Below, piece by piece: positions 1 to 52,176 of a stretch of DNA of 52,176 nt (the stretch's first letter is position 1; every line of letters begins with the position of its first letter). The notes under the pieces were generated by a model, which was given only the letters and a program-made list of their open reading frames with translations, did no database searches and had not been told where the DNA came from. Made by a program: the position numbers and the translations under genes. The DNA is taken from assembly GCF_016888165.1 (NCBI RefSeq), contig NZ_JACSWC010000220.1, positions 1-52,176 on the forward strand, read 5' to 3'. Origin of the DNA: Halomicronema sp. CCY15110. GTDB taxonomy: Bacteria; Cyanobacteriota; Cyanobacteriia; Phormidesmidales; Phormidesmidaceae.

Positions 1-113
1 GTTCTCGAAAGTGACGACTTTCTCACGATGAGACTACCGATACTTTGCTCCCAAAACTTTTCTGCACCAGTGAGCAAGATGGCCTCAGAAATCATCCTTA
101 GGAGCATAGTGAT

Positions 114-2042
114 GTGGAGCTGACTGCCCTTCAAACAGCTAATATCGCCACCGCGATCGCTTATCTCATTATTCCTTTTTGTCTAGTTTATTGGCTGTGG
201 AGACTCCGCCGATATCAACTACCCTGGCAGCTTTTTGCTCATTTGGGACTATTTTCAGCCTTTATTTTGAGTTGTGCCCTGACCCATCTTTTAGGGCATA
301 ACTCTCCCGCGATTTATCCTTGCGCTGTGATTAGTGGCCTCGAAGCCATTGCCCTGATCGTGAGTACCCGTGGGCTAGCCGATCACTTCATCGGCCAACT
401 GCGAGCTCAGCGCCTACTGCAAGGCTTTTTAGACAATGCGCAGATCGGCATGATGGCGTTTGATGCGGTGCGAGATAGCGAAACCAACGAAATTGTCGAT
501 TTCCGCTGCACCCTCGAAAATGACTACGCTCGGCGGCATGGCTCCCCTGAACCGATGACTGGCAGGCTACTCATTCAGGCCATGCCGCACCATCTAGAGA
601 GTGGCCTGTTTGAGCAATATTGCCGCAGCACCCAGGGCGAAAATATCACCGCAGAATTTTCCTACCCAGAGCTGGGCTGGTTTCAAAATCGCTCATTTCC
701 ACTCCTCCAGGGGTTTGGGGTGACGTTTGCTAATATCACCACCCTTAAAAATGCGGCCATTTTTGATCGGTTAACCGGACTCTATAATCGCCAGATCTTA
801 GATCAGCCTCTCAAGTTCAACGCTCTGTTGTACTTGGATCTTGATCGCTTTAAACAAGTGAATGATCTCCAAGGCCATATCGTCGGCGATGAGGTGCTGA
901 GACAGGTCGCAGATCGCCTTCGACACAGTACTCGCCCCAAAGATCTCCTGGTTCGATTAGGGGGAGATGAGTTTTTAGTTTTGATGGCCATTGCCGATGC
1001 GGCTCCCCAAGAGATTGCGCTAGAAACGGCCTGGCGCATTCACGATGCCATCCAAAAACCCTATTCGGTAGATGAGTTGATTCTGAATGTCGGGGTCTCG
1101 GTGGGCGTTTATCTGGCCATCAAAAACGACTCCTTAGACAGTGCGATTCGTCTGGCCGATATTGCCCTGAACACGCGCAAAGCTGATCGGGAAAAATATT
1201 CCCCAGTGGTCTTGTATGAGCCGGAAATGGGAGAGCGGGCCCAGCGGGGATATGTGTTTGAAAAGGAGCTGAAGCAGGCGATCATCGACGGACAAATTGT
1301 GTTGTTCTATCAGCGGGTCGTTAATTTGCAAGAGCCGAGTCATCCGACTGTGGGGTTTGAAGCCCTGGTGCGGTGGCAACATCCCGAGAAAGGACTAATT
1401 CTGCCGCAGGATTTTATCCCCATGGCTGAAAAATCCGGCCTCATCGGGCTCATCACAGATTATGTCTTGGCTGAGGCCTATCGGCAGGCTTGTGTCTGGA
1501 ACCGCTTTGATCAATCGATGAAAATGAGCATCAATCTTAGTGCCTACGACTTAACTAGGTCTGAGTTTCTCAAGCATGCCCAAAAGGTTCTGCAGCAAGG
1601 CATTCTGAAGAACAACTCTTTTGGGTTTGAACTCACGGAAAAGGATTTTGCCGATTTATCGCAAGCGGCTGTGCTCAACATGATTAAGACTTTGAAGTCG
1701 TTTGGGGCAGGCTGGGCCATTGATGACGCGGGCACTGGCTATAACGGTCTCGGTGTGGTCAGTCAGGTTGGGGGTCTATTTGATGTGCTCAAAATTGACC
1801 GGAGTTTCATTTCTGGACCGCAAGCCTCGCTGCTGTTATGCGACGCCTTTTGTGCGATCGCCAATCACTTTGGCATGGAGGTGATTGCTGAGGGCATTGA
1901 GACCCAGTACCAAGCTCAGGCTCTGACGAAGTCAGGCGTGCAGTTTGGCCAGGGCTTTTACTTTGAGCACGGCGAGCCCCTCGCAGCAGCAGCAATGGAA
2001 GCGGTATTGGAAGCAGAGTGGAGTCACGCGCGCACCGAGTAA
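114..2042 (+). CDS. Membrane ethylene-receptor-like sensor fused to PAS-GGDEF-EAL (c-di-GMP turnover)
   Basis: Predicted bifunctional cyclic-di-GMP synthase/phosphodiesterase anchored in the membrane. Three hydrophobic helices fill residues 10-90 and resemble the ethylene-binding domain of plant ETR1: Tyr17, Pro21, Ile51, Cys54 and His58 match ETR1 Tyr32, Pro36, Ile62, Cys65 and His69, while Asn10 replaces Asp25. A PAS-like region follows (about 100-210). The GGDEF domain has an intact GGDEF near residue 284 preceded by an RPKD inhibitory-site motif. The EAL domain (about 390-630) keeps EAL near 416, NLS, ELTE, DD and AEGIE motifs, so both activities could be live, although the usual DDFGTG is DDAGTG. 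The GTG start at 114 is chosen because TAGGAG lies 9 bases upstream. The gene is convergent with ribE. Family assignment is firm; ligand (ethylene/Cu) is inference. Confidence 0.93.
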   Translation: MELTALQTANIATAIAYLIIPFCLVYWLWRLRRYQLPWQLFAHLGLFSAFILSCALTHLLGHNSPAIYPCAVISGLEAIALIVSTRGLADHFIGQLRAQRLLQGFLDNAQIGMMAFDAVRDSETNEIVDFRCTLENDYARRHGSPEPMTGRLLIQAMPHHLESGLFEQYCRSTQGENITAEFSYPELGWFQNRSFPLLQGFGVTFANITTLKNAAIFDRLTGLYNRQILDQPLKFNALLYLDLDRFKQVNDLQGHIVGDEVLRQVADRLRHSTRPKDLLVRLGGDEFLVLMAIADAAPQEIALETAWRIHDAIQKPYSVDELILNVGVSVGVYLAIKNDSLDSAIRLADIALNTRKADREKYSPVVLYEPEMGERAQRGYVFEKELKQAIIDGQIVLFYQRVVNLQEPSHPTVGFEALVRWQHPEKGLILPQDFIPMAEKSGLIGLITDYVLAEAYRQACVWNRFDQSMKMSINLSAYDLTRSEFLKHAQKVLQQGILKNNSFGFELTEKDFADLSQAAVLNMIKTLKSFGAGWAIDDAGTGYNGLGVVSQVGGLFDVLKIDRSFISGPQASLLLCDAFCAIANHFGMEVIAEGIETQYQAQALTKSGVQFGQGFYFEHGEPLAAAAMEAVLEAEWSHARTE

Positions 2043-2133
2043 ACGAACCCTGGAACGGTTGAGGGCAGTCCATTTTCCCAACCGAACCGCCCCGTTCACC
2101 CATCATCGACCAGCTGACAACTCGCTCATGTGG

Positions 2134-2799
2134 CTAGACGTAACCATGCTCAGCCAAAAAGTCGAGGGCGATATCCGGTTCTGTTGCTCCGTGGACTGGC
2201 CCTAGATTCAGGAATTTTTCGGCATACTTGCCCAATACGTCGCCTTCTAGATTCACCGCCTGCTGGGGCTGCAGGTATTGCAAATTGGTCTCGTGATAGG
2301 TCACGGGAATCACGGCCACGGTAAACCAGTCACCGCTGGGGCTGCAATCAGCCACGGTGAGGCTAATGCCATTCACCGCGATGCTGCCCTTGGGCACGAT
2401 GTAGCGAGCGACGTGGGGCGAGGGCACGGCAAATCGCAATTCCCAAGACGTGGCGTCTGAAACCGCTGATTCCAACCGACCGAGGCCATCTACATGCCCG
2501 GTGACAAAATGCCCGCCGATTTTGCTGCCTACCCGCAGGGAGCTTTCCAAGTTCACCCAGCCGCCATCCACAACATCTCCCAGACTGGATTTCGCCAATG
2601 TTTCTGGTGAGGCTGTCGCGATAAAGCCATTGGCCAGGGCAGTTTCGACGGTGAGGCACACGCCATCCACGGCGATGCTGTCTCCCAAGTCCAAATCGGC
2701 CAGCAGGCGATCGCTACCTGGCCCGTCACAGACAATCTTGAGATGGTTGGAGTCGAGTCGTGTTAACTTTCCTAGCGTTTGTATTAAGCCTGTAAACAC
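2134..2799 (-). CDS. ribE: Riboflavin synthase, alpha subunit
   Basis: Catalyses dismutation of two 6,7-dimethyl-8-ribityllumazine molecules to riboflavin, the last step of the pathway, in the cytosol. The protein starts MFTGLIQTLG, the standard family N-terminus that also marks the start codon, and has the two internally duplicated lumazine-binding barrels (about 1-97 and 98-195) with the repeated pattern SIAVDGVCLTV and SIAVNGISLTV and the GHFVTGHVDG segment. Its 221 residues match the usual length. It stands alone on the minus strand, without other rib genes. I looked at the upstream leader for an FMN riboswitch signature and saw none. Confidence 0.96.
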   Translation of the reverse strand: MFTGLIQTLGKLTRLDSNHLKIVCDGPGSDRLLADLDLGDSIAVDGVCLTVETALANGFIATASPETLAKSSLGDVVDGGWVNLESSLRVGSKIGGHFVTGHVDGLGRLESAVSDATSWELRFAVPSPHVARYIVPKGSIAVNGISLTVADCSPSGDWFTVAVIPVTYHETNLQYLQPQQAVNLEGDVLGKYAEKFLNLGPVHGATEPDIALDFLAEHGYV

Positions 2800-3092
2800 A
2801 AAATTTTCATCCCAAAATATTCACGACATCTGGCCCCACACATTGAAATATAAGGGCATACTTAGAAACGATACCGATTTTTCCCTCCCAACACATCCAT
2901 GCTGATGTCAGGTTGTCTTGATCACCGGGAGCAGCGAGGTCAGGCCCGAGCCGAACCTTTTGCCTCCGTTGCGAGTCAAGTCATGGAGTGAAAGACTCAG
3001 TCCTCAAAGCGGTGGCTATCGCTTAGAATCACACTAAATTGTGGAGCTTTCCCACCCTTGATCCCGTCCAGTGAGTTGTAGAGGCCAAGCTA

Positions 3093-3602
3093 ATGATTGA
3101 GATGAAAGTCGCTGGTATTGCCCTCGACGCGATTTCACGCAATCCTGTGGTGCTCTTGCGAGATACCGAAGATCGCCGCGCCCTACCCATTTATATCGGA
3201 CAAGATCAGGCCAAATCCATCATTGGTGCCTTGGAAAATCAACAGGCTCCTCGGCCCTTGACCCATGATTTATTTGTCAATCTCATCGACGATTGGGAGA
3301 TGACGTTAGAACGCATCGTCATCCATGCGTTGAAGGACAACACCTTTTATGCCCTGCTGACGTTGAGCGCCGGAGAAACCCGGAAAGAGTTGGATGCACG
3401 ACCTAGTGATGCGATCGCGATCGCCCTGCGGTTAGACGCTCCGATTTGGGTCATGGAGGAAGTCATTGCGGATGCGTCGATCCCCGTTGATCGCGCTGCT
3501 GACGAAGCGGAAAAGCAAGCTTTCCGAGATTTCATATCCAATTTGAGCCCCTCTGACTTTACCCAACAGGGCGGCATCAGCAACGACACGTTTGAACAGT
3601 GA
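3093..3602 (+). CDS. Bifunctional nuclease family protein (DUF151/BFN)
   Basis: The 169-residue protein has the DUF151 fold from residue 1 to about 135, with the characteristic VVLLRDTEDRRALPIYIG segment early on and the ARPSDAIAIALR motif near residue 110. Plant members (BFN1/BBD) are reported to have RNase/DNase activity; most bacterial members are uncharacterised, so nuclease activity here is family knowledge, not shown. The C-terminal 35 residues are acidic and look like a flexible tail, common in cyanobacterial homologues. The aldo/keto reductase gene follows 46 bases later on the same strand, so the two are probably co-transcribed. Confidence 0.9.
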   Translation: MIEMKVAGIALDAISRNPVVLLRDTEDRRALPIYIGQDQAKSIIGALENQQAPRPLTHDLFVNLIDDWEMTLERIVIHALKDNTFYALLTLSAGETRKELDARPSDAIAIALRLDAPIWVMEEVIADASIPVDRAADEAEKQAFRDFISNLSPSDFTQQGGISNDTFEQ

Positions 3603-3648
3603 ACAGGGCGGTGAGCGGGAGCCGGATGCGCGGGTGAAATGCGGCACG

Positions 3649-4779
3649 ATGCAGTATCGCCGATTTGGCAAAACCGAATTGCAGCTATCGGTGTTTTCGC
3701 TGGGCACGATGCGATCGCTCTCCACGGCTGACACTTTTGCAGCCACTGTCAGCGCCGCCATTGACCAGGGCATCAACCATATTGAAACGGCCCGGGGCTA
3801 TGGCCAGAGCGAAGTGTTGCTGGGTCAAACGTTGCAGAGGTTGGGGAAGGCCACCCGCGATCGCCTCATCATCACCACCAAAATTCCGCCCACCGCTGAC
3901 GCCGCGACGATGGCCGCCCATATCGACGAGTCGCTACAGCGCTTGCAGGTTGACGCGATCGACTGCCTCGCCGTTCACGGTTTGAACACGCCAGAGCATC
4001 TGGCCTGGGTGCAAGCCCCGGATGGCTGCATGATTGCTCTGCAAGCGGCCCAACAGGCAGGCAAGGTACGTCACATCGGCTTTTCGACCCACGGCAGTTT
4101 AGCGCTGATTCAGCAGGCCATCCGTACCGGACTGTTTGCGTTTGTCAATCTGCACTACTACGCTTTTTTTCGTCGCCCTGCCGCAGCGGTAGAACTCGCT
4201 CAGCAGCATGATTTGGGGATATTCATCATTTCACCGGCGGATAAGGGCGGCCTGCTCTACACTCCTCCTGATCGCTTGCGCGAACTCTGCGTCCCCTTTG
4301 AACCGCTGCCTTTGACTTATCGTTGGCTGCTCAGCCAAGCCGCCATCACCACCCTGAGCATTGGCCCCGCCAAGCCTGAAGAGTTGACCGCCCCGCTGCG
4401 GGTGAGCGATCGCACCGAGCCCCTCACCGCTAAAGAACAGGCGGCGTTTGACCAACTCGAAGCGGCGGCTCAGAATACGTTGGGTAGCGATCGCTGCCAC
4501 CAATGTTATGCCTGTTTGCCCTGCCCCGAATCGATCAATATCCCCGAAGTGCTGCGGTTAAGGAATCTGGCGATCGCCTACGACATGACTGAATATGGAC
4601 AGTATCGCTACCGCATGTTTGAAAATGCGGGGCACTGGTTTCCGGGTCGGAAGGGTAACCGCTGCACCGACTGTGGCGACTGTCTTCCCCGATGCCCCAG
4701 TGGGCTACAGATTCCCAACCTGTTGCGCGATGCCCATCAAAGACTCAATGGCCCAGAACGACGACGCCTCTGGGGATAG
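3649..4779 (+). CDS. Aldo/keto reductase with C-terminal two-cluster 4Fe-4S ferredoxin domain
   Basis: Residues 1 to about 275 form an AKR barrel: the TARGYGQSE segment carries the catalytic Tyr, TTK the catalytic Lys and LAVHGLN the active-site His. The last 100 residues carry CHQCYACLPCP and CTDCGDCLPRCP, two CxxCxxCxxxCP sets for two [4Fe-4S] clusters. This domain order is a known prokaryotic AKR subgroup whose substrate is unknown; it presumably takes or gives electrons through the clusters rather than only NADPH. I place the start at ATG 3649 (MQYRRFGKTEL), the usual family N-terminus; an in-frame TTG at 3592 would add 19 unusual residues and overlap the preceding nuclease-family gene. 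Confidence 0.9.
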   Translation: MQYRRFGKTELQLSVFSLGTMRSLSTADTFAATVSAAIDQGINHIETARGYGQSEVLLGQTLQRLGKATRDRLIITTKIPPTADAATMAAHIDESLQRLQVDAIDCLAVHGLNTPEHLAWVQAPDGCMIALQAAQQAGKVRHIGFSTHGSLALIQQAIRTGLFAFVNLHYYAFFRRPAAAVELAQQHDLGIFIISPADKGGLLYTPPDRLRELCVPFEPLPLTYRWLLSQAAITTLSIGPAKPEELTAPLRVSDRTEPLTAKEQAAFDQLEAAAQNTLGSDRCHQCYACLPCPESINIPEVLRLRNLAIAYDMTEYGQYRYRMFENAGHWFPGRKGNRCTDCGDCLPRCPSGLQIPNLLRDAHQRLNGPERRRLWG

Positions 4780-4785
4780 CAGCTT

Positions 4786-4802
4786 TAGGGGACGCTTCCC
4801 TA
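4786..4802. repeat. Short GGGGACG...CCCTA inverted repeat (REP-like)
   Basis: The sequence TAGGGGACGCTTCCCTA just after the aldo/keto reductase gene is an imperfect palindrome with TAGGG/CCCTA ends. Its GGGACGSTTC core is shared with the elements near 7417 and 14480. It may be a small REP-like hairpin or terminator of the reductase gene; only the symmetry is certain. Confidence 0.4.
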
Positions 4803-4964
4803 TGGGCTAGGAAACCAGCCCACATTCCGCTGTTAGGGGCAGCACCCATCAAGCCCGTGAATGCGCCCCATCAACGAGCAACTTTTGCCATTCAATTCTC
4901 GATATAACAATTCAAAGGGCGAAATGTGGGGTGGAACAAATTACAGCAGCCTTTGCGCCCTGAG

Positions 4965-5591
4965 CTAGTCTTTATCAAATAGGCCCAGATGCTCGTCGCC
5001 GAGGCGATCGCTGACGGAATGAGGTGTCCGCGCCAGGTGACGCAGCTCAAAGTGCGGGGCAAAGAGCTGGCGTAGTTCATCAGGATGACTGCCAAAGGGA
5101 GGGCCACCCGGACGATTGTGGGTGAAAAACAACCCAATATATTGCCCATCGGGCTTGAGTAATTGGTGGACGAGCTGGACGTAACGCTCGCGCAAGTCAG
5201 GGGCTAGGGCGCAAAAACAGGTGTGCTCAACCACGTAGTCAAACTGCTGCTCGTAGGCGGGTAATAGGTCAAAGATGTCGCACTGTAGCCAAGTGACCGA
5301 CACCTGAGCCGCGGCTGCCAGCCGACTAGCAGCCGCGATCGCCGCTGGCGCAAAATCTACCCCCGTCACCTCAAACCCTTGCTGAGCCAACCACACCGCG
5401 TCATGTCCGTGGCCGCTGCCCAACACCACGACCCGGCCCCGCTCTGGCGCATCCGGCGACGTAAATAGATGCACTAACGGCGGTGCTGGTTGTCCCAGAT
5501 CCCAGCGGGCAGTGCCATTTTGATACCGACTTTCCCAAAAATCGGGCGCGAGGGCAGCGCGGTCGGAGGCAGAATCAGCGGGAACAGTCAT
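4965..5591 (-). CDS. Class I SAM-dependent methyltransferase, TPMT-like
   Basis: A 208-residue cytosolic methyltransferase. The N-terminal FWESRYQNGTARWDLGQPAPPL pattern is typical of the thiopurine S-methyltransferase (TPMT/COMT-like) family. The SAM-binding motif I is VVVLGSGHGHDAVWLA (about 53-68), motif II VTGVDFAPAAI, and FDYVVEHTCFCAL corresponds to the post-IV substrate-side loop. Bacterial relatives methylate small thiols, halides or selenium/tellurium compounds; which applies is not visible here. It is a single gene, bounded by noncoding DNA on both sides. Confidence 0.9.
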   Translation of the reverse strand: MTVPADSASDRAALAPDFWESRYQNGTARWDLGQPAPPLVHLFTSPDAPERGRVVVLGSGHGHDAVWLAQQGFEVTGVDFAPAAIAAASRLAAAAQVSVTWLQCDIFDLLPAYEQQFDYVVEHTCFCALAPDLRERYVQLVHQLLKPDGQYIGLFFTHNRPGGPPFGSHPDELRQLFAPHFELRHLARTPHSVSDRLGDEHLGLFDKD

Positions 5592-5999
5592 GATGTCAGC
5601 AGGAGCGGCGATCGCTTGAGAGGACGCTTTTATTGTGACGGGTTATGAATACTTTTGAAACGCCAGGACTGAGGACAGTCCACGTCCTCCCGACACTGGC
5701 TCTTGTCAGGGCATTTGACCCAGCAATATTCCTAACAACTGTGATCCTGATGAACGTGAAATTTCGGCGGCTGGACGTCACGTTGATGAGGTTTTCCCAG
5801 AATTCCCCTGCCACTGTGAAGCTCTTGTAAAGTCCTCGCCCGCCCCTCAGGAACGGCCAAAACCTTTTGTAGGATGAGGGCGATATATTGCGTAATTTTT
5901 TTGGCGTCTTGTTAGGTGTCGAGGGCTTGAAGGGCGGAGTAACTTTTCAATGGTCCCAATTCAGCCACGGCTATTTTAATCCTATGGTGATTGATTGAT
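5592..5999. other. Non-coding spacer, about 400 bp
   Basis: This spacer separates the divergent methyltransferase and glycosyltransferase genes and should hold both promoters. Short open frames exist on both strands (for example 5645-5830) but have no recognisable protein character or ribosome binding site. No tRNA, repeat or riboswitch was recognised. Confidence 0.6.
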
Positions 6000-7214
6000 A
6001 TGGTGCTATTTGTTGCTCAGAGTGTGTTGCTATTGGTGGCGATCGCGGTCGCGCTGCCGATTGGGGTATTGGTAGTGGAATGCGTGATTGCCGCTATCTT
6101 GCCAACCATTCGACCCCATACTGATGGCCTGGACACAGCAGCCAAGGTAACCGTGCTGATGCCCGCCCATAACGAAGCCAGCAACATCACCCCTGTTTTA
6201 CAAAGCATTCAGCAGCAGTTGCGCCCCCAAGACACGTTATTGGTAATTGCCGATAACTGCACCGACGACACCGCCAACGTGGCCCGGGCAACGGGAGCGC
6301 AGGTGCTAGAACGGCAAGATGCTCAGCGTCGCGGTAAAGGCTACGCCCTCGATTTTGGCCTACGAGCACTGGCCGCCGATGCGCCAGATGTCGTGGTCAT
6401 GATGGATGCCGATTGCCTGACTACAGGAGGCTCTTTGCTGACGCTGGCAGCGCAGGCGCTGACCACCGGGCGTCCCGTCCAGTCTCGTTATCTCTTCGCC
6501 GTCCCTGATGCACCCAGCAGCAAAGCGCTGATTTCGGCCTTTGCAATTACGGTCAAAAACTGGGTGCGTCCCCTCGGGATGCGACAGCTCGGGTTGCCGA
6601 GCCTACTGTTTGGTACGGGCATGGCCTTTCCCTGGTCGGTATTAATGACGGTGGATCTGGCTAGTGGTCACATTGTGGAAGACATGAAGCTAGGCTTAGA
6701 TCTAGCGATCGCAGGTCATCCGCCACTGTTTGACCCAAATGTGCAAGTCATGGGGCAATTGCCCGACAGCACCCAAGCGGCCACCAGCCAGCGCACCCGT
6801 TGGGAGCATGGTCACCTTACCGTCTTGCGCGACTACGTGCCCCAGCTTTTGGGGCAAAGCTTCCAGCAAGGACGCATGGATCTGTTCGCCCTAGCTTTGG
6901 ATCTCGCCGTTCCGCCATTGACTTTGCTGGTGATGCTCTGGGTACTGGCTGTCGGCTTGACCGGATTAGCGGCTGGGGTCGGGCTGGGATGGTTACCGAT
7001 ATTGGTCACCGCGATCGCAGGAGGACTGTTGTTCATCGCGATCGCGACGGCTTGGCTACGGTTTGCACGTCAAGATATCCCCCTCGGCAGCTTGGTCACC
7101 TTTGCCGGTTACCTACTCTGGAAGATTCCGCTATATTTCAAGTTTTTAGTTAAGCCGCAGTCTGACTGGGTACGTACGGAGCGTTCTCAAGCGAAATCCA
7201 GCTCTCCGAAATAA
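6000..7214 (+). CDS. Glycosyltransferase family 2, membrane-bound
   Basis: About 404 residues with one N-terminal membrane helix (residues 3-35), a GT-A catalytic domain and three C-terminal hydrophobic helices (about 295-385). Visible GT2 motifs are LMPAHNEASNI for UDP-sugar binding, MMDADC (the metal-binding DxD equivalent), IVEDMKLGLDL with the catalytic ED, and QRTRWEHGH matching the QxxRW motif of processive synthases. It therefore probably transfers sugars from a nucleotide donor to a lipid or growing polysaccharide at the plasma membrane. ATG 6000 is preferred over an in-frame TTG nine bases upstream. No other polysaccharide genes adjoin it, so the product cannot be named. Confidence 0.9.
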   Translation: MVLFVAQSVLLLVAIAVALPIGVLVVECVIAAILPTIRPHTDGLDTAAKVTVLMPAHNEASNITPVLQSIQQQLRPQDTLLVIADNCTDDTANVARATGAQVLERQDAQRRGKGYALDFGLRALAADAPDVVVMMDADCLTTGGSLLTLAAQALTTGRPVQSRYLFAVPDAPSSKALISAFAITVKNWVRPLGMRQLGLPSLLFGTGMAFPWSVLMTVDLASGHIVEDMKLGLDLAIAGHPPLFDPNVQVMGQLPDSTQAATSQRTRWEHGHLTVLRDYVPQLLGQSFQQGRMDLFALALDLAVPPLTLLVMLWVLAVGLTGLAAGVGLGWLPILVTAIAGGLLFIAIATAWLRFARQDIPLGSLVTFAGYLLWKIPLYFKFLVKPQSDWVRTERSQAKSSSPK

Positions 7215-7416
7215 GCCACTGGTTCAAGACAACGATGCAAGATACTGAGTACAGCAAGCTAAGGGATCGACGGGAAAATAAAAATCTCGGTAATGATGGG
7301 TCGGTGAGTCAGTGAGGGGGTGGGTAGGTGGGATGAATTCAAGTGCGGATCCGGTACTTTTATTGCGAGCACGTCTCTAAATAAGCATTGGAGATGATGC
7401 CCTCCCCCATATCACA

Positions 7417-7477
7417 GGGAACGTTCCCCTATTGGCCAACCCGGTAGTCACGAGGCAGGAAAAGGGAACCGTCCCTT
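7417..7477. repeat. Paired GGGAACGTTCCC / GGGAACCGTCCC palindromes (REP-like)
   Basis: GGGAACGTTCCC at 7417-7428 is a perfect 12-bp palindrome, and AAGGGAACCGTCCCTT at 7462-7477 is a near palindrome. The two can also pair with each other (10 of 12 positions), giving one larger hairpin. The core resembles the GGGACGGTTC motif at 14480 and 4786, the type of sequence found in REP elements associated with RAYT transposases. No transposase gene is nearby. Confidence 0.55.
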
Positions 7478-7491
7478 GACTTAGATAATTT

Positions 7492-7959
7492 TCAAGGCAG
7501 GTACTTCTGCACGACTACCCAGCCCGACCACGAGACGAGGGCTAAGGCAATCATCAACAGGCCATTCAGAGTGAGATGGAGCGATCGCGCCCAGGGTTTT
7601 TGCGGATGGTTGATCTGCGTGGCTGACCAAGCTGAAGCTAACGTCAGAGCCACCACGGTAAGACCAGCGGGTAAATGGGGTGAGTGCCCCAAACTACCAA
7701 AATGGCCCAGCGTGCCAACAACACCGATACTCAGCAGCAGCAGCACCGTGAGCACTAACACCACGCCCAGGGCAAAGTGTAGACGCCGCCATCCGAGAAA
7801 TGTTGCAGTGGGCTCATCAAGGCTCGGCACCGTTGATTGCTGAAGCCGGAGATAGCGCATCCAGCCGCCGATCACCAACAAACTCACAAACAAAAACACC
7901 GCCAGTCCCATTGACCAGGCGGCAATGCGCCACAGCCAGATAAAAGAAGGAAGATTCAA
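7492..7959 (-). CDS. Four-helix membrane protein, DUF4079-like
   Basis: A 155-residue integral membrane protein with four hydrophobic segments (about 8-32, 60-84, 96-112 and 130-150). Conserved-looking histidines sit near helix ends (LHFALG, SPHLPAG, RSLHLTLN), a layout like cyanobacterial DUF4079 proteins and reminiscent of haem-binding cytochrome b561/ferric-reductase folds. Haem binding is an inference. It is the last gene of a minus-strand trio: the pentapeptide-repeat gene ends only 27 bases upstream, so co-transcription is likely. Confidence 0.75.
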   Translation of the reverse strand: MNLPSFIWLWRIAAWSMGLAVFLFVSLLVIGGWMRYLRLQQSTVPSLDEPTATFLGWRRLHFALGVVLVLTVLLLLSIGVVGTLGHFGSLGHSPHLPAGLTVVALTLASAWSATQINHPQKPWARSLHLTLNGLLMIALALVSWSGWVVVQKYLP

Positions 7960-7986
7960 AACCGTTGTCTCCGGTTCACGTGCAGC

Positions 7987-8607
7987 CTAGGAGTCTAGGA
8001 TACTACCTGCACTCGCCGCGCCGTCGAGACAAGCCCCTTCCCAAGCCACGCCTTCGCCTTCGATGCAAAGCAAATTGGCCCCGGCAAAATTAGCGCCGCG
8101 CACAATCGCCCCGGACAAAATAGCTTCTTCAAGATTGGCATCGGCAAAGTTCGTTCCGGCCAAATTGGCATTACTGAAATCAGCTTGCTCCAGTTGGGCC
8201 CCGCGCAAATCAACCCCACGCAGGTCCGCACCCCGAAAATCGGTGCCGGCCAAATTTGCTTGACTGAGGTTGGCCCCCGCCATAAAAGCCCCCGCAAAAC
8301 TCGTGCTTTGGAACCGGGCCTCGATTAAAATGCTGCCCTGTAGTTCCGCATTGCGGAAATCAGCTCCCACCAGCTTAGCGCCCCCCAAATTAGCCCCACG
8401 TAAATTACTCCGCAGATTGCTGTGGCTCAGATCGGCACCAGCCAAGTTAGCTCCCGCGAGGTCGGCTCTCGCCAAATTGACCCCCACCAGGTTAGCCCCC
8501 GACAAATCTTGTCCCGCGAGCCCAGCGTCACTGAGGTCTTGGTGCTGTCCTGCACGCACAGCAGTGATATCCAGCGGTGAAGGCAATGAAGTGGTAGACG
8601 AAGTCAT
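7987..8607 (-). CDS. Pentapeptide-repeat protein (cytoplasmic)
   Basis: Residues 20 to about 195 consist of tandem A(D/N)LxG pentapeptides (for example LAGADLSHSNL, GANLGGAKLVGADF), predicted to form a right-handed quadrilateral beta helix. There is no signal peptide, so the protein is probably cytosolic. Such proteins are abundant in cyanobacteria, and most have no known role; some are DNA mimics or assembly scaffolds. The gene lies 19 bases downstream of the DICT/HD-GYP-like gene and 27 bases upstream of the DUF4079-like gene, indicating an operon. Repetitive coding sequence gives open frames in every reading frame here, which are artefacts. Confidence 0.92.
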   Translation of the reverse strand: MTSSTTSLPSPLDITAVRAGQHQDLSDAGLAGQDLSGANLVGVNLARADLAGANLAGADLSHSNLRSNLRGANLGGAKLVGADFRNAELQGSILIEARFQSTSFAGAFMAGANLSQANLAGTDFRGADLRGVDLRGAQLEQADFSNANLAGTNFADANLEEAILSGAIVRGANFAGANLLCIEGEGVAWEGACLDGAASAGSILDS

Positions 8608-8626
8608 AATCCGAGCAGCATTAGGG

Positions 8627-10018
8627 TTAATTGACGGAGGATAACGATTCTTCTAACCAGACTTTGGGAAGCTGGCTAGGACGTTCAGGCAGTTGCATCA
8701 TGCCAATTTCGGTCAAACGCACAATCGTTGACAAATGTTCTAGCAGCGTGGGATCAAACCGGGTGCCACTGTGCTGGAGACATTTGTCTAGTGCATCACT
8801 TAGCGACAGAGCCGGGCGATCGCCCCGCGACTGAGTCAGTTCTTGAAAGTGGGCCGCCAACCGCAAGGTGCGAGATTCTAACGGAATCGACTCGCCGCGC
8901 AAACCATCGGGCCGACCACTGCCATCCCAGTTTTCCAGCTGGTGGCTGACGATGAGTCGCACGGGCTCTAACTCGGCCATGGCCCCGAGCAGCTGCCCTC
9001 CCAAGTAGGCCCGATTATTCCAAGTCACCAATTCTGACTCGCGGAGTTGGCTGGCAGGCTGCTTAAACACTTCTATGGGCGCTTCGGCCAACCCAATACG
9101 GAATAGTAACCCGGCCAATCGCAGTCGGCGCAGGCGAATAGTCGGCAAATCCAAAATTTGTCCGAGGGTTTCAGCCAAAGCCGCCACTTGCAAAGAAGCG
9201 AGGGGATTATCTTGGTCACGCTCGTCGACTCGCTGGGCCATACGCAAAAAGGCTTGCAGCTTGTTAGCCGTCATGTTGCGGTTGACTCGCAGGGCATGGC
9301 CTTCCAGTTCCCACAGCTCTTGGGCTTGACGGCTGGCCGTGATGAGATGCTCCTGGCTGTCTTGCAAATAGTTCACAATGCGCGACACGACGCTCGTTAA
9401 ATCGATAGGGATGGAGTCGGGGGTCGTGCTCATCTGCTGCTGCAAAGCCGTCAGGCGATCAGCCAGTGCCGCATCATACGGACGCATCCGTTCCACCAAG
9501 ATGGCAGCCGCTGCTTCAACGGCGACTCGGTCAAAGGTCCACAGCCCATAAAATTTGCGCTCAACATCGCTGCGGGGTTGGGTATCGGCTTGATACTCCT
9601 CGGGCGACAACTCGTGGCAGAGGACCATGGCGGTGTAACCAGGGGCCACGATAATCAGATTCCACTCGTGAACCAGGCTGTCATCGAGAGATAACTCAAC
9701 CATTGACACGTTATCTAGCTGACCCGTGGGGTGATTTTCCAGGCCACTGTCGGCACAGGCGGCGATCGCCACCGCGGCCGAACTTTGGGCAATACTCAGA
9801 TAGCGATCGGCCTCCTGCATGTACCACTTCCCTTGCTGGAAAGTCACTAGTACCAAAGGTTCTTGCCCAGTATGTTGAGCCGTACTTTTGAGAATGTGAT
9901 CTTCTAAAGCATGACAGAGCGCAATCAGCGTGTTTTTAAAGTAGACGCGATAGCTAGAGGGCAACTGCCCGGACGGGAGCGCCGCTTTGAGTTGGTTAAG
10001 CGTTGAATTCGAATCCAT
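8627..10018 (-). CDS. DICT sensory domain plus degenerate HD-GYP output domain
   Basis: The N-terminal 200 residues look like the DICT sensory domain associated with diguanylate cyclases and two-component systems in cyanobacteria (TFQQGKWYMQEADRYLSIA; IIVAPGYTAMVLCHEL). From about residue 250 there is an HD-GYP-like helical domain, but the metal-binding HD pair is gone (AGLLFRIGLA where HDIGK would be expected) and the GYP segment reads NWDGSGRPDGLRGESIP. It is therefore unlikely to hydrolyse c-di-GMP and may bind it or signal through protein contacts. ATG 10018 (MDSNSTLNQL) is preferred to an upstream in-frame start at 10072. First gene of the probable operon with the pentapeptide and DUF4079-like genes. 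Confidence 0.85.
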   Translation of the reverse strand: MDSNSTLNQLKAALPSGQLPSSYRVYFKNTLIALCHALEDHILKSTAQHTGQEPLVLVTFQQGKWYMQEADRYLSIAQSSAAVAIAACADSGLENHPTGQLDNVSMVELSLDDSLVHEWNLIIVAPGYTAMVLCHELSPEEYQADTQPRSDVERKFYGLWTFDRVAVEAAAAILVERMRPYDAALADRLTALQQQMSTTPDSIPIDLTSVVSRIVNYLQDSQEHLITASRQAQELWELEGHALRVNRNMTANKLQAFLRMAQRVDERDQDNPLASLQVAALAETLGQILDLPTIRLRRLRLAGLLFRIGLAEAPIEVFKQPASQLRESELVTWNNRAYLGGQLLGAMAELEPVRLIVSHQLENWDGSGRPDGLRGESIPLESRTLRLAAHFQELTQSRGDRPALSLSDALDKCLQHSGTRFDPTLLEHLSTIVRLTEIGMMQLPERPSQLPKVWLEESLSSVN

Positions 10019-10324
10019 CCTAGTTGCGGCTACGACCCCAAATGTCATTAATAACTTCTCGCATGATTTCACTCATCAATCATGCAAGCGCACTTCGTTT
10101 ATCTTACTGGAAAGGCGTTAACCGACATGGCAAAAACCGTCAAACTCAGCCTCGACGCAACAACGAGCCCTCACAATGCGGCATTACTGGATTAGGAAAT
10201 TGGCGATTTAACGAGCTGCACCAGTACCCGCCGCCCTTGCAACGGGCGAGAGCACCCGCTTCTTACCACTTTTTTCGAGGGGGAAGAGTTCATGCCGTCG
10301 GTCCACCAGGTCTTAGGCCACTGC

Positions 10325-11095
10325 CTAGGCCGCTGCTTGCGTCGCGGTTCGACGCGGAAAATTCGTGATATTGGCCATGCCATACAGCGTCAGCTTTTGA
10401 TTCCGCAGCCTTAACTGATCGACCCGCAGCTGCATGCCGTCCAGCGCAAACTTATCTAAATCCAACATGTTGTTAAGGTGCTCAACCAGGGCCTGGGATA
10501 ATTCCAGGTCGGTGGATTCACTGCCGTGGCTCACGTTGGAAAATTGGATCCGCTGCCGATTCTCCACTTCCAGCTGAGTGGTCAAACTGATTTGCTGTCG
10601 TTCAGCCGCGTAGCCCACCCGAATGCGGCTATCGAGTTTGAGCGAACCGTCATTTTGAATCTTGAGTTGCACAGTCTCAAAGTTGAGATTCTCGCCCTTG
10701 AAGGTGAGCTTTTGCATCTTCTCAATCAGAAAATCTGTATTGAAAGAAGCATTAAGGTCATCCTCGGACAGTTCAATGCGCATATTGGCCTGGGTCGACT
10801 GCTTTAGCTTGACCTGACCCTTGAAAATAGCGCCAAAGTCGATCGCTACCGACTGCACGTAGAACTCCATAGACTCGACTCGCAAGCCGCTGTGCATCAG
10901 CAACCCTTTGCCGATGAAGTCAAAGCCGTCAACACTGCCCTGAAAAAGCTTTGCTACCGGCTCTGCCCGCACAATCGCTTCCAATTTTTCGGCCTGCTTA
11001 AACAGCGCCGAGATGGCTGCGGTAACAGCTTTACTCACGACGCGATCGCCGCTCTGACCGGGCACTGGCAAATTACCAAACACAATTGATGTCAT
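10325..11095 (-). CDS. DUF2993 (LmeA-like) domain protein
   Basis: A 256-residue protein of the DUF2993 family, widespread as several paralogues in cyanobacteria. The pattern of long beta strands with alternating hydrophobic residues (VESMEFYVQSVAIDFGAIFKG; VQLKIQNDGSLKLDSRIRV) fits the lipid-binding tubular fold suggested for the actinobacterial relative LmeA. No clear signal peptide is present; the N-terminus has a predicted amphipathic helix. Function in cyanobacteria is unknown. It is flanked by spacers of 195-300 bp, so is probably transcribed alone. Confidence 0.85.
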   Translation of the reverse strand: MTSIVFGNLPVPGQSGDRVVSKAVTAAISALFKQAEKLEAIVRAEPVAKLFQGSVDGFDFIGKGLLMHSGLRVESMEFYVQSVAIDFGAIFKGQVKLKQSTQANMRIELSEDDLNASFNTDFLIEKMQKLTFKGENLNFETVQLKIQNDGSLKLDSRIRVGYAAERQQISLTTQLEVENRQRIQFSNVSHGSESTDLELSQALVEHLNNMLDLDKFALDGMQLRVDQLRLRNQKLTLYGMANITNFPRRTATQAAA

Positions 11096-11291
11096 CTCGC
11101 CTTAATGTAGGAGGTGAACTCGTACAACCATTGTAACTATTTGTTAACAATTATTGCGTCAACCGCAGAAAAAATATTCTATGCCGAGCATAAATAGCGG
11201 TTATCGAAGCGACACAAAGGCTGCTATCACCGTATCACTAATCTTCTGTGGCGATGGCGGCCATGGTCACGTCGCCGACCGCCAATGGCAG

Positions 11292-12053
11292 TCACGGCAG
11301 GCTGGCTAACACCACAAATAAGCTATCGACCAGCAAAGTGCCGACGAGGGTGCCGCTAAACACCCAGTAGTGGCGCTGGCGCGATCGCCCGCCGATCCAG
11401 GCCAAGAGTAATAAGAATGCGGCGCAAGCCATCGCGATCATCACCCCTTCCACAGTTTGAATCTGGGTGAAGGCAGCTTGCACGATGGTGATGCCGTCGG
11501 CTGGGGGGGCCACCATCATGGCTCGCCAGTAAGGCATGAGGTGCAGACGGTAGAAATATAAATCGGTGACGGCAGTGCCTAACAGCGAGCCCAGGTAAAA
11601 CCAATGCCCGACGCGATGCCGCCCTCGATAGAGTCCCCAGAGGGCGATGGGCAGACCGATCGATTCGATGGGCAAATGCCACAGCGGCTCCCACCGAAAC
11701 CAGCCCCAGTAAATGGCTCCCGCGAGCCAACTCCAGCTCAACCCCACGCAGAGTTCACCGACAAAGGCGGTACGAGGGTGGGGACGGCATTGCTCCCCCA
11801 GCCATACCCACACCGCCGTCAGCGCCACACATAGCACCGGGGCAGTCCTCACCAGGGGGGCTTCAAAAAAGACGGGTACCGATACCAAGAAAATGCCGAG
11901 AGTAATGCCGAGACCCGCAGAACGGGGATTCAGCAATAGGGCATCGATGGCGGCAGCTAACTGTTTTGGAATCAATGCCAGGAACCCCGATGGCCCCGAG
12001 GCGATCGCCGGAATCCTGATCGCGATCGCATTGAAATACGTTGAGTCGTGCAT
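11292..12053 (-). CDS. DUF3120 integral membrane protein
   Basis: About 253 residues with six or seven hydrophobic segments (about 45-62, 70-83, 105-118, 130-145, 155-168, 205-222, 230-250). The PVFFEAPLVR, WLAGAIYWGWFRWEP and DLYFYRLHLMPYWRAMM stretches are the recognisable conserved signatures of the cyanobacterial DUF3120 family. The role is unknown. The gene is divergent from the His-tailed chelatase-like gene; the roughly 300-bp spacer between them carries a palindrome next to a -10 box for the opposite direction. Confidence 0.85.
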   Translation of the reverse strand: MHDSTYFNAIAIRIPAIASGPSGFLALIPKQLAAAIDALLLNPRSAGLGITLGIFLVSVPVFFEAPLVRTAPVLCVALTAVWVWLGEQCRPHPRTAFVGELCVGLSWSWLAGAIYWGWFRWEPLWHLPIESIGLPIALWGLYRGRHRVGHWFYLGSLLGTAVTDLYFYRLHLMPYWRAMMVAPPADGITIVQAAFTQIQTVEGVMIAMACAAFLLLLAWIGGRSRQRHYWVFSGTLVGTLLVDSLFVVLASLP

Positions 12054-12243
12054 TCAGCCCGGATCTCGAAAACTTGGGCAAATCATTCTGCTAAAAATCT
12101 ATTACCTGGTCAGCCGCTTGACTACGACCTCAATAATTAAAACAAGCATAAATTTAAGGTTGGTTATTGATTTAAAACTGACTTCTCGGTGTAGAGAGCG
12201 GAGTGAAAACCCTTTGCAAGACCTGCTTCTAGCGGTTTAGGGT

Positions 12244-12260
12244 ATCCCCCATAGGGGGAT
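12244..12260. promoter_or_regulatory. Palindromic operator candidate ATCCCCC-ATA-GGGGGAT
   Basis: Seven-base perfect inverted arms with a three-base spacer. It occupies the place of the -35 element for the -10 box at 12268-12273. The C-tract/G-tract symmetry resembles operators of CsoR/RcnR-type metal sensors (Cu, Ni, Co). Next gene is a chelatase-like protein with a His-rich, metal-binding-looking tail, which makes metal control plausible but unproven. It could also be a DNA hairpin. Confidence 0.5.
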
Positions 12261-12267
12261 GTTAACT

Positions 12268-12273
12268 TATAAT
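12268..12273 (+). promoter_or_regulatory. Sigma70-type -10 box TATAAT
   Basis: A perfect TATAAT lies 76 bases before the TTG start of the chelatase-like gene, with no good -35 hexamer; instead the G/C-tract palindrome sits there. That arrangement is common in promoters controlled by a repressor. Confidence 0.5.
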
Positions 12274-12349
12274 TTAGAAGTCTGCACCTGCTCGCGATTC
12301 AACCGCTAGAATTTCCGCAGGCATCATTAAGCATCATCGAGGAAAAGTT

Positions 12350-13552
12350 TTGGTTACGACTACTCAAAACATTCAAGAAAGCTATCAGGCTGCTGAAGTT
12401 GGCCCTTCAGAACGGCAAGATCGCGTGGCAGTCCTGCTGATGGGCTATGGCGAAGTCGAAAGTTACGATGACTTTGCGAACTACAATGAGCAGGCGTTGA
12501 ATCTGCTGACGGCGAAGTTTGCTCCGGTGCCAACTTGGGTGTACCCGCCAATGGCGAAGCTATTAGCGATATTTGACCTGCACGAGTGGAGTCATCAACA
12601 CGACCAGTTCATTTCGCCTCACAATGCCATCTTTGAAAAGCAGCGGGCGGGTGTAGAACACGAATTGCAGCACCGCTGGGGCGATCGCGTCAAAGTCTTC
12701 AAAGCGTTCAATTTCTGTAAGCCTCATTTGCCGGGACAAGTCCTAGAGCAAATCAAATCGGAAGGCTTTAGCAAGCTACTCATCTATCCGCTATTGGTGG
12801 TCGATTCTATCTTCACCAGCGGTATCGCCGTCGAGCAGGTCAATCATGCCCTTGCCGAGTTAAGCGATGGTGAGGAGCATTGGGTCAATGGTGTCCGCTA
12901 CATTCCCTCCTTTTTTGACCAACCCGCCTATCTGGATCTGATGGTGCAGATGGTCGAAGAAAAAATTGCGGCGGAACTGGCCAAAGCCTATTTGCCTTCC
13001 CAAATTGGCATCGTGTTGATGAACCACGGCTGTCCGTTTGAAGCGAAAGGGTTCACCTCTGGCATTGACGAAAGCCAAATGCTGTACGAGCGCGTGCGGG
13101 AACGCCTAATTTATCGGTATCCCCTGATTTCGGTGGGCTGGCTGAATCACCAAACCCCCCTGATTAAATGGACGCAGCCAAATGCCAAACTGGCTACCCA
13201 AAACCTCATTGACCTGGGGGCCAAGGCGATCGTCATGATGCCCATTGGCTTCGCCACCGAAAATCATGAGACGCTGTTGGATGTGGAGCACATCATCGAA
13301 AACGTGCGCAAAAAGCATTCGGATGTCAGCTTTGTGCAAATGCCTTGCGTGAATGATCATCCCGCATTCTTGAAGATGGTGGCCGATTGGGCCGATGGTC
13401 AGATTAACGACCTGCTGGAAGAAGACGCCTTGGCGGTGAATCCGACACTGGCGATCGCCCACGCTCAGGCCCAGCAAAACAGTCACGCCCACGCCCACGA
13501 TCATCACCATGACCACGGGCACAGCCACGAACACCATCACCACAGCCACTAG
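12350..13552 (+). CDS. Ferrochelatase-superfamily protein with His-rich C-terminal tail
   Basis: A 400-residue class II (HemH/CbiX-like) chelatase homologue. The active-site His is kept in MNHGCP (His226) and the acidic partner in ENHETL (Glu307, following PIGFATE). However, the N-terminus (VAVLLMGYGEVESYDDF) is not that of the housekeeping HemH (usually LLNLGGP), and the last 23 residues are mostly His with Ala, Asp, Gly and Ser, as in Ni/Co-handling proteins. Substrate metal and tetrapyrrole are unknown: ferrochelatase, cobalt or nickel insertion or metal buffering are possible. TTG at 12350 is chosen because GAGGAAAA precedes it and the next ATG lies beyond conserved sequence. It is followed by a terminator-like hairpin. 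Confidence 0.85.
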   Translation: MVTTTQNIQESYQAAEVGPSERQDRVAVLLMGYGEVESYDDFANYNEQALNLLTAKFAPVPTWVYPPMAKLLAIFDLHEWSHQHDQFISPHNAIFEKQRAGVEHELQHRWGDRVKVFKAFNFCKPHLPGQVLEQIKSEGFSKLLIYPLLVVDSIFTSGIAVEQVNHALAELSDGEEHWVNGVRYIPSFFDQPAYLDLMVQMVEEKIAAELAKAYLPSQIGIVLMNHGCPFEAKGFTSGIDESQMLYERVRERLIYRYPLISVGWLNHQTPLIKWTQPNAKLATQNLIDLGAKAIVMMPIGFATENHETLLDVEHIIENVRKKHSDVSFVQMPCVNDHPAFLKMVADWADGQINDLLEEDALAVNPTLAIAHAQAQQNSHAHAHDHHHDHGHSHEHHHHSH

Positions 13553-13583
13553 ATTTTTGCTCTAGCTTTTAGATCTAGTCTTA

Positions 13584-13645
13584 AAAACCCCTGATTTCTT
13601 ATGGCGCACAGACATGACTACGCGCTGTGGAGAAGTCAGGGGTTT
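13584..13645 (+). terminator. Long hairpin after the chelatase-like gene
   Basis: The outer arms AAAACCCCTGA and TCAGGGGTTT pair over ten bases, continue as an imperfect stem, and enclose an inner CACAG/CTGTG pair. It begins about 30 bases after the stop codon of the chelatase-like gene. Probably acts as a bidirectional terminator, since the next gene converges on it. Confidence 0.6.
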
Positions 13646-13675
13646 GGCTATGGTGTCGCGATTCAGTGCCTATTT

Positions 13676-13963
13676 TCAGGAACGCGCCGTGGCGCTATCA
13701 AAATTGCGATCAATCCACTGCTTGGCCCGTTTAATGGCATCAGTTCGGGTCCAAGCTTTGGGCACGGCGACGGCAGAGCCCGTCTCGTAGTTAACCCAGG
13801 CCGTGTAAGTGGTGACCTCTTGCCAAACTGACTGCTCCAACTCAATGGTGCAATGCCGGTAAGGACAGGTCAGCACAATATGGGGGTAATGGGGATCAAT
13901 AATCATAAGGGGTGCGGCATCGAGTTCTAGCAAATTGCCCAGAGATCGCCGGGATGAGCCCAT
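13676..13963 (-). CDS. Hypothetical protein, 95 residues
   Basis: I do not recognise a family. The protein has well-behaved composition for a real gene: a core with two Cys/His-type positions (VLTCPYRHCTIEL), aromatic-rich strands (YTAWVNYETGSAVAVPKAWT) and a basic C-terminal helix (RTDAIKRAKQWIDRN). ATG 13963 is preferred because GGGAGA lies a few bases upstream; an ATG at 13906 (MIIDPHYPHI) is an alternative. It is convergent with the chelatase-like gene across the hairpin at 13584-13645. Confidence 0.6.
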   Translation of the reverse strand: MGSSRRSLGNLLELDAAPLMIIDPHYPHIVLTCPYRHCTIELEQSVWQEVTTYTAWVNYETGSAVAVPKAWTRTDAIKRAKQWIDRNFDSATARS

Positions 13964-14140
13964 GGTTCTCCCAAGAGCACTCCATGGCGATACTTCTAAG
14001 CTAGAAAATAGAACGGAATTGCGCAAAAATCTGTGCGCCAGATGCCAGCAGCACCATCAGTAGCAGTTGCCGCGTACAGGAGCCGCCCACTGCCAGAGCG
14101 CAAGCCCAGCATCGTGGTGGTGCGCTGCTCCTCTAACCGG

Positions 14141-14302
14141 TTATGGGGTATAGCGAACACCGCGATAAGTCAGTTCTGGCCCTGGATGACGAAGATTGAC
14201 TGGGGAGTCAGCGGATTTGTTTGTTTGCCGGAAGGGGTGCGGCCTGGCCGTTTCGACGCTGGCCGAAGTCTCGTAAGGAATGCCGCGATAAATCAGTTTC
14301 AT
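14141..14302 (-). CDS. Small DUF4278 protein, 53 residues
   Basis: Reading the minus strand from ATG 14302 gives MKLIYRGIPYE at the N-terminus and LTYRGVRYTP at the C-terminus, ending at a TAA. The (K/L)LxYRGxxY motif at the N-terminus and its echo at the C-terminus are the signature of DUF4278, a small cyanobacterial family of unknown function. The middle is low-complexity and polar. No strong ribosome binding site is seen. The gene is short, so it is easily missed. Confidence 0.65.
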   Translation of the reverse strand: MKLIYRGIPYETSASVETARPHPFRQTNKSADSPVNLRHPGPELTYRGVRYTP

Positions 14303-14479
14303 AATGGATAGAACCGGGGATGCGCACGAGCAATACAGCCAGTTGTGGCAAGTCGTCGCTGGCTAGGGCTCGTTGATTGAACTGGGCTTAGGGTTCCTCA
14401 CGGCAGGGCCGAATCGCAGTTTGTCACAAATCATCGCGATCGCGGCTCTTACTCCCGGCTCTATAAACCAGATCGCCCC

Positions 14480-14541
14480 GGGGACGGTTCTCTCTAGCTG
14501 AAGTTGTACCGTGTTGGTGATGCCGCTAGAGAACCGTCCCC
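14480..14541. repeat. Inverted repeat GGGGACGGTTCTCT...AGAGAACCGTCCCC (REP-like)
   Basis: Left arm 14480-14498 and right arm 14525-14541 are inverted copies of GGGGACGGTTCTCTAGC, with two extra bases in the left arm and a 26-bp loop. The GGGACGGTTCTC core is like REP sequences bound by RAYT (IS200-like Y1) transposases. No transposase lies in the window, so it would be a non-autonomous copy. It sits between the DUF4278 gene and the lumenal pentapeptide gene. Confidence 0.7.
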
Positions 14542-14562
14542 TGATCGCCTAACCGATCGCGA

Positions 14563-15057
14563 TTAGGGACATCCCAAGCTGTCACGGGTAGCGACCCCAG
14601 TGACAGGATTCACGCCATCGGCATGTTCACACATTTTCTTGATTTGGTAGCGGTCTAAAATTGTGCCGGAAAAGTCGGCCCCAGTGATATTGGCGTTATA
14701 AAACGTGGTGCTGGTCATGATGGCATCGACGACGATCGCATTCGTCAGATCAGCCCCGTTGAAGGTGACGCGATCGGCAAAGGACTGAGTCAAATTCACC
14801 CCGGCCATGTGGGCTTTTTCAAAGACCCCTTTAGTCAAAATAGTTTCGCTTAGATCAGCATCGGTAAAGTCGGCCTCGTAGGCATCCGCCGCCGCTAACG
14901 AAGACCCAGTCAAATCTTCCCCGGCAAAGGAGCGATGACGCAGTTCGGCATAGGTGAAGTCTTCGGCTGCGATCGCGGGCCCGGTAGCCAGCGACAATAC
15001 CCCGAGCAATATTCCGATACACAGGACTCGACAAATGGTTCGAGCGATCTTGAGCAT
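14563..15057 (-). CDS. Exported (lumenal) pentapeptide-repeat protein
   Basis: 164 residues with a Sec signal peptide (KIARTICR basic start, hydrophobic core 12-27, likely cleavage after AIA-A near residue 31), so the protein is exported to the periplasm or thylakoid lumen. The mature part has about 16 pentapeptide repeats ([34 protein letters not shown]), capped by a tail with two Cys ([10 protein letters not shown] and SLGCP) that may form a disulfide. It resembles the lumenal pentapeptide proteins TL17/TL15 of chloroplasts. Function unknown. Confidence 0.9.
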
Positions 15058-15224
15058 AGTCTTTGACCTAGATTCACTTTTCTTAATTATTTATCTTGCT
15101 AGTTTAAAGCGAATTGGCAAAACGCTTCTCAAGTGACGGCATGGCGGCTCAGTTCCTCAGGGAACCGCCATGTCGTCAAATCACCCTTGTTGCCATCACC
15201 CCCCGCCGATCACCGTATAACCTC

Positions 15225-15270
15225 AATATTCGGCAATATTGGGCAATAAACCCCGATATTGGGCAATATT
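15225..15270. repeat. Phased AATATT / GGGC short repeats
   Basis: AATATT at 15225, 15235 and 15265 and near copies at 15245 and 15255 are spaced by about 10 bases, with GGC or GGGC between. The spacing places each copy on the same face of the helix, about 70-110 bp upstream of the PhzF-family start. It could be an array of regulator boxes, or an intrinsically bent segment. No function is established. Confidence 0.5.
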
Positions 15271-15336
15271 TGGGGCGATTTCTGAGCCATGATGAGAACG
15301 CAACGCGATCATTACTGGAATTTATTTCTAAAGTTC

Positions 15337-16173
15337 ATGAGCTCCCCCGACAGTGTGACGATTTTGCAGGTCGATGCCTTTACCGACTATTGTTTTGGCG
15401 GCAATCCAGCCGCCGTGTGTGTGTTGTCCACCCCCGCCAGTGAAACTTGGATGCGGGTCGTCGCTGCCGAAATGAATCTGTCAGAAACGGCCTTTTTGTA
15501 CCCAGTGGAAGACGGCTACCAATTGCGCTGGTTTACCCCCACCGCCGAGGTCGATTTATGCGGCCATGCCACCCTGGCAAGTGCCCATGTGTTGTGGAGT
15601 GAGGGACAGTTAGCGGCGGATCAAATGGCGCGGTTTCACACCAAGAGCGGGTTGCTCACCGCGAGTCAGGCAGCGGGGTGGATTACGCTCAACTTTCCGG
15701 TGCAGCCAGTAAAGCCTGTTGCTCCGCCACCAGAATTACTCAAAAGTCTGCGGGGTTTACAGCCCCAATCAGTGGCCTATGGGGGCTCTGCTGAGGCCAA
15801 TTATTTGGTCGAGTTGCCGTCTGAAGACTATGTGCGATCGCTCCAGCCAGATTTCGCCATGATGCGCTTGTTGCCCGCCCAAGGTGTGATTGTGACCGCG
15901 CTCAGCGAAGACCCCAGCATTGATTTTGTGTCGCGTTACTTTGCCCCAGCGGTAGGCATTGAAGAAGACCCCGTGACTGGGTCGGCCCATTGCTCCCTCG
16001 TGCCATTTTGGGAAGATAAGCTGGGTAAGTCAGAATTTGTCGCCAGGCAAGTTTCACAGCGCGGCGGCCAATTGAAGGTCAAGCGAGCGGGCGATCGCAT
16101 CCTGATTAGCGGTCAAGCGGTCACCGTCATGCAAGGAACGCTGTTCTCAGCCCCGACGCCAGAAGCGAGCTGA
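15337..16173 (+). CDS. PhzF-family isomerase/epimerase
   Basis: A 278-residue PhzF/diaminopimelate-epimerase-like fold protein. Recognisable marks are QVDAFTDYCFGGNPAAVCVL at the N-terminus, the catalytic Glu in NLSETAFL, the duplicated half marker LCGHATLA (about 75) and EDPVTGSAHC (about 212). PhzF itself isomerises a phenazine precursor, but most family members outside phenazine producers act on unknown substrates, and no phenazine genes are present here. ATG 15337 (MSSPDSVTILQVDAFT) is chosen because it gives the family-typical N-terminus; an in-frame ATG at 15289 would add 16 residues. Confidence 0.92.
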   Translation: MSSPDSVTILQVDAFTDYCFGGNPAAVCVLSTPASETWMRVVAAEMNLSETAFLYPVEDGYQLRWFTPTAEVDLCGHATLASAHVLWSEGQLAADQMARFHTKSGLLTASQAAGWITLNFPVQPVKPVAPPPELLKSLRGLQPQSVAYGGSAEANYLVELPSEDYVRSLQPDFAMMRLLPAQGVIVTALSEDPSIDFVSRYFAPAVGIEEDPVTGSAHCSLVPFWEDKLGKSEFVARQVSQRGGQLKVKRAGDRILISGQAVTVMQGTLFSAPTPEAS

Positions 16174-16289
16174 GCCGTCCGCTCTGGTCATGACCAGACG
16201 GGCTAACGCGCCGCCGGGACTGAAAATATGGGAACCCTGAAGCGGCTATGTCACAATGAGAGGCATTACGCAGTTAGGAGCAAGGTTAA

Positions 16290-17843
16290 GTGCTGGAAGC
16301 ACAGGTGCATGAACAGTTGCGGGCATTTCTGCGACATCATCGCAACACCAACTGGCCCCATCATTTGACGATGGCCCGCTTGGCTGCGCGAGCATTGCGG
16401 TTGGGGCGCAGCTCCCTCATCCAGGTGGGCGCTTCCGCGCTATATCAGGGCCATTATCGCCTCAGCTATCTGATGTCGCTGCTGCTGTGGCCCGATCCCG
16501 CTATTTTGGTGCTGCCCGATGCCTTGCGACAAGCCGTCCTGTTAGGCGACATTCCTCGGTTGCAGGAATGGATGCCCTGCCAAAAGCCTGTGCAATGGGG
16601 CGATGAGTGGCCCCACGCCGACTTCCAAGGCCTTTTTGTCACCAGTCCCAAGGTGTGGCTGCGCGATCGCCTGTTTCAACAACAGCGCTTTCCCAACGGC
16701 GTCCCCGTCTTTATTGATGGTGCTGATGAACTCGAATTCCAGATTCGCGACGTGTTGACGGTCAAGCTCGACGCCGATGCTTGGCAAAGCTTAATGCAGG
16801 CCTATCCGCAGCATCAAACCCTGATTCGGGATACGCGGGTCAGCCTGACCCATCAAGTCTTTAAGCATCCAGCCAACCCGTATCACTGCCACTTGGTAGA
16901 TGAACCGGAACGGCAAGTCCTGATGGCTCTGCAAGAAGTTTTATTCGATGGGGACGTGGGGCAAACCGGGATGCCGCCCCAGTGGCAGCGCTTTTGGGCG
17001 CAGATGAATCGGCCTGAATCCTTACATTGGGCGGAGTTAGAGCGGACGAATGGACGCTGGACGCTGAACTGCGCCCCGGTAGACGTGGCGACGTTTATAA
17101 CGCCCCACTGGCAGCAGCAGCCGTTGGTGTTGATGGGGGGAGCGCTGGATGCCAACACGGACGCCACAGAGTTCCGGCAACGCTTGGGATTGGGCGAGAT
17201 GACCTGTCTCAAATTCAATCCCGATCGCCATACCGAAGAAATTCAACTTTATTTACCCGATCGCATTCCCCTGCCCAACACCGCTGAATTCCAGCCCGTA
17301 TTGCAAGACGAACTGGCTTATTTGGTGGTGGCGGGTACCAGTCGCAGCGGTTTTACGGTGGTGCTGGTGGATGATACCCCCCTCAAGCGGCAAGTGGCCA
17401 CCACCCTGGCGTCGCAGTTTGGCTCGCGGGTACAGGTCGAAACCACCGACCTCCCAGCGAATGGCGTGCTCGTGACCGGCTGGCGCTTTTGGCAAACCCA
17501 CCAGACCCAACTGCCGTTACCGAGTTTGTTGGTGCTGGCAACGTTGCCACTGCCCTCTTTAGAAAACCCGCTAGTGGCAGGCCGAGTTGCCTACTACAAG
17601 CGATCGCGACAGGACTGGTTCCGGTTATATTTGCTGCCTACGGCGCTGATGGAACTCCAACGGGCGATCGCCCCCGTACGGGCCAACCAGGGTACCGTCG
17701 CGATTTTGGATAACCGGGTCAACCATCGCAGCTATGGCCGACAGATTTTAGAGGCGTTGAATCCCGCCATTCGGCTGCACCAGCGCCAGCATCTCTGGCT
17801 GTCAGAACCCGCCACTCTATCGCCTCGACAACAGCGCTTTTAG
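16290..17843 (+). CDS. DinG/XPD-like helicase homologue with degenerate ATPase motifs
   Basis: 517 residues. The C-terminal 90 residues resemble the DinG/XPD helicase C-terminal domain (GTVAILDNRV...YGRQILEAL matches the family's ILDxR...YG signature). Where Walker A (GTGKT) should be, the sequence is GASALYQGHYRLSYL, with no GK[ST]; the DEAH position reads DGADELE; no FeS cysteine set is visible; and motif VI lacks the GRxIR pattern. It is therefore probably not an ATP-driven helicase. It may be a nucleic-acid-binding or regulatory protein. The GTG start has AGGAG nine bases upstream. The next gene, DUF2839, starts 85 bases later. Confidence 0.75.
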   Translation: MLEAQVHEQLRAFLRHHRNTNWPHHLTMARLAARALRLGRSSLIQVGASALYQGHYRLSYLMSLLLWPDPAILVLPDALRQAVLLGDIPRLQEWMPCQKPVQWGDEWPHADFQGLFVTSPKVWLRDRLFQQQRFPNGVPVFIDGADELEFQIRDVLTVKLDADAWQSLMQAYPQHQTLIRDTRVSLTHQVFKHPANPYHCHLVDEPERQVLMALQEVLFDGDVGQTGMPPQWQRFWAQMNRPESLHWAELERTNGRWTLNCAPVDVATFITPHWQQQPLVLMGGALDANTDATEFRQRLGLGEMTCLKFNPDRHTEEIQLYLPDRIPLPNTAEFQPVLQDELAYLVVAGTSRSGFTVVLVDDTPLKRQVATTLASQFGSRVQVETTDLPANGVLVTGWRFWQTHQTQLPLPSLLVLATLPLPSLENPLVAGRVAYYKRSRQDWFRLYLLPTALMELQRAIAPVRANQGTVAILDNRVNHRSYGRQILEALNPAIRLHQRQHLWLSEPATLSPRQQRF

Positions 17844-17928
17844 AACGCGGTATGATATCGAATGATTGCTGCCAGATTTACTCTGGGCGATCGCCGTTAA
17901 CTTGTAGACACCCCCTCAAAGGTCTGCC

Positions 17929-18141
17929 ATGGGAGAATCTAAGCGCCGTAAAGAAAAACTGGGCGAAGATTACGGTAAACAGGAAAACATTTTGCCCTGG
18001 GTGCCCATCACCAAAGATCAGGGCGAAAAGTTCGTTAAGTGGACCACTCAAGGTGCCTGGATTGGCATCTTTGCCATGATTGCCCTCTGGGTCATCGTGC
18101 GCTTTGTCGGGCCGGGCTTTGGCTGGTGGGATGTCACGTAA
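17929..18141 (+). CDS. DUF2839 small membrane protein
   Basis: A 70-residue protein with a highly charged N-terminus (GESKRRKEKLGEDYG), the conserved LPWVPITKDQGEKF stretch, and a single C-terminal membrane helix (about 44-62). This is the pattern of cyanobacterial DUF2839 proteins. Role unknown. It follows the helicase-like gene on the same strand. Confidence 0.9.
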   Translation: MGESKRRKEKLGEDYGKQENILPWVPITKDQGEKFVKWTTQGAWIGIFAMIALWVIVRFVGPGFGWWDVT

Positions 18142-18207
18142 TTAGCGATCCATCGCCTTAAGTCGTCTGGCCGCTGGGGCAGCGCTCGTCGATGCGGTGA
18201 CTGTAGG

Positions 18208-18423
18208 TTATCGAGATCGTCGCTCCTGGGCCAGCAGCCACCACAGCCCAGCAGTGATCACCATACTGCCCGCAGCAAAAAAACTCAGCACCACCCCAAA
18301 GGGCAGCTCGACGGACTGGATTCCCAAAAATTTGACAGCGACGGGGGTGGCATTTTGTACCGACAGAATGGCGATCGCTACAATCCAAATCGCGGGCACG
18401 ATTACGAGCAAAAGTTTTGGCAT
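18208..18423 (-). CDS. LapA/DUF1049-like small membrane protein
   Basis: 71 residues with two hydrophobic helices (about 3-22 and 38-60) and the family pattern SVQNATPVAVKFLG, followed by ELPFGVVLSFFAAGS. DUF1049/LapA members are small inner-membrane proteins, in enterobacteria linked to control of lipopolysaccharide synthesis; the role in cyanobacteria is unknown. The ATG at 18423 (MPKLLLVIVP) fits this family better than an upstream in-frame start at 18495, which would add 24 unrelated residues. Confidence 0.85.
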   Translation of the reverse strand: MPKLLLVIVPAIWIVAIAILSVQNATPVAVKFLGIQSVELPFGVVLSFFAAGSMVITAGLWWLLAQERRSR

Positions 18424-18542
18424 GGCGGGTACTAGTGAGCTGGGATTAAAGCTATTTTGCCACTCGCAACGCTCAGAAATGGGAGTTGCCAGCATCCCCC
18501 CTCTTTAGGTAGAGTATTAGACCGGGCGTTTGAAGGAAAATT

Positions 18543-19001
18543 ATGGCCAAGCGAGTTCAAGTCGTTTTACAAGAAGATATTCGTAAGTTGGGAATTTCGG
18601 GGGACCTGGTTGAGGTAGCACCCGGCTATGCCCGTAACTATCTGTTTCCCCGTGGGCTAGCGGTGCGCACGACTCCTGGCGTACTGAAGCAGGTAGAGCG
18701 TCGTCGCGAAGAGATTCGCCAGCGGCTAGAACAGATTAAGAATGATGCCGAAGCGATGAAAACAGCCATGGAAACCATCGGCATGTTTGTCATCAAGAAG
18801 CCCGTCGGTGAAGATGACGCGATTTTTGGTACCGTCACCTCTACGGATGTGGCCGAGGCAATTCAGTTAGCAACGCAGAAAGAGGTAGATCGTCGCGACA
18901 TTTCTGTGCCTGACATCAACAAGCTCGGCGAATATAAGGTCACAATCAAGCTTCATGCCGAAGTGACCGCGACGATCAACATTCGTGTCGCCGCTGACTA
19001 A
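18543..19001 (+). CDS. rplI: 50S ribosomal protein L9
   Basis: A 152-residue L9 with the N-terminal rRNA-binding domain (KRVQVVLQEDIRKLG; the GDLVEVAPGYARNYLFPRGLA signature), the long connecting helix (about 40-76) and the C-terminal domain. GAAGGA lies seven bases upstream of the ATG. The gene stands alone and is followed by a strong terminator. Confidence 0.98.
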   Translation: MAKRVQVVLQEDIRKLGISGDLVEVAPGYARNYLFPRGLAVRTTPGVLKQVERRREEIRQRLEQIKNDAEAMKTAMETIGMFVIKKPVGEDDAIFGTVTSTDVAEAIQLATQKEVDRRDISVPDINKLGEYKVTIKLHAEVTATINIRVAAD

Positions 19002-19028
19002 GCCAACTTAGAACGCCCGGATTTTCAG

Positions 19029-19061
19029 AACAGGTTAGGTCGTTTACCTAACCTGTTTTGT
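19029..19061 (+). terminator. Rho-independent terminator of rplI
   Basis: Arms AACAGGTTAGGT and ACCTAACCTGTT form a perfect 12-bp stem with a five-base loop, followed by TTTTG. It starts 28 bases after the rplI stop. Confidence 0.85.
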
Positions 19062-19162
19062 TGTATCAATCAATTTTTACGGGTGAATTGTTAAAAAGTC
19101 GCGGAAAGTGAAGGCGGATGCCTCCTATCCGAGACTATATTTGAGAGCTCCCCCTCTTAACG

Positions 19163-19651
19163 CTAGCCCAGACGATATACGGCAGCAAATCCTTCTTTGG
19201 GATGCGGTGGCGCGCCTGCTAACTGGCGCGACATGGTTTCGATAATTTCCGGCGGCACCTGCCGCGATCTCCCCTGGTTGCGCTTAAGGCATTCGGCAAG
19301 AGAAACGTCGAACCACACTGCCAACAACCGCGTAAACCCCAATGATTGAGCGGTTTGAATGACCCGACGGCGACCTCGACGCTGCACATTCGTTGCATCA
19401 TATAGGGCTCCAGATAGCTGGCCTTGCTGAGTCTGCTGCGCCGCCCCTCGCATTTTTTGCCCGACACACTCCCAAACTTGGGGCCAGGGGCCTTGGGTCG
19501 CTTCATCACCAAACAACTCGCCGCGAATCTGATCGGTGGAAATGTAAGCGATCGCAGGATCAGCTTGCCGAAAGTGTCGCGCCCAAGTCGATTTGCCGCT
19601 GTCCGGTAGACCAATGAGTAACCAGAGAGGAATGTCGATAGAAGCGGGCAT
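19163..19651 (-). CDS. P-loop kinase/ATPase (T4 PNK-like)
   Basis: 162 residues from ATG 19651 (MPASIDIPLW). Walker A is GLPDSGKST near residue 14, and later segments STDQIRGELFGDE, LYDATNVQRRGRRR and AVWFDVSLAECLKRN match small P-loop kinases such as the T4 polynucleotide kinase-like group, in which the Asp-Arg pair (STDQIR) and arginine-rich lid handle the substrate. Substrate unknown. An in-frame TTG at 19723 would extend the N-terminus by 24 residues, with no ribosome binding site. Confidence 0.82.
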   Translation of the reverse strand: MPASIDIPLWLLIGLPDSGKSTWARHFRQADPAIAYISTDQIRGELFGDEATQGPWPQVWECVGQKMRGAAQQTQQGQLSGALYDATNVQRRGRRRVIQTAQSLGFTRLLAVWFDVSLAECLKRNQGRSRQVPPEIIETMSRQLAGAPPHPKEGFAAVYRLG

Positions 19652-19821
19652 GGCGGGTGCGGGAGGAAGGGAGCGGGGGCATGAAGCTGGCTGACTGGCT
19701 ATGGACTGAGGAGAGTTGGCCAAAAGGATTCAAATATAGCTTTTTTAGCGCGAAATGATGCAAAATTTGACGGGCAAGTTATGGTGGATGGCAGAACTGC
19801 GTCACTTGAGGAAGTTGGGAA

Positions 19822-20388
19822 ATGGTTGTTCGCGTTTGGGCTAGCAAAGTCGGTGCGCTGTTGTTAACCACGGCTATGGTGACCGCGATCGCCCCCCTCC
19901 GATCGCTGCAAGCACAAACCACGATTACGCCGCCGCCCCTGCAGCAACTGGTGCACAGTTTCGACATTTCGCAACCCGATGCCACAGCCTACGCCCTATG
20001 GAATGCGGGGCAGAGCGATCGGCATGAAGTTTGGTTCCGCATTATTTCTGGTGAGGCTGACCATCAGCAGCGATTACGGGTTTACAAAGAGCAAGCCCCG
20101 CCCCGCTCCCCCGATATGCTGCCCCCGCTCTCGACCATGGTTCACGAAATCGAAAATAATAATCCTTCCCAATGGTTCTACTTGGGCTCTGAAGCCGGTT
20201 TTTTTACCTATTACTTTGAAGGTGATAATCGTCTGATTGGCGATCCAGAGTATGACGACGCCTATGCCGTCCGCGTACAAAAATCGATTTACAACAACGG
20301 CGATCGCTACCAAATCAGTTTTGAAGACATCTCTGAACTCGACGACTACGACGACCTCGAAATTGAAGTCGTCCTCATCCGTCGCTAA
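19822..20388 (+). CDS. Hypothetical exported protein, 188 residues
   Basis: I do not recognise the family. A signal peptide (hydrophobic core about 10-24, likely cleavage after LQA-Q near 31) is followed by a soluble, beta-rich domain with many aromatic residues and acidic end (SELDDYDDLEIEVVLIRR). The sequence NAGQSDRHEVWFRIISGEADHQQRLRVYK suggests a cyanobacterial periplasmic domain. The gene is single, divergent from the kinase gene. Confidence 0.75.
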   Translation: MVVRVWASKVGALLLTTAMVTAIAPLRSLQAQTTITPPPLQQLVHSFDISQPDATAYALWNAGQSDRHEVWFRIISGEADHQQRLRVYKEQAPPRSPDMLPPLSTMVHEIENNNPSQWFYLGSEAGFFTYYFEGDNRLIGDPEYDDAYAVRVQKSIYNNGDRYQISFEDISELDDYDDLEIEVVLIRR

Positions 20389-20562
20389 CTGGCCAATTAA
20401 CCTGAGTCATCACCGCAATTTTTCAGCACATCCAATCGGTAAATATGATGGATGTCATTCAAATGCGACCATCCCCTGTTGGCTTCATTAGCAGCTGTTA
20501 GATATGCCCGCCTTCTAGAATTGACATAGACCCTACCCAACTCCTGTCAATAGAGAACTCAA

Positions 20563-21126
20563 ATGGTCCAGTCTCCCTCTAAACTCATTCCTCTGGAGGA
20601 ATTTCTGACGTGGTCAGAAACCAAACCGGCTAGCGAGTATATTGATGGGCAGATTATTCAGAAGCCCATGCCACAGGGAAAGCACAGCACGATTCAAACT
20701 GAATTTTCTGCCACTGTTAATGGGGTTCTTAAACCCCTAAAAATTGCACGGGCATTTTCTGAACTGCGTTGTACGTTTGGTGGTCGCTCAACGGTTCCAG
20801 ATGTTTCGGTGTTTAGCTGGCAAAGGATTCCTCGTGACCCAAATGGTGAGGTTGCAAACACCTTTTTGTGTGCTCCTGACTGGACGATAGAAATCCTTTC
20901 ACCGGATCAAAGCCAAACCAAAGTAACTAAAAATATTTTGCATTGTCTTAACCATGGAAGCCAAATGGGTTGGTTAATTGACCCTGATGAGCAAACTGTT
21001 TTCGTATATTTGCCCAAGCAGCAACCTGAAGTGTTTGACCAATCTGAGCAGATAGTGCCAGTCCCCAGCTTTGCCCATCCGTTGAATTTGAGCATAGGTG
21101 CGATATTTGGTTGGCTGCTGGAGTAA
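20563..21126 (+). CDS. Uma2-family (DUF820) putative endonuclease
   Basis: 187 residues of the Uma2/DUF820 family, a PD-(D/E)XK-fold group expanded in cyanobacteria. Visible marks are IDGQIIQKPMPQGKHS near residue 28, TVPDVSVFSW (Asp of the catalytic site) and the DWTIEILSPDQSQTKVTKNI stretch that carries the ExK-like residues. Whether it cuts DNA is not known. It lies alone, without a partner antitoxin or methylase gene. Confidence 0.92.
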   Translation: MVQSPSKLIPLEEFLTWSETKPASEYIDGQIIQKPMPQGKHSTIQTEFSATVNGVLKPLKIARAFSELRCTFGGRSTVPDVSVFSWQRIPRDPNGEVANTFLCAPDWTIEILSPDQSQTKVTKNILHCLNHGSQMGWLIDPDEQTVFVYLPKQQPEVFDQSEQIVPVPSFAHPLNLSIGAIFGWLLE

Positions 21127-21175
21127 AGCAAGGCCAACAATATCTAATTGACGCTTCTTGAGGAATTTGCGCGGC

Positions 21176-22234
21176 TCACAGCGCGATCGCCGCTTCCTCC
21201 ATGACGATCCGCCCAGCGGTGGCATCCATCGTGACTTCGACGCCGAGGGGCAGGGTGAGGATGGGTTCGACGTGACCGATCGCGGCGTTCCACCAGGCGG
21301 GGATGCCGAGGGGGGCGATGTGGTCGGTCAAGACTTGTTCGAGGGTGAGGGCACCGTAGCCACCAGAAGGGTCGCAGTTGGTGCATTGCCCAAAGACAAA
21401 GCCTGCGAGTTGGTCGAGTACCCCGGCGAGTTTGAGCTGGGTGAGCATGCGATCAATGCGGTAAACGGCTTCCCCGACGTCTTCTAAAAAAAGGATGGCT
21501 CCGGTGAGGTCCGGGACGTAGGGGGAGCCGACGATACCGGAAATGACCGATAGGTTGCCGCCGTAGAGTTTGCCTCGGGCTTGGCCGGGAGTGATGGTCT
21601 GCACTCGAAAGCGAGTTTGCATGAGGCGATCGCGGTCTTCTCCCGCAATGGGATTTTCAAAGGTCAACGCTTGCCCGTCAAAGAGCACTTGGCGAAAGGG
21701 CACGGTTTGGTCGGGACGCCAGGCGGTGAGGCCGTTGGGGCCGTGAAAAGTGACCAAGCCCGTTTGGGCGGTAATGCCCAGCAGCAGGGCCGTCAGGTCA
21801 CTAAAGCCGGTGATAATTTTGGGATTTTGACGAATCAGGTCGTAATCCAAATAGGGCAGAATGCGGGCACAGCCCCAATCGCCGCGAATGGGAAGGAGTG
21901 CCGAGATGGTCGGATCGCCAAAAAACTGATTGACATCGGCGGCGCGATCGCGATCTTGTCCCGCCAGGTAGCCATACTGCGCCAGCACATGGGGCGCGGG
22001 ACGGGGAACGAGTCCTAACCCCCTGACTGCATCCATCACAATGTCTAAATCGGCGGTGTTGAACGTGGCCCCCGCTGGACTAATAATGCCGACGGTATCA
22101 CCGGGTCGCAGCCGGGGCGGTTTAATGATGGCGGGCGCGGCGGCCTGTGCTGGTGCTCGGGTAGCAAAGGGCAGCATTGCAGCTAGCGCCCCCGCCCCAG
22201 CGATCAGTTGTCGTCGTGTGGGTCGTTGTCCCAT
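21176..22234 (-). CDS. S66-family LD-carboxypeptidase with Tat signal
   Basis: Peptidoglycan LD-carboxypeptidase (removes the terminal D-Ala from murein tetrapeptides) or an MccF-like self-immunity peptidase. Motifs: ITGFSDLTAL with nucleophile Ser145, the catalytic Glu in LFLEDVGEAVYR, and the His in AAIGHVEPILTLPLG. The N-terminus TRRQLIAG plus hydrophobic stretch to about residue 31 is a Tat-type signal, so the enzyme is likely exported folded. Its 352 residues match the family. Convergent with Uma2; upstream spacer of 280 bp. Confidence 0.92.
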   Translation of the reverse strand: MGQRPTRRQLIAGAGALAAMLPFATRAPAQAAAPAIIKPPRLRPGDTVGIISPAGATFNTADLDIVMDAVRGLGLVPRPAPHVLAQYGYLAGQDRDRAADVNQFFGDPTISALLPIRGDWGCARILPYLDYDLIRQNPKIITGFSDLTALLLGITAQTGLVTFHGPNGLTAWRPDQTVPFRQVLFDGQALTFENPIAGEDRDRLMQTRFRVQTITPGQARGKLYGGNLSVISGIVGSPYVPDLTGAILFLEDVGEAVYRIDRMLTQLKLAGVLDQLAGFVFGQCTNCDPSGGYGALTLEQVLTDHIAPLGIPAWWNAAIGHVEPILTLPLGVEVTMDATAGRIVMEEAAIAL

Positions 22235-22517
22235 CGGCTTTTCCCTATACTTAGCTGTCTCGATTATCAGGGATCGCAGCGGCTTTGGGCGCTGGCCGGA
22301 TCATGAGGGCCGAATATCTGCCCCGAAGGCTGGGAGAAGTGTGAAACTGTGTTGCCAAACACGAACTTTCAACAACGAAAAATGTAGTCTGGCCTTGCTG
22401 GTAATGGTTTTCGGGAAAGCTAAAACTGGAGGTTCGCGAAACGATCAAAACCAGTCAGCATCAATCTTCATGGGCTGACTCGACAGTCGCATCATCTACA
22501 TCGCGAAATTAAGGTTA

Positions 22518-22994
22518 ATGAGTGTGTATCAAAAAATTCTAGTAGCGATCGATCAGTCCCCCCGGTCTGAAGAGGTGTTTAAGCAAGCGACTGAATTGGC
22601 AAAATTACAAGGGGCCAAGTTGATGTTGCTGCATTGTTTGACATTGCCCCGCTCGAATCAAGATTTTGGCGATCGCTACAACGCTAACCTCGACAAATTC
22701 ATGCAGCAAGCGCAAGCGCAGGTCAACGAAAGCATGGAAGCCACCCGCAAATGGATGAATGGCTTTGTCCACGATGCCGAAAACATGGGAGTGGAAGTCG
22801 ATTGGGATTGGCGCATTGGCGAGGCCGGACACCAGCTCTGTGCGGCGGCGCAAGACTGGGAGGCTGACCTCATTGTGGTTGGTCGCCGGGGCCACCAGGG
22901 CATCAAAGAAATCATGTTGGGCAGCGTGAGCAACTACGTGCTGCACCGGGCACCGTGCTCGGTCATGGTCATTCAAGGGCAACCGGCGGCGTAA
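22518..22994 (+). CDS. Universal stress protein (UspA family)
   Basis: 158 residues with the Usp fold: N-terminal KILVAIDQSPRSEEVF and C-terminal ATP-binding-type motif (VVGRRGHQGIKEIMLGSVSNYVLHRAPCSVMVI, containing the G-x2-G-x9-G-S/T pattern), suggesting an ATP-binding Usp. Role is stress adaptation, unspecified. Single gene, divergent from the LD-carboxypeptidase. Confidence 0.95.
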   Translation: MSVYQKILVAIDQSPRSEEVFKQATELAKLQGAKLMLLHCLTLPRSNQDFGDRYNANLDKFMQQAQAQVNESMEATRKWMNGFVHDAENMGVEVDWDWRIGEAGHQLCAAAQDWEADLIVVGRRGHQGIKEIMLGSVSNYVLHRAPCSVMVIQGQPAA

Positions 22995-23057
22995 GCGCTG
23001 ACGGCAATGGCTGGGGAACCAGCCTCTCAGGAGATCTCTGAAAAAGAATTTCCCACT

Positions 23058-23092
23058 TGTAGGGTGCCATGAGCGCAGCGTAATGCACCACA
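23058..23092. repeat. GTAGGGTGC...GCGCAGCGTAATGCACC intergenic repeat fragment
   Basis: The stretch carries the half-sites GTAGGGTGCCATGAGCGCAG and CGTAATGCACC, like a very common dispersed bacterial and cyanobacterial intergenic repeat in which a GTAGGGTG motif is followed by a TGCGTTACG-type motif. It is partial here. Recognition is by memory of the motif; a BLASTN against cyanobacterial intergenic DNA would confirm it. Confidence 0.4.
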
Positions 23093-23120
23093 GCCCGGTA
23101 TTTTTGTTCTTGGAGCCCGC

Positions 23121-23954
23121 CTAATACCGTTCGGTGTAGACGATGGTTTCGCGCAGCACTTCTTCCTGTTGGCCAGAGTCATCAAACCGCACGACCACAA
23201 AGTTGCCCGAATCCAGGCGATATTCAAAGTTGCCGTTGGTGATGATGTAGCCACCGCCCAGGGCTTCCACGTCTTGGGCAGTCACCACTTGTTCGGTGCC
23301 CGTCTCTTGTGACAAGTAGGTGCGCCGATTCCGCACCTTGCAAATGTATATGGTGCTGCTAGGAGTGAGGTAATAAGCCTCGATCGCTTGCTGACTGCCG
23401 CAGGTTTCATCGAGGGCTGTCTTCAAAGTGTCGCTGGGGGCTTGCCCAGCAGATACTGGGGCGGACGCGCCCTCGGCCTCGGCCATGGGGGCTACCGTCG
23501 GCAAGGCCAGCAAATCTTCGCGCACCCAACCCACCAAATCATCCCGCTGAAAGGTGACCTGATACCAGGCATAACCGTCGGCATCCGTTTCGGTATGGCC
23601 CAAAATCACGGATTCGCCAACGTCTCCGTAGCCAATCGCGGCGCTGGTCTGGGTGGGCTGCGATCGCACATTGATTTGTGCCACTGGGTCGTCTGCGGTC
23701 AAGCTCACCACGATGGACTCTGGACGAGCTTGAGCCGCTGCCCGGGCCTGCACACTGCCAGTACGTTGAGTAGAGTGGGTGGCGGCCCCAGTCGGCAGGG
23801 GCTCTGATGCATTGCTCACCGCCGTGAGTGCCGACGGAACATCGCTCTGATTCGCCCCCTCGGTGGAAGTAGACGCGGATTTTTGCCGACAGGTACTCAC
23901 AGCCGCCAGTAATAGCACAAGCATGACACTGCCAGTAATTAAGCGCGATCGCAT
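23121..23954 (-). CDS. Exported SH3-domain protein, possible lipoprotein
   Basis: 277 residues. An N-terminal hydrophobic helix ends in LLAAVSTC; the -1 Thr makes the lipobox weak, so it could be a lipoprotein or simple signal peptide. After a Ser/Thr/Ala-rich linker, residues about 80-145 form a bacterial SH3 (SH3b) domain (QINVRSQPTQTS...GWVREDLL). The C-terminal 90 residues contain a Cys-flanked segment (ETCGSQQAIEAYYLT...ICKVRNRRTYLSQ) of unknown fold. Likely cell-wall associated. Downstream of CapA on the same strand. Confidence 0.8.
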   Translation of the reverse strand: MRSRLITGSVMLVLLLAAVSTCRQKSASTSTEGANQSDVPSALTAVSNASEPLPTGAATHSTQRTGSVQARAAAQARPESIVVSLTADDPVAQINVRSQPTQTSAAIGYGDVGESVILGHTETDADGYAWYQVTFQRDDLVGWVREDLLALPTVAPMAEAEGASAPVSAGQAPSDTLKTALDETCGSQQAIEAYYLTPSSTIYICKVRNRRTYLSQETGTEQVVTAQDVEALGGGYIITNGNFEYRLDSGNFVVVRFDDSGQQEEVLRETIVYTERY

Positions 23955-24046
23955 ATGGCGTTACTCCCGTTTGTCTCCTCGCCCCATAGACTCTTCAACG
24001 ACATCGCCGTGTACTTACCCCTGTTGTATCTGTGAACAGCTGCTGG

Positions 24047-25912
24047 CTAAGGCTGATCAGTCCTCAAAATGTATCCCATCTCGTCAATTGTGAGCGGCGT
24101 CTCCGGAAAATCTTGACGCGTCAGTTGTCGCATCAAGGTCACGCTGGCAAAGGCATTGTCGATGTAAGGCACGCCATTGCGATCCAGCGCGACGGGAATC
24201 ACCCGCCCCTTGAGAAAATCGCCCGTTTCATCCAGATCCACCTGCAAGATCAGGGATAGCCCCAAAGGGCCAGTGGTCGATAGGGTCCGGTAGCCCAAAA
24301 AGTTGCCCAGCGAGTAAGCAATCAGCTTATCTTGATAAAGCTCCATAGCCCGGGGCACATGGGGGCCATGGCCCAAAATCAGGTCGGCCCCGGCATCAAT
24401 CATGGCGCGGGAAAATTGCACCAGATTGCCGCGATTTTCAGAAAAGAAGTACTCGGTTTGGTTGCGCACGCGCATCGCGTCGGTGCCCTCAGCCCCGGCA
24501 TGGACGGAAATCACCACCATATCCGCCTCAGCCTGGGCTTGCTGCACCAGGGCCGTCGCCGTTGCCAAGTCGTTCATATCGTTATGGTCGGGCCAATAGC
24601 TATACCCGATAAACGCGACGGTGTAGCCGTTGGCGTCCACCTTCACAATGTCGCCTTTGCGCCCGACGGCCTGCATCCCCGACTGGTGAATGTTGGCGAT
24701 CGTGTCTTCAAATCCGGCATCGCCAAAGTCAAAGGAATGGTTGTTCGCCACGCTCAACACATCAAAACCAGCGGACTTCAACACATCCGTCCAATTGGGT
24801 GGGGTGCGAAAGGCAAAGGTCATGCCCTGGCTGATGTCTTTCGCCGCGTAGGGATGGTCCGTCAGCGTGCTTTCAAAGTTGCCAAAGACAATATCCACCT
24901 CGCCCATAAACATCTTGACGCTGTTGAACAGATAGTTCGGGTCGTTGGGCAGTCGATAGTTGGGAAAGTCGGTGCCGGGAATCACGTCGCCCACGGCCTT
25001 GATCTGCACGGCAGCGGGGAGAGTCGGCGGGGCGATCAGCGCTTTGGCGGCGGCTCCCAGCTCACTCGGAGTGGCAATGGGACTAATCAAAGAATTGGGG
25101 GAGATCGGTAACGCAGCGTCAGGGGTGCTGATCGCGGCACTGGGGTCGCCATTTTCTGTGGCCTCAGTGGGGACATCGGCGGGGGCGATCGCTGGCTCTA
25201 AAATCGTTACGTCGGCCTCTACGGGGCTAGTTGCCTGTCCCCGCTGGGCAAATAACCAGGTGACCCCAGCGGACGTGAGCGACCCCAACACAAAGCTCAC
25301 CCCCGTCATCGCGAGGATGCCGAAAATCGCCTGCCGACGTTGCCCGCGCCGGCGATGGTTCAGCGCTTGTTGCTGCCAGGTGGTGGTGACGGACGGCAGG
25401 GGGGCTGACTGGGCGACAGCAGGCGGCACGGGGGCAGAGGTTGACAGGGTCGGCAGAGGCAGCGAAGCCGTCGAGTCAGACGACGACGGGGTCTGCGATG
25501 CAGCGACGGCGACGGGATCGTCAGCGATGGACTCTGCAGCGAATGGCTCAGGCGTAAACGAGGGCAATTGCAGCGATCGCGCCGTTGACCTGTGAGCTGG
25601 CTCAATCAGCGTGTGATGGATCAGCCGGGCCGTCGGGCCATCGGGGACGGCCTCACTCGTCGGGATTTCGGCAAAACAATAAATGTCCCAAGATTGCTCG
25701 CCCGATAGCGATCGCAACGCCGCTTCCAGCTGGGGCAGCAGACTCCCAATCATGCCGACATGGCTGGGAGGTAGATAAATGTGCAACAGTGGCGGTTGCC
25801 CTTGCACTTGCAAGGGGGGCGTGAGCGCGATCGCCGCATTGAGAAGGCTAGCAATGGCCGGACAGTCGGGTAACTCAGCCGTCTCAGGCACCAAAGAGTG
25901 GGTCTCAAACAT
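24047..25912 (-). CDS. CapA-family (poly-gamma-glutamate synthesis type) protein
   Basis: About 621 residues. An N-terminal cytosolic region (1 to about 180) is followed by a membrane helix (about 195-225, GILAMTGVSFVLGSLTSAGV), a Pro/Ala-rich linker, and a C-terminal CapA calcineurin-like domain (about 315-600): AVGDVIPG, FGNFESTLTD, VANNHSFDFG and GHGPHVPRAME supply the metal ligands. Members serve in capsule synthesis or act as phosphoesterases on unknown substrates; no other capsule genes are adjacent. ATG 25912 is chosen; a GTG at 25930 is possible. Cytosolic N-terminal extension is unusual for CapA. Confidence 0.88.
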   Translation of the reverse strand: MFETHSLVPETAELPDCPAIASLLNAAIALTPPLQVQGQPPLLHIYLPPSHVGMIGSLLPQLEAALRSLSGEQSWDIYCFAEIPTSEAVPDGPTARLIHHTLIEPAHRSTARSLQLPSFTPEPFAAESIADDPVAVAASQTPSSSDSTASLPLPTLSTSAPVPPAVAQSAPLPSVTTTWQQQALNHRRRGQRRQAIFGILAMTGVSFVLGSLTSAGVTWLFAQRGQATSPVEADVTILEPAIAPADVPTEATENGDPSAAISTPDAALPISPNSLISPIATPSELGAAAKALIAPPTLPAAVQIKAVGDVIPGTDFPNYRLPNDPNYLFNSVKMFMGEVDIVFGNFESTLTDHPYAAKDISQGMTFAFRTPPNWTDVLKSAGFDVLSVANNHSFDFGDAGFEDTIANIHQSGMQAVGRKGDIVKVDANGYTVAFIGYSYWPDHNDMNDLATATALVQQAQAEADMVVISVHAGAEGTDAMRVRNQTEYFFSENRGNLVQFSRAMIDAGADLILGHGPHVPRAMELYQDKLIAYSLGNFLGYRTLSTTGPLGLSLILQVDLDETGDFLKGRVIPVALDRNGVPYIDNAFASVTLMRQLTRQDFPETPLTIDEMGYILRTDQP

Positions 25913-25991
25913 GTCACTATCACATCTCACGGCAATCTAGCCGACCCACAGAGCCAGGGCGATCGCGCCACCGCTTCATGACCTGTGAATG

Positions 25992-26120
25992 CTAAATCAA
26001 TCCCTGAGACGATAGCAAAAACTTCCCGACTTGCACCAAGTTAATGGCAATAAACGTGACCAAGAAAATCGAGACCACCACATTAAAGGCATTGCGAAAA
26101 AAGTTGACCATTGCTCTCAT
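25992..26120 (-). CDS. Possible small membrane protein, 42 residues
   Basis: From ATG 26120 the minus strand encodes one hydrophobic helix (FNVVVSIFLVTFIAINLVQVG) preceded by basic residues (VNFFRNAF) and a polar end. A longer open frame starts at 26336, but its N-terminal part looks non-coding. The helix gives it some credibility, but no homologue or ribosome binding site can be shown, so treat as a guess. Confidence 0.3.
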   Translation of the reverse strand: MRAMVNFFRNAFNVVVSIFLVTFIAINLVQVGKFLLSSQGLI

Positions 26121-26393
26121 TGAATAAATTGATCCGGTCAACGAGCTCACCACCGCCCCCAACAGCGCTCCACCAGTGGGCTTACCGTAGGGCGACCACT
26201 CCGTTGACGCCCCCCATTGTGGATGACAAGCGTCTGAGAGGGCCGCAACTTCATACATTTCATAGGTTTCGTTAACATCCCATAACGACCCGGGGTCACC
26301 AGCCCGTTGAGCGTCAGGAAATAACCGCGATCGCACCCCGTTTACCCCGCGATGAATGCCCCCAGGTTTGCCAGTGGGCGCTCACGCCTCGCG

Positions 26394-27116
26394 CTACGTC
26401 TCGGCTGCCGTCATTGACGAAAACCGTCGCCACTGCGCGGGCGGCGGCGTCAAAAATTCATACGCCCCGGCGGCACTGCCCGCTGCTGCCGTCAGCACAA
26501 TGTCAAAGGAAACCGAAACGCGCACGTCATCCGTGTGATTCAGTGTGACGCCGTGGCGCTGCCGCGAGGGAAAAATCATCAGCCGCCCTTCCACGGGGGG
26601 ATATAGCGCCTGATCTTGGTTGAACGACGTCCACTCGGCCACCACATCCGTATTTTCGCTGCCCAGCCCCGGACTCACTTCGTTTTGCCGCGCATCGTCG
26701 ATAAAGGCCAAGCAGCCGGACTCATCGCTGCCGGACTGAGGCACCGAGACGTAATACACCGCGCTGATGTGGGCCGTATTGTGACAATGGACGCCGACCT
26801 CTTGCTGATGGCGAGACACCACCGGCCAGGCCCGCTGAATATACAAATCCACCTTGCTGAGATCAATGCCCAAAACCTGGAGGTACTGCACCACATGGGT
26901 TTCGATCTGTTGCACCAGCCAGGCAAAGCGATCGTCCAGATGGACTTGGTGGATGCCGTGCAGATCGCCTGTCCAGGCCATTTCGGGAAAGTTTCGCCGC
27001 TCCTGTACTGATGCTTCGAGGGCCAAAATGGCGGCGAGGAGGGCCGGATTCTGAATGGCCGCATCCGGCAAATCTTCGTAGTAAATCGCCAGGGGAAACC
27101 AGCTATCAACAGGCAT
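26394..27116 (-). CDS. Putative 2OG-Fe(II) oxygenase (TIGR02466 type)
   Basis: 240 residues. The conserved core GVHCHNTAHISAVYYV supplies the first metal His, and GRLMIFPSRQRHGVTLNHTDDVRVSVSFDI supplies the second His and the 2-oxoglutarate-binding Arg; this pair of motifs is the signature of the TIGR02466 family. The reaction is unknown, probably hydroxylation. The start MPVDSWFPLAIYYEDLP is typical. Convergent gene neighbours are absent; the glutathione peroxidase is divergent upstream. Confidence 0.88.
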   Translation of the reverse strand: MPVDSWFPLAIYYEDLPDAAIQNPALLAAILALEASVQERRNFPEMAWTGDLHGIHQVHLDDRFAWLVQQIETHVVQYLQVLGIDLSKVDLYIQRAWPVVSRHQQEVGVHCHNTAHISAVYYVSVPQSGSDESGCLAFIDDARQNEVSPGLGSENTDVVAEWTSFNQDQALYPPVEGRLMIFPSRQRHGVTLNHTDDVRVSVSFDIVLTAAAGSAAGAYEFLTPPPAQWRRFSSMTAAET

Positions 27117-27243
27117 AAACCACCCAGGAGCTATCGCCTTTGGATTGTACGGGACGTTTGCCTCCAGAGATCGCCGCTCAGGGGGATGGCATCGGGACGG
27201 GAATGCCTAATAATGTAACCAGTTGTAACGTTGGACAATATTA

Positions 27244-27705
27244 ATGCCACTCCCTAATCTCACCACTTTGGACGGTGCCCCCCTGCCAGCGGATGCCCTC
27301 GACGGCAAGGCAGTGCTGTTTGTGAACGTTGCGAGTAAGTGCGGCCTGACGCCTCAGTACGACGGTCTGGTCACCCTGGATAAGGAATATGGCGATCGCG
27401 GCCTCGTGGTTGTGGGCGTGCCCTGCAACCAATTTGGCAAGCAGGAGCCCGGCAGCCCAGAAGAAATCAAGGACTTCGCTAAGTCCAAGTACGATGTCGA
27501 GTTCACCCTGCTGAAAAAGCAAGACGTGAACGGCCCCGATCGCAGTCCGCTCTATCAGTTCTTGGTGGGCGACGGTGAAGACATTGCGTGGAACTTTGGC
27601 AAGTTTGTCGTCGGTCGCGACGGTGAAGTCGTGTCCCGCTTTGAGCCGCAGACCGCTCCGGACGATGCTGACCTCAAAGCCGCCATTGAGAAAGCGTTGG
27701 GTTAA
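27244..27705 (+). CDS. Glutathione peroxidase-like thiol peroxidase
   Basis: 153-residue Cys-type peroxidase: KCGLT with peroxidatic Cys33, CNQFGKQEPG (Gln of the catalytic tetrad), and WNFGKF with Trp116 and Asn117. Only two cysteines (33 and 61) exist; the resolving Cys that thioredoxin-dependent relatives carry in the helix after KQEPG is absent, so it may need an external thiol. Reduces lipid or hydrogen peroxides; cytosolic. Ends at a strong shared terminator with ftsY. Confidence 0.94.
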   Translation: MPLPNLTTLDGAPLPADALDGKAVLFVNVASKCGLTPQYDGLVTLDKEYGDRGLVVVGVPCNQFGKQEPGSPEEIKDFAKSKYDVEFTLLKKQDVNGPDRSPLYQFLVGDGEDIAWNFGKFVVGRDGEVVSRFEPQTAPDDADLKAAIEKALG

Positions 27706-27731
27706 TCACTGCCGCGATCGCGCTGTACTGT

Positions 27732-27765
27732 AAAACCCCGGCTTCTTGAGAGAAGCCGGGGTTTT
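27732..27765. terminator. Bidirectional hairpin terminator between gpx and ftsY
   Basis: A perfect 15-bp stem AAAACCCCGGCTTCT / AGAAGCCGGGGTTTT with TGAG loop. A-rich left flank and T-rich right flank allow termination on both strands, fitting the convergent genes at each side. Confidence 0.9.
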
Positions 27766-27784
27766 GAATTTAAGTGCTATCCAA

Positions 27785-29425
27785 TCAACCGCTCAGCAGA
27801 GCTTCCACAAACTCATAGCTAGAGAAGGGCCGCAAATCTTCAATGCCCTCGCCCGCCCCGATAAAGCGAATTGGTAAGTTCAGTTGCTGCACCACCGCTA
27901 GCGCCACGCCCCCCCGCGCCGTACCGTCCAGCTTCGTCAACACCACGCCGCTCAAATTGGCCGCTTCGGCAAAGACTTTAGCCTGCTGCAAACCGTTTTG
28001 CCCCAAGGTCGCATCCAACACCAGCAGCGACTCGACCTTCGCATCCGCCGCTTTTTTATCGATAATGCGCCGAATTTTCGAGAGTTCGTCCATCAGATTT
28101 TTCTTATTTTGCAAGCGTCCGGCAGTATCCACCAGCAGCAACTCACAATGGCGCGATTGCGCCGCCGTAATCGCGTCAAACACCACCGCCGCCGGGTCAG
28201 TGTTCTGGCCCGGATTCGCAATCACCTCCACATCGCTGCGGGCTCCCCACGCTTTCACCTGCTCCACCGCTGCCGCTCGAAAGGTGTCTGCCGCCCCAAT
28301 GATGCAGGAGTAGCCAGACTTTTTGGCGATATGGGCCAGCTTACCAATGGTGGTGGTTTTGCCCGCGCCGTTCACCCCCGTCATCAGCCAAATATTGAAG
28401 GTGTCTTTGTCAGGCACAAATTCCAGATTGTGAGAGTCGCCCAGGGGGGCATCGAGCATGTCCCGCAGGATCTTTTTGAGGTACGCGATCGCCTGCTCTG
28501 GCGGCAGGGCCTCTTCTCGCAGCTTGGCTTGCAGCGCTTCAATGATGGTGTCGGTCGCTTCCACCCCGACATCCGCCTGCAACAGCAATGCCTCAATTTC
28601 AAACACGGCGTCTTCGTTCAGCGGGCCTTGCCCGACGATCGCCTTCAGCTGGTTCACCAGCCCCCGCCGGGTCTTATCGAGGCCTTGGCGCAGTTTGTTC
28701 AGCCAGGTGATTTCCTCAATGGAAATGTCGACGGCGCTACGGCCCTGTCCGGCCAACACTTCCGCTGACCAGAGAAACGCCTCATCGAAGTTAATGTCGG
28801 GGAGTACGGGCTCCGCTGCCGTCGTCGTGGCAGTGACGGGTTGGGGCGCGGGTTCGGGTTCCGCGATCGCGGTTTCTTGCAAGCGCTCTAGTCGGGCTTG
28901 GCGCTCTGCCGCTGCCTGCATCCAAGCCGGCCCCGTGGGGGTGGCAGGGGGCGCAGCAGCGGTGGACTCCTCTGGAGCAGTGTCCGGGGCGATCGCCGCC
29001 GCCGACTCCTCGTCCGATGGCTCCACAGGGTCTGGACTCGCCGTTGCCGAGGGCTCAGTTGCCGCCGACTCCTCAGCGGTTTCAGCGACGGGGGCGGTGG
29101 GAGGCGCTGCCGCCGCTATTGCGGGAGCGTCTTCTGTTTCAGCCTCAGCCGCGCTTGCCTCAGCGGGCTCAGCTTCGGCGGGCTCAGCCGCAGCGGTTTC
29201 GCCCGCAGCGGCAACCGCTGCGGGCGTCTGCTGCTTTTGAATATTTTGGTAAGCCGCTTTGGCCCAGGCCAAATAGTCGTCAGAACTCATGCTCTGAGCC
29301 GCTGGCTCGTCCGCCGACGCCTCGCCAGCGGAGTCGGACGTCGTTTCCTCAGCTGGCGGCTGTTCCGCCTGATCGGACGGCGAGGACTGATCAAAGGTAC
29401 GGCTAAACCAGTTGAAGTTGGTCAT
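27785..29425 (-). CDS. ftsY: Signal recognition particle receptor FtsY
   Basis: GTPase that docks SRP-ribosome complexes at the membrane. Residues 1 to about 215 are a long acidic Ala/Glu/Pro/Thr-rich A domain (many AEPAEA-like units), typical of FtsY but long. The N domain begins about 235 (LNKLRQGLDKTRRGLVNQL) and the G domain has GVNGAGKT (351-358), DTFRAAAVEQ, DTAGRLQNK and TKLDGTARGG. 546 residues. The nusB gene lies 57 bases upstream on the same strand, so the two are likely an operon. The high GC of the linker region generates large spurious frames on the opposite strand. Confidence 0.97.
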   Translation of the reverse strand: MTNFNWFSRTFDQSSPSDQAEQPPAEETTSDSAGEASADEPAAQSMSSDDYLAWAKAAYQNIQKQQTPAAVAAAGETAAAEPAEAEPAEASAAEAETEDAPAIAAAAPPTAPVAETAEESAATEPSATASPDPVEPSDEESAAAIAPDTAPEESTAAAPPATPTGPAWMQAAAERQARLERLQETAIAEPEPAPQPVTATTTAAEPVLPDINFDEAFLWSAEVLAGQGRSAVDISIEEITWLNKLRQGLDKTRRGLVNQLKAIVGQGPLNEDAVFEIEALLLQADVGVEATDTIIEALQAKLREEALPPEQAIAYLKKILRDMLDAPLGDSHNLEFVPDKDTFNIWLMTGVNGAGKTTTIGKLAHIAKKSGYSCIIGAADTFRAAAVEQVKAWGARSDVEVIANPGQNTDPAAVVFDAITAAQSRHCELLLVDTAGRLQNKKNLMDELSKIRRIIDKKAADAKVESLLVLDATLGQNGLQQAKVFAEAANLSGVVLTKLDGTARGGVALAVVQQLNLPIRFIGAGEGIEDLRPFSSYEFVEALLSG

Positions 29426-29482
29426 AGAAAACTCAATATGCAGCGATAACGAGGTTTACGGAAAAATCGGCGGCTCTTAAAT

Positions 29483-30184
29483 CTATACCAGGGGCGCGTC
29501 AGAGTCAGCCTGGAGAGGCAATGGCGGTTCATTGGCTGGCGAGTCTGCCGCTGGGGCGGCCTCACTCGTTTGCAAAAAGCGGTTGACCCAGCGGCGTAGC
29601 ACCCCATTGATAAAGCGGTACCCATCTTCATCGCTGTAGCGCTTAGCAATTTCGATGGCTTCATTAATGGCAACGCGATCGGGGACACCAAGATATTTCA
29701 TCTCCGCAACCGCAATCCGCAGAATGTCGCGATCAATTTTCGGCAATCGCTTCACGTTCCAAGACACCATAGCTTCGTTCAGTTCAGCATCCACCTCCTC
29801 CCGATTTTTGCCCGTCGTCAACATTAACTCGATCGCATAACTGCGAATTTCTTTGCGGTTCGACAGCTGAATCATCTCGGGAATTTGCAGCGCACTGCCC
29901 AGGCGATTAATCGCCGATTGCGTCTTTTCTAAGGCTTTTTGCAAAGAGGTGCGCGCTTCATCTACGCTGCTGGCACGGGTTTCGCTAGCCAATAGCTGAT
30001 CTTGCCCCTGCTGCACTTCTCCGGCGGCAACTTCCAGAGCATCTTGCACTTCGCCCGCCAGCGATCGTACGGCGGAGGTCACCAGCGCATCGAGATCTTG
30101 ACTCGCGATCGCGCTGGGTTTGGTACTACTCAACTGGCTCGACCCCAACAGGGCCAGTTCACGGGCAAAACGGCGAGGCTGCAT
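29483..30184 (-). CDS. nusB: Transcription antitermination factor NusB
   Basis: Binds boxA RNA with NusE for rRNA antitermination. NusB-like helical core at about 95-205, with AVAEMKYLGVPDRVAINEAIEIAKRYSD and GYRFINGVLRRWV. At 233 residues it is longer than the enterobacterial protein (about 139), with an extra N-terminal helical region (about 1-90) and a short disordered tail, both usual in cyanobacterial NusB. Starts MQPRRFARELALLGSSQL. Precedes ftsY by 57 bases. Confidence 0.95.
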   Translation of the reverse strand: MQPRRFARELALLGSSQLSSTKPSAIASQDLDALVTSAVRSLAGEVQDALEVAAGEVQQGQDQLLASETRASSVDEARTSLQKALEKTQSAINRLGSALQIPEMIQLSNRKEIRSYAIELMLTTGKNREEVDAELNEAMVSWNVKRLPKIDRDILRIAVAEMKYLGVPDRVAINEAIEIAKRYSDEDGYRFINGVLRRWVNRFLQTSEAAPAADSPANEPPLPLQADSDAPLV

Positions 30185-30368
30185 ACAAATACCGGAAATA
30201 ATCGCTTTGTGATCTTAGCAGGGTAAATTGATCCCCTCCATGCGGGCGATCGCCTCAACTCCGCCAATCCTCAAATTCTTTTCGCCGCATTCTCAGGCCA
30301 CGTTCAGATTCGTCACTTAATTTGTCCATAGTGAAGCCAGTCCATTCGCTGTTTGTTAGGAGAAAGCC

Positions 30369-30938
30369 ATGCGTTCGATGTTTGTGTTGCCCCTACTGCT
30401 GGCAGGTTTAACAATCGCTAGCTGCGGTTCCTCAGCCACCAGTTCAGCCCCGGTAGAAGAAACAGAAACCACGAGCGTGGCCGAGCCCGCCACCGATGCA
30501 TCCCCGACCGATACGACTACCGCCGAACCCGTCGCCGCTGACTCCACAGAAAATTCAGCTGCGCTAGCGGCGGTGTATGTGCAAGATGCCGTGGCGATCG
30601 CTGGAGCCGACCCCGTGGCCTACTTCACCGAAGGCGCGTATGTGCCCGGCAGCGCAGAGTTCACCCATGAGTGGAGTGGCGCGACCTGGCAGTTTGCCAG
30701 TGCCGCCAACCGCGATACCTTTGCCAGCAACCCGGCCCAATATGCCCCGCAGTACGGCGGCTTTTGCGCGTGGGCCGTGAGCCAGGGCTACACCGCCGCG
30801 ATCGATCCCACCGCCTGGAGCATTGTGGACGATAAGCTCTATCTCAACTACGACGCTAATATTCAAGCCCGCTGGGAGCGCGACATTCCCGGCAACATTG
30901 CCCAGGCTGACGCCAACTGGCCCGCCGTCGCCCAGTAG
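30369..30938 (+). CDS. YHS-domain lipoprotein
   Basis: 189 residues. The lipobox LTIASC at about 15-20 predicts lipid attachment at Cys20, then a Ser/Thr/Glu-rich linker (20-65), then a YHS domain: VAYFTEGAYVPGSAEFTHEWSGATWQFASAANRDTFASNPAQYAPQYGG. YHS domains bind metal or appear next to metal-transport proteins; the role of free exported ones is unknown. AGGAG lies 8 bases upstream of the start codon. A hairpin with T-run follows. Confidence 0.9.
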   Translation: MRSMFVLPLLLAGLTIASCGSSATSSAPVEETETTSVAEPATDASPTDTTTAEPVAADSTENSAALAAVYVQDAVAIAGADPVAYFTEGAYVPGSAEFTHEWSGATWQFASAANRDTFASNPAQYAPQYGGFCAWAVSQGYTAAIDPTAWSIVDDKLYLNYDANIQARWERDIPGNIAQADANWPAVAQ

Positions 30939-31004
30939 TCGGCCCAGTGGCCTGAGAATGTCACCAACCCACCCTCAGCCCCGCCCATCGAGAAATTTCC
31001 AGGG

Positions 31005-31054
31005 ATCGCTGGCCCCTCATTTATCTAGGGCGGCCAGCGATATTGTGCTTTTTT
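31005..31054 (+). terminator. Probable terminator after the YHS gene
   Basis: Arms ATCGCTGGCC and GGCCAGCGAT pair perfectly across a 17-base loop, followed within 10 bases by TTTTTT. Confidence 0.7.
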
Positions 31055-31225
31055 AAGGATCGCTAACAGAGTGGTATAGGGAGCCGCGATCGCAAACACC
31101 ATGCGGTACGCTTGGTAAGCATTGACGCTCATCTTCAACGGATATTGAGGGTGGCGTCGAGGCGGTGAATGCAGTCCTAGCAAGCGTTCACACATCCCGG
31201 CAGTCGCGACTACAACAGCTATCCT

Positions 31226-33037
31226 ATGGCGCTCATCGTTCAAAAATTTGGGGGAACCTCGGTCGGCTCAGTCGAACGAATTCAGGCAGTGGCGCAGCGC
31301 GTCAGCCACACCGTCCGCGCGGGACATCAAGTGGCGGTGGTCGTGTCGGCCATGGGCAAAACCACCGATGGCCTGGTAAAGCTCGCCAATGAGCTTTCGG
31401 ATAGTCCCAGCCGCCGCGAAATGGATATGCTGCTGTCCACCGGTGAGCAGGTGTCGATCGCCCTCCTCACCATGGCGCTGCACAGCTTGGGACAAGAAGC
31501 CATCTCCCTCACGGGGGCGCAGGTCGGCATTATGACCGAAGCCGACCACAGCCGCGCCCGGATTCTCAACATTCGCACCGAGCGCCTACAGCGCCATCTG
31601 ACGGACGGCAAAGTGGTGGTGGTGGCCGGTTTTCAGGGGGTGAGCCCCAGCACCGATTTTGAAATCACCACCCTGGGACGCGGCGGCTCTGATACCTCAG
31701 CCGTGGCCCTAGCGGCGGCCCTCGGGGCAGACAAATGCGAAATTTACACTGACGTACCGGGAATTTTGACCACTGATCCCCGCTTGGTGCCAGCGGCGCA
31801 ACTCATGCCCAGCATCACCTGTGACGAAATGCTGGAACTCGCGAGTTTGGGCGCAAAAGTCCTACATCCCCGCGCGGTAGAAATCGCCCGCAACTATGGG
31901 GTGCCCCTGGTGGTGCGATCGAGCTGGACGGATGAACCCGGCACCCAAGTCATCGCGCCCGCCCGTCAGCCGAAATCTTTGGACGACTTGGAGTTGGCAC
32001 ATCCCGTCGACGCCGTGGAATTTGATCTCGACCAGGCCAAAGTCGCGCTCCTACGCATTCCCGATCGCCCCGGCGTCGCCGCCCAGCTCTTTGGCGAAAT
32101 CGCCCAACAAAGCCTGAATGTGGACTTGATTATTCAGTCCATCCACGATGGCAATACCAATGACATTGCCTTCACCGTGATGCGCCAGAATCTGGCTAAA
32201 GCGGAGGCGGTAGCGGAGGCGATCGCCCCGGTGCTGCGCGGCAATCCCGCAGACTCCACGGAGGCCGAAATTTTGGTCGACCAGCGCGTGGCGAAAGTCA
32301 GCATTGTTGGGGCGGGCATGATCGGTCGTCCCGGCGTGGCCGCCAAAATGTTTTCCACCCTGGCCGCAGCGGGCGTCAATATCCAAATGATTTCCACCTC
32401 AGAAGTCAAAGTGAGTTGCACCGTCGTGAGAGATGAGTGCGATCGCGCGATCGATGCCCTCTGTCAAGCGTTTCAAGTCACCTGTTCACCACTCGATGCC
32501 ACCCCTGAGCCGCCGATGCTAGAGGCCGCGCCAGACGTGCGGGGCGCAGCGCTCGACCTGCAACAAGCGCAGGTCGCCATTCGTCAGGTGCCCGACCAAC
32601 CGGGCATGGCCGCCCGCATCTTTGCCCTCCTAGCCGAAGCTGGGGTCAGCGTCGACATGATCATTCAATCCCAACGCTGTCGCCTGGTGAACGGCCACAC
32701 CACCCGCGACATTGCCTTTACAGTGGCCCAGGCTGAGGCCGCCCAGGCCCGTGCCGTGGTCGAAAGTGCGGCGGCGGCACTGGACTGCGGGGATGTGGTG
32801 GTGAATGATGCGATCGCCAAAGTCAGCGTCGTCGGCCTAGGAATGATCAACACTCCTGGGGTCGCCGCCCGCATGTTTGCCGCCCTCGCCCAGCGCCAGA
32901 TCAATATCCACATGATCGCCACTTCTGAAATTAAGATTAGCTGCCTAGTGGCCGAAGCCGACGGCGTAGAAGCCTTGAAAGCAGTTCACGACGCCTTTCA
33001 CCTAGAAGGGGTCGAGAAAGTTGTCGTCCCCGCTTAG
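31226..33037 (+). CDS. lysC: Aspartate kinase
   Basis: First enzyme of the Asp-family amino acid pathway (Lys, Thr, Met, DAP). The catalytic domain (1 to about 245) starts [13 protein letters not shown] and has the signatures [15 protein letters not shown] and EIYTDVPGI. The C-terminal part holds four ACT repeats (about 265-335, 350-420, 440-520, 520-600; for example [15 protein letters not shown] and [14 protein letters not shown]), the long four-ACT architecture of cyanobacteria and other bacteria, allowing allosteric feedback by Lys and Thr. 603 residues. The tRNA-Lys gene follows downstream by chance or convenience. Confidence 0.97.
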
Positions 33038-33207
33038 CCAACGTTAGCGCACCAATTTCCCCTTGCGCGGCATCTCCCAGACCATCGGGAATGCCTGGCA
33101 CAGAGCACCGTCGATAAAACACCCAATTTTTCTCCCACGGCGATCGTGGAACTTCCAGATAGTGTGATATCGTAAATAACCGTGCTTGAGAAATCATGCA
33201 TATTCAC

Positions 33208-33279
33208 GGGTCGCTAGCTCAGCGGTAGAGCACTCGGCTTTTAACCGATTGGTCCTGGGTTCGAATCCCAGGCGACCCA
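33208..33279 (+). tRNA. trnK: tRNA-Lys (anticodon UUU)
   Basis: A 72-nt cloverleaf: acceptor arms GGGTCGC / GCGACCC, D arm GCTC...GAGC, anticodon stem CTCGG/CCGAT (with a G-U-type mismatch tolerated), loop with TTT anticodon, and T arm CTGGGTTCGAATCCCAG. The 3' CCA is not encoded. A run of seven T follows and could terminate transcription. Confidence 0.97.
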
Positions 33280-33488
33280 TTTTTTTCGCGTGAGCTTAAT
33301 TCCAAAGGGTCAATCCACTTCGTTGACACCCAAATATTCTTTATCCACGTCCTAAAAAATCTTAATGTTTTCCGTTCCTTTGCCAGAATTTCGGGGCTAT
33401 TGGGGGCTTCGATTAATCAGTTTATCGCGTCCATTAAGTGCTTTGCAGAAAGCTCAGAATACGCTTCACAAAAGCGTTTAGGGGCCGA

Positions 33489-33516
33489 TTGTCACTGACT
33501 TGACCGTTTATATAGA
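33489..33516 (+). promoter_or_regulatory. Candidate promoter of the aldolase gene
   Basis: TTGTCA at 33489-33494 and TATAGA at 33511-33516 are separated by 16 bases, upstream of fba in a 360-bp gene-free spacer that follows the tRNA. It would give a leader of about 120 nt. Otherwise no structure was recognised in the spacer. Confidence 0.45.
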
Positions 33517-33639
33517 CGTAAGCTTCCCATCACAAAACGTCATAAAGGCGAAGGTTCTGCCTTAGTATTGATAGGTAAGGACACCTATTGGTGTTGAGTT
33601 ACGATTGCCGAAGGCAAGAAAAAGACTAGGAGGATTTTT

Positions 33640-34719
33640 ATGGCGCTCGTCCCTATGCGGTTAATGCTGGATCACGCAGCCGAAGAAGGCTACGGTATCC
33701 CGGCTTACAACGTCAACAACCTGGAGCAAATCCTGGCCATCATGGAGGCTGCTGACGAAACCGATAGTCCCGTAATTTTGCAAGCTTCCCGTGGTGCACG
33801 GAAGTATGCCGGTGAAAACTTCCTGCGTCACTTGGTGCAGGCGGCGGTTGAAACTTATCCCCACATTCCCGTGGTGATGCACCAAGATCACGGCAACAGC
33901 CCCGCTACTTGCTACTCTGCTATCCGCAATGGCTTTACCAGCGTCATGATGGATGGCTCCTTGGAAGCCGATGCCAAGACCCCGGCTAGCTTTGACTACA
34001 ACGCCAGCGTTACCGCAGAAGTGGTGAAGGTGGCTCACGCGATCGGCGCAAGTGTCGAAGGTGAGCTTGGTTGCCTGGGTTCTTTGGAAACCGGTGCTGG
34101 TGAAGCAGAAGATGGTCACGGTTTTGAGGGCACCCTCAGCCATGACCAACTGTTGACTGACCCCGATGAAGCGGTGCAGTTTGTGGAAGCGACTCAAGTC
34201 GACGCGCTCGCGGTGGCGATTGGCACTAGCCACGGTGCTTACAAGTTCACCCGTAAGCCCACTGGCGAAATTTTGGCGATCAGCCGCATCGAAGAAATTC
34301 ACAAGCGTCTGCCCAACACCCACTTGGTCATGCATGGTTCTTCTTCCGTGCCTCAAGAGTGGCTGGATATGATCAATAAGTACGGCGGTCAGATTCCTGA
34401 AACCTACGGTGTGCCTGTTGAAGAAATCCAAAAGGGCATCAAGAGTGGTGTGCGCAAGGTCAACATTGACACTGACAACCGCTTGGCAATCACTGCGGCC
34501 ATTCGTGAAGCAGCGGCAGCCGATCCTTCCAACTTTGATCCTCGCCACTTCATGAAGCCTGCCATCAAGTACATGAAGCAGGTTTGCCGCGATCGCTATG
34601 AAGCCTTTGGTTCCGCTGGCAATGCTAGCAAGATCAAACAGGTTGGTGTCGAAGTCTTCGCAGCTAAGTACGCGGCGGGCGAACTGGATGCCAAAGTCAA
34701 GAAAGCCGCTGCTGTGTAA
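33640..34719 (+). CDS. fbaA: Class II fructose-bisphosphate aldolase
   Basis: Cleaves or forms fructose-1,6-bisphosphate (and sedoheptulose-1,7-bisphosphate in the Calvin cycle of cyanobacteria) using Zn(II). 359 residues, with [12 protein letters not shown] (metal and catalytic His/Asp), [22 protein letters not shown] (Glu metal ligand), [25 protein letters not shown] and [14 protein letters not shown] (phosphate binding). AGGAGG lies 6 bases upstream. Coding sequence is biased to frequent codons, as expected for a highly expressed carbon-fixation gene. Strong terminator follows. Confidence 0.97.
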
Positions 34720-34747
34720 CTAGCACCGGATCGTTTCAATAAACCGG

Positions 34748-34784
34748 AAGGAGCCGTTCGTGATTTACGAACGGCTCCTTTTTT
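34748..34784 (+). terminator. Rho-independent terminator of the aldolase gene
   Basis: A perfect 14-bp stem AAGGAGCCGTTCGT / ACGAACGGCTCCTT with five-base loop, followed by TTTT; it starts 29 bases after the stop. Confidence 0.92.
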
Positions 34785-34831
34785 CATGTAGCCAGAAGAA
34801 GCTCGGTAATTTGCGCCAAGCCTCCGGGCGA

Positions 34832-35359
34832 TCACCAGCCCCAAGTGCCTGCGCCGCCCTTAAACGGGCCGACGATATCACTCGTGATCCAACCGCCGTA
34901 GAAGTCCCCAGTTTGGGCTTGCACCTGTTCATCGTCAACATAACAAGCTTCCATCTGGCTAGGATAGACCGCTACACAGTCCTGAATCGCCGCAAACCGT
35001 TCCGTCGGTTGGGGATAACGCCACACGGCATGGTTGACGCGGCGATCGCCCACCACCAAATCAAAATACTGAGCCACTCCCTTCCATTCGCAAAAAGTGG
35101 TTCTCTGAACCGGCACCAAAAACTCTTGTCGCACGTCCTCTAAGGGAATGTAATAAACCGGTGGATGACTGGTTTCTAAAATACGCACCGTACGCTGTGA
35201 GTCAGCAATGGTTTGTCCGTTAAAGACCACTCGAATACGTTTCTCAGAGCTTTCGACTCGGGGCGGACGGGGATAGTCCCAAACTGACTCTTGGCCTGGC
35301 TGAGGCTCAATACGCTGTACCATCAATTGATCATCCTTAATACGCTGTACTAATGGCAT
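34832..35359 (-). CDS. DUF427 domain protein
   Basis: 175 residues. The DUF427 core spans about 45-160: RIRVVFNGQTIADSQRTVRILETSHPPVYYIPLEDV, FCEWKGVAQYFDL and the terminal VYPSQMEACYVDDEQVQAQTGDFYGGWI are characteristic. Function unknown. The N-terminus MPLVQRIKDDQLMVQRIEPQ repeats VQRI because of a 12-bp direct repeat (AATACGCTGTAC at 35309 and 35339) 30 bp apart; the second copy's ATG at 35323 may be the real start. Confidence 0.92.
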   Translation of the reverse strand: MPLVQRIKDDQLMVQRIEPQPGQESVWDYPRPPRVESSEKRIRVVFNGQTIADSQRTVRILETSHPPVYYIPLEDVRQEFLVPVQRTTFCEWKGVAQYFDLVVGDRRVNHAVWRYPQPTERFAAIQDCVAVYPSQMEACYVDDEQVQAQTGDFYGGWITSDIVGPFKGGAGTWGW

Positions 35360-35527
35360 TTTGGCATGGGTGCAGTTGCCCTTGCCGACAGAACCAAGCG
35401 CAAGTAAGACTACTTTCTCTTCACGCCGGCCCAGTCAACAGCCCTTGGAAATCGCTGTAGAATTTCTAATTCCCGAGAAAGTTTTGTAAGGTTGTGATGG
35501 CAACCCAGTGAAGTAGCAAAGCAAGAC

Positions 35528-36115
35528 GTGACCAACTTAAATTCCAACGAACCGCAAATGGAACCCCTCAGCCGCGTCCAGGTTTTGATAGCAATGGGGG
35601 TCACAGCCTTAGTCTTGCTACTGATCGCTCGCTTTTGGCTGCTGTTCGACTCAGTGGTCATGCTGTCAGTTGAGTTTGATGCTGAAATATTACTCTTGGG
35701 AGTCGCGATTGGTTTAGGCATCACTGGAGCCAGTGCGATCGCCTACGAAGTGTGGCCCAGCTATCGCAACAGCGCCAATACGTATCTCAAACTGGTACTA
35801 GAACCGCTTAACTGGGCCGATTTAATCTGGATGGGACTCTTGCCAGGGCTGAGTGAAGAATTACTGTTCCGGGGGGTGATGCTGCCGGCAATCGGCCTCA
35901 ATATGTATGGGGTCGTCTTTTCTAGCCTGTGCTTTGGCGTGCTGCATCTCAGCGGTTTACAACAATGGTCTTATGTCGTTTGGGCCACGATGATTGGTCT
36001 GGTATTGGCCGTGAGCGCAGTGTGGTCGGGCAATTTACTCGTGCCCATTTTGGCCCACACTACCACTAACCTCATCGCCAGCCTATTTTGGAAAGCCAAG
36101 TACACGACTCCTTGA
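35528..36115 (+). CDS. CPBP-family intramembrane metalloprotease
   Basis: 195 residues with five or six hydrophobic helices. The CPBP (Rce1/abortive-infection) motifs are present: GLSEELLFRGVML (EExxxR, catalytic glutamates), SLCFGVLHLS (His) and PILAHTTTNLIASLFW (His, Asn). Substrate unknown; such proteins in cyanobacteria act in the thylakoid or plasma membrane. The GTG start at 35528 leaves 20 polar residues before the first helix. Confidence 0.92.
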   Translation: MTNLNSNEPQMEPLSRVQVLIAMGVTALVLLLIARFWLLFDSVVMLSVEFDAEILLLGVAIGLGITGASAIAYEVWPSYRNSANTYLKLVLEPLNWADLIWMGLLPGLSEELLFRGVMLPAIGLNMYGVVFSSLCFGVLHLSGLQQWSYVVWATMIGLVLAVSAVWSGNLLVPILAHTTTNLIASLFWKAKYTTP

Positions 36116-36547
36116 GGGACGAACTGTACGCATTGGCATAGATCGCCAATGGTGAAGCCTGAACAACCATCACCCCATAGACACATAGCTAAATTACGGG
36201 AAAGCACTTGACCAAGCTGTTTTATTTTATACCCACAAAATCCTCGGCCATTACTCTGAGGCACTAGTTATCAGCATTTTTTCAAGCTGAGATATCGCTA
36301 ATCACAGAGACCGATAGTGGAACTGGGCGCATCGCAAAAACCGCCATATTGCCTGAGGACAGTTACTTTCACGATGAGTAAAAACACTGAACGGTGGAGC
36401 GATCGCTGTGGTCACTGACTAACGGTCATTATCGAGAACGTCGACAGTGACCAAGAAACCATCACAAATCAGACTATGTATATGAAGTTACCAAAAAATC
36501 CGTTGTGTTTACACCTAGGGTACGAAACCAGGAAATATACTGTGAAC
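36116..36547. other. Spacer before the PEP-CTERM gene, about 430 bp
   Basis: No gene was recognised. An 8-bp inverted repeat GGTCACTG (36410-36417) / CAGTGACC (36445-36452) is present, with no further support for it. A promoter is expected, but no clear -10/-35 pair was found. Confidence 0.5.
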
Positions 36548-37390
36548 ATGTCAAATCTCAGTAGAACCCAAGTTATGTTTTCTTCCTTAGCTAAGTGCAC
36601 TATGACCGTTGGTGCTGCTGCTGGCTGCCTTCTGATGACTGCTGGTAGCGTTAGCGCTGGTTCTTTCACCACTAATTTCACACCTACAGTTCGAGATGCT
36701 GACGAAGACATTCTTCTCACATCAGTTCAGTTTGGCACGACCATCATCGACTTTAGCGACCTTGCCTTAGTCAGCGAAGCAATCATCTTAAATAACGATG
36801 TGATTTCGGCAGGCGCTCTCGCCAATAACGACAATAAAGAAGATAACGAAGGCGCAGCTAGTGCTGATGTCAACGACCAATCAATCGATGGGGTGGCGAT
36901 GGAGCAACTGCTGGCAGGTGATGCCGCTTCCGAAGCTGCAGTGGTCGAAAACCTGAGCAGTCAGAATCTTGGTCATATCATCGACACTGAAGACAGCGGA
37001 GCCTTTGAAATTGAGTTGAGCTTTGACAAGGCCTTCAACACCTTGCTCGTTTGGGAGCGCGGCTTGAATAGTGATCTGGGTATTAAAGTCGGTGGCGAGA
37101 CCTTCAAGATCACACGCAGCATGTTTACCAATGCAGGCTACAAGCTTGATACGACTGAAATTGATGATGTGGGTGGACAAGAGGTCGGTAGCTATGCCCT
37201 GAAGTTTTCAGACCTAGGACTAACTGGCGATTACGATACCGTCACTCTTTTCAGTAAGTCCCACTTTAAAGGCCCTGACTTCAAGGTTGCGGGTGCGACT
37301 GTGCCTGAGCCTGCGGCTGTTTTAGGCTTGACCGCAGTCGCTGGAGCGTTTGTCGCTGGCCGGCGTCGCAAGGGCGATAGCGCTGCATAA
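36548..37390 (+). CDS. PEP-CTERM exosortase-target protein
   Basis: 280 residues from ATG 36548 (MSNLSRTQVMF). A signal peptide runs to about residue 39 (cleavage near SVSAG), and the C-terminus has the PEP-CTERM sorting signal: VPEPAAVLGLTAVAGAFVAGRRRKG, that is Pro-Glu-Pro, hydrophobic helix, basic end. The mature part is acidic and beta-rich, with FEIELSFDKAFNTLLVWERGLNSDLGIKVGG resembling the XDP-type exosortase-dependent surface proteins. It should be handled by an exosortase encoded elsewhere. Downstream terminator is strong. An in-frame start at 36476 would precede the signal. Confidence 0.85.
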   Translation: MSNLSRTQVMFSSLAKCTMTVGAAAGCLLMTAGSVSAGSFTTNFTPTVRDADEDILLTSVQFGTTIIDFSDLALVSEAIILNNDVISAGALANNDNKEDNEGAASADVNDQSIDGVAMEQLLAGDAASEAAVVENLSSQNLGHIIDTEDSGAFEIELSFDKAFNTLLVWERGLNSDLGIKVGGETFKITRSMFTNAGYKLDTTEIDDVGGQEVGSYALKFSDLGLTGDYDTVTLFSKSHFKGPDFKVAGATVPEPAAVLGLTAVAGAFVAGRRRKGDSAA

Positions 37391-37460
37391 GTCTGTTTAA
37401 GCCCATCAGCAGCAGTGGCTTTCAAAAGTGAGCGCTGCTAACTCAGCATAGACAACAACA

Positions 37461-37500
37461 GAACCCCCTCGCTAAACATCCCTAGCGAGGGGGTTCACTC
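37461..37500 (+). terminator. Rho-independent terminator of the PEP-CTERM gene
   Basis: A perfect 14-bp stem GAACCCCCTCGCTA / TAGCGAGGGGGTTC with 8-base loop, followed by a T-rich stretch. The ferredoxin gene converges at 37541, so it may also protect that end. Confidence 0.85.
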
Positions 37501-37540
37501 TTTATATGACAGCTATGTCCAATAGGATGTCAGGAACGAC

Positions 37541-38035
37541 TCAGGCAGTTGGAGGATTTTGAGCACGAGGCTGGGCGCGATCGCGTCGCTTATTCCGCTT
37601 CCGCTGCTCAGTGCGGGCCATTGCTTTATCGACTGGAAAACCAGCGATCGGAATGACCTGATGCTGCCGCTCTTTTTCTAGCTGCTTGAGCTCGGTGTAA
37701 TCGACCCAGTGGATGCAATCCACCGGACAAGTGTCGATCGCCTCTTGAATGACGTCTTCGGAGTCACCATCCTGACGAATGGCACGCGCCCGTCCATAGT
37801 CAGGCTCGATATAAAAGGTATCCCGCGCGACGTGGGCGCAGTGGCAACAGCCAATGCAAGTCAATTCATCCACGTAAACGCCTTTTTGCCGCAAAGCCCC
37901 ACCAAGCTCCGGCTCAAAACCAGTCCGATCAGCGGCATCTCTCAGATCACCACCTAACTCTGGTTCTAAACCACTTGGAGAGGCCTGAAAAGTGCTGCTC
38001 GTTTCGGTAGAAGCATCTTCAAACGATTGGGGCAT
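37541..38035 (-). CDS. Ferredoxin, [4Fe-4S], with N-terminal EPELGG repeats
   Basis: 164 residues. Cluster ligands are Cys60, Cys63 and Cys66 (CIGCCHC) plus Cys103 (CP), one [4Fe-4S] cluster; extra Cys64 and Cys107 are present. The disordered N-terminus carries GLEPELGG (22-29) and FEPELGG (40-46), a short duplication; the C-terminus is basic. This is the protein found beside DUF1257/Ycf35 and DUF2997 genes in cyanobacteria. It is the last gene of that three-gene unit; role as electron donor is inferred, partner unknown. Confidence 0.92.
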   Translation of the reverse strand: MPQSFEDASTETSSTFQASPSGLEPELGGDLRDAADRTGFEPELGGALRQKGVYVDELTCIGCCHCAHVARDTFYIEPDYGRARAIRQDGDSEDVIQEAIDTCPVDCIHWVDYTELKQLEKERQHQVIPIAGFPVDKAMARTEQRKRNKRRDRAQPRAQNPPTA

Positions 38036-38055
38036 CAGATTTCCCCGATGAACAA

Positions 38056-38445
38056 CTAAGCCCAGCGCTGGACAACCAGACGAATAGCACCGTCTTCAGT
38101 GGTCTTTTGCTCGGCTACTTGAAAGCCTTCCTGAGCCGTTGCTTCGAGCACAGTGTGGAAGGCGTAACGTTGAGTAATTTGGTTGACAAAACCATCAACT
38201 GATAGGGGTTGCTGCCAATATTGCAGGTCAGCAACCAACTCGTAGTCTTTAGTTTCGGGATTCAAACGGAACCCGATGTCAAACCCGTTAGGTTGCTCAA
38301 TCACCACCTCGGCGGCTTCGGTGGCACCTTGATAACCACGCACTGGCGACGGGCCGGACTTCCAATCAACACCCAGATCAGTAAGGGCCGATTGCAAGGA
38401 AGTGAGGTTGCGGATTTTCGTCCGAATCTGGCTAAAGTGTGACAT
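38056..38445 (-). CDS. ycf35: Ycf35/DUF1257 protein
   Basis: 129 residues, full length of the DUF1257 family: MSHFSQIRTKIRNLTSLQSAL at the start, VRGYQGATEAAEVVI, ADLQYWQQPLSVDGFVNQITQRYAF. Conserved in cyanobacteria and in red algal plastids (ycf35). Function unknown. Middle gene of the DUF2997-DUF1257-ferredoxin unit; gaps are 27 and 20 bases. Confidence 0.95.
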   Translation of the reverse strand: MSHFSQIRTKIRNLTSLQSALTDLGVDWKSGPSPVRGYQGATEAAEVVIEQPNGFDIGFRLNPETKDYELVADLQYWQQPLSVDGFVNQITQRYAFHTVLEATAQEGFQVAEQKTTEDGAIRLVVQRWA

Positions 38446-38472
38446 ATTATCCGTGCTTTAACGAACGTTGAA

Positions 38473-38691
38473 CTAGCCCCAGTCGCTATAAGTCGCTTGG
38501 TTTTGGGCATCGACTGTAGATGCTTGATGAGTCGATTGAGCGTAGAAGTCAGACGTTTGTTCACGACTGACGACATTCCCCAACTGTTCCTCAATCTTGC
38601 GAGTCACCTCTTCACAAGAGCGACCAACAATACCCGTCACCATCTCCTTGACACGACCGTCGGGATAGATGATGAATTCCAAGGTTTCCAT
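38473..38691 (-). CDS. DUF2997 protein
   Basis: 72 residues: METLEFIIYPDGRVKEMVTGIVG is the family N-terminus, then CEEVTRKIEEQLG; the tail is polar. DUF2997 always travels with DUF1257 in cyanobacterial genomes as far as I know. Unknown function. First gene of the unit. Confidence 0.92.
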   Translation of the reverse strand: METLEFIIYPDGRVKEMVTGIVGRSCEEVTRKIEEQLGNVVSREQTSDFYAQSTHQASTVDAQNQATYSDWG

Positions 38692-39075
38692 ACAGCGCTT
38701 CAGGTAGTGGAAAATGAGTCAGTCTGAAAAGACTGGAATACTAGGATAGAAGCTATTAGACAACTTTATCCTACTAAGCATTTCTGAAGGAAGACGAGCC
38801 ATCGCATAGCAAATGTTAATGCAAGTTATTGACAGCGAGAGTATTCACTTCGAATTACTGCTCAGTGTTACGTAAATAGCTGCTTAGCGTCAACCTATCA
38901 GCAGGATGGGTGACGCTAAAATCAAGGGTCCTTGCGATCTCGATCGCAAAAACGTTGCAGTTCTTTACGACTTGCAACATCATACTGCGATTGCGGTTGG
39001 CCGGGTTGAAATTGGCGCGATGACTGCGGCGAGATCGCCCGATAATGAGGAACTGTGAAGTAAACGGATAACCCC
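38692..39075. other. Divergent spacer, about 385 bp
   Basis: Separates the ycf35 unit from the saccharopine-dehydrogenase-like gene and should contain both promoters. An open frame at 38855-39154 on the minus strand has no protein character. Nothing else was recognised. Confidence 0.55.
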
Positions 39076-40086
39076 ATGAATTCTCAAACAATGGCGTCAC
39101 AATCACCGATCGCAGTGGGCGTGCTCGGGTTTGGTGGGCTGGGTCAGGCCGCAACGCGGGTACTCATGCCCAAGACAGAAATGCAGTTGGTCGCAGCGGC
39201 AGACAAACAAGGCTATGTGTATGATGCGCGCGGTTTAGACCCTCAAAGCTGTATTGCGGCATATCGCGATCGCGGCTCGGTGGGCTATGTCGAGTCCGGC
39301 GGCGTGCTCAGTCAGCAAAGCATTGCCGATCTGATTCAGGCGGCTCCTGACGTGCAGGGTTACTTTCTGGCCTTGCCGAACCTGCCCAACACCTTTATGG
39401 CTTCTGTTGTGAAGCAATTCATTGCGTCCGGCTGGCAGGGGGTGCTGGTGGATGCGTTGAAGCGCACCAGTGCCATGGAGCAAATTTGGGCCTTGCGGGA
39501 CGAGTTGCAAGCCGCGGGCATTACCTATATGACCGGGTGTGGGGCTACCCCAGGGTTGTTGACCGCAGCGGCGACGGTGGCGGCCCAAAGCTACACCGAG
39601 ATTCACAGTGTCAAAATCACCTTTGGGGTGGGCATCGCCAACTGGGAAGCGTATCGGGCCACCATTCGCGAAGATATTGCCCACATGCCGGAGTACGACG
39701 TGGACTCGGCCCAGGCGATGAGCGATGCCGAAGTGGCAGCCCTACTAGATCGCACCAACGGCGTTCTCCAGCTCGAAAATATGGAACATGCCGATGATTT
39801 GATGCTGGAACTGGCGGGGATTTGCGATCGCGACCAGGTGACCGTCGGCGGCATTGTGGATACCCGCAACGCGAAGAAGCCCCTCAGCACCAATGTCCAA
39901 GTGACGGGCCGCACCTTTGAGGGCAAAATTTCGACCCACACGTTTACCCTGGGCGATGAAACCAGCATGGCGGCAAACGTCTGTGGGCCAGCGTTTGGAT
40001 ATCTCAAAGCCGGGATTGCCTTACACCAGCGCGGGCAGCAAGGGCTCTATACGGCAGCGGAAGTGATGCCGCAGTTTGTCCGCTAA
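39076..40086 (+). CDS. Saccharopine dehydrogenase-like oxidoreductase
   Basis: 336 residues with an N-terminal Rossmann fold ([17 protein letters not shown], residues 13-30) and the pattern of cyanobacterial proteins annotated as saccharopine dehydrogenase-like: [56 protein letters not shown] and [24 protein letters not shown]. The reaction is unknown. Lysine biosynthesis through saccharopine is not used by cyanobacteria, so the name reflects fold only. Confidence 0.85.
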
Positions 40087-40205
40087 TACGCTCTGGGCAT
40101 AAAACTCGGTAAATGATGCTTCAAGGCAACGGTATGAGGCCCTGGAAGTACAGGTCATCGGGTTTTGTGCCCTGATTAATTTTGCTCAGGCAAAAATCTA
40201 AATCT

Positions 40206-40264
40206 GCTGACAGTGGAGTTGACGGCAGATCTACCGTTACAGTTTGTCTGTAGATCCTGTCAGC
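40206..40264 (+). ncRNA. Candidate structured 5' leader of the CDF transporter gene
   Basis: The arms GCTGACAG (40206-40213) and CTGTCAGC (40257-40264) are perfect complements, and nested inside them GATCTAC (40228-40234) pairs with GTAGATC (40250-40256). The right arms are contiguous; the left side bulges 14 nt. The element ends 20 bases before the transporter start codon. Could be a regulatory RNA fold; a known riboswitch class was not recognised. Confidence 0.45.
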
Positions 40265-40283
40265 CCTACGGACTATCAGCATT

Positions 40284-41255
40284 ATGGCCGAGTCAGCCTC
40301 CAAAGTTTCTATCTACGCGGCGCTGGGAGCCAATCTCGCGATCGCGATCGCTAAATTCGTCGGGGCCAGCATCAGCGGCAGCTCCGCCATGTTGTCCGAG
40401 GGCATCCACTCCGTTGTTGACTCAGTGAACGAAGTATTACTGCTGTATGGCTTGAAGCAGAGCGAAAAAGGCCCCGATGAGCTGCATCCCCTCGGCCACG
40501 GCCAGGAGCTCTACTTTTGGTCGCTGGTGGTCGCCGTCTTGATTTTCTCGCTCGGGGGTGGCTTCTCCATCTATGAAGGGGTGAAGAGTTTTCAAGATCC
40601 TGAACCGTCTGCCAATGCCCTGGTAAGTTACGTCGTCCTGGGCACAGCGGCCATTGTTGAAGGGGCGGCCCTGACTGTATCCATTCGCGAGTTCAACCAT
40701 CAGAATCCCAACCGCCAAGATAGTCTTTGGGCAGCGATGAAACGCAGCAAAGACCCCAGCAGTTTCATCGTCATTTTTGAAGACGCAGCGGCTTTATTGG
40801 GCCTGGGAGTCGCATTTGCGGGAGTGTACCTGAGCCAGTTGACCCAAAACGAGATGTATGACGGCATTGCTTCCATCGTCATTGGCATCATTTTGACCCT
40901 GGTGGCCATGGTGCTAGTCTCTGAGACCAAAGGCTTGCTGATTGGCGAAAGTGCCTTGCCAGAGACCCAAGACAGCATCAAAGCGATTATTCAAGCCGAT
41001 CCGGCGGTGACGAGTTTAGGTCAGCTGATCACGCTGCACATGGGGCCTAAGGACGTCATGCTGGCGTTGAATATTGAATTTGCTGACGCCCTTTCCGCTG
41101 ACGATATTGAGGCCGCTGTGCGCCGTATTGAACAGAGCATTCGCACTAATCATGAAGAGGTCAGGCGTATCTTTATTGAAGCGGCCTCGGCCACTCAAGC
41201 CCTTGGGGAAAGTAGCGAGCAGTCAACGGTGGCCACGTCTCCCGCGCCGGATTAA
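40284..41255 (+). CDS. Cation diffusion facilitator (CDF) transporter, SLC30A9-like
   Basis: 323 residues with six membrane helices in the first about 215 residues and a cytosolic C-terminal domain (about 215-305). Helix 2 has EGIHSVVDSVNE (HxxxD), and helix 5 has IFEDAAALLGLG, resembling ZnT9-type members rather than the classical Zn exporters with two HxxxD pairs. Substrate is probably a divalent cation (Zn, Mn, Fe or Co), but this is not settled. A nested hairpin precedes it. It converges with, and overlaps by four bases, the ZIP-like gene. Confidence 0.9.
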   Translation: MAESASKVSIYAALGANLAIAIAKFVGASISGSSAMLSEGIHSVVDSVNEVLLLYGLKQSEKGPDELHPLGHGQELYFWSLVVAVLIFSLGGGFSIYEGVKSFQDPEPSANALVSYVVLGTAAIVEGAALTVSIREFNHQNPNRQDSLWAAMKRSKDPSSFIVIFEDAAALLGLGVAFAGVYLSQLTQNEMYDGIASIVIGIILTLVAMVLVSETKGLLIGESALPETQDSIKAIIQADPAVTSLGQLITLHMGPKDVMLALNIEFADALSADDIEAAVRRIEQSIRTNHEEVRRIFIEAASATQALGESSEQSTVATSPAPD

Positions 41256-42523
41256 CCGAGCGACAGGGTCACCACCCAAAACCCAACCAGAAAGCCCGCG
41301 ATCGTGGAATAGGTGACCGTCCCGCCCCCCATTTCGTAGGCTTCCGGCATCATGGTGCTGGAAAGCATGGCGAGAATCGCGCCCCCAGCCAGCGCTTGGG
41401 CGGTGCCCAATACCCAGGCATTGGCAAAGGTACTCAAAAAGTTGCCCAGCATGGCGGTGAGGCCACTCAACACGACGGCCCCCCCCCACAGGGTCAAAAT
41501 GCGGCTGGCTTTGGTGCCAGCCTGTTGCATGCCGACGGTGCTAGAGAGTGCTTCGGGAATGTTGGAGATAAAGACCGCCATCAAGAAGGAACTGCTGAGA
41601 TGCCCACTTCCCACGTTGAAGCCGATCACCAAGGCTTCGGGAATGTTGTCCATCAGGGTGCCGACGAGGATGGCGAGGGGAGCTGAACTTTTCGCCAGTT
41701 GTTGAATCTGCTGCTCCGATAGGGGAAAGTCGACTTCCACACTGTCGAGCACTTGCTGACGCCATTGCCCCTCGGATTTTTCGCGGGCCTTGGCAGTGGA
41801 TTGGGTGGTCTCTCGCAACCGGCGGGCCAAAATACGGCTGAGCCCACTCGCGAGGTGGGGCGATCGCGTCAACATGCCGTCAAAGTCAGACTTATCGAGT
41901 TCGTAAAGCTTCATCGGCGTACGGGCAATGACGCTGGCAGATCGCTCTTCCCCCGTGAGTAAAGCCATTTCGCCAAACATTTCCCCCGCCCCGAGTTGCG
42001 CCATCAACTGCGGCCCTTTGTAGATGTCTGCCTCGCCCGACAGAATAATGAACATCGCATCGCCGGGGGTACCTTCTTCGCAGAGGGTGGTGCCCGGTTC
42101 CACGGTTAATGGCTTGAGCAGGGGAATGATCGCCTGCACTTCTGACGGCGAGAGATTATGGAGCATCTCGACATGGGCGATTTCGTCGAGCACTTCCGAG
42201 GTTTCTTCTTGACGGTGATGGTAGAAAAACCGCCGGGACGAGGACGGGTGCCGGATAAAGCCCCCGCGATCGTCGATGTAATTGATGATGAGAGTAAAGA
42301 GGGTGCCGCCTAAAACGAATCCGACTAATAGGGGAAGGAAACCCGCATTTTCAAACACGGGTTGGGTAATGTCGAAGGCGATCGCCGCCAACAGCGTACC
42401 GCTGCCGAAGGCCATAATGGCCGCAGTAATTACTCGGCCAGGCTTCCAGCAGATACCCAAGACGGCCCCTATTAGTAGGCTAGAGGCACCTAAGAGTCCC
42501 TGAAATAATGCTTCTAAGGGCAT
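41252..42523 (-). CDS. ZIP-like transporter with internal cyclic-nucleotide-binding domain
   Basis: 423 residues. N-terminal three helices (about 10-85), then a cNMP-binding domain (about 115-240) with the beta-barrel and phosphate-binding signature (GEADIYKGPQL; GEMFGEMALLTGEERSASVIA), then ZIP-like helices 4-8 (about 285-423). ZIP helix motifs are altered: DNIPEALVIG for the usual HNxPEG and SNIPEALSST in the next helix. The cNMP domain sits exactly in the cytosolic loop (TM3-TM4) that is His-rich in ordinary ZIPs, suggesting gating by cyclic nucleotides. The direction of transport and metal are unknown. Confidence 0.85.
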   Translation of the reverse strand: MPLEALFQGLLGASSLLIGAVLGICWKPGRVITAAIMAFGSGTLLAAIAFDITQPVFENAGFLPLLVGFVLGGTLFTLIINYIDDRGGFIRHPSSSRRFFYHHRQEETSEVLDEIAHVEMLHNLSPSEVQAIIPLLKPLTVEPGTTLCEEGTPGDAMFIILSGEADIYKGPQLMAQLGAGEMFGEMALLTGEERSASVIARTPMKLYELDKSDFDGMLTRSPHLASGLSRILARRLRETTQSTAKAREKSEGQWRQQVLDSVEVDFPLSEQQIQQLAKSSAPLAILVGTLMDNIPEALVIGFNVGSGHLSSSFLMAVFISNIPEALSSTVGMQQAGTKASRILTLWGGAVVLSGLTAMLGNFLSTFANAWVLGTAQALAGGAILAMLSSTMMPEAYEMGGGTVTYSTIAGFLVGFWVVTLSLG

Positions 42524-42590
42524 AGTTGCTACAGTTCACAAGCATAAGATAAACCCGGAGACAGTGATTTAGGCAATCTTTTCACTGAAT

Positions 42591-43055
42591 TTAGGGTGTA
42601 TTTTCAAGATTCTGAGTCGAAATCGGCAGTTCAGCCTCGCGCCAGCCTCGCAGATCGCCCACCAAAGGTCGGACTTGGGCGAACCCCGCCTGCTCCAAGA
42701 GATTTTGGGCAATCCTCGCCCGGACACCGACCTCGCAGTACACCACCACCTCGCCCTCTCGAAATGCGGATAGCGCCATCAGGTGATCGGGCATGTCCTG
42801 ATAGGGCAGATTGCGAGCTCCCGGAATGTGACCGGCTGCATATTCGGCGGGCGATCGCACATCTAACACCAGCGGCGCGGCCTCAGTATTGAGCCGTCGG
42901 TGCAGCGCCGCTGCAGAAATGCTGTCCGCAGCTGTCCCACTCACCTGATTCACGGCCAACATTAGCAGTAAGGCCAGCCCTGAAAAAACTGCGGCACCTG
43001 GCCAACGGGGCCGCCTGGGGCGCAGCGGTTGGAAAGATACAGGAAAAGACTTCAT
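42591..43055 (-). CDS. Membrane-anchored rhodanese-domain protein
   Basis: 154 residues: an N-terminal membrane helix (20-39), then a single rhodanese domain (about 50-148) with LDVRSPAEYAAGHIPGARNLP and the active-site loop CEVGVRA (Cys near 107). Probably transfers or binds sulfane sulfur in the periplasm; exact role unknown. 67 bases downstream of the ZIP-like gene, same strand, but likely a separate unit. Confidence 0.92.
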   Translation of the reverse strand: MKSFPVSFQPLRPRRPRWPGAAVFSGLALLLMLAVNQVSGTAADSISAAALHRRLNTEAAPLVLDVRSPAEYAAGHIPGARNLPYQDMPDHLMALSAFREGEVVVYCEVGVRARIAQNLLEQAGFAQVRPLVGDLRGWREAELPISTQNLENTP

Positions 43056-43262
43056 GCTCGGGATCAGTCAACTTGTATACTGTGTCTCAGCTTAAACTGT
43101 CTTGATGAAGGTAGTCTGAGTAAGATTGCTGGCATTCTTGCAAGCGGGTTGGTGATACGACAGCCTGGTCACCGTTTTGCCACGGCCTCGTCCATCCGCT
43201 GATGAGTAAGAAGGGCTGGCTGGTAATGTTTTCGTTGCTTGGATCGCAAGCTTTCTAACGAT

Positions 43263-43820
43263 ATGGCTTCTTCTCCGCGTCAGCGTCTCAAACCCAGAGG
43301 GTGGCGGCGGCTTCGTCACCAAGCTTCCCGGGGGACAGGTCGGTTTCCCTGGGGGTGGCTGGTGGTCGTCACTCTGCTGCATCTCTCGATTGGGCTGCTG
43401 CTCATGGCGTTTCCAGCACCCCTGTGGATTTGGTATCTCGCCGTTGGCGGGGTGGTGTTGCAGGCGATCGCTCTGGCTGGCCCCCAGGCCCTGGGTCGAT
43501 TTCGCTGGTGGTCGGCCAATGTGCTAACGCTGGTGGCGATTTTGGGGGCGGGGCTGGTCGCTGTGGCCCTCGGCGTTTCGATGGGGTTTGTCGGCACCGA
43601 AAACCTGGAAGAAGTCGAAATGCAAAGCACCGCCTTTGAGGTGCTGCGGGTGGGTCTGCTCGCCATTTTGGTACCCGCCATGGGAGGCATTATCGCCGCT
43701 GAGACGGGCGATCGCCTATTGACCGTGTTTACCCGACTGCGGACGAGTCTGCTGCTGGCGGTGGCGTGTTTGGCTGGATTAGGATTGGGAGCAGCGATCG
43801 GGCTGCTGCTGGTGGAGTAA
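43263..43820 (+). CDS. Hypothetical integral membrane protein, 185 residues
   Basis: Unrecognised family. Basic N-terminus, then five hydrophobic segments (about 29-50, 55-70, 79-102, 127-146, 160-183). Segment 79-118 (LTLVAILGAGLVAVALGVSMG) is followed by acidic residues (TENLEEVEMQ). The ATG 43263 is preferred to an in-frame TTG at 43239. Its 3' end overlaps the 5'-truncated frame of the DUF3253 pseudogene on the other strand. Confidence 0.75.
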   Translation: MASSPRQRLKPRGWRRLRHQASRGTGRFPWGWLVVVTLLHLSIGLLLMAFPAPLWIWYLAVGGVVLQAIALAGPQALGRFRWWSANVLTLVAILGAGLVAVALGVSMGFVGTENLEEVEMQSTAFEVLRVGLLAILVPAMGGIIAAETGDRLLTVFTRLRTSLLLAVACLAGLGLGAAIGLLLVE

Positions 43821-44053
43821 GCGATAGCGCATCGGCCCTCTCGCTGTTTGCGGATTGCCCACTTGGCCTTTTTGCGTCACGACGATCGCACCCGCTTGCG
43901 CCAGGGCCACACCAACTGCTCGAACTTGCGGATCAGCGATCGCCAATCATCGGCACTGAGAGCACGGGCCACTTCCGCAGGACAGGTCGTTTTTGCTGGC
44001 CCGCGATCGCGCACCAATTGCCGCAGACAATCGCGAATTTGCGGCTCGGACAT
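43779..44053 (-). pseudogene. Frameshifted DUF3253 gene
   Basis: Reading the minus strand from ATG 44053 gives MSEPQIRDCLRQLV, then TCPAEVARALSADDWRSLI, the hallmark of DUF3253. After RKFEQLV the frame runs to a stop after 57 codons. In the next frame (one missing or two extra bases near 43905-43915) the rest of the family continues: VALAQAGAIVVTQKG, then ARGPMRYRL, ending at a TAA near 43779. The total matches the usual 90-residue length. The lesion could be a sequencing error, so this may be an intact gene. Confidence 0.7.
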
Positions 44054-44237
44054 GGGCCGGGCGGCGGCTTCCTTGTGGTGGCTCCGAGATCAGGATTACC
44101 TAAAAGCCAATTCTGGCTAACTAAATCCAGTGTCTGACCGTGAACAGCTGTCTTGGCTGTTCCAATTTGTGCCATCCCCATTGCCAAAGCGGCGTTGCTC
44201 CGCCACTTGCCACAGGGCAACAATGGTCAGGTCGCAA

Positions 44238-44648
44238 CTATGGTGCAGGCTCTGAGCTGGGATGGATTTCGCGGTCTAACGACGAGGCATCGTTTCCGAT
44301 GTGGGGCAAGGGCGGGAGGCAACGCAAAACGCCTTCTTGGGGGGCGGTATTAGCCTGTGGGTCTGGCCCCATAGCACGATGGCTCACCACCGGCACATAA
44401 CCGGGATAACACCGCATTAGCACCTGATCGTCGGCACGGGTCATGTACAACACGGCAATCGGTTCACCGTTGAGAATTTCCGTCACCAGTCGGGGCGGAG
44501 CGGGTGCCGTGGCAACAATCGCTTCGTTGACGACGGGCATTTCTGAAGGGGCCGTTGCAGCGCGCCCCTGAAAGCCCCCAAGGAGGATGGTCAAAGCGGC
44601 CATACACCCCAGCCCGATCGCGATCGCCCGCATCAGATTTTTGCTCAT
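44238..44648 (-). CDS. Hypothetical exported protein, 136 residues
   Basis: Unrecognised family. Signal peptide at about 1-30 (MSKNLMRAIAIGLG, hydrophobic core, RAATA); mature part has ETEILNGEPIAVLYMTR-like (ILNGEPIAVLYMTRADDQVLM), RCYPGYVPVVSH and RCLPPL, with two cysteines that could form a disulfide. Pro-rich C-terminus. Confidence 0.65.
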   Translation of the reverse strand: MSKNLMRAIAIGLGCMAALTILLGGFQGRAATAPSEMPVVNEAIVATAPAPPRLVTEILNGEPIAVLYMTRADDQVLMRCYPGYVPVVSHRAMGPDPQANTAPQEGVLRCLPPLPHIGNDASSLDREIHPSSEPAP

Positions 44649-44766
44649 CTACTGTTTACCCAATCGATATCCTTGACTGTACACCGCAAAATTTAGCCCT
44701 CAGGTGTTGACTAAAGATGCGTTAAAAAAAGACCTCAGCTAGCGGCATGGAGACGGGGCTACGGGG

Positions 44767-45675
44767 CTAACCGATCGCGTGATTTTCGTGCCAGTGGCGG
44801 GCAATATCGACCCGGCGACAAATCCACACCTGTTCGTGGCTCTGCACGTAATCGAGGAAGCGGGCCAGGGCGGCGGCCCGACCCGGACGCCCCGATAGGC
44901 GACAGTGCAGGCCGACGCTCATCATTTTGGGGGCGGTTTCACCTTCGGCGTAAAGCAGATCAAACGCATCTTTGAGGTAGGTAAAAAACTGATCCCCGGA
45001 GTTAAAGCCCTGCGCCGTGGCAAAGCGCATGTCGTTGTTGTCCAATGTGTAGGGGATCACCAGGTGGGGGCGATCGCCGCCGCCCACCCAGTAGGGCAAA
45101 TCATCGGCATAACTGTCGGCATCATAGAGAAAACCGCCCTCTTCCATCACCAGGCGGCGGGTATGGGGACTCATGCGTCCCTGATAAAAGCCGAGGGGGC
45201 GACTGCCAATCACTTGAGTGTGAATTTCAATGGCCTTGAGAATGTGCTCGCGCTCAGTGTCCGCACTCGCATATTGGTAATCAATCCAGCGGTAGCCGTG
45301 GCTAGCGACCTCCCAACCCGCTTCGACCATGGCTTTACCCGCATCGGGGTTACGCTCCAACGCCATCGCCACCGCGTAGACGGTTACCGGCAATTGCCGT
45401 TGGGTAAAGAGTCGATGCAGCCGCCAAAAGCCCGCCCGACTGCCGTACTCATACATGGATTCCATGTTGATGTGGCGCACGCCCAGTAGCGGCTGTGCCC
45501 CAATAATTTCTGACAAAAAGGCTTCGGAAGCGGCATCCCCGTGCAAAATACAGTTTTCGCCCCCCTCTTCATAATTGATGACAAACTGGAGAGCCAGCCG
45601 CGCCCCGTCAGGCCAGTGGGGATGCGGCGGGTTGTGGCCGTAGCCGATGAGATCACGGGGGTAGGCAGCAGTCAT
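44767..45675 (-). CDS. Polysaccharide deacetylase-family protein, PuuE (allantoinase)-like
   Basis: 302 residues with the NodB-like fold of the PuuE/allantoinase group: GYGHNPPHPHWPDGARLALQFVINYEEGGE at the N-terminus, MYEYGSRAGFWRLHRLF, EVASHGYRWIDY (metal His) and GFYQGRMSPHTRRLV. Lies in the family that includes allantoinase (purine catabolism) and polysaccharide deacetylases. No other purine catabolism genes are here, so substrate is unproven. Divergent from GNAT. Confidence 0.88.
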   Translation of the reverse strand: MTAAYPRDLIGYGHNPPHPHWPDGARLALQFVINYEEGGENCILHGDAASEAFLSEIIGAQPLLGVRHINMESMYEYGSRAGFWRLHRLFTQRQLPVTVYAVAMALERNPDAGKAMVEAGWEVASHGYRWIDYQYASADTEREHILKAIEIHTQVIGSRPLGFYQGRMSPHTRRLVMEEGGFLYDADSYADDLPYWVGGGDRPHLVIPYTLDNNDMRFATAQGFNSGDQFFTYLKDAFDLLYAEGETAPKMMSVGLHCRLSGRPGRAAALARFLDYVQSHEQVWICRRVDIARHWHENHAIG

Positions 45676-45730
45676 GGGGCGATCGTCCTAAACTCTCTGG
45701 GAACTGTACTTGAGAATCAGCTAACAGCGT

Positions 45731-46579
45731 ATGCCAAATTACACCATCAAACCGATGACTCGCGAGGATTTAGACTTAGCCATCAACTGGGCTGCTGCCG
45801 AGGGGTGGAATCCTGGTCTACACGATGCCGATTGCTTTTATGCGGCGGATCCCAGCGGCTTTTTCATGGGCTGGCTCGATGATGAACCGATCGCGGCTAT
45901 CTCAGTCGTGAAATATGGCGCGTCCTTCGGCTTTTTGGGATTTTATATGGTGCGGCCAGAGTTTCGCGGGCGGGGCTATGGCTGGCAGCTGTGGCAGGCT
46001 GGGTTAGCCACGCTAAAGGGTCGCACCGTCGGGCTGGATGGCGTCGTCGATCAGCAGAGTAATTATCTGAAATCGGGGTTTCAACTGGCCTATCGCAACA
46101 TTCGTTATGAGGGATGGGGGGATGGCCAGGTTGCGCCGCCGCCTGAGGCAATTGTGCCGTTGTCGTCCTTGCCACCGGCCCAAATTATCGAATACGATCG
46201 CCCCTTATTTCCCGACGATCGCACCGCCTTTTTGCGCTGCTGGCTCACCCAGCCCGAGAGTGTGGCACTGGGATATTTAGAGGGGCAGGCTCTGGTGGGG
46301 TACGGCGTTTTGCGGCCCTGCCGTCAGGGGTACAAGATTGGGCCACTGTTTGCCGATACGCCCGCGATCGCAGACCCCCTCTTTCAGCAGCTCAAAGCTC
46401 ATGTGCCCGCTGGCGAGCCCGTTTATCTGGATGTGCCAGAAGTGAATGCTGCCGCTGTCGCGCTGGCCCAACGCTATGGTTTGACCAGCATGTTCGAAAC
46501 GGCGCGGATGTATTTGCCTGCGGTGCCGGTGTTGCCGTGCGATCGCATTTTTGGGGTGACGACTTTTGAGTTGGGCTGA
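45731..46579 (+). CDS. GNAT-family N-acetyltransferase (two-domain)
   Basis: 282 residues. The N-terminal GNAT domain (about 1-125) carries the acetyl-CoA-binding RPEFRGRGYGWQLWQ loop; the C-terminal half (about 145-280) is the second acetyltransferase-like domain found in this group (QPESVALGYLEGQALVGYGVLRPC, KIGPLFADTP). Acceptor unknown. Confidence 0.9.
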   Translation: MPNYTIKPMTREDLDLAINWAAAEGWNPGLHDADCFYAADPSGFFMGWLDDEPIAAISVVKYGASFGFLGFYMVRPEFRGRGYGWQLWQAGLATLKGRTVGLDGVVDQQSNYLKSGFQLAYRNIRYEGWGDGQVAPPPEAIVPLSSLPPAQIIEYDRPLFPDDRTAFLRCWLTQPESVALGYLEGQALVGYGVLRPCRQGYKIGPLFADTPAIADPLFQQLKAHVPAGEPVYLDVPEVNAAAVALAQRYGLTSMFETARMYLPAVPVLPCDRIFGVTTFELG

Positions 46580-46810
46580 TGGGTAGCTCAATCGGAAGTC
46601 CGGCGATCGCGCTCTCCCCCCTCTATCCCTCATCTTGTCGAGATTTTCAGGATTCTGGTTGGATGGCCATCCTGGCCGTCCGCAGCCGCTGACTAGCCAT
46701 CCAGAGGTATGTTCTCCCTGACGGGTGAGGGCGGCAGGCTGGAAGCCTACCCGACCGGGGATCGACCGGACTTGAGCCGACCGAAAATCGCGATCGACCA
46801 GGATTAGCTT

Positions 46811-47683
46811 CTAAACCGGCACCGGGTCGCCAGGGGCGGTAAACGGCGTTGCGACTGGTTCATCAGCCATGGCAGCAGCGGCCACGGGCAATGGTTTGCG
46901 GGCAGTGCTGAGCTGATTGAGCACAAACACAGTTTGGGTACGGACGGTCTCAAACCCGGCATAGCCCAACCAAGCATCCAAATTGCCCTGCCCATACTCA
47001 CGGATAAAGGGTTCTTCAAAAATATTGCTGAGCCAATCCACCGTGCGGAGAGTTTGCTGATTGCCGTCGAGCACCAGCATTTGACCGCCGGGGCTCATGA
47101 CCCGCCAGCTTTCTTGCAAAATGGTTTTCGCGACGAGGGGCGGCGTTTCGTGAAAGAGCAGGGTGGCGCACACCACATCAAACGAGGCGTCATCGAGGCC
47201 GGTCGCCATCGCATCGCCATGGCGGAACGTGATCTCCAACCCGGCCGCTTGGGCTTTGCGCTGGGCCATGATCAGCATGTGAGGCGACAGATCGAGCCCG
47301 ACCACCTCGGCTTGGGGAAAGCGGCGCTTGAGCATAAGCGTAGTTGTGCCTGTGCCGCAGCCCAAGTCTAAAATGCGGCGGGGAGTTCCCTGAATGGCGT
47401 TGACGAGGCTTTCGCGCACCCAGGTTTCGCTGGGGGGCAGCACGTATTGCGTGATGGGGTCGTAGGTGATGGCGGCATCGATGTTGAGATAGCCGTCGTC
47501 GATGCCGTGAAATTTGCTGGTTTGGTAATAGTGGGGATAGGTTACCTGGGGATTGGCGATCGCCCCGACTTCCGTCTCCCAATCAATGCTGTTGCGGAGT
47601 GTCAGCAGCGCTTCTTTGTCGATGAACTGTTCAAAGAGGGGCGCTAAAAATTGTTCAAAGAGGCTTGGGTTTTGAGTTTCCAT
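46811..47683 (-). CDS. Class I SAM-dependent methyltransferase
   Basis: 290 residues. Motif I is ILDLGCGTGTTTLML (about 102-116), motif II VVGLDLSPHML, motif IV FDVVCATLLFHE, and MSPGGQMLVLDG is the post-motif. The N-terminal region (about 1-95) has unusual SLFEQFLAPLFEQFIDKEALLTLR. The substrate is unknown; the fold could act on a lipid, quinone or small molecule. Nearby genes do not help. Confidence 0.88.
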   Translation of the reverse strand: METQNPSLFEQFLAPLFEQFIDKEALLTLRNSIDWETEVGAIANPQVTYPHYYQTSKFHGIDDGYLNIDAAITYDPITQYVLPPSETWVRESLVNAIQGTPRRILDLGCGTGTTTLMLKRRFPQAEVVGLDLSPHMLIMAQRKAQAAGLEITFRHGDAMATGLDDASFDVVCATLLFHETPPLVAKTILQESWRVMSPGGQMLVLDGNQQTLRTVDWLSNIFEEPFIREYGQGNLDAWLGYAGFETVRTQTVFVLNQLSTARKPLPVAAAAMADEPVATPFTAPGDPVPV

Positions 47684-47817
47684 CAGGTTTCAAACGTTGA
47701 GTAATCGACAGCGCGGCAGCGATGCCGAACAAACAGCGGATCGCCCCCCCAATTTAACGGCTGAGAGAAAAATTGGTCAGCGCGCCAGGGGAGCGATCGC
47801 GTCATCGTCTGATCAGA

Positions 47818-48450
47818 CTACTTCAGTACCTGCTTAAAGCTGGGCAGTTGACTTGCGGTTTCCCACCAGGCTTTGAGTTGGGGCGTCTCGCTGATGACGG
47901 CCTCCCAATCGGGGGTATTGGACAGGTAAAGCACGACGGGCAAGAGATACAGGTCGGCCAAGGTCAACTCAGCGCCAAGGAGATAAGGTGAACAAGCGGC
48001 GATCGCTTCAATCGCTTTCAACGCCGTTTGCACTTTGGGCACGGCGGCGGCAACGGCGGCTTCATCGGTTTGGCCGCCCCGACTGGGCACAATCAACCGC
48101 TGAATGGTGATGGTGGTGATGGCGGGTGGATACAGATAGCTATCGACGATCGCCATGATTTGCCGCATGTGGGCCTGGGCCATCAGGTCATCGGGGGTGA
48201 GGCCATTGTTATTGACAGCGGCGTCGAGGTATTCAGCGATCGCACAGGTCTCATACAAATACTGACCGTCGATTTCGAGCGTAGGGACTTTGCCAAAGGG
48301 ATGCTTGGCTAGATAGTCGGGGGAGTTTTGCTCGCCTGTGAAAATGTCGACGGGCTTGAGCTCGTAGGGGGTGTTGGCTTCGGTGAAAATCATCCGCACG
48401 GTGCGAACGTAGGTGCTCAGCGCCGGGCCATACAGAACAAAATTTGCCAT
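47818..48450 (-). CDS. Glutathione S-transferase family protein
   Basis: 210 residues. N-terminal thioredoxin-fold domain (GPALSTYVRTVRMIFTEAN, the catalytic Ser/Thr region; PFGKVPTLEIDGQYLYETCAI, GSH-binding cis-Pro and ETxAI) and a helical C-terminal domain (about 90-205). Detoxification or redox role is the family's general activity. Confidence 0.93.
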   Translation of the reverse strand: MANFVLYGPALSTYVRTVRMIFTEANTPYELKPVDIFTGEQNSPDYLAKHPFGKVPTLEIDGQYLYETCAIAEYLDAAVNNNGLTPDDLMAQAHMRQIMAIVDSYLYPPAITTITIQRLIVPSRGGQTDEAAVAAAVPKVQTALKAIEAIAACSPYLLGAELTLADLYLLPVVLYLSNTPDWEAVISETPQLKAWWETASQLPSFKQVLK

Positions 48451-48585
48451 GGGTTTACAAGGAATTAATCAGTTTGCGCGTCTAAAACAGACACTTCAAC
48501 TTAGATCGAAACTCGCCGCCCTGACTGAGTCGGTGATGAGAAGTCGACAATAATTTGCCCTGTGACTGTGATAAGGGGGCCGGCT

Positions 48586-49116
48586 CTAGCCAGCGGCTTG
48601 TTGGGCACGCGCCAACACCTTGAAAAACAACACGCCGGAGGGTAAAAACACCGCCCCCAGCATGAGCGGCACATAGGTGCCCCAATTAGCCCCAGGCTGG
48701 AGCACGGCGGCGGTGGGAGTCTTTGGATCGTAATAGACGGTCACCTCGCTACCGGGGGGATAGGCGGCTTTGCCTGCCCGCTGGGCCTCGGCATGGCTGT
48801 CGTATTGTTGTTGGCTCGCGGTGGGGCCAGCCCCCAGGGAGTAGCGATCGCCCGTATAGCTAATCTCGGCGACCTCGTATTGATAGGCCACGGTGTAGCT
48901 ATAGGTTTTGATGCTGCCGTTCGATTCGGAATAGTAGAGATTCGACGTGACGGCCTGCACTAGGCCAGGGGTGCTGGGCCAGGTATAACTCGCCAGGGCA
49001 CTTTTGAGAAAGATGACGCCAAAAATGCTGAGGGCCGCACCAATGAGGATGAGGAAACCACCAAACCCGGCAATGATGCGGTACTGGGCGGGGGTGATGG
49101 GGGTGGGGGTGGTCAT
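48586..49116 (-). CDS. DUF3592 membrane protein
   Basis: 176 residues with two membrane helices (about 15-37 and 143-168) flanking an extracytoplasmic beta-rich domain (VAYQYEVAEISYTGDRYSLG; YPPGSEVTVYYDPKTPTAAVL), the DUF3592 signature. Function unknown. Confidence 0.92.
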   Translation of the reverse strand: MTTPTPITPAQYRIIAGFGGFLILIGAALSIFGVIFLKSALASYTWPSTPGLVQAVTSNLYYSESNGSIKTYSYTVAYQYEVAEISYTGDRYSLGAGPTASQQQYDSHAEAQRAGKAAYPPGSEVTVYYDPKTPTAAVLQPGANWGTYVPLMLGAVFLPSGVLFFKVLARAQQAAG

Positions 49117-49309
49117 AGCAGGTTGATTAACGAGGACAGCGGGAACAGAGAAACCGCCCTATTGTATTCAACCTGATCGATCGCGGCATCCCCTCTACTC
49201 GCCACGCCAAAATCCGCCATCCCCAATCCCCCATTCATCAACCTTAGAGAAAATCGCTCCCCGCCGCCATGTCGTCACTCATCACCCTGTATTTGCCAGC
49301 CTCGAAGGA

Positions 49310-49423
49310 ATGCAGCGGCTCGAAGCGGTCAAGGCTGAGCAAAACCTGAGCTATGCCGCGATCGCGGCAAAAGCAGACGTGAGTATTGAGGCGAGGCAGG
49401 GCGATCGCTTTCCCCTTCACTGA
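49310..49423 (+). pseudogene. Possible remnant of an HTH/XRE-type domain
   Basis: The frame MQRLEAVKAEQNLSYAAIAAKADVSIE, preceded in-frame by FASLEG, resembles the start of an XRE-type helix-turn-helix domain found in cyanobacterial NTPase or WD-repeat proteins, but stops after 37 codons. The remaining spacer from 49117 to 49544 shows nothing else. Probably a decayed gene end. Low certainty. Confidence 0.35.
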
Positions 49424-49544
49424 AGGGAGTCTTTCCAGGCCCCACTTACCCGCCGGGCTCCCCAGAGCACAAAGGCTAATCCCAGCAGCTTGCAGTTTCC
49501 TGGTGGGTAGCCGTGAGAGAATGAATTTTTAATGAGGCGATCTT

Positions 49545-49871
49545 ATGCCCGCTGCTTATGTGCAAAACGAAACAGAATTTGACGCCCTGCTAGCGTCCGA
49601 ACCCCTGGTGGTGATCGATTGCACGGCGACCTGGTGCGGCCCCTGCAAATTGATTGCGCCGTTGATTGACCAATTGGCCGATGACTACAGCGATCGCGTC
49701 AAAATTCTGAAATTAGATCTCGATTCCAATAAAGAAGTCGCTCAACGCTTTGGGGTGCGGAGCATTCCAGCGGTCATGTTTTTTGCCAACGGTGACCTGG
49801 CGGAAACCCTGATCGGAGCCAAAAAGCAGGAAGAATACGAGGCCGCGATTACTCGGCATCTCGCGGCTTAG
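49545..49871 (+). CDS. trxA: Thioredoxin
   Basis: 108-residue thioredoxin with the WCGPC active site at residues 30-34, followed by the cis-Pro region (RSIPAVMFFANG). The Asp that normally buries near the active site is replaced by Cys26 (VVIDCTATWCGPC), giving an extra cysteine close to the active site. General disulfide reductase; the specific cyanobacterial isoform is not defined. Confidence 0.95.
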   Translation: MPAAYVQNETEFDALLASEPLVVIDCTATWCGPCKLIAPLIDQLADDYSDRVKILKLDLDSNKEVAQRFGVRSIPAVMFFANGDLAETLIGAKKQEEYEAAITRHLAA

Positions 49872-49999
49872 GGCGTAAACCTTCCTACAGTAGCCATCCC
49901 CCGCGATCGCGGTCAACTGAGCGTCAATCCCGGCGAGAGACCAGAGTGGCCGTTCAAGATCCGTGGGGAGAAGCGCGATCGCCGCCAGTCTCCGTGCGA

Positions 50000-51076
50000 C
50001 TAGCCGGATGATGTCAGCGTTTGGCGAATCAGACTGGCCAGCTGCTCCGCACTATCCGGAATTGCCAAGTTGGCAGCAGCGGCGGCCATCTGCGCCCGAC
50101 GCTCGGGATTATGAATGAGCGTGAGCACCATATCTTGCAGGGTAGCGGCAGTCAAATCGGCCTGCCGACAAACCAGCGCCGCATTGGCCGCTGCAAACGC
50201 CGCTGCGTTATACGCCTGGTGGTCTTCCGCCGCAAAGGGATAAGGAATGAGCACCGACGGGGTATGGGTGAAGGCTAATTCCGTGAGCGTGCCCGCCCCC
50301 GCCCGGCTGATCACCACATCGGCCCGCTGAAACAGCCCAGCCATCGCGTCAAAAAAAGGCAGAGGAATGTAGTGATCGTGCTGCAAACTCTGGGCCGCAG
50401 CATCGTTCGTGCCCGTCTGATGCACCACCCAAGCCCCCGCCTCAAACCAAGCTGGCGCGGCCGTGCGCACCAATTGATTAACCGCGACGGCCCCCTGGCT
50501 GCCCCCCACCACCAGAATGACGGGGGCATCGGGCGGCAGTGCCACCTCCGTTGGCAACTCCTGACCGCTGAGAAACTGCGATCGCACCGGGGTGCCCACC
50601 ACCACACTGTTCGCTTTGGGCAAGTGGCTGGTCGCCGCCTCAAACCCCAGCGCCACCACCGAGCACCAAGGACTGAGCCAGCGAGTCACCTTGCCCGGCA
50701 GCGCATTCGACTCGTGCAAAATAGCCGGTAGCCCCAGCGATCGCGCCGCCAGGATGGCCGGGGCCGCAATGTAGCCGCCGGTGGTAAAGACCCCATCAAA
50801 CTGCTCGCGCTGGAGTAGCTGCCGCACCTGCAACGTGGCTTGCAACACTTGCCCGAGCAACCGTAGCGACCCCAGCCCGAGCCGCCCCTGAAAACCGCCC
50901 AACCGTAATGTGTGCAGGGGATATTGCTGAGGCACCAACTCGGTTTCTAAACGATCCGGTACGCCGAGCCATTCAATCGCATACTCGGGCAGTTGCTCTG
51001 CCGTGGCGATCGCGGGAAACAGGTGGCCGCCGGTGCCACTCGCGGCAATCAGCAGTTTTTTGGGAGTCTCTGACAC
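50000..51076 (-). CDS. murG: UDP-N-acetylglucosamine--N-acetylmuramyl-(pentapeptide) pyrophosphoryl-undecaprenol GlcNAc transferase
   Basis: Adds GlcNAc to lipid I to make lipid II for peptidoglycan, at the inner face of the membrane. Motifs: LIAASGTGGHLFPAIA (G-loop 1), ILHESNALPGKVTRWLSPW, VILVVGGSQGAVAVNQLV (G-loop 2), VVISRAGAGTLTELAFTHTPSVLIPYPFAAEDHQAYNA (donor binding). A GTG at 51076 (MSETPKKLL) is the chosen start; TTG at 51097 is in frame seven codons upstream and lacks a clear ribosome binding site. No other mur genes adjoin. Confidence 0.95.
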   Translation of the reverse strand: MSETPKKLLIAASGTGGHLFPAIATAEQLPEYAIEWLGVPDRLETELVPQQYPLHTLRLGGFQGRLGLGSLRLLGQVLQATLQVRQLLQREQFDGVFTTGGYIAAPAILAARSLGLPAILHESNALPGKVTRWLSPWCSVVALGFEAATSHLPKANSVVVGTPVRSQFLSGQELPTEVALPPDAPVILVVGGSQGAVAVNQLVRTAAPAWFEAGAWVVHQTGTNDAAAQSLQHDHYIPLPFFDAMAGLFQRADVVISRAGAGTLTELAFTHTPSVLIPYPFAAEDHQAYNAAAFAAANAALVCRQADLTAATLQDMVLTLIHNPERRAQMAAAAANLAIPDSAEQLASLIRQTLTSSG

Positions 51077-51211
51077 AATGACGCGCTCTGAATACAAAAG
51101 GAAGGGCGCTGGCTGCCGCCATCAGTGACGACGGCCCCATCGACGTTCAGCGGTGAGGATGGTGCCCGCACTGCCGGCCAGCCCGACTGGTGACCGCCAA
51201 TCCGGCGGACG

Positions 51212-51541
51212 TTAAGCCACAGGCTCCAGCGATGCCAAAGGATCGGGCAGCGTCGGCGACGGAGCCTGAAATGCCCCCGTAATGACATACTCTAACCGGA
51301 GTTTGAGCCAGGTAATGACTGTCTTGTCAGTCGAAATCACCGCTGCTGCGGGTTGCGGACAGCGACTTTTGATTTCGCCAAAGCCTTCGCTCTCTAAAAA
51401 AGCGGGCTGCTTGACCAGCCAAAAATCGATTTCCTTTTCTTGTTCTTGATAGTGGCGACGGCGCTCGCGCAGCACCTCATCAAGGGGTTCGTCTTCGAGC
51501 AAAAATTTTTGGCTGGCAGCAAGGTAGTAGTAAGTTTGCAT
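51212..51541 (-). CDS. ycf54: Ycf54, Mg-protoporphyrin IX monomethyl ester cyclase accessory protein
   Basis: 109 residues from ATG 51541 (MQTYYYLAASQKFLLEDEPL). The sequence matches the Ycf54 pattern (EVLRERRRHYQEQEKEIDFWLVKQPAFL; STDKTVITWLKLRLEYVITGAF; LPDPLASLE). Ycf54 is needed for accumulation of the aerobic oxidative cyclase (AcsF/CycI) that makes protochlorophyllide in chlorophyll synthesis. An upstream in-frame start at 51634 would add 31 unrelated residues. Confidence 0.95.
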   Translation of the reverse strand: MQTYYYLAASQKFLLEDEPLDEVLRERRRHYQEQEKEIDFWLVKQPAFLESEGFGEIKSRCPQPAAAVISTDKTVITWLKLRLEYVITGAFQAPSPTLPDPLASLEPVA

Positions 51542-51653
51542 AGTCCTTCGGATAAACAACCACCTAGAGACAAAATTCTCCCATAGAAGGTTGATGGCAG
51601 TGTAGTCTCGCGGCGTAAAGTGATGTGAAGTCACAATCTCTACCCGCTCGGAC

Positions 51654-51685
51654 GACCGACTGATCGGTAATTGGTCGAGTCGGTC
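51654..51685. promoter_or_regulatory. Inverted repeat upstream of ycf54
   Basis: GACCGACT (51654-51661) and AGTCGGTC (51678-51685) are inverted 8-bp arms around 16 bases, about 115-145 bp upstream of the ycf54 start. It might be an operator or a small hairpin. Confidence 0.35.
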
Positions 51686-51896
51686 AGTCCATATTTAGCG
51701 TCATGCTATCGCCGATCCCCCTTAATCCCCCTTACAAAGCTATCCCTTATACACAAGTTGGTGCATCGCTTGTCGGGGAAAGGTTGCAGCGATCGGTTGC
51801 GGCAGTTTTATGGGCTGTAGAACCTCTCCTCTCCTCTCCTAAGCCCTTCGGACAGGCTACGCCCACGCAAGGAGACGAACCGGCAGCCTTGATAAA

Positions 51897-51917
51897 CCTC
51901 TCCTTACCAAGGAGAGG
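51897..51917. repeat. CCTCTCCTT/AAGGAGAGG hairpin
   Basis: Nine-base perfect inverted arms separated by ACC. It resembles dispersed intergenic hairpins common in cyanobacteria. Confidence 0.55.
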
Positions 51918-52056
51918 TGCCGCAGGCGGTGAGGTTTTACCCCCCGCAACTCAAGGCCAGAAACCTTGCTATACAAGTCTTTGATAGAGTTTTTCCGAAT
52001 GGATAGCTTACAAAGGCATTCATATACTTCGCAAACCAAGCCCCCTCATCCCCCAG

Positions 52057-52084
52057 CCCCTTCTCCCAAAACTGGGAGAAGGGG
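52057..52084. repeat. CCCCTTCTCCCA/TGGGAGAAGGGG hairpin
   Basis: Perfect 12-bp arms with AAAC loop, in a CCCTCATCCCCCAGCC context. This is a widespread dispersed intergenic repeat in cyanobacteria and other bacteria, probably a small REP-type or MITE-like element. Confidence 0.65.
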
Positions 52085-52176
52085 GGCGGACAAGTCTCCC
52101 TCCCGAGGCTGGGCTACTAAGTACACATAAATCCCTCCTGGGCTAGTGACCATCCCTGAAAGATGGCCTCAAATTT

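Follow-up and report, generated by a model that had tools for sequence, protein, structure and literature searches.

A gene at the start of a contig from the cyanobacterium Halomicronema sp. CCY15110 (contig NZ_JACSWC010000220.1) encodes a protein whose sequence confirms the fusion of a sensor distantly related to that of plant ethylene receptors with a putative c-di-GMP enzyme. The stretch of DNA that we analysed, hereafter the window, is 52 176 nucleotides long and starts at base 1 of the contig. Our preferred reading, to which we give about an even chance, is that the protein is an ETR1-derived Cu(I) membrane sensor, reduced or changed in its ligand affinity, that would control a c-di-GMP enzyme. 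Where ETR1_N is paired with GGDEF or EAL domains, a single protein would suffice for a gas or copper to set the level of a second messenger. The first-pass annotation had described the product as an ethylene-receptor-like sensor on a GGDEF–EAL protein. That description stands with regard to the ETR1-type helices 1 and 2, the Cys and His ligands and the intact GGDEF–EAL part, but its ethylene-sensing aspect is weakened by Asn at the Asp25 position, by the absence of the helix-3 Lys and by a third helix that is unmatched in the family.

Gene and domain organization

The coding region (positions 114–2042, plus strand) has a GTG start and specifies 642 amino acids, arranged as an ETR1_N-type membrane sensor, a PAS-like linker, a GGDEF domain and an EAL domain. 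A likely ribosome-binding site, AGGAG (100–104, plus strand), was read by eye 9 nt before the GTG, and a scan for promoters and terminators returned nothing above chance. A wrong frame or a truncated N-terminus was considered and rejected, as the open frame is only four codons longer upstream (646 versus 642 residues). The ETR1-like three-helix membrane domain (residues 1–100; 114–413, plus strand) was delimited by Pfam, AlphaFold2 and hydropathy, and the PAS-like linker (residues 101–210; 414–743, plus strand) by its identity to cyanobacterial proteins: among the matches listed for a query of residues 1–220, it is 27–41% identical to stretches of many such proteins. Residues 101–209 matched no Pfam family at E 0.001 or better. 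The GGDEF domain (residues 215–359; 756–1190, plus strand; Pfam 112 bits) and the EAL domain (residues 384–618; 1263–1967, plus strand; Pfam 178 bits) were further supported by alignment with the PDB entries 4rnh, a ‘Motility regulator’, and 5m3c.

In that alignment the GGDEF motif (residues 283–287) and the I-site RPKD (RxxD, residues 274–277) are intact. The EAL motif occupies residues 416–418, and E416 and the SINLS, ELTE, DD, KID, AEG and QG segments, which represent the established catalytic residues of EAL domains, likewise align with both structures. Loop 6 of EAL domains has the consensus DDFGTGYSS. The window protein reads DDAGTGYNG at this loop, and differs from the two structures in this respect and in its sensor; the departure from the consensus might weaken c-di-GMP breakdown. 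The five NCBIfam models that fit best all describe phosphodiesterases and score far below their own cut-offs, and on this account we lean towards net c-di-GMP breakdown as the predicted output.

Relationship of the sensor to the ETR1 family

The likeness to ETR1 proposed in the first-pass annotation was borne out by an HMM search, in which Pfam ETR1_N (PF25487) matched with an E value of 5.6e-9 and a score of 36.6 bits (cut-off 27), over residues 8–62 only (profile positions 8–58 of 97). The sensor scored 34.8 bits against an HMM made from AtETR1 and the rows of 82 other domains, a seed that excluded both the window protein and its orthologue, compared with 13.5 bits for the best local shuffle (4996 scored of 5000 made). 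Comparison of the sensor with the family by hhalign gave a probability of 98.5% and an E value of 3.7e-15 over residues 8–76, and the ETR1_N family model found matches in none of 14 control genomes. A chance match is rejected by the shuffles, by hhalign and by the control genomes. Homology of helices 1 and 2 to the ETR1-type domain is demonstrated by these sequence comparisons, and we regard descent of the sensor from the ETR1 family as very nearly certain.

An AlphaFold2 model built with 57 of the 67 non-redundant family rows as input contains three helices (residues 2–31, 38–63 and 68–102; mean pLDDT 83.9, pTM 0.62), and together with hydropathy it indicates three N-terminal transmembrane helices, as in ETR1-type domains. 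The sequence RLRR lies between helices 1 and 2, and no cluster of that kind lies between helices 2 and 3, a charge pattern that would fit an N-terminus outside and an enzyme inside. Searches of the PDB found nothing significant for the protein by sequence and nothing at E ≤ 0.001 for the model by fold. To our knowledge, no structure of an ETR1 membrane domain has been solved.

With the family members SynEtr1, AzoEtr1 and GeiEtr1/2 the window protein shares its three N-terminal helices, the pattern Y, I-P, I, C-x3-H in helices 1 and 2, and the Cys and His ligands. It differs from them in its unmatched helix 3, in an output that is GGDEF–EAL and not a histidine kinase, and in the absence of all four of Asp25, Lys91, the Cys before helix 1 and the loop that reads IWTLWHP in the family consensus. 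The N-terminal Cys is described as a possible dimer disulfide in part of PMC6682694. Four ETR1_N proteins are encoded in the genome, three scoring 132–137 bits and that of the window 35; the other three begin with YIPHGHCYLW, which is also absent from the window protein. In the family tree a very long branch leads to the sensor, more than four changes per column from the nearest other row, and this length also fits drift to another function.

Ethylene-binding residues kept and lost

Ethylene binding in ETR1 depends on seven residues, D25, Y32, I35, P36, I62, C65 and H69. In alignment with AtETR1, Asn10, Tyr17, Ile20 and Pro21 fall on D25, Y32, I35 and P36, and Ile51, Cys54 and His58 fall on I62, C65 and H69. 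Six of the seven are present in the window sensor, the exception being Asn in place of Asp25, and Tyr17, Pro21, Ile51, Cys54, His58 and the Asn at the Asp25 position all lie where the first-pass annotation had put them. Asn10 (141–143), Cys54 (273–275) and His58 (285–287; all plus strand), the last two at the copper-ligand positions Cys65 and His69, were placed by alignment, and these three, with Tyr17, Pro21 and Ile51, are conserved in the single orthologue identified (locus L006 of genome G170). The annotation had also held that loss of the Cys and His in close homologues would speak against the relationship; the pair is retained in G170, the one close homologue available for examination, and does not vary in a chosen set of 57 family rows that were aligned to the window sensor.

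Lys91 of helix 3 is said to bridge to Asp25. Helix 3 of the window protein contains no Lys, and Glu77 (342–344, plus strand) is the sole charged residue between 67 and 85. The equivalent of Lys91 depends on the register, being Glu77 by spacing from the His, Ala78 by the SG motif and Ser74 in other alignments. Gapless helix-3 scores are negative in every register tried, and the family models do not match this helix. Glu77 is kept in the orthologue, as are four further sensor residues, Cys23, His43, His62 and Cys70.

Seven residues are described as required for binding in the parts of PMC6682694 and PMC11819568 on which we draw, and PMC11819568 names D25, C65 and H69. In the same part of PMC11819568, mutation of D25 abolishes ethylene binding by ETR1, and the D35A mutant of AzoEtr1 behaves as non-functional.

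Asn25 and Lys91 across the family

The family was surveyed in a non-random sample of 185 aligned rows, which represent 178 distinct cores once seven repeated ones are merged. It comprises 30 loci from a phylum-wide ETR1_N search (from the matches listed, with the weak end missing), 17 loci from an order-level search with residues 1–102, four matches from the genome itself plus the G170 orthologue, 45 of the 51 matches that scored below 125 bits (of the other six, five were short or broken and one was the orthologue already in the sample), 14 further chosen matches, with seven duplicates dropped, and 81 rows from the best 80 of at least 195 relatives in named genomes. All seven binding residues occur in 128 of the 178 distinct domains. 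C65 and H69 are both kept in 154 and at least one of them is lost in 24, which indicates that family members can outlive copper binding. Four loci (L097, L101, L103 and L106) have Gly or Arg for the copper-ligand Cys and Ala for Lys91; their ORFs, of about 1150 aa, carry an H-box and a PAS-like stretch related to the linker of the window protein.

Position 25 is Asp in 154 and Asn in 14 of the 178 distinct domains, and in nine of the 178, the window and its orthologue included, Asn25 is found with the other six residues kept. A residue other than Lys stands at position 91 in 12 of the 14 Asn25 domains, again including the window and orthologue, for which this holds in every register, versus 13 of the 154 Asp25 domains (raw Fisher p 5.7e-10, kinship not removed). 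Acidic residues at position 91 appear only alongside Asn25, in the window, the orthologue, L114 and L127, with the register unsure for the window pair and L127 below the Pfam cut-off. A quick tree was made from 168 rows with columns 25 and 91 left out, and 79 of its 165 inner branches are unresolved. The fewest changes it requires are 11 at position 25 and 10 at position 91. Only three supported independent pairs could be drawn from it, and the sign test on them was null (median p 1); on average, Lys loss went the same way in 1.1 pairs and the other way in 0.0, with no difference in 1.9.

These patterns could tentatively be taken to mark out an ‘Asn class’ among the ETR1-type sensors: the Asp25–Lys91 bridge would have been dismantled and the copper sensor retuned in ligand or affinity, and here such a sensor would be tied directly to c-di-GMP. 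The window protein offers a natural test of whether the Asp25–Lys91 pair is needed for sensing. The same genome contains a second, different Asn variant: a paralogue (L003; C302:28645–28932, minus strand; 132 bits), part of a long ORF that also has an H-box like that of histidine kinases, carries Asn at the Asp25 position and Arg at the Lys91 position.

Distribution, selection and genomic context

With residues 1–220 as query, 77 of 386 genomes of the phylum gave some match, and among the matches listed full-length ones came only from the genome itself and from G170, a member of the same genus (85% identity). Residues 1–102 matched in 13 of 63 genomes of the order, with high identity in these same two only, and the protein is present in two of six genomes of the genus. 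For its GGDEF–EAL part, identity is 85% in G170, compared with 33–40% for the other matches listed (194 genomes, E ≤ 1e-60). A first scan of named genomes for close relatives matched 53 stretches, none of which was confirmed; a second matched at least 587 stretches, of which at least 195 encode relatives, and none of the best 80 that were kept is close (top segment identity 52%). Cyanobacteria make up most of the named relatives of the domain, and by eye one ORF of G170 resembles a phycobilisome linker.

The sensors of the window protein and the orthologue are 84% identical. Values of dN/dS for this single pair, calculated with a Nei–Gojobori script, are 0.118 for the sensor, 0.081 for the PAS-like region, 0.065 for GGDEF and 0.092 for EAL. 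The first of these values places the sensor under purifying selection, and the substitution pattern between the two genes demonstrates that selection keeps it, on conservation evidence that is thin because it comes from one orthologue.

Neighbouring genes were also considered. ribE was found in seven of the eight relatives searched, and in all seven it is adjoined by genes for a bifunctional nuclease and an aldo/keto reductase. The window gene lies beside ribE in none of seven short loci and none of five longer stretches from relatives. This absence concerns the place next to ribE; the remainder of those genomes is addressed by the phylum and order searches above. As these three genes are conserved without the window gene beside them, they are uninformative about the signal. 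None of the neighbours scanned points to ethylene or copper, and there is no copper gene among the seven checked by Pfam. Approximately 6.6 kb from the window gene is a gene for a DICT–CHASE6_C–HD_5 protein (8627–10072, minus strand), in which the HD motif reads FR by eye and which may be an inactive HD-GYP-type protein.

Candidate ligands and mechanism

In the reading to which we gave an even chance, a homodimer would hold Cu(I) through Cys54 and His58, with both the dimer and its copper loading presumed. The small ligand might be ethylene, with lowered affinity, or some other gas or olefin that binds Cu(I), or else copper itself. Its binding would shift helix 3, and this shift would pass through the PAS-like linker to alter the balance between synthesis by GGDEF and breakdown by EAL, changing local c-di-GMP in a direction that we infer; motility or biofilm formation might be affected in turn. 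That the sensor binds Cu(I) appears somewhat probable, the odds being lowered because PMC12643061, in the part used here, counts Asp25 in the ETR1 copper site together with Cys65 and His69. Ethylene as the physiological ligand seems doubtful.

An ordinary ethylene receptor, in which ethylene on Cu(I) would directly set c-di-GMP, is possible and in our estimate rather improbable. The retention of six of the seven binding residues speaks for such a receptor, and the finding of Asn25 beside the other six in nine domains shows Asn to be a naturally recurring state. A D25N receptor is reported to work, at lower affinity, and Asn variants are reported to occur in bacteria (Azhar et al. 2023, PNAS). 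According to part of PMC6682694, ethylene is bound by cyanobacteria that possess such domains and elicits responses in them. Counting against the proposal are the abolition of binding in ETR1 mutated at D25 (PMC11819568, in the part used here), the missing Lys91 and the unmatched helix 3, and ethylene could be sensed instead by the three strong ETR1_N proteins of the same genome.

The Cys and His ligands are kept while residues tied to ethylene have changed, as might be expected if ethylene binding had been lost and the domain simply sensed Cu(I), redox or the state of the membrane through Cys54 and His58 together with Cys23, His43, His62 and Cys70. We consider this unlikely: the four extra residues are all kept in the orthologue, but this is conservation in one relative only, 84% identical in the sensor, and the neighbours checked by Pfam offer no copper gene. 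It is distinctly unlikely that the three helices are a mere membrane anchor or dimeriser and that sensing is really done by the PAS-like linker. Such a role would suit a helix 3 that is no longer recognizable and a PAS-like region common to many cyanobacterial proteins; however, a plain anchor need not retain Cys-x3-His, and the low dN/dS of the sensor and the retention of six binding residues with Asn10 and Glu77 in the orthologue argue against it.

Other ETR1_N–GGDEF proteins

The architecture is not unique to the window gene. ETR1_N is found in 90 of 386 genomes of the phylum, above the cut-off in 88. A phmmer search with the GGDEF domain of the window protein identified GGDEF-bearing ORFs for at least 20 of the 178 distinct domains (the window and orthologue included), 13 of them with a fully canonical sensor; these counts are lower bounds, since many ORFs are cut by the end of the locus and GGDEF-bearing L222 was collapsed into the shortened L055. 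Nine of the 20 rows were submitted to Pfam, with L242 standing for L049, and all nine contain ETR1_N and GGDEF, six of them also EAL. The six are L242 (700–2481), from a genome of the window's family and with the same core as L191 of Leptolyngbya sp. SIO4C1; L200 of Nostoc sp. LEGE 12450; L209 of Okeania sp. SIO2C9; and three from metagenome-assembled genomes (MAGs), L190 (Gallionellaceae), L163 (Pseudomonadota) and L150 (Methylovulum). Like the window protein they have the order sensor, PAS or other domain, GGDEF and EAL; unlike it, they have full DYIPICH...K sensors that score 122–146 bits in Pfam. The GGDEF–EAL part of the window protein is 28–32% identical to these six, compared with 35–37% to four generic proteins with no ETR1_N match, and from this lower identity its fusion to the sensor looks to have arisen separately. 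The 13 canonical GGDEF-bearing members would be better candidates than the window protein for direct ethylene-to-c-di-GMP signalling, which is plausible biology at the level of the family, with the window gene as a deviant case.

A search of the literature pairing ethylene with GGDEF, EAL or c-di-GMP found, among the matches listed, no study of an ETR1_N–GGDEF or ETR1_N–EAL protein. Bacterial ETR1 homologues with a wide range of output domains, some not present in plants, are mentioned in part of PMC7700396, and the outputs of SynEtr1, AzoEtr1 and GeiEtr1/2 are kinases in the parts of PMC11819568 and PMC6682694 cited here. In Komagataeibacter, ethylene raises the production of cellulose, a c-di-GMP-activated process, and no ethylene receptor had been reported there, according to the portion of PMC4686702 that we use.

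Two minimal ETR1_N–GGDEF proteins, of 311 and 357 aa, are encoded at L107 (173–1105, minus strand) and L104 (217–1287, minus strand). Both have all seven binding residues and Lys91, and ETR1_N and GGDEF are the only domains found in them. They offer clean candidates for a diguanylate cyclase under the control of ethylene or copper and, being small and canonical, look like easy test cases. The Gallionellaceae protein (L190; 3536–6082, plus strand) has the order ETR1_N–PAS–GGDEF–EAL followed by a C-terminal CZB zinc-binding domain, and in this way one c-di-GMP enzyme combines a sensor of the copper type with a domain of the zinc type.
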